Positions 1 to 37,239 of a stretch of DNA of 37,239 nt are shown piece after piece (within the stretch, counting starts at the first letter, position 1; the number at the start of each line of letters is the position of its first letter). The notes beneath the pieces were generated by a model, which ran no database searches, had not been told where the DNA came from, and saw only the letters and a list, made by a program, of their open reading frames with translations. Made by a program: the position numbers and the translations under genes. The stretch lies in assembly GCA_024276735.1 (NCBI GenBank), contig JAJRWQ010000005.1:1-37239 (forward strand), in the 5' to 3' direction. The stretch comes from Actinomycetes bacterium. GTDB taxonomy: Bacteria > Actinomycetota > Thermoleophilia > BMS3ABIN01.

Positions 1-2418
<2,418 letters not shown>

Positions 2419-2430
2419 CGGGCGTCCCCG

Positions 2431-2455
2431 GCACCGGCGGCCGGGCCGCCGGTGC
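2431..2455 (+). other. Hairpin after rpoC (possible factor-assisted terminator, no T-run)
   Basis: gcaccggcggc-cgg-gccgccggtgc perfect 11-bp stem; followed by ggcgtctt. Confidence 0.5.
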
Positions 2456-2461
2456 GGCGTC

Positions 2462-2490
2462 TTGACTGGCCCGGGGGTGGTTGCTATACT
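2462..2490 (+). promoter_or_regulatory. Sigma70-type promoter for rpsL/str operon
   Basis: TTGACT - 17 bp - TATACT directly downstream of the rpoC 3' hairpin. Confidence 0.8.
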
Positions 2491-2622
2491 TCCTCCTTGC
2501 GCCCCGAGCTGGGCGCATGTCTGTGTAGCGGCCGCAAGCGGTGACCGGCGCTTTCCGGCGCCGGCGGCGAAAACGGCCACGAAAGATCGTTCAAGACAAG
2601 CAAGAAGGCAGGAAAGAAGAGC

Positions 2623-2991
2623 ATGCCTACAGTCAACCAGCTGGTTCGCAAGGGCCGCAAGGTAGTAGCGGAGAAGGTTTCGACGCCGGCGCTCAAGGGA
2701 GCGCCGCAGCGGCGGGGCGTGTGCACGCGCGTCTACACCACCACGCCCAAGAAGCCCAACTCGGCCCTGCGCAAGGTAGCGCGGGTGCGCCTCACCACCG
2801 GCATCGAGGTCACTGCCTACATTCCCGGCATCGGCCACAACCTGCAGGAGCACTCGGTGGTGCTGGTGAAGGGCGGCCGCGTCAAGGACCTCCCCGGCGT
2901 CCGCTACAAGGTCGTGCGGGCGGCGCTGGACACCGCGGGCGTCAGCGACCGGCGGCAGGCCCGTTCCAAGTACGGAGTAAAGGCCCCCTAG
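2623..2991 (+). CDS. rpsL: 30S ribosomal protein S12
   Basis: [13 protein letters not shown]...[18 protein letters not shown]...[12 protein letters not shown]. Confidence 0.98.
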
Positions 2992-3000
2992 GGAGCAAGG

Positions 3001-3471
3001 ATGCCACGCCGCGCAGCCGCACAGAAAAGGGAGATAGCGCCCGACCCGGTCTACAAGAGCAGGCTGGTCACCCAGTTCGTGAACAAGGTGATGCTCGACG
3101 GCAAGAAATCCACCGCCGAGAAGATCACCTACCGCGCCCTGGAGATCCTGGGCGAGAAGAAGGGCGACGACCCGGTGGCGGTGCTCAAGCAGGCGGTGGA
3201 AAAGGTTACGCCGCAGCTGGAAGTCAGGTCCCGCAGGGTCGGCGGCGCCACCTACCAGGTGCCGGTGGAAGTAAGGCCCCGGCGGGCGCGGACCCTGGCG
3301 GTGCGCTGGCTGGTGAACTTTGCCCGCGAACGCCGTGAAAAGACCATGGCGGAGCGGTTGGCGAACGAGTGCCTCGATGCCCTGGAGAACCAGGGCGGGG
3401 CCTGGAAGAAGAAGGACGACATCTACCGCATGGCCCAGGCCAACAAGGCCTTCGCGCACTACCGCTGGTAA
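3001..3471 (+). CDS. rpsG: 30S ribosomal protein S7
   Basis: [42 protein letters not shown]...; synteny. Confidence 0.98.
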
Positions 3472-3614
3472 GCAGCGAGGCGTGTGTCGGCGGCGAGCCG
3501 GGAGGATCGACGGTTTGATTGTGGTCGAAACAGCCGATAACGGCAGATAGAGAAAAGGTACCCGACGAGATGGCGACAAAGGCAACAACGCTGGAAAAAG
3601 GGAAGAAGACCGTA

Positions 3615-5696
3615 ATGACCAGGAAGTTTTCGCTCCAGAAAACGAGGAACATCGGCATCATGGCACACATCGATGCCGGCAAGACCACGACGACCGAGCG
3701 GATCCTCTATTACAGCGGCCGTACCCACAAGATGGGCGAGGTCCACGACGGCGCCGCGGTAATGGACTGGATGGAGCAGGAGCAGGAGCGGGGCATTACC
3801 ATCACCTCCGCCGCCACTACCTGTGACTGGAAAGATTGTCGCATAAACATTATAGACACACCCGGGCACGTGGACTTTACCGTCGAGGTGGAACGTTCCC
3901 TGCGTGTCCTCGACGGCGCCATCGCCCTTTTCTGTTCCGTGGGCGGCGTGGAGCCCCAGTCGGAGACCGTGTGGCGGCAGGCGGACAAGTACCGCGTGCC
4001 CCGCATCGCCTTCGTGAACAAGATGGACCGCATGGGCGCCGACTTCTTCCACGTGCTGGACATGATGGTGAAGCGCCTGGGAGCGCAGCCGCTGCCGGTG
4101 CAGCTCCCCATCGGGCGCGAGGAGAGCTTCAAGGGCGTCATCGACCTGGTGGAGATGAAGGCCCTGGTCTGGACCTCGGAGACGGGCGAGACCTGGGAGA
4201 CCCAGGAGATCCCGGAGGATATGGTGGACTTCGCCCGCGATTACCGGGATCACATGGTGGAGAAGCTGGCGGACCACGACGACGAGCTGATGGAAGCCTA
4301 CCTCGAGGGCGAGGAGGTCAGCGCCGAGCAGCTGAAGCGGGTGATCCGCAAGGCCACCATCGACATTGCGGTGACGCCGGTGCTCTGCGGCACCGCCTTC
4401 AAGAACAAGGGCGTGCAGCCGCTGCTGGACGCGGTGATCGATTACCTGCCGTCGCCCACCGACGTGCCGGCGATCAAGGGGATCAACCCGGATACCGGCG
4501 CCGAGGAGACGCGCAGTGCCGACGACGAGGAGCCCTTCGCGGCGCTGGCCTTCAAGGTGATGACCGATCCCTACGTGGGCAAGCTCACCTACTTCCGCGT
4601 CTACTCCGGGGTGCTGGAGTCCGGAAGCCATGTATACAACCCGGTGAAGGGGCGCAAGGAGCGCGTGGGCCGCATCCTGCAGATGCATGCCAACCACCGC
4701 GAGGACCGGGACGCCATCTATGCCGGCGAGCTGGCGGCGGCGGTGGGGCTGAAGTTCACCACCACCGGCGACACCCTTTGCGATGCCGATGCCCCCATCA
4801 TCCTGGAGTCGATGGAGTTTCCCCAGCCGGTGATCGCCGTGGCCATCGAGCCCAAGACCAAGGCGGACCAGGACAAGCTGGGCGCCTCCCTGCACAAGCT
4901 GGCCGAGGAGGATCCCACCTTCCAGGTGCGCTCGGACGAGGAAACCGGGCAGACGGTGATCTCGGGCATGGGCGAGCTGCACCTGGAGATCATCGTCGAC
5001 CGGCTGCTGAGAGAATTCAAGGTCGATGCCAACGTGGGTCGCCCCCAGGTGGCCTACCGGGAGACGATCCGCAAACCGGTGAAGGGCGTCGAGGGCAAGT
5101 TCGTGCGCCAGACCGGCGGCCGCGGCCAGTTCGGGCGGGTAGTGATCGACGTGGAGCCCGCGGGCCCCGGCGAGGAATACGAGTTCGAGGAAAAGATCAC
5201 CGGCGGCGCCGTGCCCAAGGAGTACATTCCGGCGGTGAACGAGGGTATCAAGCAGGCACTGGAGAGCGGCGTGCTGGCTGGGTACCCGATCGTGGGCATC
5301 AAGGTGTCCCTGGTCGACGGCGCCTACCACGAGGTGGACTCCTCGGAGATGGCCTTCCAGATAGCCGGCTCGATGGCGCTCAAGGAGGCGGTCTCCAGGG
5401 CCCAGCCGGTGCTGATGGAGCCGGTGATGGAGGTCGAGGTAGTGGTGCCCGAGGAGTACATGGGCGACGTGATCGGCGACCTCAATTCGCGCCGCGGCAA
5501 GATCGAGGGCATGGAACCCCGGGGACAGGCCCAGGTGATCCGCGCCCACGTGCCGCTGGCGGAGATGTTCGGATATGCCACCGACCTGCGTTCACTGAGC
5601 CAGGGGCGGGCCAACTATACCATGCAGTTCGAGCGTTACGAGGAAGTGCCGGCGTCGATCGCCAAGGAGATCGTGGACGCGGTGAACGGCGGGTGA
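3615..5696 (+). CDS. fusA: Elongation factor G (alternative in-frame starts at 3519 or 3570)
   Basis: [44 protein letters not shown]; full length. Confidence 0.97.
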
Positions 5697-5703
5697 GCAC
5701 TGC

Positions 5704-5732
5704 TTGCCCGGCGCGGTGGATTGATATATAGT
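5704..5732 (+). promoter_or_regulatory. Candidate promoter for tuf
   Basis: TTGCCC - 17 bp - TATAGT in the fusA-tuf intergenic region. Confidence 0.55.
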
Positions 5733-5847
5733 AACTCGCTCACGCGGGTGGGTTACCGGAAGTAACAAGGAACGGAAGGACGCGAAAGGGCATCCAGGCC
5801 GGACCCGAGGGCATTGGCTGGAAATTTTCGGGAGGAAAGGAGCTACG

Positions 5848-7053
5848 ATGGCAAAGGAAAAGTTTGAAAGGACCAAGCCGCACCTGAACGTAGGCACCAT
5901 CGGTCACATCGACCACGGCAAGACCACGCTCACCGCGGCCATCACCACCTGCCTCGCCGGTCACGGCGAGAACGTGGAGGTGAGAAGTTTCGACTCCATC
6001 GACAACGCTCCCGAGGAGCGTGAGCGCGGCATCACCATCGCCACCGCCCACGTGGAGTACGAGACCGAGAAGCGGCACTACGCCCACGTCGACTGCCCGG
6101 GCCACGCCGACTACATCAAGAACATGATCACCGGCGCCGCGCAGATGGACGGGGCGATCCTGGTGGTGAGCGCCGCCGACGGCCCCATGCCGCAGACGCG
6201 CGAGCACATCCTGCTGGCGCGCCAGGTGGGCGTCCCCTACATCGTCGTCTTCCTCAACAAGGTGGACATGGTGGACGATCCCGAGCTGCTGGAGCTGGTG
6301 GAGATCGAGGTACGCGAGCTGCTCAGCGAGTACGAGTTCCCCGGCGACGACATTCCCATCGTCAGCGGCTCGGCGCTGAAGGCGCTGGAGTGTGGCTGCG
6401 GCAAGAGCGAGTGCGAATCCTGCGGCCCCATCCTGGAGCTGATGCACGCCATCGACGAGTACCTGCCGGAGCCGGAGCGCGACGTGGACAAGCCCTTCCT
6501 GATGCCCATCGAGGACGTCTTCACCATCACCGGCCGCGGCACCGTGGCCACCGGCCGGGTGGAGCGCGGCGTCATCCACGTCAACGACGAGGTGGAGATC
6601 GTGGGCATGAAGGACGAGATCGACAAGACCGTCTGCACCGGCGTGGAGATGTTCCGCAAGATCCTCGACGAGGGCCGGGCGGGCGACAACATCGGCGTGT
6701 TGCTGAGGGGCACCAAGCGGGAAGACGTCCAGCGCGGCCAGGTGCTGGCCCAGCCGGGCTCGATCACCCCGCATACCCATTTCAAGGCGGAAGTGTACGT
6801 GCTCTCCAAGGAGGAGGGCGGCCGCCACACGCCGTTCTTCAGCAACTACCGGCCCCAGTTCTACTTCCGCACCACCGACGTCACCGGCACCATCACCCTC
6901 GAGGAGGGCGTGGAGATGGTGATGCCCGGCGACAACACGGTAATGGAAGTGAAGCTGATCACGCCGATCGCCATGGAGAAGGGGCTCGACTTCGCCATCC
7001 GCGAGGGCGGCCACACGGTGGGCGCCGGCGTGGTGACGGAGATCATCGAGTAG
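5848..7053 (+). CDS. tuf: Elongation factor Tu
   Basis: [64 protein letters not shown]-type motif; carries a Cys-rich insertion. Confidence 0.98.
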
Positions 7054-7138
7054 CCAAAGGCTGCAGGCGGGGCGGCTGGCTGCCGGCAGCACGGCATCGC
7101 CGGCCGGCCGCGGCCCCGAGGAGACAGGACAGACAGGC

Positions 7139-7447
7139 ATGGCCAAGCAGAAGATAAGGATACGGCTCAAGGCTTACGACCACGAGCTGATCGACAAGAG
7201 CGCCAAGCTCATCGTCGAGCAGGCCCAGGAGACCGGCGCCACCATCGTGGGGCCGGTGCCCCTGCCGACGGAGAAGAACGTCTACTGCGTGATCAGGAGT
7301 CCCTTCAAGGACAAGGACTCGCGGGAGCACTTCGAGATGCGCACGCACAAGCGGCTGATCGACATTCACCAGCCGACACCGAAGACGGTGGACTCGCTGA
7401 TGCGACTGGACGTTCCCGCGGGCGTGGACATCGAGATAAAGCTGTAA
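7139..7447 (+). CDS. rpsJ: 30S ribosomal protein S10
   Basis: [42 protein letters not shown]. Confidence 0.98.
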
Positions 7448-7465
7448 ACGGTGGAAACTGGACGG

Positions 7466-8077
7466 ATGGCGGCAATCTTGGGAAAAAAACTGGGCATGTC
7501 CCAGCTCTTCAACGAGGACGGCGAGCGGGTGCCGGTAACGGTGATCGAGGCGGGCCCCTGCACGGTCACCCAGGTGAAGACGGTGGAGAACGACGGTTAC
7601 GCCGCGCTGCAGATCGGCTTCGGCGAGGTGAAGGAACAGCGGGTCAACAAGCCGCTCGCCGGTCACTTCAAGAAGGCGGGCGTGTCGCCCCGGCGTCACC
7701 TGGCGGAGATCAGGGGCCGGGACGACGCCGAGGTGGGCGACGAGATCACCGTGGCCGACTTCGAGGTGGGACAGAAGGTGAAGGTGAGCGGCGTTTCCCG
7801 GGGAAAGGGATTCGCCGGCGTCATCAAGCGCCACGGCTTCGCCGGTGGCCCGGGCTCCCACGGGGCCCACTTCCACCGGGCTCCCGGCTCGGTGGGGGCC
7901 AGCGCCACCCCCTCGCGGGTGTTCAAGGGGCTGCGGCTGCCGGGGCACATGGGCAACCGCCGGTGCACGCAGAGAGGGCTGACGGTGGTAGCCACCGATC
8001 CCGAGAACAACCTGCTGATGGTGAAGGGCTCCGTGCCCGGCGGCACCAACGCCGTCGTCTATATAGAGACTATCTGA
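7466..8077 (+). CDS. rplC: 50S ribosomal protein L3 (alternative GTG start 7451)
   Basis: MAAILGKKLGMSQLF...GPGSHGAHFHRAPGSVGASATPSRVFKGLRLPGHMGN. Confidence 0.97.
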   Translation: MAAILGKKLGMSQLFNEDGERVPVTVIEAGPCTVTQVKTVENDGYAALQIGFGEVKEQRVNKPLAGHFKKAGVSPRRHLAEIRGRDDAEVGDEITVADFEVGQKVKVSGVSRGKGFAGVIKRHGFAGGPGSHGAHFHRAPGSVGASATPSRVFKGLRLPGHMGNRRCTQRGLTVVATDPENNLLMVKGSVPGGTNAVVYIETI

Positions 8078-8078
8078 C

Positions 8079-8711
8079 ATGGCAGGAGAGAAAGACAGCA
8101 AGGTGGCGGAGATCAAGCTGCTCCCGGAAAAGGATTTTCAGCTGCGCCCGGAGGTTTTCGGGCAGGAGCCGAACGTGGGCACCCTGCACGAGGTGGTGCG
8201 GGCGGAACAGGCCGCCCGGCGCCAGGGCACCGCTTCCACCAAGAACCGCGGCGAGGTCCGCGGCGGCGGCGCCAAGCCCTGGCGGCAGAAGGGCACCGGG
8301 CGTGCCCGCGCCGGGTCGAACCGCATGCCCCACTGGACCGGCGGCGGCGTCGTGTTCGGGCCCACGCCGCGCAGCTACGATTTCAAGGTGAACCGCAAGG
8401 TGCGGCGCAAGGCGCTGAAGATGGCGCTCAGCGCCCGCGCCCGCGAGGGCGGCCTCAAGGTAGTGGAGAGCCTGGCGATGGAAGAGCCCCGCACGGCGGC
8501 GGCGGCGGCGGCGCTCGCCGAGCTGGAGGTGGAATACCCGCTGCTGGTGATGGTGGACGAGAGCGACACCAACGCCGAGCTCTCCTTCCGCAACCTGCCG
8601 GGAGTGGACGTGATCAGCGCCGGCTCCCCGGCGGTGAGCATGATCCTGCGGGCGCGGACGCTGCTGCTCTCGCGCCAGGCACTGGAGCGACTGAACGGGA
8701 TCGGTGACTGA
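8079..8711 (+). CDS. rplD: 50S ribosomal protein L4
   Basis: [44 protein letters not shown]. Confidence 0.97.
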
Positions 8712-8712
8712 G

Positions 8713-9000
8713 ATGTGGGATCCGTACAAGGTGATCCTGGGGCCGGTGATCTACGAGAAGAGCTACCGGCTGATCGAGGAAAACAGCTACACGTTCCGCG
8801 TGGACCCGCGGGCGGAGAAGCCGGCCATCGCGCGGGCGGTGGAGGAGATCTTCGACGTGGACGTGGTGGGCGTGAACGTGATCAAGACGCGTTCCAAGCC
8901 GAAGCGGCGGGGAATGACCGTGGGCAGGACCTCCACCGGCAAGAAGGCCGTGGTGCGGGTCGCCGAGGGGCAGAGCATCGAGTTCTTCGAGAGCATGTGA
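8713..9000 (+). CDS. rplW: 50S ribosomal protein L23 (alternative GTG start 8704)
   Basis: [43 protein letters not shown]. Confidence 0.96.
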
Positions 9001-9055
9001 GCCTGCGGGGAGAAAGTTTCTTGGGAGTCATTACCAGCAAGAGAGGCAGAAACAA

Positions 9056-9889
9056 GTGGCAGTAAGGGGATACAAGCCGACATCGCCGGGTCGCCGTTTC
9101 ATGACCACCTCCACCTTCGAAGAGGTGACGCGCAAGCGACCCGAGAAGAGCCTCACCGAGGGGCTGTCCAATAAGGGCGGCCGCAACTCCTACGGGCGCA
9201 TCACCAAGCGCCGCACCGGCGGCGGCCACAAGCGCCGTTACCGCCGCATCGATTTCAAGCGGCAGAAGGACGGCGTGCCGGCGCGGGTGGCGGCGATCGA
9301 GTACGATCCCAACCGCTCGGCGCGGATCGCCCTGTTGCACTACGCCGACGGCGAGAAGCGTTACATCCCGGCGCCCGACGGTCTCAAGGTGGGCGACACG
9401 GTGCAGTCGGGGCCGGACGCGGACATCAAGGTGGGCAACTGCCTGCCGCTCTCGCGCATCCCCCTGGGGGCCTCGATCCATTGCATCGAGCTCACGCCGG
9501 GACGGGGCGCCCAGCTGGTGCGGGGCGCCGGCACCTCGGCGCAGCTGATGGCCAAGGAAGGCAAGTACGCCCATATCCGCCTGCCCTCCAGCGAGGTGCG
9601 CCTGGTGGACATGCGCTGCCGGGCCACCATCGGCGTGGTGGGGAACGTCACCCACGAGAACATCTCCGTGGGCAAGGCGGGGCGCTCGCGCTGGCTGGGC
9701 AAGCGGCCCAAGGTGCGGGGAACGGTGATGAACCCCGTGGACCATCCCCACGGCGGCGGCGAGGGCAAGGCCACCGCCGGGCGTCACCCGGTGACTCCCT
9801 GGGGCGTGCCCACCATCGGCTACCGCACCCGCAAGAAGGGCAAGCAGAGCGACAAGTACATCGTCCGACCGCGCAAGCGCGGCCGCTAG
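9056..9889 (+). CDS. rplB: 50S ribosomal protein L2
   Basis: [28 protein letters not shown]...[15 protein letters not shown]. Confidence 0.98.
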
Positions 9890-9901
9890 GAGTGATCCGG
9901 C

Positions 9902-10186
9902 ATGGGAAGATCGGTTAAAAAGGGACCGTTCGTCGAGGCCAAGCTGATGGCGCGCATCGAGGCCATGAACGAATCCGGCGAGAAGCACATGATCAAGACC
10001 TGGTCCCGCGCCTCCACCATATTCCCGGAGATGGTGGGGCACACCATCGCCGTCTACGACGGCCGGCGGCACGTGCCCATCTTCATCACCGAGAGCATGG
10101 TAGGGCACAAGCTGGGAGAATTCGCCCCTACCCGCACCTTCCGCGGGCACGGGCATCACACGGAACGCAGCACGGCGATCAAGTAA
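9902..10186 (+). CDS. rpsS: 30S ribosomal protein S19
   Basis: [16 protein letters not shown]...[22 protein letters not shown]. Confidence 0.98.
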
Positions 10187-10190
10187 CGGG

Positions 10191-10595
10191 ATGGTAGCAG
10201 CAAAGACCGAAAAGAAAGCCTCCGGCGGCGAGGCGGCAGAAGACCGGGCGGTCGTCTCCGCCCGGGCCACGGCGCGCTACGTGCGCATGTCGGCGCGCAA
10301 GCTGCGCCTGGTGGCCGACCTGGTGCGCGGCCGCGGGGTGAGCGAGGCACGCACCCTGCTGGCCTTCACGCCCAAGCGGGGATCGAAGGTGATCGACAAG
10401 CTGATCGCCTCCGCCGTGGCCAACGCCGAGAACAACTACGAGCTGAGCGGCGACGAGCTTTACATCAAGCGTATCTATGTCAACGAGGGACCGACGCTGA
10501 AGCGCTGGCGCGCCCGCGCGCTGGGCAGGGCCGGCCGTATCAACAAGCGCACCTGCCACGTGACGGTCGAGCTCGCCCAGGTGGAGGAGGGATAA
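10191..10595 (+). CDS. rplV: 50S ribosomal protein L22
   Basis: [49 protein letters not shown]. Confidence 0.97.
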
Positions 10596-10596
10596 C

Positions 10597-11304
10597 GTGG
10601 GGCAGAAAGTTCATCCAGGCGGCCTGCGGCTGGGGATCATCCATGACTGGAAATCCCACTGGTACACGGAAAAGGATTTCGCCGATTACCTGATGGAGGA
10701 CCTGGAGATCAGGGATTACATCCGCAAGCGCCTGCGGCACGCGGCCCTTTCCGATATCCACATTCGCAAGGATGCGCAGAAGATCACCATCGACATTTAC
10801 ACCGCCAGGCCGGGCATCGTCATCGGCAAGAGCGGTTCCGAGGTGGACGCCCTGCGCCGCGAGATCCACGCCATGACCGGCAAGGCGGTGCAGGCGAACA
10901 TCATCGAGGTCAAGCGGCCGGAGCTGGACGCCAACCTGGTGGCCCAGTCCATCGCCGAGCAGCTGGAGGGGCGGGTGGCCTTCCGGCGGGCGATGAAGCG
11001 CGCCCTCACCTCGGCGATGCGCTCGGGTGCCAAGGGGATCAAGGTGGCCTGCGCCGGCCGGCTGGGAGGCGCGGAGATGGCGCGCACCGAGGGTTACAGC
11101 GAGGGGCGCGTGCCCCTGCACACGCTGCGGGCGGACATCGACTACGGTTTCACCGAGGCGCGCACCACCTTCGGACGCATCGGTGTCAAGGTCTGGATCA
11201 ACAAGGGTGAGATCATGCCCGAGGGTTACGACAGCGGCGAGGAGCCGGAGCGGCGCCCGGCCGCCAGCGGCGGGCGTCCCCGCAACCGGGGCAGGAGCAA
11301 GTAA
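10597..11304 (+). CDS. rpsC: 30S ribosomal protein S3
   Basis: [23 protein letters not shown]...KH-domain [19 protein letters not shown]. Confidence 0.98.
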
Positions 11305-11306
11305 CG

Positions 11307-11732
11307 ATGTTATTGCCGAAGAAGACAAAGTACCGCAAGCAGCAGCGCGGTCGCATGCGCGGCAAGTGCAAGGGCGGCACGCGGGTGGAGCACGGCGAAT
11401 TCGGCCTCAAGGCGATGGAGCCGGGGTGGATCACCAACCGCCAGATCGAGGCGGCGCGTATCGCCATCACCCGCCACATCAAGCGCGGCGGCAAGGTCTG
11501 GATCAACATCTTTCCCCACAAGCCGGTGACGGAGAAGCCGGCGGAGACCAGGATGGGCGGCGGCAAGGGCTCCCCCGAGAACTGGGTGGCCGTGGTCAAG
11601 CCGGGCCGGGTGATGTTCGAGCTGGCCGGCGTCAGCGAGCCGGTGGCCCGGGAGGCCATGCGCCTGGCGAGCCACAAGCTGCCGATCAATTGCAAATTCG
11701 TTTCGCGCGAGGGTGATTTCCTTGAAGGCTAG
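11307..11732 (+). CDS. rplP: 50S ribosomal protein L16
   Basis: [24 protein letters not shown]...[27 protein letters not shown]. Confidence 0.98.
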
Positions 11733-11928
11733 CGAGCTTCGCGACCTGACCGAGGAAGAACTGGAAGAAAAGCTGCGCGAGCTGCGCCAGCAGCTTTTCA
11801 ACCTCAGGTTTCAGCATGCCACCGGGCAGCTGGACAACCCGCGCAAGCTGCGGATGGTGAGGCACGATATCGCGCGGGTGTTCACCGTGCAGAGTGAGCG
11901 CGCGGCGCGCTCGGAGGCCGAGGGCTAG
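11722..11928 (+). CDS. rpmC: 50S ribosomal protein L29 (TTG start; alternative GTG 11713)
   Basis: [46 protein letters not shown]-like gagggtg upstream. Confidence 0.93.
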
Positions 11929-11938
11929 GAGGCAGGAC

Positions 11939-12208
11939 TTGAGCGGCAAGGAAGAAAAAAGCGGCGGCCGCAAGGAGCGGCGGGGAGTGGTGGTGAGCGA
12001 CCGGATGGACAAGACCATCACCGTGCGCATCGACACCGCCAAGGCGCACCGCCTCTACGGCAAGACGGTCCGTCGCTCGCACAAGCTGACGGCACACGAC
12101 GAGAACAACGAGGCCGCGGTGGGCGACCTGGTGTCGGTGGTGGAGACCCGGCCGCTTTCCAAGAAGAAGCGCTGGCGGCTGAAGGAGATCCTCGAAAAGG
12201 CTGAGTAG
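11939..12208 (+). CDS. rpsQ: 30S ribosomal protein S17 (TTG start)
   Basis: [44 protein letters not shown]. Confidence 0.93.
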
Positions 12209-12225
12209 AACGGAGATCGGCGGAA

Positions 12226-12594
12226 GTGATACAGGTAGAGACAAGGCTCAAGGTGGCCGACAACACCGGGGCGCGCGAGATACTGTGCATCCGCATCAAG
12301 GGCGGTTCACGGCGCCGCTACGCCCGCGTCGGCGATACCATAGTCGGCACCGTCAAGGTGGCGACGCCCGGCGGCGCCGTGAAGAAGGGCGAGGTGGTCG
12401 AGGCGGTAGTGGTGCGCACGCGCAAGGAGCTGGGCCGCAGCGACGGCACCTACATCGCCTTCGACGAGAACGCCGCCGTGCTGATCGACGCGGCCCGCAA
12501 CCCGCGGGGCACGCGCATCTTCGGGCCGGTGGCGCGTGAGCTGAGGGACCGGAATTTCATGAAGATCGTTTCCCTGGCGCCGGAGGTGCTCTGA
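12226..12594 (+). CDS. rplN: 50S ribosomal protein L14
   Basis: [44 protein letters not shown]. Confidence 0.98.
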
Positions 12595-12595
12595 G

Positions 12596-12937
12596 ATGGC
12601 ACGGGCGCAGAAGAGCAGCACCAGGAACAAGCTGAAGATCAAGAAGGGCGACACGGTGAAGGTGATCGCCGGCAAGGAACGGGGCAAGACGGGCAAGGTG
12701 CTCCGGGTGGACCCGGCCCGCAGCCGCGTGGTGGTGGAACGCCTGAACATGGTCAAGCGCCACCGCCGGCCGTCGCCCCAGAACCCGCAGGGGGTGCTGG
12801 AGCGCGAGGCGCCGATGCACGTCTCCAACGTGATGTATTACTGTTCCCGCTGCAGCGAGGGCGTGCGCCTGGGCATCAAGCGGGTCGATGGCGGCCGCCT
12901 GCGTTACTGCAAGCAGTGCGGCACCGAGGTCGACTGA
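12596..12937 (+). CDS. rplX: 50S ribosomal protein L24
   Basis: [43 protein letters not shown] (KOW); CxxC pairs in C-terminal tail. Confidence 0.96.
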
Positions 12938-12953
12938 GGCAGGGGCTCGAGCA

Positions 12954-13496
12954 ATGGCGAGACTAAAGGAAAAATTCGAGAAGGAGATCGTCCCGCAGCT
13001 GAAAGAGGAGCTGGGGCTGGCGAACGCGATGGAGGTTCCCCGCGTGAGCAAGGTGACGGTGAACATGGGCGTCGGCGACGCCAAGACCGATGCCAAGGTG
13101 CTGGACGAGGCCGCCGAGGAGCTGGCGGTGATCACGGGCCAGAAGCCGAAGATCACGCGAGCACGCAAGTCGATCGCCGGCTTCAAGATCCGCGAGGGCA
13201 TGCCCGTGGGCTGCACGGTCACCCTGCGCGGCCGCCGCATGTACGAGTTCCTGGACCGGCTGGTGTCCATCGCCCTGCCGCGCATCCGGGACTTCCGCGG
13301 CATCAGCCCCAAGTCCTTCGACGGCCGCGGCAACATGTCGCTGGGAATCCGGGAGCAGATCATCTTTCCCGAGATCGACTACGATTCCATCAGCCAGACG
13401 CGTGGCCTGGACGTGACCATTACCACCACGGCGAAAAATGACGAGGAGGGGCGCGCCCTGATCGAGAAACTGGGCATGCCCTTCCGTGAGCGTTGA
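12954..13496 (+). CDS. rplE: 50S ribosomal protein L5
   Basis: [43 protein letters not shown]. Confidence 0.97.
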
Positions 13497-13505
13497 GGAG
13501 CTTGC

Positions 13506-13691
13506 ATGGCTAAGACAGCGTTGAGAGTAAAGGCCAGTCGCAAACCGAAGTACAAGACCCGGGGATACAACCGTTGCCGGCGCTGCGGCCGCCCGCGCGG
13601 GTACTTCCGCAAGTTCGGCATCTGCCGGATCTGCCTGCGGGAGCTGGCGCACCGCGGCGTGATACCCGGCATGACCAAGTCCAGTTGGTAG
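13506..13691 (+). CDS. rpsN: 30S ribosomal protein S14, zinc-binding (type Z)
   Basis: 61 aa; [25 protein letters not shown], two CxxC motifs. Confidence 0.97.
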
Positions 13692-13703
13692 GAGGATTTC
13701 GTG

Positions 13704-14102
13704 ATGACAGTTACTGATCCGATTGCCGACATGTTGACCCGCATCCGCAACGCCAACCAGGGTCTGAAGGAGAGCGTGGAGCTGCCGGCTTCGAAGATGA
13801 AGCTGGAGATAGCCCGCCTGCTCAAGGAGGAGGGCTACATCGAGGATTACGCCCTGGTGCGCGGCGAGAGTTTCGACAACATCGTTCTCGACCTCAAGTA
13901 CGGCGAGAACAAGCAGCGCGTCATCTCGGGCCTGAAGCGCATCAGCAAGCCCGGGCGCCGGGTCTATGCCCGGAAGGATGCCATCCCGCGGGTGCTGGGC
14001 GGCCTGGGCATCAGTATCCTCTCCACGTCGAAGGGGATAATGACCGGGCGCCAGGCCGAGCGGGTGGGGGTGGGCGGCGAGGTCATCTGCTTCGTATGGT
14101 GA
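13704..14102 (+). CDS. rpsH: 30S ribosomal protein S8
   Basis: [46 protein letters not shown]. Confidence 0.98.
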
Positions 14103-14137
14103 CCCGCTGCAGGAAATGAACAGGACGGAGAACGGAA

Positions 14138-14671
14138 TTGTCACGCATAGGTAAGAAACCGGTGGAGATACCCGAAGGCGTCGAGGTGAAGATCGACGGC
14201 AGCCGCGTGCGCATCCAGGGGCCGAAGGGAAGCCTCGAGGCAAGCTTCTCGCCGGAGATGAAGATCTCGCAGCAGGACGGCAAGATCGTGGTGGAACGCC
14301 CCAGCGACCGCGGTGATCACCGCTCGCTGCACGGGCTGACGCGCTCGCTGATCGCCAACATGGTGGAGGGCGTCACCAGGGGCTTTCAGCGCGAGCTGGA
14401 GATCAACGGCGTCGGCTACCGGGCGCAGCTCAAGGGAAAGAACCTGGAGCTGGCGCTGGGATTCTCCCACCCGGTGATCGTGGAGCCGGAGCCCGATACC
14501 GAGTTCGAGGTGCCCAGCCAGAACCAGGTGATCGTCAAGGGCATCGACAAGCAGGTGGTGGGCCAGCTGGCGGCGAGGATCAGGGATATCCGTCCGCCCG
14601 AACCCTACAAGGGCAAGGGCGTGAAGTACGTTGAGGAACACATCCGCCGCAAGGTGGGCAAGAGAGCATAA
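14138..14671 (+). CDS. rplF: 50S ribosomal protein L6 (TTG start)
   Basis: MSRIGKKPVEIPEGVEVKI...IRPPEPYKGKGVKYVEEHIRRKVGK. Confidence 0.98.
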   Translation: MSRIGKKPVEIPEGVEVKIDGSRVRIQGPKGSLEASFSPEMKISQQDGKIVVERPSDRGDHRSLHGLTRSLIANMVEGVTRGFQRELEINGVGYRAQLKGKNLELALGFSHPVIVEPEPDTEFEVPSQNQVIVKGIDKQVVGQLAARIRDIRPPEPYKGKGVKYVEEHIRRKVGKRA

Positions 14672-14686
14672 ACCGGCGGAGGCAAG

Positions 14687-15055
14687 ATGACCAAGACTGC
14701 ACACGAACTGAAACGCAGGCAGAAGATGCGGCGGCGGCGCCATCGCCGCGTGCGCCGGAAGATATTCGGCAGCCCGGAGCGCCCGCGGTTGAGCGTATTC
14801 AGGAGCAACCGCCACATCTACGCGCAGCTGATCGACGATCTCGCCGGCCGCACCCTGGCCGCGGCCTCGTCCGCCGAGCTGGATGCGAACGGGCTCAGCA
14901 AGACCGAGCAGGCGGAGAAGGTGGGCGAGCTGCTCGCGGGACGGGCGCGCGAAAAGAACATCGAGAAGGTCGTCTTCGACCGTGGCGGTTACCTTTACCA
15001 TGGGCGCGTGAAGGCGCTGGCGGAAGGCGCACGCAAGGGCGGCATGCAATTCTGA
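14687..15055 (+). CDS. rplR: 50S ribosomal protein L18
   Basis: [31 protein letters not shown]...[20 protein letters not shown]. Confidence 0.97.
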
Positions 15056-15059
15056 CGAG

Positions 15060-15620
15060 GTGGAATCTGTGGAACGGCAAAACGGACAGGAAGAGAAGAG
15101 ACCGGAGCTGAAGGAAAAGGTGGTGGCCATCAACCGGGTGGCCAAGGTGGTCAAGGGCGGCCGGCGCTTCTCCTTCACGGCACTGGTGGTCGTCGGCGAC
15201 GGCGACGGCCAGGTGGGGGTCGGCTACGGCAAGGCCAAGGAGGTGCCGCTGGCCATTCAAAAGGCGGTGGAGGACGCCAAGAAGAACCTCTTCCGCGTCC
15301 CCCGCTACAAGACCACCATCACCCACGAGGTGATCGGCCGCTACGGCGCCGGGCGGGTGCTGCTGAAGCCGGCCAGCCCCGGCACCGGCATCATCGCCGG
15401 CGGCGGCGTGCGCGCGGTGCTGGAACTGGCGGGGATCAGGGACGTGCTGGCCAAGTGCCTGGGCACCACCAATCCCATCAACATGGTGCGCGCCAGCATC
15501 CAGGGGCTGCAGTCGCTGAAGGACCCGGTGGAAGTGGCGCGGCTGCGCGGCAAGACGGTGGCGGAGATTCTCGGCACCGGCGAGGAAGCGCCGGCGGGCA
15601 AGAAGGCGGAGACGGCATAG
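15060..15620 (+). CDS. rpsE: 30S ribosomal protein S5
   Basis: [48 protein letters not shown]. Confidence 0.97.
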
Positions 15621-15624
15621 CCGG

Positions 15625-15825
15625 GTGGATGACTTGAAACGTTTGAAGATTACCCAGAAGAAGAGCCTCATCGGCCGCATGCGCCGTCACCGGCGCACGG
15701 TGCGGGCGCTGGGGCTGAAGCGCATCAACCACACCGTGGTGCACGACGACACACCCCAGGTGCGGGGGATGATCGACCAGGTGGGCTACCTGGTGGAAGT
15801 CGAAGAAGTGAACGACGGCGACTGA
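15625..15825 (+). CDS. rpmD: 50S ribosomal protein L30
   Basis: [51 protein letters not shown]. Confidence 0.95.
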
Positions 15826-15841
15826 GTGAGAGGTTACCATC

Positions 15842-16369
15842 GTGGCCGAGAAGCAGGAAAAGCAGGAGAAAAAGCAGGCTGAACCGCAGGAGAAACCGCG
15901 GCGCATCGACCTCGGCTCCCTGAGCCCGCACCCGGGATCGCGGCACGCCCGCAAGCGGGTGGGCCGCGGGGAGGGCAGCGGTCACGGCAAGACTTCCGGC
16001 CGCGGCCAGAAGGGGCTCAACAGCCGTTCCGGCGGCGGCGTGCGGCCCGGTTACGAGGGTGGGCAAATGCCCATCTACATGCGGCTGGGCAAGCTGCGCG
16101 GCCCCAACAAGAAGATGAGCATGCCCATGGGGCCGTTCCGCACCTCGATGACCGGTGTCAACGTGGCGCGGCTGGCCTCCTTCGAGGCCGGCGCCGAGGT
16201 GACGCCGCAGGCGCTGGCGGCAGTCGGCATCATCAAGAAGGAAACGGAACGGGTGAAGATCCTCGGGCACGGTGAGCTGAAGGCGGCGCTGACGGTACGC
16301 GCCCATGCCTTCAGCAGGTCGGCGCGGGAAAAGATCGAGGCAGCAGGCGGCAAGGCGGAGGTCATATAG
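15842..16369 (+). CDS. rplO: 50S ribosomal protein L15
   Basis: LGSLSPHPGSRHARKRVGRGEGSGHGKTSGRGQKGLNSRSGG. Confidence 0.97.
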   Translation: MAEKQEKQEKKQAEPQEKPRRIDLGSLSPHPGSRHARKRVGRGEGSGHGKTSGRGQKGLNSRSGGGVRPGYEGGQMPIYMRLGKLRGPNKKMSMPMGPFRTSMTGVNVARLASFEAGAEVTPQALAAVGIIKKETERVKILGHGELKAALTVRAHAFSRSAREKIEAAGGKAEVI

Positions 16370-17620
16370 TTGTTCGCCTCGATGGCCAACGCCTGGAAGA
16401 TTCCCGAGCTCCGAACCAAGCTCATCTTCACCGCCGCCCTCATCGCCGTCTACCGCTTCGGCGCCCACGTCCCCGTTCCCGGCGTCGATATCGAGGCCAT
16501 CAACAATTTCGTCCAGGGGGGCCAGGCGGGGGTGCTGGGCTTCCTCAACCTCTTCTCCGGCGGCGCGCTCACGCGTTTCGCGGTCTTCGCCCTGGGCATC
16601 ATGCCCTACATCACCGCCTCGATCATCCTGCAGCTGCTCACCATGGCCTTTCCCTCGCTGAAGGAATTGGCCCGCGAGGGTGAGGCGGGACAGCAGAAGA
16701 TCACCCAGTACACCCGCTACCTCACCGTGGGGCTGGCCTTCTTCCAGGCCATCGGCTACACCATGCTCTTCAAGCAGTACGGGGCCCTGCCCAACTTCCA
16801 GTTCATCAACCTCTACGTGATCGTGATCACCCTGACCGCTGGTACCACCCTGCTGATGTGGATCGGCGAGCTGATCACCCAGCACGGCATCGGTAACGGC
16901 ATCTCGCTGCTGATCTATGCCAGCATCGTCGCCCGGCTGGTGCCGGCGCTCTCCAAGTTTCGCACCATGTCGCTGCCGTCGGTGATCATCTTCGTGGTGG
17001 TGGCGATAGTGGTGCTGGTGGGCATCGTGCTGGTGCAGGAAGGGCAGCGGCGGATTCCCATCCAGTACGCCAAGCGCCAGATCGGGCGCAAGATGACCAC
17101 CGGCGGCAGCACCTACCTGCCGCTGAGCATCAACATGGCAGGCGTGATCCCGGTGATCTTCGCCTCGGCGATCCTGATGTTCCCGCCCACGCTGGCGCAG
17201 ATGATACCCAACGACGCGATGCAGAGTTTTGCCAACTTCATGAGCCCCAGCAACTGGCCGTTCATGGTGCTGTTCGCGCTGCTGATCGTGGGCTTCACCT
17301 ATTTCTACACCGCGGTGCAGTTCGACCCCATCGAGCGGGCCAACGATCTCAAGAAGTACGGCGGCTTCATTCCCGGCATCAGGCCCGGCCGCCCCACGGC
17401 GATCTACCTGGACCGGGTGCTGACGCGGTTGACGCTGCCGGGAGCCATTTTCCTGGCGGCGATTGCGGTACTGCCCAACATTCTGATAGCGTTCAGGAGC
17501 GACATCACCTTCTACTTCGGCGGCACCTCGGTGCTGATCGTGGTAGGCGTGGCCCTGCAGACGATGAAGCAGATGGAGTCGCAGTTGCTGATGCGGCACT
17601 ACGAGGGGTTCCTGAAGTAG
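16370..17620 (+). CDS. secY: Preprotein translocase subunit SecY
   Basis: Multi-TM; YRFGAHVPVPGVD; GIGNGISLLIY; IPGIRPGRPTAIYLDRVLTRLTLPGA. Confidence 0.98.
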   Translation: MFASMANAWKIPELRTKLIFTAALIAVYRFGAHVPVPGVDIEAINNFVQGGQAGVLGFLNLFSGGALTRFAVFALGIMPYITASIILQLLTMAFPSLKELAREGEAGQQKITQYTRYLTVGLAFFQAIGYTMLFKQYGALPNFQFINLYVIVITLTAGTTLLMWIGELITQHGIGNGISLLIYASIVARLVPALSKFRTMSLPSVIIFVVVAIVVLVGIVLVQEGQRRIPIQYAKRQIGRKMTTGGSTYLPLSINMAGVIPVIFASAILMFPPTLAQMIPNDAMQSFANFMSPSNWPFMVLFALLIVGFTYFYTAVQFDPIERANDLKKYGGFIPGIRPGRPTAIYLDRVLTRLTLPGAIFLAAIAVLPNILIAFRSDITFYFGGTSVLIVVGVALQTMKQMESQLLMRHYEGFLK

Positions 17621-18411
17621 TGATCGCCCGCAGGTCTCCCGCCCAGATAGAGAAGATCGCCAGGGCCGGGGAGATCGTGGCCGGTTGCCTGGAGATGATG
17701 CGCAGCCGCTGCCGCGCGGGGGTGACCACGGCGGCGCTGGACGCCGCCGCGGAGGAGTATATCCGCCGGCGGGGCGGGGTGCCCACGTGCAAGGGATACC
17801 GGGGGTTTCCGGCCTCGATATGCGCCTCGCCCAACGAGGTGGTGGTGCACGGCATCCCCGGGGAGTACACGCTGGCGGAGGGGGACATCCTCAGCCTGGA
17901 CGTGGGGGTGACGCTGGCCGGCTGGGTGGCGGACGCCGCCCTCACCGTGGCGGTGGGGGACCCGGGGCGGCAGGCGAGCCGCCTGATGGAAGTGACCGCC
18001 GGCGCGCTGGCGGAGGGCATAAAGCGCTTCCGGGCGGGGAACCACCTGGGAGACATCTCCGCGGCGGTGCAGCGGCACGTGGAGAAGAACGGTTTTTCCG
18101 TGGTGCGGACGCTGGTGGGACACGGCATCGGCCGCCAGATGCACGAGGAGCCGCAGATACCGAACTACGGCTCCCCGGGCGAGGGGCCCAGGCTGGAAGA
18201 GGGCATGGTTTTCGCCATCGAGCCGATGGTGAACGCCGGCGGCGAGAAGGTTACCGTGGGCAAGGACAAGTGGGCGGTGTCCACGGCGGACGGCAGCCTG
18301 TCGGCGCATTTCGAGCACACGGTGGCGCTGACCGCCGACGGGCCGAGGATATTGACCGCCGGCGACGCGGCGGGGCAGGAAGGTTTGGACTCGGCCTCTA
18401 TGTTATGGTAA
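17620..18411 (+). CDS. map: Methionine aminopeptidase type I
   Basis: SLDVGV...DAALT, TLVGHGIGRQMHEEPQIPNYG, FAIEPMVNAG, HFEHTVALT metal-ligand motifs. Confidence 0.96.
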   Translation: MIARRSPAQIEKIARAGEIVAGCLEMMRSRCRAGVTTAALDAAAEEYIRRRGGVPTCKGYRGFPASICASPNEVVVHGIPGEYTLAEGDILSLDVGVTLAGWVADAALTVAVGDPGRQASRLMEVTAGALAEGIKRFRAGNHLGDISAAVQRHVEKNGFSVVRTLVGHGIGRQMHEEPQIPNYGSPGEGPRLEEGMVFAIEPMVNAGGEKVTVGKDKWAVSTADGSLSAHFEHTVALTADGPRILTAGDAAGQEGLDSASMLW

Positions 18412-18438
18412 CATTCGAGTTTGGCTCAAGTGGGGATT

Positions 18439-18660
18439 ATGACCAAGAAGGAAGAAGCGATAGAGTTGGAGGGCGAGGTCGTCGAGGCCCTGCCCAACAC
18501 CATGTTCAAGGTAAGGCTCGATAACGAGCACGAGGTGCTGGCTCACATATCGGGCAAAATGAGGATGCACTACATTCGCATCCTGCCCGGCGACCGGGTG
18601 AAGGTGGAGCTTTCGCCCTACGACCTGACCCGGGGCCGGATAACTTACAGGTTCAAGTAA
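18439..18660 (+). CDS. infA: Translation initiation factor IF-1 (alternative TTG start 18421)
   Basis: [65 protein letters not shown]. Confidence 0.96.
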
Positions 18661-18663
18661 GCG

Positions 18664-18777
18664 ATGAAGGTAAGATCGTCCGTAAAACCGATGTGCGAGA
18701 ACTGCAAGGTGATCCGCCGGCGCGGCAAGCTGCTGGTGATCTGTTCCAACCCCAGACACAAGCAGCGGCAGGGATAG
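18664..18777 (+). CDS. rpmJ: 50S ribosomal protein L36 (37 aa, not in supplied ORF track)
   Basis: Manual translation: [37 protein letters not shown]; CxxC...C...H zinc ligands. Confidence 0.96.
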
Positions 18778-18826
18778 CTGCAACGCCGCCCGGGGGCTCT
18801 CCCCGGAAGGACCCGGAGGTTTTGAA

Positions 18827-19201
18827 TTGGCGCGCATAGCAGGTGTGAACATACCCCGTGAGAAGCGGGTGGAAATAGGCCTCACCTACATCTACGGGGT
18901 AGGGCGCTCCACCTCGCGCAAGATCCTGGACGAGCTGGGCATCGACAAGGACACCTACGTCCGCGACCTCACCGACGAGGAGATCACCCGGCTGCGGGAC
19001 TACCTCGACCGCAACCTGCTGGTGGAAGGTGACCTGCGGCGGGGGCGCACGCAGAACATCAAGCGGCTGATGGAGATCGGCTGCTACCGCGGGCTCAGGC
19101 ACCGGCGGGGGATGCCGGTGCGGGGGCAGCGGACGAAGACCAACGCCCGCACCCGCAAGGGACCGCGGCGCACCGTGGGCGTCAAGCGCAAGAAGAGCTG
19201 A
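18827..19201 (+). CDS. rpsM: 30S ribosomal protein S13 (TTG start)
   Basis: [34 protein letters not shown]...[24 protein letters not shown]. Confidence 0.98.
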
Positions 19202-19219
19202 CGGGAGGACCAGGGAGCA

Positions 19220-19615
19220 ATGGCACAGAGATCGGGCAAGGGCCGTTCGCGGCGGCGGGTGAAGAAGAACATTCCCGTGGGACAGGCCCATATCAAGACG
19301 TCGTTCAACAACACCATCGTTACGCTCACCGACAAGGAAGGCAACGTCATCGCCTGGGAGAGCGCCGGTTCCGCCGGCTTCAAGGGTTCGCGCAAGAGCA
19401 CGCCCTTCGCCGCCCAGGTGACCGCCGATTCCTGTGCCAAGAAGGGCATGGAGCACGGGCTGAAGAAGGTGGACGTCTTCGTGAAGGGGCCGGGCTCCGG
19501 CCGGGAGACCGCCATCCGCTCGCTGCAGGCGGCCGGCCTCGAGGTAATGAGCGTGAAGGACGTCACCCCGCAGCCGCACAACGGCTGCCGGCCGCGCAAG
19601 CGCCGGAGAGTCTGA
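19220..19615 (+). CDS. rpsK: 30S ribosomal protein S11
   Basis: [46 protein letters not shown]...[13 protein letters not shown]. Confidence 0.98.
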
Positions 19616-19671
19616 GAAAAGTTTGAGAACAGGGTACCTGGAAGATCACGGAGATCGAGAGAGGTCAGAAC

Positions 19672-20292
19672 TTGGCTAAGGATACGTCACCAGCATGCAA
19701 GCAGTGTCGCCGTGAAGGCGAGAAGCTCTTCCTCAAGGGCGAGCGCTGTCTCGGCGACCGTTGCGCCATGGAGCGCCGCTCCTATCCCCCCGGGGAACAC
19801 GGCCGGCGGCGGGTGAAGCAGACCGAGTACCTGATGCAGCTGCGGGAGAAGCAGAAGGCGCGCCGCATCTACGGCATCCTGGAGAAGCAGTTCCGCAACT
19901 ATTACGAGAAGGCCAACCGCCAGGGCGGCATCACCGGTGAGAACCTGCTCAGGCTGCTGGAAACGCGCCTGGACAACGTCGTCTACCGGCTGGGCTTCGC
20001 CGTCTCCCGGAGACAGGCGCGGCAGCTGGTGCGCCACGGCCACTTCACCGTCAACGGGCGCCGGGTGAACATCCCCTCGTACCAGGTACGGCCTGACGAC
20101 GTCATCGCCGTCAGGGAAGGGTCCACCGCCCAGGATTCCATCCGCGAGGCCACCGAGCTCACCTCGCTGGTATCACCGTGGCTCCAGGCGGACCACGACA
20201 ACCTGAGCGGCACCATCCTGAAGTACCCGGAACGGGACGAGATCGATGCGCCGGTGCAGGAGCAGCTGATAGTGGAGCTCTACTCCAAGTAG
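19672..20292 (+). CDS. rpsD: 30S ribosomal protein S4, Cys4 zinc form (TTG start)
   Basis: [37 protein letters not shown]4 domain [31 protein letters not shown]. Confidence 0.97.
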
Positions 20293-20322
20293 CGCCGGCG
20301 GCACTGGCACGACCAAACGAAC

Positions 20323-21297
20323 ATGGAGGATGAATTGCTCACTTTCCAGGTTCCGAAAATAACCCACGAACAGGTAGAGGACAACAAGGGCATCTTCGTC
20401 GTCGAGCCGCTGGACCGCGGCTTCGGCCACACCTTCGGCAATTCGCTGAGGCGGGTGCTGCTGTCGTCCCTCGGCGGCGCCGCCGTGAGCATGGTGAAGA
20501 TCGAGGGGGTCAAGCACGAGTTCTCCACCCTCCCCGGGGTCAAGGAGGACATCACCGATATCATCCTCAACGTCAAGCAGATCGTCTGCAAGCTTCACGG
20601 TGACGTCGACGAGGTGGATGTGGAGCTGGCGAAGTCGGGTGCGGGAGAAGTGATCGCCGGTGACATCGAGCTCCCCGCCGAGCTGGAGATCATCAACCCG
20701 GACCAGCACATCGCCACCCTGGGCAATAAGGCCAAGCTGGAGATGACGCTCACCGTCCGCAAGGGAACCGGGTACGCCTCCGCCGACGCCAACAAGCCCG
20801 AGGGGGCGGCCATCGGCATCATCCCCGTCGATTCCAACTTCTCGCCGGTGAGGAGGGTGTCCTACGAGGTGGACAGCGCCCGCGTGGGCCAGCGCACCGA
20901 CTTCGACAAGCTCACCCTGGAGATTACCACCGACGGCAGCATGTCGCCGGACGACGCCCTGCGCCAGGCGGCGCAGATCCTGATCTCGTCGCTGCAGATC
21001 TTCGTGGGCGAACACGAGCCCAGCGACGAGGAAGAGGCGGCGCTGGCGATCATGACCGCCGAGAGCGAGGAGGAGGAAAAGGGCAGCGCCGAGGACGACA
21101 TCCTCATCGAGGAGCTGGACATCGGCGTGCGCTCCTACAACTGCCTCAAGCGCGAGGGCATCCAGACCGTGGGTGACCTGATCAAGCGTACCGAGGCGGA
21201 GCTCCTGAACACGCCCAACTTCGGCAAGAAAAGCATCGAGGAAGTGAAGGAGAACCTGGCGAAGATCGGGCTTTCACTGAGGGACCCGGAGAGGTGA
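20323..21297 (+). CDS. rpoA: RNA polymerase subunit alpha
   Basis: [28 protein letters not shown]; alpha-[27 protein letters not shown]...[13 protein letters not shown]. Confidence 0.98.
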
Positions 21298-21301
21298 GAT
21301 C

Positions 21302-21655
21302 ATGAGGCACGCAAGGAACGGCCGCAAGCTGAACCGTGACTCGGCACACCGCAAGGCGCTGCTGGGGCACCTGGTCTGCTCGCTGATCGAGCACGGGCGC
21401 ATCCGCACCACGGTGAGCAAGGCCAAGGAGGCCCGGCCGCTGGCCGAGAAGATGGTGACCCTGGGCAAGCGGGGCGACCTCGCCGCCAGGCGCCAGGCGC
21501 TGGCGCGCCTGCGCAGCAAGGAGGCGGTGCATACCCTCTTCAGCGATATCGCCCCCCGCTTCGCCGAGCGGCAGGGAGGCTACACGCGGGTGGTGCGCCT
21601 GGGCCCGCGCAACGGCGACGCCGCCGAGATGGCCTACCTGGAGTTCGTCGAGTAG
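21302..21655 (+). CDS. rplQ: 50S ribosomal protein L17
   Basis: [60 protein letters not shown]. Confidence 0.98.
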
Positions 21656-21692
21656 CCGTCCGGACGGCCGCCGGAGACACCGGGCCGCCACC

Positions 21693-21720
21693 AGGAGCGA
21701 GCCGCGACTCGCTCCTTTTT
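21693..21720 (+). terminator. Intrinsic terminator of the ribosomal protein super-operon
   Basis: aggagcgag-ccgcga-ctcgctcct followed by tttt. Confidence 0.85.
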
Positions 21721-21765
21721 CATCCCTTCCTGCTGGCGGCCGCGGGCGTCTGATAGAGTAGCGCC

Positions 21766-22596
21766 ATGGGACAGGCGATCATTTCCCTCAGAGACGTTTC
21801 CTACCGCTATCCCCAGGCGTCGCCGCAGCGGCGGCCCGCCCTGTCGGGCATCACCCTGGACATCGCCCCCGGCGAGTACGTGGCCGTCGCCGGCGCCAAC
21901 GGCTCCGGGAAATCGACGCTGGTGCGGATGCTGGACGCGCTGCTGTTGCCCACCGGGGGAACGGTCAGCATCGACGGCCTCGACACCCGCGAGGCGGCCA
22001 ACCGCGACCGCATCCGCGAGACGGTGGGGATGGTCTTCCAGGATCCCGACAGCCAGATCGTGGGAGCGACCGTGGCCGACGATATCGCCTTCGGCCTGGA
22101 GAACCTGGGGCTGCCGCCGGAGGAGATCGATGCCCGCCTGGCGGCGGTGGCAGGGCGCTTCGGGCTCACGGAGCTCCTGGAACGCGAGCCCTACCGGCTC
22201 TCGGGCGGGCAGAAACAGCGCACGGCACTGGCGGGCGTGGTGGCGCTGGAGCCCCGGGTGATCGTCCTGGACGAGCCCACCTCGATGCTCGACCCCCGCT
22301 CGCGGGAGCAGTTTCACGCCCTGGCCGCCGAGCTTTGGAGCGAGGGCACCACCATCGTCTACGTGACCCACCTGTTGGAGGAACTGGCACTGGCGGGGCG
22401 GGTGATCGTGCTCGACGCCGGCGTTATCGCCTTCGACGGCACGCCGCGGGAGCTGTGCGCAGCGCCGCGGCGAATGGAGGCGCTGGGGCTGGAACCGCCG
22501 CTGGCGGTGCGCCTCGCCCGGGCGCTGTCCCGGCGCGGCATCGAGCTGGAACCGCCGCTGACACTCGCGGAGCTGGCAAGGAGCGTATGCGGATAG
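21766..22596 (+). CDS. ecfA1: ECF transporter ATPase EcfA1
   Basis: Walker A GANGSGKST; Q-loop GMVFQDPDSQIVGATVADDIAFGLENLGLP; LSGGQKQRTALAG; LDEPTSMLDP. Confidence 0.93.
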   Translation: MGQAIISLRDVSYRYPQASPQRRPALSGITLDIAPGEYVAVAGANGSGKSTLVRMLDALLLPTGGTVSIDGLDTREAANRDRIRETVGMVFQDPDSQIVGATVADDIAFGLENLGLPPEEIDARLAAVAGRFGLTELLEREPYRLSGGQKQRTALAGVVALEPRVIVLDEPTSMLDPRSREQFHALAAELWSEGTTIVYVTHLLEELALAGRVIVLDAGVIAFDGTPRELCAAPRRMEALGLEPPLAVRLARALSRRGIELEPPLTLAELARSVCG

Positions 22597-23435
22597 AGCT
22601 CGACAACGTCAGCGTCGTTTTCGACACGGGGGTCTCGCCGCCGGTTACGGCCCTGGACGGGATCTCGCTGGCGGTGGCGCCCGGCGAGCGCCTGGGAATC
22701 GCCGGCCCGGTCGCCTCGGGCAAGTCCACCCTGCTGGCGGTGATGGCGGGCCTGGTGGAGCCCACGGGAGGACGCGTCCTCCACGACGGAAAGCCGGCAA
22801 CCCGGCGCCACCCGCCCGCCGCCCGCATCGGCCTGGCGCTGCAGTCGCCGGAAAAATGCCTGTTCGAGAAGACCGTCTTCGACGACGTCGCCTTTGCGCC
22901 CCGGCGGCTGGGCCTGGAGGGGGAGCGGCTGGCGGAGAGGGTGCGCCAGGCACTGGAGAGCATGGGCCTGGACCCGGAGGCATTCGGATCCCGCAGCCCC
23001 TTCTCGCTCAGCACCGGCGAGCAGCGGCGGGTGGCGCTGGCGGGGGTGATCGCCGCCGCTCCCCGGGTGCTGCTGCTGGACGAGCCCACCGCCTACCTCG
23101 ATCCCCCCAGCCGGCGCGACCTGTTGCAGCGGCTGCTGGCGATGAACGAGGAGCAGGGCATTACCATGGTGATGGTGGGGCACGACATGGACGAGATGAC
23201 CGCCTTCGCCCGGCGGCTGGTGCTGGTGGACGAGGGCCGCGTGGCCGCGGCGGGCGAAGCGGCAGGGCTGCTCACCGACGTGGGACTGCTGCGCCGCCAC
23301 CGCCTGCGCGAACCGGGCACGGTCAGCCTCTGCCGCCTGCTGGAGGCTGCCGGCGCCGGGCCGGTGCCGCCAACGCTGGACGAGGAGCGGCTGGTGGAGA
23401 TGCTGGCGGAGCGGGCGGGAGGGAAGGCACCATGA
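22587..23435 (+). CDS. ecfA2: ECF transporter ATPase EcfA2
   Basis: Walker A GPVASGKST; LQSPEKCLFEKTVFDDVAFAPRRLGL; LSTGEQRRVALAGV; LDEPTAYLD; overlaps ecfA1. Confidence 0.92.
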   Translation: MRIELDNVSVVFDTGVSPPVTALDGISLAVAPGERLGIAGPVASGKSTLLAVMAGLVEPTGGRVLHDGKPATRRHPPAARIGLALQSPEKCLFEKTVFDDVAFAPRRLGLEGERLAERVRQALESMGLDPEAFGSRSPFSLSTGEQRRVALAGVIAAAPRVLLLDEPTAYLDPPSRRDLLQRLLAMNEEQGITMVMVGHDMDEMTAFARRLVLVDEGRVAAAGEAAGLLTDVGLLRRHRLREPGTVSLCRLLEAAGAGPVPPTLDEERLVEMLAERAGGKAP

Positions 23436-24244
23436 GCCGGCTGCGGGCGAGCGCCACGCCGATCGGCCGTTACCATCCCGGGGATTCCCTGCTGCACCGG
23501 GCGGATCCCCGCAGCAAGCTGGTTGCTTCCGTCCTGTACGTGGCGGTGCTTTTCCTGGTGCGGGGGTACCCGCCCCTGCTGCTGATGGCCGGCCTCCTGG
23601 GCGCCGGCTTCCTGGTGGCCCGCGTTCCCCCCGCCTGGCTCTACCGGGGAATGCGGCCGGTGCTGCTGCTGGCGGCGGTCACCTTCGTCTTCCAGCTCTT
23701 TTTCTACGGGGAGGGCGCCACCGCCCACCTGGGGCCGCTGACCGTTTATCAGGAAGGCATCCGCGAGGGGGGGTTCCTGGCGGCCAGGCTAGTCCTGCTG
23801 GTGCTATCGGGCACGCTGCTGGTGCTGACCACCCAGCCCCTGAGCCTCACCGACGGCCTGGCCCGCCTGCTGTCGCCGCTGGCGCGCCTGCGCTTTCCCG
23901 TCTACGAGCTGGCGCTGATGATGACCATCGCCCTCCGCTTCATTCCCACGCTGCTGGACGAGTTCGAGCGCATCTCCCTCGCCCAGGCGGCACGGGGGGC
24001 GGACCTGGGCCGCGGCGGCCCCTGGTCGCGGGCCCGCAACACGCTGCCGGTGCTGGTGCCGCTCTTCGTGCTCAGCTTTCGCCGTGCCGACGACCTGGCG
24101 CTGGCGATGGAGGCCCGCTGCTGGCGCGGCGGCCGCGGCCGCACCTCGCGGCGCGTGCTCGCCTTCGGCTGGCGGGACGCGGTGCTGGCGGTGGCGGTCG
24201 CCGCCGTGCTGGCAGCCGCCCTGTGGATCGGCCGCTTTCGCTAG
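23432..24244 (+). CDS. ecfT: ECF transporter transmembrane subunit EcfT
   Basis: YHPGDSLLHRADPRSKLVASVLYVAVLFLV; ARG and EAR-type coupling motifs; ATGA overlap with ecfA2. Confidence 0.92.
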   Translation: MSRLRASATPIGRYHPGDSLLHRADPRSKLVASVLYVAVLFLVRGYPPLLLMAGLLGAGFLVARVPPAWLYRGMRPVLLLAAVTFVFQLFFYGEGATAHLGPLTVYQEGIREGGFLAARLVLLVLSGTLLVLTTQPLSLTDGLARLLSPLARLRFPVYELALMMTIALRFIPTLLDEFERISLAQAARGADLGRGGPWSRARNTLPVLVPLFVLSFRRADDLALAMEARCWRGGRGRTSRRVLAFGWRDAVLAVAVAAVLAAALWIGRFR

Positions 24245-24292
24245 CGGCCCCGGGGCAGCCGGGCGCCGGCGATCGTGTAGAATAAGCTCCTG

Positions 24293-25048
24293 ATGAAGGG
24301 CGGCGGAAAACTGAGGCTGGACATCGAGTACTACGGCACCGACTTTTCCGGGTGGGCCAAGCAGCCGGGTCATGCCACCATCGAGGGTCACCTGGAAGCA
24401 GTGCTCGGCCGCATTCTCCAGCAGCCCGTGCGCCTCTCGGTCGCCGGCCGCACCGACGCCGGCGTCCATGCCCGCGGTCAGGTTGCCAGCCTGGCGGTGG
24501 GGGGCGCCGTGGACCCGGAGCGCCTGCAGTGGTCCGCCAACCAGCTGCTGCCCGACACCATCGTGATCACCGGTGTGTACCGGGTGGACCCCGGCTTCGA
24601 CGCACGCGCCGATGCCGTCTCCCGCCGCTACTCCTACACGGTGCTCCAGCGCGCGTGGCCCTCGGCGTTCCGCCATCGCTTCGTGCACTTCGTGCGCCGG
24701 CAGCTCGACTTCGACGCCCTGTCGGCGGCCGCCGCCATGGTGCGCGGCCGCCACGATTTCACCGCCTTCACGCCCACGGTGAGCGAGCACCGCTACTTCG
24801 AGCGGGACGTGGATCTCTCGGAGTGGCGGCGGCAGGGAGAGCTGCTGGTGTACCAGGTGCGTGCCCGCAGCTTCCTGCGGGGGATGGTGCGGGCGCTGGT
24901 GGGCACCATGCTGGAGATCGGCCGCGGCTACCGCCCGCTGTCCGACCTTGAGCGGCTGCTGGCGGGCGCCGGGCGCAGCGAGGCCGGGGAGACGGCCCCG
25001 GCGTCGGGGCTGTGCCTGGAAGAGGTGGAATACCGCCGGGACCGGTAA
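24293..25048 (+). CDS. truA: tRNA pseudouridine(38-40) synthase TruA
   Basis: LDIEYYGTDFSGWAKQPGHATIEGHLEAVL; VAGRTDAGVHARGQVASL; RSFLRGMVRALVGTMLEIGRG. Confidence 0.95.
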   Translation: MKGGGKLRLDIEYYGTDFSGWAKQPGHATIEGHLEAVLGRILQQPVRLSVAGRTDAGVHARGQVASLAVGGAVDPERLQWSANQLLPDTIVITGVYRVDPGFDARADAVSRRYSYTVLQRAWPSAFRHRFVHFVRRQLDFDALSAAAAMVRGRHDFTAFTPTVSEHRYFERDVDLSEWRRQGELLVYQVRARSFLRGMVRALVGTMLEIGRGYRPLSDLERLLAGAGRSEAGETAPASGLCLEEVEYRRDR

Positions 25049-25090
25049 CCGCCGCGGCCGCGAAAAAGTGGACGTTGCCGATCTTGGATC

Positions 25091-25099
25091 TGGTATAAT
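25091..25099 (+). promoter_or_regulatory. Extended -10 promoter element for lysR gene
   Basis: TGGTATAAT (TGnTATAAT) 69 bp upstream of the ATG. Confidence 0.6.
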
Positions 25100-25168
25100 G
25101 AATTACTATCGGCGGCTTTGCGATAGCTTATCACCTGCATCTTTCTATCGGGCAACACGGTGTAAATC

Positions 25169-26083
25169 ATGGATCTTTTCAAGTTCAGGACCTTTTGCGC
25201 CATCGCCGAGAAGGGCAACTTCTCGGCCGTGGCGGAGGATCTCTTCATGTCCCAGTCCGCGGTCAGCCAGCAGATCCAGGCGCTGGAGCGGCGCTACGGC
25301 GTGGTGCTGTTCGACCGCGGCAGCAAGGGGGCGACGCTCACCGAGCCGGGAAAGATCCTCTACGACAAGGCGAAGGTGATCCTGGAGATCGAGGACCAGA
25401 TAAACCAGGAGCTGGACGACCTGCGGGGGCTCAAGGGCGGCGAGCTCAACGTGGGCGCCAGCACCACCATCGGCAACTACCTGATGCCCTTCTACCTGGG
25501 GGAGTTCAAGCGGCGCTACCCGGAAGTGAAGGTTTCACTGATCGTGGAGAACACGCGCATCATCGAGGACCAGCTGCTGGGAGCGGTCTTCCCCCTGGCG
25601 GTGGTGGAGCACGAGGTGCAGAACCCCTCGCTGGTGAAGGAAGCGATCGAGAAGGACGAGCTGGTCCTGTTCACCGCCCCCGATCATCCCTGGGCGGAAA
25701 AGGGCTCCGTGAGCAAGGAAGCGCTGATGGAGGAGCCCTTCATCACCCGCGAGCTGGGATCCGGCACCCGGGAGGTGATCGAGGAGAAGCTGGAAGAGGG
25801 CGGCGTGCCCCGCCTGAACGTGGTGATGGAACTGGGCAACTCCTCGGCGATCACCACCGCCGTCGCCGCCGGCCTCGGCGTTTCCATCCTCTCCCGGCGC
25901 GTGATCCACGCCCAGCTGGAGAGCGGCATGCTCAGGCCGGTGACCATCGAGGGGCTGAAGCTGGAGCGTGATTTCTACCTGATCACGGTCTCCGACCATT
26001 ACCTGTCTCCCGCCTCGATGCGCTTTCGCGAGATGCTGGTGGAGGACGGCAGCGCCACCGAGCTGCTGCCGCGCCTGTCCTGA
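25169..26083 (+). CDS. LysR-family transcriptional regulator
   Basis: N-terminal HTH KFRTFCAIAEKGNFSAVAEDLFMSQSAVSQQIQALERRYGVVLFDRGSKGATLTEPGKILY; effector-binding domain. Confidence 0.93.
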   Translation: MDLFKFRTFCAIAEKGNFSAVAEDLFMSQSAVSQQIQALERRYGVVLFDRGSKGATLTEPGKILYDKAKVILEIEDQINQELDDLRGLKGGELNVGASTTIGNYLMPFYLGEFKRRYPEVKVSLIVENTRIIEDQLLGAVFPLAVVEHEVQNPSLVKEAIEKDELVLFTAPDHPWAEKGSVSKEALMEEPFITRELGSGTREVIEEKLEEGGVPRLNVVMELGNSSAITTAVAAGLGVSILSRRVIHAQLESGMLRPVTIEGLKLERDFYLITVSDHYLSPASMRFREMLVEDGSATELLPRLS

Positions 26084-26287
26084 GCTTCCCGGGCCGGCGG
26101 TAAGTCCCGCCGCCTGCCGGCGGTATCCTTCGAACCCTTCATTTGCAGGCATGGTTTCCCGTGCCGGGAGGCCGAGCCGGCGGCCGCTTCCGGCCTCCCG
26201 CCGCCGCCGTCATTCGTTTCCCTGATACGCTTCACCGCAAACCGCGAAGCTTCCCCCCGACTGCTTCTTTATCTTTTTTTGCCAATC

Positions 26288-26296
26288 TGATATAAA
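26288..26296 (+). promoter_or_regulatory. Candidate extended -10 element for hppA
   Basis: TGATATAAA in an AT-rich patch ~95 bp upstream of hppA; no clear -35. Confidence 0.45.
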
Positions 26297-26390
26297 AAAT
26301 CTTCGGTTTTCCATGTTTTAGCGCACCCGGTGCTCGCGGGTGCCCAAATCTGCCGGGGGCTTCCCCGCATAGAAAGGAGAGAGATCAGCG

Positions 26391-28478
26391 TTGACAGAAT
26401 TCTTGACCGATCACGGGGGGGTTTTCGCTGTCGGGTGCGGCCTCGCCGCTCTCCTGTACAGCATCATCATGATCTCGTGGGTCCTGAAGCTGCCTGCCGG
26501 CAGCGAGAGGATGCAGGAGATCGCCGGGGCGATCCAGGAGGGCGCCAAGGCCTACCTGAACCGGCAGGTACAGACGATGGCCATGGTGGCGGTAGTCATC
26601 TTCGCCGCCCTCGCCGTCTTCATCGACTGGCAGACGGCGGTGGCCTTCGCCGTGGGCGCCATTCTCTCGGGGGCGACCGGCTACATCGGCATGATGGTTT
26701 CGGTACGTGCCAACGTGCGCACCGCCGAGGCCGCCAAGAAGGGGCTCAAGTCGGCGATGCTGGTGGCCTTCCGCGGCGGCTCCGTCACCGGCCTGTTGGT
26801 GGTGGGCCTGGCGCTGCTGGGCATCGCCGCCTTCTACGGCATCGATGACAACGTCAAGCACCTGATCGGGCTGGGCTTCGGCGGCAGCCTGATCAGCGTC
26901 TTCTCCCGCCTCGGCGGCGGCATCTACACCAAGGCCGCCGACGTGGGCGCCGACCTGGTGGGCAAGGTGGAGGCCGGCATTCCCGAGGACGACCCGCGCA
27001 ACCCGGCGGTGATCGCCGACAACGTGGGCGACAACGTGGGCGACTGCGCCGGCATGGCCGCCGACCTCTTCGAGACCTACGCGGTGACGGCGGTGGCGGT
27101 GATGCTCCTGGGAATGCTCACCTTCGGTGAGAGCAACAACCAGGCGCTGATGCTGCCCCTGGTGATCGGCGGCGTCTCCATCATCGCCTCCATCATCGGC
27201 ACCTTCTTCGTGCGCATCGGCTCCAGCGGCGCCATCATGAACGCCCTCTACAAGGGGCTCGTGGTCAGCGGCGTGCTGGCGGGCATCTCCTTCTACTTCG
27301 TAGTCGACTGGATCACCGCCGGCAACGGGCTGAGAACCCTCGAAGGCAACAAGTACACGGTGGGCGCCCTCTTCACCTGCGCCATCATCGGCCTGGTGAT
27401 CACCGGCGCCATCGTGGTGATCACCGACTACTTCACCTCGGCCAAGTTCAAGCCGGTGAGGCACATCGCCGAGGCGTCGGTCACCGGCCACGCCACCAAC
27501 ATCATCGCCGGCCTGGCGGTGAGCATGAAGTCCACGGCGCTGCCGGTGCTGGTGATCGCCGGCGGCATCCTGCTGGCGGACTACGAGGCCGGCCTCTACG
27601 GCATCGCCGTGGCGGTGATGGCCCAGCTCTCGATGACCGGCATCGTCATCGCCATCGACTCCTACGGCCCCATCACCGACAACGCCGGCGGCATCGCCGA
27701 GATGGCGGAGCTGCCGGAAGAGGTACGGGGCGTCACCGATCCCCTGGACGCGGTGGGCAACACCACCAAGGCAGTCACCAAGGGTTACGCCATCGGCTCC
27801 GCCGGCCTGGCGGCGCTGGTGCTGTTCGCCTCCTACACGCAGGAGCTCATCGACCGGCTCCGTGAAGCCCAGCTGCATATCAGCCTCTCCTTCGACCTGG
27901 CCAGCGCCTCCATCATCGTCGGCCTCTTCATCGGCGGCCTGCTGCCGTTCCTCTTCGCTTCCTACTGCATGGAAGCGGTGGGCAGCGCCGGCGGCATGGT
28001 GGTGGAAGAGGTGCGGCGCCAGTTCCGCGAGATCAAGGGCATCATGGAGGGAACCGCCAAGCCCGAGTACGGCCGCTGCGTGGACATCGTCACCAAGGCG
28101 GCGCTGCGCAAGATGATGGTGCCGGCGCTGATACCGATCGCGGCGCCGCTGATCATCGGCCTGGTGCCGCAGGCGCTGGGAGCGGAAAGGCTGGGCCTGG
28201 AGATGCTGGGCGGCGTGCTGGTGGGCAGCATCATCACCGGTATCTTCCTGGCCATCTCCATGACCAGCGGCGGCGGCGCCTGGGACAACGCCAAGAAGCT
28301 GATCGAGGACGGCGAGTTCGGCGGCAAGGGCAGCGACGCCCACGCGGCGGCGGTGACCGGCGATACCGTCGGCGACCCCTACAAGGACACCGCCGGCCCC
28401 GCCATCAACCCCATGATCAAGGTGGTGAACATCGTCGCCCTGCTGTTGATCCCGGTGATGGTCAATCTCACCGGCTGA
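26391..28478 (+). CDS. hppA: Membrane-bound proton-translocating pyrophosphatase (predicted K+-independent)
   Basis: [95 protein letters not shown] start. Confidence 0.96.
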
Positions 28479-28530
28479 TCCGGTCCCGGCAGGCGGCGGC
28501 CGCGCGCAGCGCGGAGGCACGCAAACACGA

Positions 28531-28559
28531 GGGGCGGGTTTCAAACCCGCCCCTTTTTT
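28531..28559 (+). terminator. Intrinsic terminator downstream of hppA
   Basis: ggggcgggtt-tca-aacccgcccc followed by tttttt. Confidence 0.92.
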
Positions 28560-28647
28560 GCGTAAAATGACACAAACCTGTTATGGCTGCACGGGGAGCG
28601 GAGCCTTTTCTTTTGCTCGGGGCGGCAGCTGGGGAGGGAGGCGACGA

Positions 28648-28824
28648 ATGATCAGGAACATGCACTTGGCCGCGGCCGCGGCCATCTTCCTGCTGGGGCT
28701 GGCGCTGGTCGTCCGCTCCGTGGCCGCCCACGGCACCATCGTCCTCTCCGGCCACGTCGTCGCCGGCGCCGCCTTCATCATCTACGGGGCGGTCCGCTGT
28801 TACTACCTGCGGGGAGTCAAGTAG
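28648..28824 (+). CDS. Small (58 aa) two-TM membrane protein of unknown function
   Basis: MIRNMHLAAAAAIFLLGLALVVRSVAAHGTIVLSGHVVAGAAFIIYGAVRCYYLRGVK; SD gggaggg; its stop abuts the next ATG. Confidence 0.7.
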   Translation: MIRNMHLAAAAAIFLLGLALVVRSVAAHGTIVLSGHVVAGAAFIIYGAVRCYYLRGVK

Positions 28825-30912
28825 ATGGCCCGTCGCCGTTTCAGGAGGGTGCACGAGCTGCAGCGGGTGCTGGGCTGGCCCGCCCTCTACTCCACCGCCT
28901 ACGGCAACGTCGGCTCCTCCATCTACTACGCCCTGGGCGTGGTGGCGATGTTCGCCCTCGGCCTCTCGCCGGTGGTTTTCATGATTGCCGGCCTGGTCTT
29001 CGCCCTGACCTCGTTCTCGTATGCCGAGGCGACGGCGGCGGTGCCGGAGGCGGGCGGCTCATCCAGCTTCGCCCGCCGCGCCTTCAACGAGATGGTGAGC
29101 TTCGGCGACGGCTGGGCGCTGATGCTCGACTACATCATCACCATCGCCATCTCCGCCTTCTTCGTTCCCAACTACCTGGCGGTGTTCATCCCGGTGCTCA
29201 AGACCTGGCCCGCCAACACCATCGGCGGCGTGACCGTGATCGTCTTCCTGGTGATCATGAACATCATCGGTGTCAAGGAGGCCGCGGGGCTGAACATCAC
29301 CCTGGCGGTGCTGGACCTGGTGACGCAGCTGTTCCTGATCGTCATCGGCTTCTTCCTGCTGCTGAGCCCGGAGACCCTGATCAGCAACGTGCACTGGGGA
29401 GTGGCGCCCACCTGGGGCCAGTTGCTGTTCGGGATCTCCATTGCCATGATCGCCTATACCGGCATCGAGACCATCTCCAACCTGGCCGGGGAGGCCCGCG
29501 AGCCCAGCAAGGACGTACCCCGCTCCATCATCATGGTGCTGATCACGGTGCTGGTGATGTACGCCTCGATCTCGGTGGTCGCCCTCAGCGTGATGCCGGT
29601 GCACCAGGTGGTCAAGAACCCGGAGACGGAGGAAGTAGTATGGAACGTGGACGAGGACGGGCGGGTGAGCGACCCGGAGACGGGTGAGACCGTGGGCACG
29701 TACTCCGACGGCGAGGTGACCACCACGTCGGGCGAGGTGGTTCCCGCCGGCGGCGAGCTCACCTGGGTCACCGACCTCTCGGAGAAGTGGCTGGAAGACC
29801 CGGTGATGGGCGTGGTCAAGGACCAGCAGCGGGGCATCGCCAGCATCCTGCCCTCGCTGGCGAAGGTGCTGGCCGCCTGGGTGGGCATCCTGGCCGCCAC
29901 CATCCTGCTGATCGCCACCAACGCCGGCATCCTGGGCATCTCGCGACTTTCCTATTCCATGGGGCAGCACAAGCAGCTGCCGCCGATCCTGGGGCGGCTC
30001 TCGCGGCGCTTCCAGACCCCTTACATGGCCATCCTCTTCGCCGGCGCCGTGGCGGCGGTGCTGATCCTGCCCGGCCGGGTGGACCTGCTGGCCGACCTCT
30101 ACAGTTTCGGTGCCATGATCGGCTTTACTTCCGCGCACCTGTCGGTGATCATGCTGCGCATCAAGGAACCGTACCTGCACCGCCCCTTCAAGGCGCCGCT
30201 CAACTTCCGCATCCGGGGCGTGGAGCTGCCGCTGACGGCGATCATCGGCGGGCTGAGCACCTTCAGTGTCTGGCTGATCGTGCTGGTGACCCACGAGCTG
30301 GGGCGGTACGTGGTTATCGCCTGGCTGGCAGGAGGCTTCACCCTCTACTACTTTTACCGGCGATCGCAGAACCTTTCACTCACGGAGACGGCCAAGGTGG
30401 AGGCGCCGGCGGCCTTGCAATTCCCGGACGTGGAGTACAATAATATCCTCGTTCCCATCGTCGGCTCCAAGATCTCGCGCGAAGCGATGGTGATGGCCTG
30501 CGAGCTGGCCAGCGAGGAGGACGCCGCCATCCAGGTGCTGAGCGTGGTGGAAGTGCCCCTGAACCTGCCCATCGACGTGCTCTCGCCCGAGGAGAGCATC
30601 CGGGCGCAGGAGCTGCTGGACGAGGCCGAAGAGGTGGCGGAGGAATACGGCGTCCCCATCTACAAGAAGATCGCCCCGGGCCGTCCCGGGGGCATCGGCA
30701 GGGTGATAGTGGACGAGGCGGTGCGCACCCGCTCGCAGATCGTGATGATCGGCACCGAGCGCAAGCGGCGCACCGGCGAGCGTTTCTTCGGGCGCACGGT
30801 GGAATACGTGCTCAGGAAGGCTCCCTGCAAGGTGCTGGTGGTGGCGGAGGAGAAGGAGAAGCGGCCGGGCGGGCCGCGGCCGCTGGAGGAGGACCGGGGG
30901 CGGGAGGGGTAA
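28825..30912 (+). CDS. APC-superfamily permease with C-terminal universal stress protein (USP) domain
   Basis: N-terminal multi-TM amino-acid permease core (GNVGSSIYYALGVVA..., AYTGIETISNLAGEAREPSKDVPRSI); C-terminal NNILVPIVGSKISREAMVMACELA...PCKVLVVAEE. Confidence 0.9.
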   Translation: MARRRFRRVHELQRVLGWPALYSTAYGNVGSSIYYALGVVAMFALGLSPVVFMIAGLVFALTSFSYAEATAAVPEAGGSSSFARRAFNEMVSFGDGWALMLDYIITIAISAFFVPNYLAVFIPVLKTWPANTIGGVTVIVFLVIMNIIGVKEAAGLNITLAVLDLVTQLFLIVIGFFLLLSPETLISNVHWGVAPTWGQLLFGISIAMIAYTGIETISNLAGEAREPSKDVPRSIIMVLITVLVMYASISVVALSVMPVHQVVKNPETEEVVWNVDEDGRVSDPETGETVGTYSDGEVTTTSGEVVPAGGELTWVTDLSEKWLEDPVMGVVKDQQRGIASILPSLAKVLAAWVGILAATILLIATNAGILGISRLSYSMGQHKQLPPILGRLSRRFQTPYMAILFAGAVAAVLILPGRVDLLADLYSFGAMIGFTSAHLSVIMLRIKEPYLHRPFKAPLNFRIRGVELPLTAIIGGLSTFSVWLIVLVTHELGRYVVIAWLAGGFTLYYFYRRSQNLSLTETAKVEAPAALQFPDVEYNNILVPIVGSKISREAMVMACELASEEDAAIQVLSVVEVPLNLPIDVLSPEESIRAQELLDEAEEVAEEYGVPIYKKIAPGRPGGIGRVIVDEAVRTRSQIVMIGTERKRRTGERFFGRTVEYVLRKAPCKVLVVAEEKEKRPGGPRPLEEDRGREG

Positions 30913-30964
30913 TCATCCCGTCCGCCGCTGCTTCGCGGGGGCCTGAAACGATCGGGGGAGAGAG

Positions 30965-31381
30965 ATGTACGTGGTGATAGTGGGTGCCGGGCGCGTGGGC
31001 TCGGCGCTGGCACAGGGACTTATCGAAGAGGGCCACGAGGTCTGCTTCGTGGACGAGGACGACACGGTGCTGGACCGGCTGGGAGAGGACTTTCCCGCCG
31101 AGTTCGTGCACGGCGTGGGCATCGATATCGCCACCCTGGAGCGTGCCGGCACCGGCAGGGCGGACGCCTTCGTGGCGGCCACCGATGGCGACAACACCAA
31201 CCTGGTGGCATCGCAGCTGGCCAAGAAGCGCTTCGGGGTCAGGTGCGTCATCTGCCGCGTCTACGACCCGCGGCGGGCGCGCTTCTTCCGCGAGGAGATG
31301 GGCATCCAGACCATCTGTCCCACCCAGGACACCATCGACCTGCTGGCCGCCGCGGTGAGAAAATGCGAGGTGAACGGCTGA
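30965..31381 (+). CDS. TrkA-N (RCK_N) domain potassium-uptake regulatory protein, short form without RCK_C
   Basis: MYVVIVGAGRVGSALAQGLIEEGHEVCFVDEDD Rossmann GxGxxG; 138 aa. Confidence 0.88.
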   Translation: MYVVIVGAGRVGSALAQGLIEEGHEVCFVDEDDTVLDRLGEDFPAEFVHGVGIDIATLERAGTGRADAFVAATDGDNTNLVASQLAKKRFGVRCVICRVYDPRRARFFREEMGIQTICPTQDTIDLLAAAVRKCEVNG

Positions 31382-32040
31382 TGTTCGTAGTGATCGCCGG
31401 CGGCGGCAAGGCCGGGCGCAGCCTCTCGCGGATGCTGCTCGACCGGGGCAACGAGGTGGTGGTGATCGAGATCGACCGCGAGCGCTACCGGCGCCTGAAC
31501 GAGGAACTGGAACACGCGGTGATCATGGGCGACGCCACCGAGATCTACATGCTGGAACAGGCCGGCGTGGAGCGCGCCGACGTGGTGGTGGCGGTGACCG
31601 GCGACGACGAGGACAACGTGATCATCTCCCAGGTGGCGCGGGAGAAGTTCGGCGTGGAAAAGGTGATCGCCCGCGTCAACAACCCCGAGAACCAGGAGGT
31701 CTTCGATACCCTGGGCGTAGGCCCCACGGTGAGCGCCACCTCGGCGCTGCTGTCACTGGTGGAGCACGAGATGCCGGTGCACAAGCTGGTGCGCCTGCTG
31801 GACCTCAAGGAAGAGAAGCTGGAGATAGTGGAGGTGCTGCTGGAGGACGGCTCGCCGCTGGACGGCAAGCGCATCGACGAGATCGACCTGCCCCAGGGGG
31901 TGCTCCTGATATCCATCCTGCGCGACAGCGGTACCATGATCCCCACCGGCGCCACCGTGCTGGGAGCCGGGGACCACATCCTCGCCATCCTGGAGACCGG
32001 CAGGGAGGAAGAGCTCACGCGCATGTTTCTCAAGGCCTGA
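31381..32040 (+). CDS. TrkA family protein (RCK_N plus RCK_C)
   Basis: MFVVIAGGGKAGRSLSRMLLDRGNEVVVIEIDRERY...; C-terminal RCK_C-like segment; TGA/ATG overlap with preceding gene. Confidence 0.9.
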   Translation: MFVVIAGGGKAGRSLSRMLLDRGNEVVVIEIDRERYRRLNEELEHAVIMGDATEIYMLEQAGVERADVVVAVTGDDEDNVIISQVAREKFGVEKVIARVNNPENQEVFDTLGVGPTVSATSALLSLVEHEMPVHKLVRLLDLKEEKLEIVEVLLEDGSPLDGKRIDEIDLPQGVLLISILRDSGTMIPTGATVLGAGDHILAILETGREEELTRMFLKA

Positions 32041-32190
32041 GGAACCCTGTCACTGATAGCTCTTGGTGAGAGTCTTCCGCGGTGCGCCTGACGGGCGCCA
32101 GGTGCTGGAGTTCCGTCGTTCCCGCTGTGCCCGTGAATTTCCTGCTGTCACAGCCATCGGTGTTTCGCACCAGCGTCCCCCGAAACCGCC

Positions 32191-32206
32191 TGTGACCCAG
32201 CTCACA
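32191..32206 (+). promoter_or_regulatory. CRP/FNR-family operator upstream of the DUF1858 gene
   Basis: TGTGA-CCCAGC-TCACA, full match to the CRP half-sites. Confidence 0.75.
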
Positions 32207-32318
32207 TCGCTGCTTGCGCTGGGTCATCGGCGGCCGGCGCCGCCGGGGGTATGCTTTACATGAAATCGAAGAAACCGCCGGGTGATCCCGGCAAGGCATG
32301 AAACGGAAGGAGGCGGCG

Positions 32319-32537
32319 ATGAACGAGACCAGCGAGACCATCGTCACCGGCGAGAGCCTGATAGGTGACGTCATCGAGAACATCCCCGGCGCGGCGGAAG
32401 TGATCGAGAAGTACTTCGGCGACGGCTGCTTCACCTGCCCGGGGATCAGGGTGGAGTCACTCAGTTTCGGCGCCACCATGCACGGTATCGACGCCAACGA
32501 GATAGTCGCCGAACTCAACGAACTGGCGCAGAGTTAG
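32319..32537 (+). CDS. DUF1858 / hybrid-cluster-associated redox-disulfide domain protein
   Basis: MNETSETIVTGESLIGDVIENIPGAAEVIEKYFGDGCFTCPGIRVESLSFGATMHGIDANEIVAELNEL; CxxC; SD ggaaggagg. Confidence 0.85.
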   Translation: MNETSETIVTGESLIGDVIENIPGAAEVIEKYFGDGCFTCPGIRVESLSFGATMHGIDANEIVAELNELAQS

Positions 32538-32566
32538 CAAGCAGCGGCAGCGCCGGTTCGAGCGCG

Positions 32567-32594
32567 CCGCGGCCGGGCCCCGGCCCGGCCGCGG
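32567..32594. repeat. Perfect GC-rich inverted repeat (13-bp arms, 2-nt spacer)
   Basis: ccgcggccgggcc-cc-ggcccggccgcgg, 29 bp downstream of the DUF1858 stop. Confidence 0.9.
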
Positions 32595-32873
32595 GCGGCG
32601 GCAACAGCCTGACCGACCCCCCATTTCCTGGTTTTCACTCTCCCGGCCCCCCGGCCGGTTTCTCCCGGTTGGCGCCCGGCGCCCCGGGATCCCCGCAGTA
32701 CTGCTCCGGCATGCTTGCTCAACGCTTGGCCATGCAGCAACGCGTGGAGCCCTGGCTTGGCTTCCCGCCGGCGACGGCCGGCCGGTGCCGGCGGGCTCCA
32801 GCGCAGCGGTCGCGCGGTGGCAGTGATTCGGCGCCGGCGCAGCAGGGTCCGGCTGCCAGGGAGGAAAAGGGAC

Positions 32874-32899
32874 GGGCGCCAGGCAGCTGCCTGGCGCCC
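32874..32899 (-). terminator. Perfect 26-bp palindrome, probable terminator of the minus-strand oxidase-like gene
   Basis: gggcgccaggcag|ctgcctggcgccc; on the minus strand it follows the stop (32913) and precedes gtcccttttcc. Confidence 0.7.
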
Positions 32900-32912
32900 G
32901 CCGGGGCAAGTG

Positions 32913-33398
32913 TCAGCCCTGATCCTTCGGCTTCGGCGGTGTCTTTGCCGCTGCCTTGGCCCGCGGCGGCACCACGGGCGCCGGCGCCGGGCCGCTCATG
33001 GTCTTCAGCAGGTTGTAGGCGAAGATGAGGGCGCCGGCGGCGAACACCACGCCAAAGGGCGCCACGCCGTAGCGGAAGAGGTCGGCGTCGGTGTAGGCTC
33101 CCACCAGCAGCGCGCCCACGATTCCCACCAGGCCCACCAGGTTGACCCACACCTGGGCGGAAGCCAGGCTCTCGCTGTAGAGCGGCTTGCCGCTGAAGCG
33201 GGGCAGGATGTGGTAGCCCACGCCGAAGATCAGCATCGACATGAAACCCAGCAGGTTGACGTGCGCGTGGGCGGAGGTCACCATCGAGGGGTTCTGCGCC
33301 CCCCTGAAGACGCCCGCCGCCATCAGCACGCCCAGGATCACCCCCACCACCAGGGAGAAAAGACTGATCCTGATGAAGGCAATCACGGAATCACTCAT
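32913..33398 (-). CDS. Short four-TM heme-copper-oxidase subunit I-like (CcoN/NorB-like) protein
   Basis: TSAHAHVNLLGFMSMLIFGVGYHILPRFSG; four predicted TM helices; 161 aa; SD aaaggagc. Confidence 0.75.
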   Translation of the reverse strand: MSDSVIAFIRISLFSLVVGVILGVLMAAGVFRGAQNPSMVTSAHAHVNLLGFMSMLIFGVGYHILPRFSGKPLYSESLASAQVWVNLVGLVGIVGALLVGAYTDADLFRYGVAPFGVVFAAGALIFAYNLLKTMSGPAPAPVVPPRAKAAAKTPPKPKDQG

Positions 33399-33466
33399 CT
33401 GCCGGCTCCTTTCCTTTCGCTTGCGGTCCCAGGCGGCGCCACCGCGCCCGGGGTTCTCTTCCGCGC

Positions 33467-33505
33467 GCGGCCGCCGGCCGCCGCCGGGCGGCGGCCGGCG
33501 GCCGC
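33467..33505. repeat. Perfect 19-bp inverted repeat with 1-nt centre in the intergenic spacer
   Basis: gcggccgccggccgccgcc-g-ggcggcggccggcggccgc. Confidence 0.95.
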
Positions 33506-33510
33506 AACCA

Positions 33511-33657
33511 TCAGTGAGCCCCGTGGATCAGCATGGGCAGGCAGTGAACGCATACCCAGGTTTCCGACCCGTTCTTGAGGCACGAGAGCAGTACCTTTTG
33601 ATCGCTGCCGGCTCCGCACTCGATACACTTGGCATCCTGGTTCTCCTGGTCTGACAT
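33511..33657 (-). CDS. 48-aa CxxC/CxxC (putative zinc-binding) small protein
   Basis: MSDQENQDAKCIECGAGSDQKVLLSCLKNGSETWVCVHCLPMLIHGAH; SD aaaggag upstream of ATG on the minus strand. Confidence 0.78.
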   Translation of the reverse strand: MSDQENQDAKCIECGAGSDQKVLLSCLKNGSETWVCVHCLPMLIHGAH

Positions 33658-33790
33658 CTCGCTCCTTTCTCTTGTCGCTACCCCCGCCTCCCGCGCGGTG
33701 TCGCACCGGCGACGGGTGGTACGCACGTAACCCTTACTGGCAATGATAACCGCTAGGATGCTGCCCGCCGATGCCGCTGGTCAAACACCG

Positions 33791-33808
33791 TTGTGAGCTG
33801 AATCACAA
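33791..33808 (-). promoter_or_regulatory. CRP/FNR-family operator upstream of the minus-strand CxxC peptide gene
   Basis: TTGTGA-gctgaa-TCACAA perfect palindromic half-sites. Confidence 0.78.
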
Positions 33809-33900
33809 GGTTTTTCCCGGTACGGATCGCCGCCACCGGCGAAAACACCGGCACGGCTCCCGCCCGCGTGAGCCCTTGCCGCCGCACCCGGCCGCCGGCG

Positions 33901-34593
33901 TCAGTGGGCCCAGGACCGGAGGCGTTCGCGGTCGAGGATGGTCACCAGGCGGCGGTCGATACGGATGATGCCGGCCCGCTCCAGCTTCTTCAGCTCGCGG
34001 GTCACCGTTTCCCGCGAGGTTCCCACCACCTCGGCGATCTCCTGGCGGGACATGGAAAGGTCCACCTCCACGGTGCCGTCGGCGGTCTCACTGCCGCTCT
34101 CGCGCGCCAGCTTCAGCAGCAGCCCCGCCAGCCGGTGGGGCGCCTGCTTGAAGGAGAGGTCGCGCACCAGTTCCATGGCCTGCCGCAGCCGCTGGCCCAG
34201 CACCTTGATCACCTTGAGGGCGATCTCGGGGTGTCGCCGCAGCAGCTGGCGGAAGTCGTTGCTGGGGATGAGGTAGATCTCCGCGTCGTCCACGGTGGTG
34301 GCGCCGGCGGGGTAGGGCCCGCCGTCGAAGACGGGGACGTCGCCGAATATCTGTCCTTCGCCGAGGATCGCCAGCACCTGCTCGCGGCCGTCGCGGGACA
34401 TCTTGTATATCTTCATCCGCCCCCGCTTCACCAGGTAGAAGGCCGCCGCCGGGTAGTTCTCGTGAAAGATGGCGGTGTTGCGCTTGAGCTGGCGTTCGAT
34501 CACCAGGGGAGCCAGCTGCTTCAGCTCCTCGTCGTCGAGCCCGGAGAATATGGGGGTGCTCGCTAGGTACCGGATTTTCTCCGCCTGGGTCAC
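33901..34593 (-). CDS. Crp/Fnr-family transcriptional regulator
   Basis: cNMP-binding-like N-terminal domain (IFSGLDDEELKQLAPLV...GRMKIYKMSRDGREQVLAILGEGQIFGDV); HTH MSRQEIAEVVGTSRETVTRELKKLERAGII; no N-terminal Cys cluster. Confidence 0.93.
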   Translation of the reverse strand: MTQAEKIRYLASTPIFSGLDDEELKQLAPLVIERQLKRNTAIFHENYPAAAFYLVKRGRMKIYKMSRDGREQVLAILGEGQIFGDVPVFDGGPYPAGATTVDDAEIYLIPSNDFRQLLRRHPEIALKVIKVLGQRLRQAMELVRDLSFKQAPHRLAGLLLKLARESGSETADGTVEVDLSMSRQEIAEVVGTSRETVTRELKKLERAGIIRIDRRLVTILDRERLRSWAH

Positions 34594-34645
34594 GCGCCTA
34601 TTCTATTCCATTGGCGCCGCCGCGGAAAAGGGCATCGGCACCGTA

Positions 34646-34654
34646 TGGTATAAT
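34646..34654 (+). promoter_or_regulatory. Extended -10 promoter element for tilS
   Basis: TGGTATAAT, 11 nt before the GTG at 34666. Confidence 0.6.
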
Positions 34655-34665
34655 TACGGCTGTCT

Positions 34666-36120
34666 GTGAACCTCTTGGGGGCGTATACGAGGCGTATGCC
34701 CAAATCCGCAGCTTCAGCACCGACCGGTACGTCCGTCTCCGCGATGTTGCGCGAGGTCGGGCGCTACGTCGAACGCCACGGCCTGTTGGCCTCCTCGGAC
34801 AGGGTCCTCTGCATGGTTTCCGGGGGCGCCGACTCCACGGCGATGCTGCACCTGCTCCACGGCCTTTCCCAGGGCAGCGAGCAACCTTCCCTGCGCGGCT
34901 TCTCGCTGGGCGTCTGCCATGTCAACTACGGCCTCAGGGGAGAGGCCAGCGACGCCGACGAGGAGTTCGTGCGCCGCCTGGGAGACGCCCTGGGCGTGCA
35001 GGTGCACACCATCAGGGCCCCGGAGCCGCCGCCGGCGAACTTCCAGGCCTGGGCGCGCAAGCTGCGGTACGAGGCGGCGCGCAATCTCTGCCGCTGGCAG
35101 GGTTATTCCCGCATCGCCACCGGTCACAACCGCGACGACCGCGTGGAAACCTTTCTCTACCGCCTGATCACGTATTCCGGGCGGCGTTCGCTGGCGGTGA
35201 TGCCGCCGCGGGCCGGCAAGGTGATCCGGCCGCTGCTGTTCATGAGCGCGGCCGCGGTGAGGGAGTACTGCGCCGCCGCCGGCATCTCCTACCACGACGA
35301 CGAGTCGAACCGCCGCCCCGCTTACCGGCGCAACCGCATCCGCCTGGAAGTGGTGCCGCACCTGGAGGCGATCCGGCCGGATTTCCGCGAGCGCATCGAG
35401 GAGACCATCTCGCTGCTGGAGGACGAAGAACGGGTGCTGAAGTCGGTCACCGACGACGCCTACCGGGAAGCACTGGCAGAGGACGGCGAATCGCTCAACG
35501 CCACCGCCCTGTCGCTGATGGACCGCGCCGTGGCCCGCCTGGTGCTGCGCCGCTGGCTCTCGCAGGGCACGGAAGGGGTGCGGATCACCAGGCGGCTGCT
35601 GGATGCCGCGGTCGATCTCTGCCGTGATTCCCACGGCACGCGCAGCCTGGCGCTGGCCGGCGGCAGGAAGCTGGAGCGGCGTTACGACCAGCTGGTGGTG
35701 ACGCCCGGCGATGAACGGGCTCCCGACCCGGTGGAGCTGCCGTTGCCGGGGGAGATCATTTTCGGTGACTACCGGGTAGAAGCAAGGGAAGGGAGCTGGC
35801 CGGCGCCGCTGCTCTCCGATCCCATGCACGTGCAGGTGGACGCGGCGCGGATCCGGCCGCCGCTGCAGGTGCGGTCGCGGCGTGCCGGCGACCGCTTCCG
35901 CCCCCTGGGCATGAGCGGCGCCAAGAGCATCAAGGAGTTCATGGTGGACGCCAAGATTCCCCGCGGCGAGCGGGACCGCGTCCCCCTGGTGGTAAACGGT
36001 GACGGCGAGATCGTCTGGGTCTGCGGCATGAGGATCGCCGAGGACTTCAAGGTGACCGGCGCCACGGAGAAGGTAGTGGAGCTGCGGGCTTACTGGAGGC
36101 GGCTTGACGAAGGAATTTGA
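34666..36120 (+). CDS. tilS: tRNA(Ile)-lysidine synthetase (GTG start, or ATG 34696)
   Basis: PP-loop CMVSGGADSTAMLHLLHG; GHNRDDRVETFLYRL; C-terminal RRAGDRFRPLGMSGAKSIKEFMVDAKIPRGERDRVPLVV. Confidence 0.95.
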   Translation: MNLLGAYTRRMPKSAASAPTGTSVSAMLREVGRYVERHGLLASSDRVLCMVSGGADSTAMLHLLHGLSQGSEQPSLRGFSLGVCHVNYGLRGEASDADEEFVRRLGDALGVQVHTIRAPEPPPANFQAWARKLRYEAARNLCRWQGYSRIATGHNRDDRVETFLYRLITYSGRRSLAVMPPRAGKVIRPLLFMSAAAVREYCAAAGISYHDDESNRRPAYRRNRIRLEVVPHLEAIRPDFRERIEETISLLEDEERVLKSVTDDAYREALAEDGESLNATALSLMDRAVARLVLRRWLSQGTEGVRITRRLLDAAVDLCRDSHGTRSLALAGGRKLERRYDQLVVTPGDERAPDPVELPLPGEIIFGDYRVEAREGSWPAPLLSDPMHVQVDAARIRPPLQVRSRRAGDRFRPLGMSGAKSIKEFMVDAKIPRGERDRVPLVVNGDGEIVWVCGMRIAEDFKVTGATEKVVELRAYWRRLDEGI

Positions 36121-36640
36121 CGAGGTACTGGTGCGGGAGGAGGAGATCCGCGCCCGGGTTTCGGAGCTGGCAGCGGAGATCTCCCGGGACTACGAGGGCC
36201 GGAACCCCCTGCTGGTGTGCATCCTCAAGGGGGCGGTGTTCTTCATGGCCGACCTGGTGCGCGAGATCAGCGTGCCCTGCGAGCTGGACTTCATGGCGGT
36301 GGCCAGCTACGGCTCCGCCACCGACTCCTCCGGGGTGGTGCGCATCCTCAAGGATCTCGACGCCAACATCGAGGGCCGCGACGTGATCATCATCGAGGAC
36401 ATCATCGACACCGGGCTGACCCTCAGTTACCTGTTCAAGAATCTCGGCGCCCGCAACCCGGCCACCGTCGAGGCCTGCGCCCTGCTCACCAAGCCCAGCC
36501 GGCGCAAGGCGGACATCTCCTGCAAGTACGTGGGGTTCGAGGTGCCGGACCGGTTCGTCATCGGCTACGGGCTCGACTACCGGGAGGATTACCGCAACCT
36601 CAGGTTCATCGCCGCCCTTCCCGAAGAAAAGGATGAATGA
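36104..36640 (+). CDS. hpt: Hypoxanthine phosphoribosyltransferase (TTG start)
   Basis: VCILKGAVFFMADLVREI; PRPP motif VIIIEDIIDTGLTLSYL; YGLDYREDYRNLRFIAAL; tilS-hpt-ftsH synteny. Confidence 0.95.
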   Translation: MTKEFDEVLVREEEIRARVSELAAEISRDYEGRNPLLVCILKGAVFFMADLVREISVPCELDFMAVASYGSATDSSGVVRILKDLDANIEGRDVIIIEDIIDTGLTLSYLFKNLGARNPATVEACALLTKPSRRKADISCKYVGFEVPDRFVIGYGLDYREDYRNLRFIAALPEEKDE

Positions 36641-36743
36641 GCAAGCGCTCCGAAGGTTACTTTCACGGCCCGGCGGGCAGTCCTTGTACACGGGAAAATA
36701 TGCAATAATGGGATGAACGTGAAACCATGAAGGGGAACAGGTC

Positions 36744-37239
36744 TTGACGAGATTCCTGAAAAGCGCCGCCTTCCCGATCCTGATCGTGGTGCTGTTGGCG
36801 TTCTTCGTCCAGCAGATGGTGATGAACCGTGACAGCGGCAAGAAGGACATGGACTTCCGCGAGTTCGTCCAGAAGGTGAAGGACCACGAGGTGGAATCGG
36901 TGGTCATCGATCCCAAGGACCAGATGATGAAGGTGGTGCTCGCGGGCAGCGACAACGAGATCAAGGTGGGTTACACCGAGGATTACCCGCTGACGCAACT
37001 GCTGCTGGACAACGACGTCGCCTTCACCTCCAAGGGCAAGGGCTCGTCCATGTGGTCGTCGCTGCTGGGATCGGCGCTGCCGATCCTGATCATCGTCGTC
37101 TTCTGGCTCTTCCTGATGAACCAGATGCAGGGCGGCGGCAACAAGGTGATGTCCTTCGGCAAGAGCCGGGCCAAGCAAATGAGCGTCGACCAGCCCAAGG
37201 TCTCGTTCAAGGACGTGGCCGGCGTCGACGAGGCCGTGG
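36744..37239 (+). CDS. ftsH: ATP-dependent zinc metalloprotease FtsH, N-terminal part (3'-truncated by window edge; TTG start)
   Basis: Manual translation: MTRFLKSAAFPILIVVLLAFFVQQM...DFREFVQKVKDHEVESVVI...MWSSLLGSALPILIIVVFWLFLMNQMQGGGNKVMSFGKSRAK...PKVSFKDVAGVDEAV. Confidence 0.95.
   Translation, partial: MTRFLKSAAFPILIVVLLAFFVQQMVMNRDSGKKDMDFREFVQKVKDHEVESVVIDPKDQMMKVVLAGSDNEIKVGYTEDYPLTQLLLDNDVAFTSKGKGSSMWSSLLGSALPILIIVVFWLFLMNQMQGGGNKVMSFGKSRAKQMSVDQPKVSFKDVAGVDEAV

Follow-up and report, generated by a model that had tools for sequence, protein, structure and literature searches.

Do the two palindromic boxes that lie within 2.4 kb of a crp/fnr-type gene in an actinomycete genome belong to a small local regulon, and if so, which signal does this regulon answer? 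The window analyzed here is a stretch of 37,239 nucleotides, in which a motif search located the exact pattern TGTGA-N6-TCACA at 32191-32206 (TGTGACCCAGCTCACA) and 33792-33807 (TGTGAGCTGAATCACA), the latter embedded in an 18-bp palindrome (33791-33808). These two matches compare with none in 100 dinucleotide shuffles of the window, and the whole genome (1.61 Mb, 120 contigs) contains only these two exact copies and no copy of a reversed control pattern. Thus, the boxes reported in the initial annotation are present and are the sole exact ones in the genome; its descriptions of the regulator, the CxxC peptide, the COX1-like protein (hereafter the mini-oxidase) and the DUF1858 protein likewise agree with our profile searches and coordinates (Table 1). 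When one mismatch was allowed, six further matches appeared, eight in total versus five for the control, which is near background; boxes of this kind elsewhere in the source genome were therefore rejected as regulon members. Since the box at 33.8 kb sits between the stop codon of the regulator gene and the CxxC gene, it would serve the CxxC/mini-oxidase operon rather than the regulator's own promoter, and autoregulation was rejected because the exact box is absent upstream of the regulator gene.

Table 1. Features of the locus (positions in the window; promoter elements and their centers relative to the start are predicted).
Feature	Position	Strand	Basis or remark
Operator box 1, DUF1858 gene	32191-32206	+	TGTGACCCAGCTCACA; predicted center -63.5; conserved in orthologs
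Degenerate operator box 2, DUF1858 gene	32213-32228	+	CTTGCGCTGGGTCATC; predicted center -41.5
Predicted -10 hexamer TATGCT, DUF1858 gene	32250-32255	+	59 nt from box 1 start
DUF1858 protein, 72 aa, GCFTCPG; hybrid-cluster-protein-associated redox disulfide type	32319-32537	+	PF08984
Terminator-like hairpin, 14 pairs, T-rich tail, directly after the mini-oxidase gene	32871-32902	-	Strong hairpin
COX1-like mini-oxidase protein, 161 aa, four helices	32913-33398	-	COX1 E=8.4e-12; fold matches part of cbb3 CcoN
Double-CxxC peptide, 48 aa (CIEC ... WVCVHCLPMLIHGAH)	33511-33657	-	Kept in 13 family loci; adjoins the mini-oxidase in other phyla
Predicted -10 hexamer TATCAT, CxxC/mini-oxidase operon	33743-33748	-	59 nt from box 1 start
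Degenerate operator box 2, CxxC/mini-oxidase operon	33770-33785	-	TTTGACCAGCGGCATC; 22 bp downstream of box 1; predicted center -41.5
Operator box 1, CxxC/mini-oxidase operon	33792-33807	-	TGTGATTCAGCTCACA on the - strand; predicted center -63.5; conserved in orthologs
Crp/Fnr-family regulator gene, 230 aa, helix SRETVTR, no Cys	33901-34593	-	PF00027, PF13545

The regulator combines a cNMP-like sensor domain (PF00027, E=1.5e-24) with a Crp-type winged HTH (PF13545, E=9.1e-22), both well over cut-off, and its AF2 model (pLDDT 89.9) and PDB matches fit the Crp/Fnr superfamily; in a profile search it was the sole PF13545 match over cut-off in the genome. Its recognition helix has the R-E-x3-R arrangement that had been pointed out before, and the CRP-like DNA reading attributed to this helix agrees with the published R180/E181 rule (PMC1274295). 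The cysteine cluster that would hold a [4Fe-4S] center in FNR had been described as missing from the N-terminus; in fact, cysteine is absent from the entire protein, and the orthologs contain zero or one. Moreover, alignment with GlxR revealed that the cAMP-contact residues of the phosphate-binding cassette are not kept (FGDVPVFDGGPYPAG in the regulator versus FGELSIFDPGPRTSS in GlxR), the GlxR stretch FGE...GPRTSS being replaced by FGD...GPYPAG. Hence, lacking both cysteines and cAMP-contact residues, the regulator belongs neither to the FNR nor to the CRP type. A catabolite regulon of the cAMP-CRP kind, sharing its box by chance, would nevertheless account for some of these features, as mycobacterial CRP and GlxR are the closest solved structures (about 32% identical, same fold) and the box is identical to the CRP site of E. 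coli. Given the altered cassette, the redox nature of the target genes, the tiny local regulon and a search that found no class III cyclase (PF00211) in this 89.6% complete genome, we consider such a regulon very improbable.

Public relatives of the source genome's group carry the labels Thermoleophilia, Gaiellales or Actinomycetes MAGs. Most genomes of this family encode the regulator (64-72% identity) and the mini-oxidase; whenever the two share a contig they are neighbors with the CxxC gene between them, and the mini-oxidase is also missing wherever the regulator is missing, a point weakened by physical linkage and MAG gaps. All loci examined have the box, with no more than two mismatches, 102-224 nt upstream of the CxxC start; it also precedes the DUF1858 gene in all of them except L083, in which this gene lies directly 3' of the mini-oxidase gene on the same strand and thus might do without its own promoter. 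DUF1858 genes distant from the regulator keep the box, both in G001 (about 9 kb away) and in G003 (on another contig), while seven DUF1858 paralogs differ from it by at least three mismatches; together, these observations make a good case for regulation in trans. The initial annotation had staked its proposal on conserved boxes in orthologous intergenic regions and on the co-occurrence of the regulator with its neighbors in related genomes; the family promoters bear out the former, and the latter holds in the family as well as in other phyla.

The family promoters also disclose how the boxes may work. When 30 of them were aligned by anchoring on box 1, a second, weaker palindrome, TTGA-N6-TCA, was found at +22 in all but one, whereas other offsets yielded 0-2 chance matches, and the best -10 hexamer fell at +59 from the box 1 start in 24 promoters. 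Taking the -10 element to start at -12 places the center of box 2 at -41.5 and that of box 1 at -63.5, a geometry predicted to represent a class II activator site assisted by a second site upstream. Matches to the tandem pattern GTGA-N6-TCAC-N8-TTGA number 15 in 25 genomes, compared with none for the reversed control, and 12 of the 15 are found at the promoters of the CxxC/mini-oxidase operon, the DUF1858 gene or a zinc-ribbon-like gene. This arrangement, in which a weaker box follows 22 bp downstream and the -10 element is fixed, goes beyond the initial annotation and is new to this analysis. Outside the family, where 39 promoters remained after duplicate removal, a -10 hexamer is positioned 36-38 nt from the box start in 34 (shuffle mean 2.5, maximum 7), which again puts the box at -41.5. 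At both module promoters no ordinary -35/-10 pair was recognized. Activator-dependent promoters usually lack a recognizable pair of this kind, which speaks against the regulator being a repressor, or an activator of one unit and a repressor of the other. Crp/Fnr proteins can indeed repress, and box 2, as it overlaps the -35 region, would suit polymerase exclusion; however, the fixed -10 spacing fits class II activator geometry in three bacterial groups, and we regard repression as improbable. In one relative, G007 (locus L091), the full tandem operator precedes a DUF1858 gene, and neither the regulator nor the mini-oxidase was detected there; an assembly gap, recent loss or another regulator are the options.

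The targets themselves are small proteins. The DUF1858 protein scores 41.2 bits against PF08984 (E=1.8e-10, cut-off 32.2) and 44.5 bits against TIGR03980, just below the cut-off of 44.95; its profile score and CxxC place it among the DUF1858/TIGR03980 redox disulfide proteins, and all aligned orthologs contain the GCFTCPG motif. The CxxC peptide matched no Pfam or NCBIfam family. A third target emerged from the relatives, in four of which the same tandem operator precedes a gene for a Cys-rich, zinc-ribbon-like protein of 92-94 aa, encoded upstream of a phosphoglucosamine-mutase-like gene. The source genome carries this gene on contig C16, where a degenerate box (GTTGACCGATGTCACA) precedes it and the -10 is again at +59; it is probably a further member of the regulon, unlinked to the regulator. 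Hence, of the self-contained regulon proposed earlier, the regulator with its local operators and targets stands, but full self-containment does not, as one target appears to lie elsewhere, with a tandem operator in relatives and a degenerate one here. In Chloroflexota, domains related to the zinc-ribbon-like protein are encoded close to the module, in one case (L150:3918-4691) as a fusion with a hemerythrin domain. Another set of boxes was rejected: an invariant TGTGA-N6-TCACA palindrome (approximately 1501-1516 in L003, L005, L006, L007, L008, L009 and L011) stands within a conserved leader, some 30-50 nt ahead of a gene for a multiheme cytochrome c, too close for a -10 to fit at the expected spacing. 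The same leader box occurs in G007, where the regulator was undetected, and this was also counted against membership. Its placement would suit repression or an RNA hairpin; an Rfam search of the leader gave no match, and the stem exhibits little co-variation.

Concerning the mini-oxidase, H44, H46, Y62, H63, R67 and N129 are invariant in 40 sequences, so that its invariant histidines comprise only the HxH and one further His. The profile matches cbb3 CcoN at the HxH heme-ligand helix and, weakly, at two other internal repeats. The protein is modeled with confidence (pLDDT 89.8) as a bundle of four helices, which aligns structurally with part of CcoN (best Foldseek E 0.008; TM 0.66-0.72, normalized to the query length). 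A complete heme-copper oxidase subunit I comprises twelve helices, two hemes and CuB ligands, whereas this 161-aa protein has four main helices and is devoid of partner subunits. As modeled, the mini-oxidase corresponds to a single four-helix unit of the heme-copper oxidase fold, which would bind heme but cannot alone act as a normal oxidase. Through it, the relationship of heme-copper oxidases to a smaller unit of four helices could be explored; the literature searched contained nothing specific on a four-helix oxidase ancestor. Two mini-oxidase genes occur in tandem at L171:6016-6950, and L193 contains a possible fused or split pair; both bear on how multi-unit oxidase-like proteins form. 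More speculatively, the protein could be a free-standing unit akin to the block repeated threefold in subunit I, forming a heme-binding oligomer and, with the CxxC peptide and the DUF1858 protein, a complex dedicated to NO/redox defense, whose operators co-evolved with several Crp/Fnr lineages across phyla; we think it unlikely that this whole picture is correct.

The same gene set recurs far beyond the family. Scanning for the mini-oxidase yielded 193 relatives, and the 80 loci retained come from Deltaproteobacteria, Nitrospirota, Chloroflexota, Brocadia and others. In most of these loci the mini-oxidase is flanked by CxxC-peptide and/or DUF1858 genes, and a Crp/Fnr gene is present in many. 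In Nitrospirota, TATGA-N6-TCATA (at most one mismatch) precedes targets in 43 of 62 upstream regions and TGTGA in only 2, whereas in Deltaproteobacteria-type loci the box, where found, is TTTGA-like. The recognition helices differ as well, V-E-x3-R in the former and S-E-x3-R in the latter, giving the pairs R-E with TGTGA, V-E with TATGA and S-E with TTTGA. Residue 180 of the Crp/Fnr helix is known to read base 3 of the half-site, and the pairing across groups follows this rule (PMC1274295). Such co-variation, seen in three groups at loci where a regulator is adjacent or close by, argues against the boxes being bound by another, undetected Crp/Fnr protein while the neighboring regulator has other targets, as does the lack of a second Crp-type HTH over cut-off in the genome. 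The incompleteness of the genome (89.6%) and the operator of G007 with its undetected regulator would leave some room for that explanation, which nevertheless appears very doubtful to us, and we hold the wiring of operators, regulator and targets with high confidence. No operator was recognized at the Chloroflexota loci, where the helix of the regulators is of the R-D type. It reads VRDVVGR in L150, L157 and L165, and a ferredoxin-like frame lies between the regulator and the CxxC gene in L150 and L165. The module regulators of different phyla fall in separate lineages in a quick tree with moderate support and long branches, in which their monophyly was not recovered; as far as this tree goes, the gene set seems to have been put under Crp/Fnr control repeatedly.

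We propose that a dimer of the local Crp/Fnr activator would bind the strong TGTGA-N6-TCACA box near -63.5 and the weak copy near -41.5, two helical turns (22 bp) closer to the start, and would thereby switch on two units, the CxxC peptide with the mini-oxidase, and DUF1858. The sensor would be neither an Fe-S cluster, as the protein has no Cys, nor a cAMP site, as the contact residues are replaced and no class III cyclase was found. The input would most likely be nitric oxide or a related nitrosative or redox signal, and heme might serve to sense it, as it does in DNR and P. gingivalis HcpR. Thiol or Fe-S centers would then be repaired or shielded by the DUF1858, CxxC and zinc-ribbon proteins, and the mini-oxidase would bind heme in the membrane. 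The evidence favoring NO or nitrosative stress is indirect: YgbA_NO (PF11756) type genes no more than a few genes away from the module at six loci (L154:7060-7443, L157, L182, L209, L211 and L216), the hemerythrin domain, an NnrR-controlled DUF1858 gene (PMC6710368) and the identical box of HcpR1 (PMC5701242). As the YgbA and hemerythrin neighbors belong to other phyla, the regulators of which do not form one clade with that of the source genome, the signal need not be shared. Possibly, the same regulon with the same geometry answers oxygen or the general respiratory redox state instead, its products adjusting respiration or protecting Fe-S proteins from O2. The hcp gene is missing from the source genome, and in Deltaproteobacteria-type loci the mini-oxidase is found near COX1, UbiA-type prenyltransferase, NifU and Mrp/NUBPL genes, surroundings that relate to respiration or Fe-S assembly; however, the regulator has no Fe-S ligands, and the YgbA_NO and hemerythrin partners as well as NnrR control of a DUF1858 gene point to NO. 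We therefore see oxygen as a minor, though real, possibility, and judge the account of a small local Crp/Fnr activator regulon, including its NO/nitrosative signal, to have somewhat better than an even chance of being right.

On the comparisons made here, the module is best described as a real, conserved variant of Crp/Fnr stress regulons, with a gene set that is widespread and little described. No description of this set was found in the literature searched, which lay outside most subscription journals and hence does not prove novelty. The module, known from uncultured subsurface lineages, offers a testable regulon with exact operators and predicted starts for four small protein families on whose function almost nothing has been published. 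Moreover, the Crp/Fnr specificity rule is extended by the parallel change of helix and operator, of which the Nitrospirota pair of V-E helix and TATGA boxes is one instance.

Among known systems, NnrR and DNR are NO-responsive Crp/Fnr activators, and DNR is one of the closer solved structures. In B. diazoefficiens a DUF1858 gene lies next to nnrR, which controls it, with a change of -29.2 in the nnrR-mutant profile (PMC6710368); however, the NnrR/DNR box is of the TTG-N8-CAA type (TTGAT-N4-ATCAA), and the targets are the denitrification genes nir and nor. Closer in DNA recognition is HcpR1 of Desulfovibrio, a Crp/Fnr protein with an R-E-x3-R helix (PMC1274295) that binds the same TGTGA-N6-TCACA box, is NO-induced and is proposed to act at two sites (PMC5701242); by its R180/E181-type helix and its box, our regulator is of the HcpR1 type. 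HcpR also resembles it in the NO response and in the two-site (class 3) activation proposed at nap (PMC1274295, PMC5701242, PMC12750200). HcpR differs, however, in controlling hcp and frdX: hcp (TIGR01703) was not found in the source genome and exceeded the cut-off in only 1 of 10 same-family genomes searched, which disfavors a plain HcpR label, and the targets here are instead the CxxC peptide, the mini-oxidase, DUF1858 and, probably, the zinc-ribbon protein. The regulator is only 19% identical to the solved P. gingivalis HcpR, whose key heme-contact residue is Met68; M65 of the window regulator (KIYKM stretch), at most a tentative counterpart of Met68, is not kept in orthologs. Thus, the regulator shares with HcpR1 the helix and the box, and differs from it in the genes that these appear to control.
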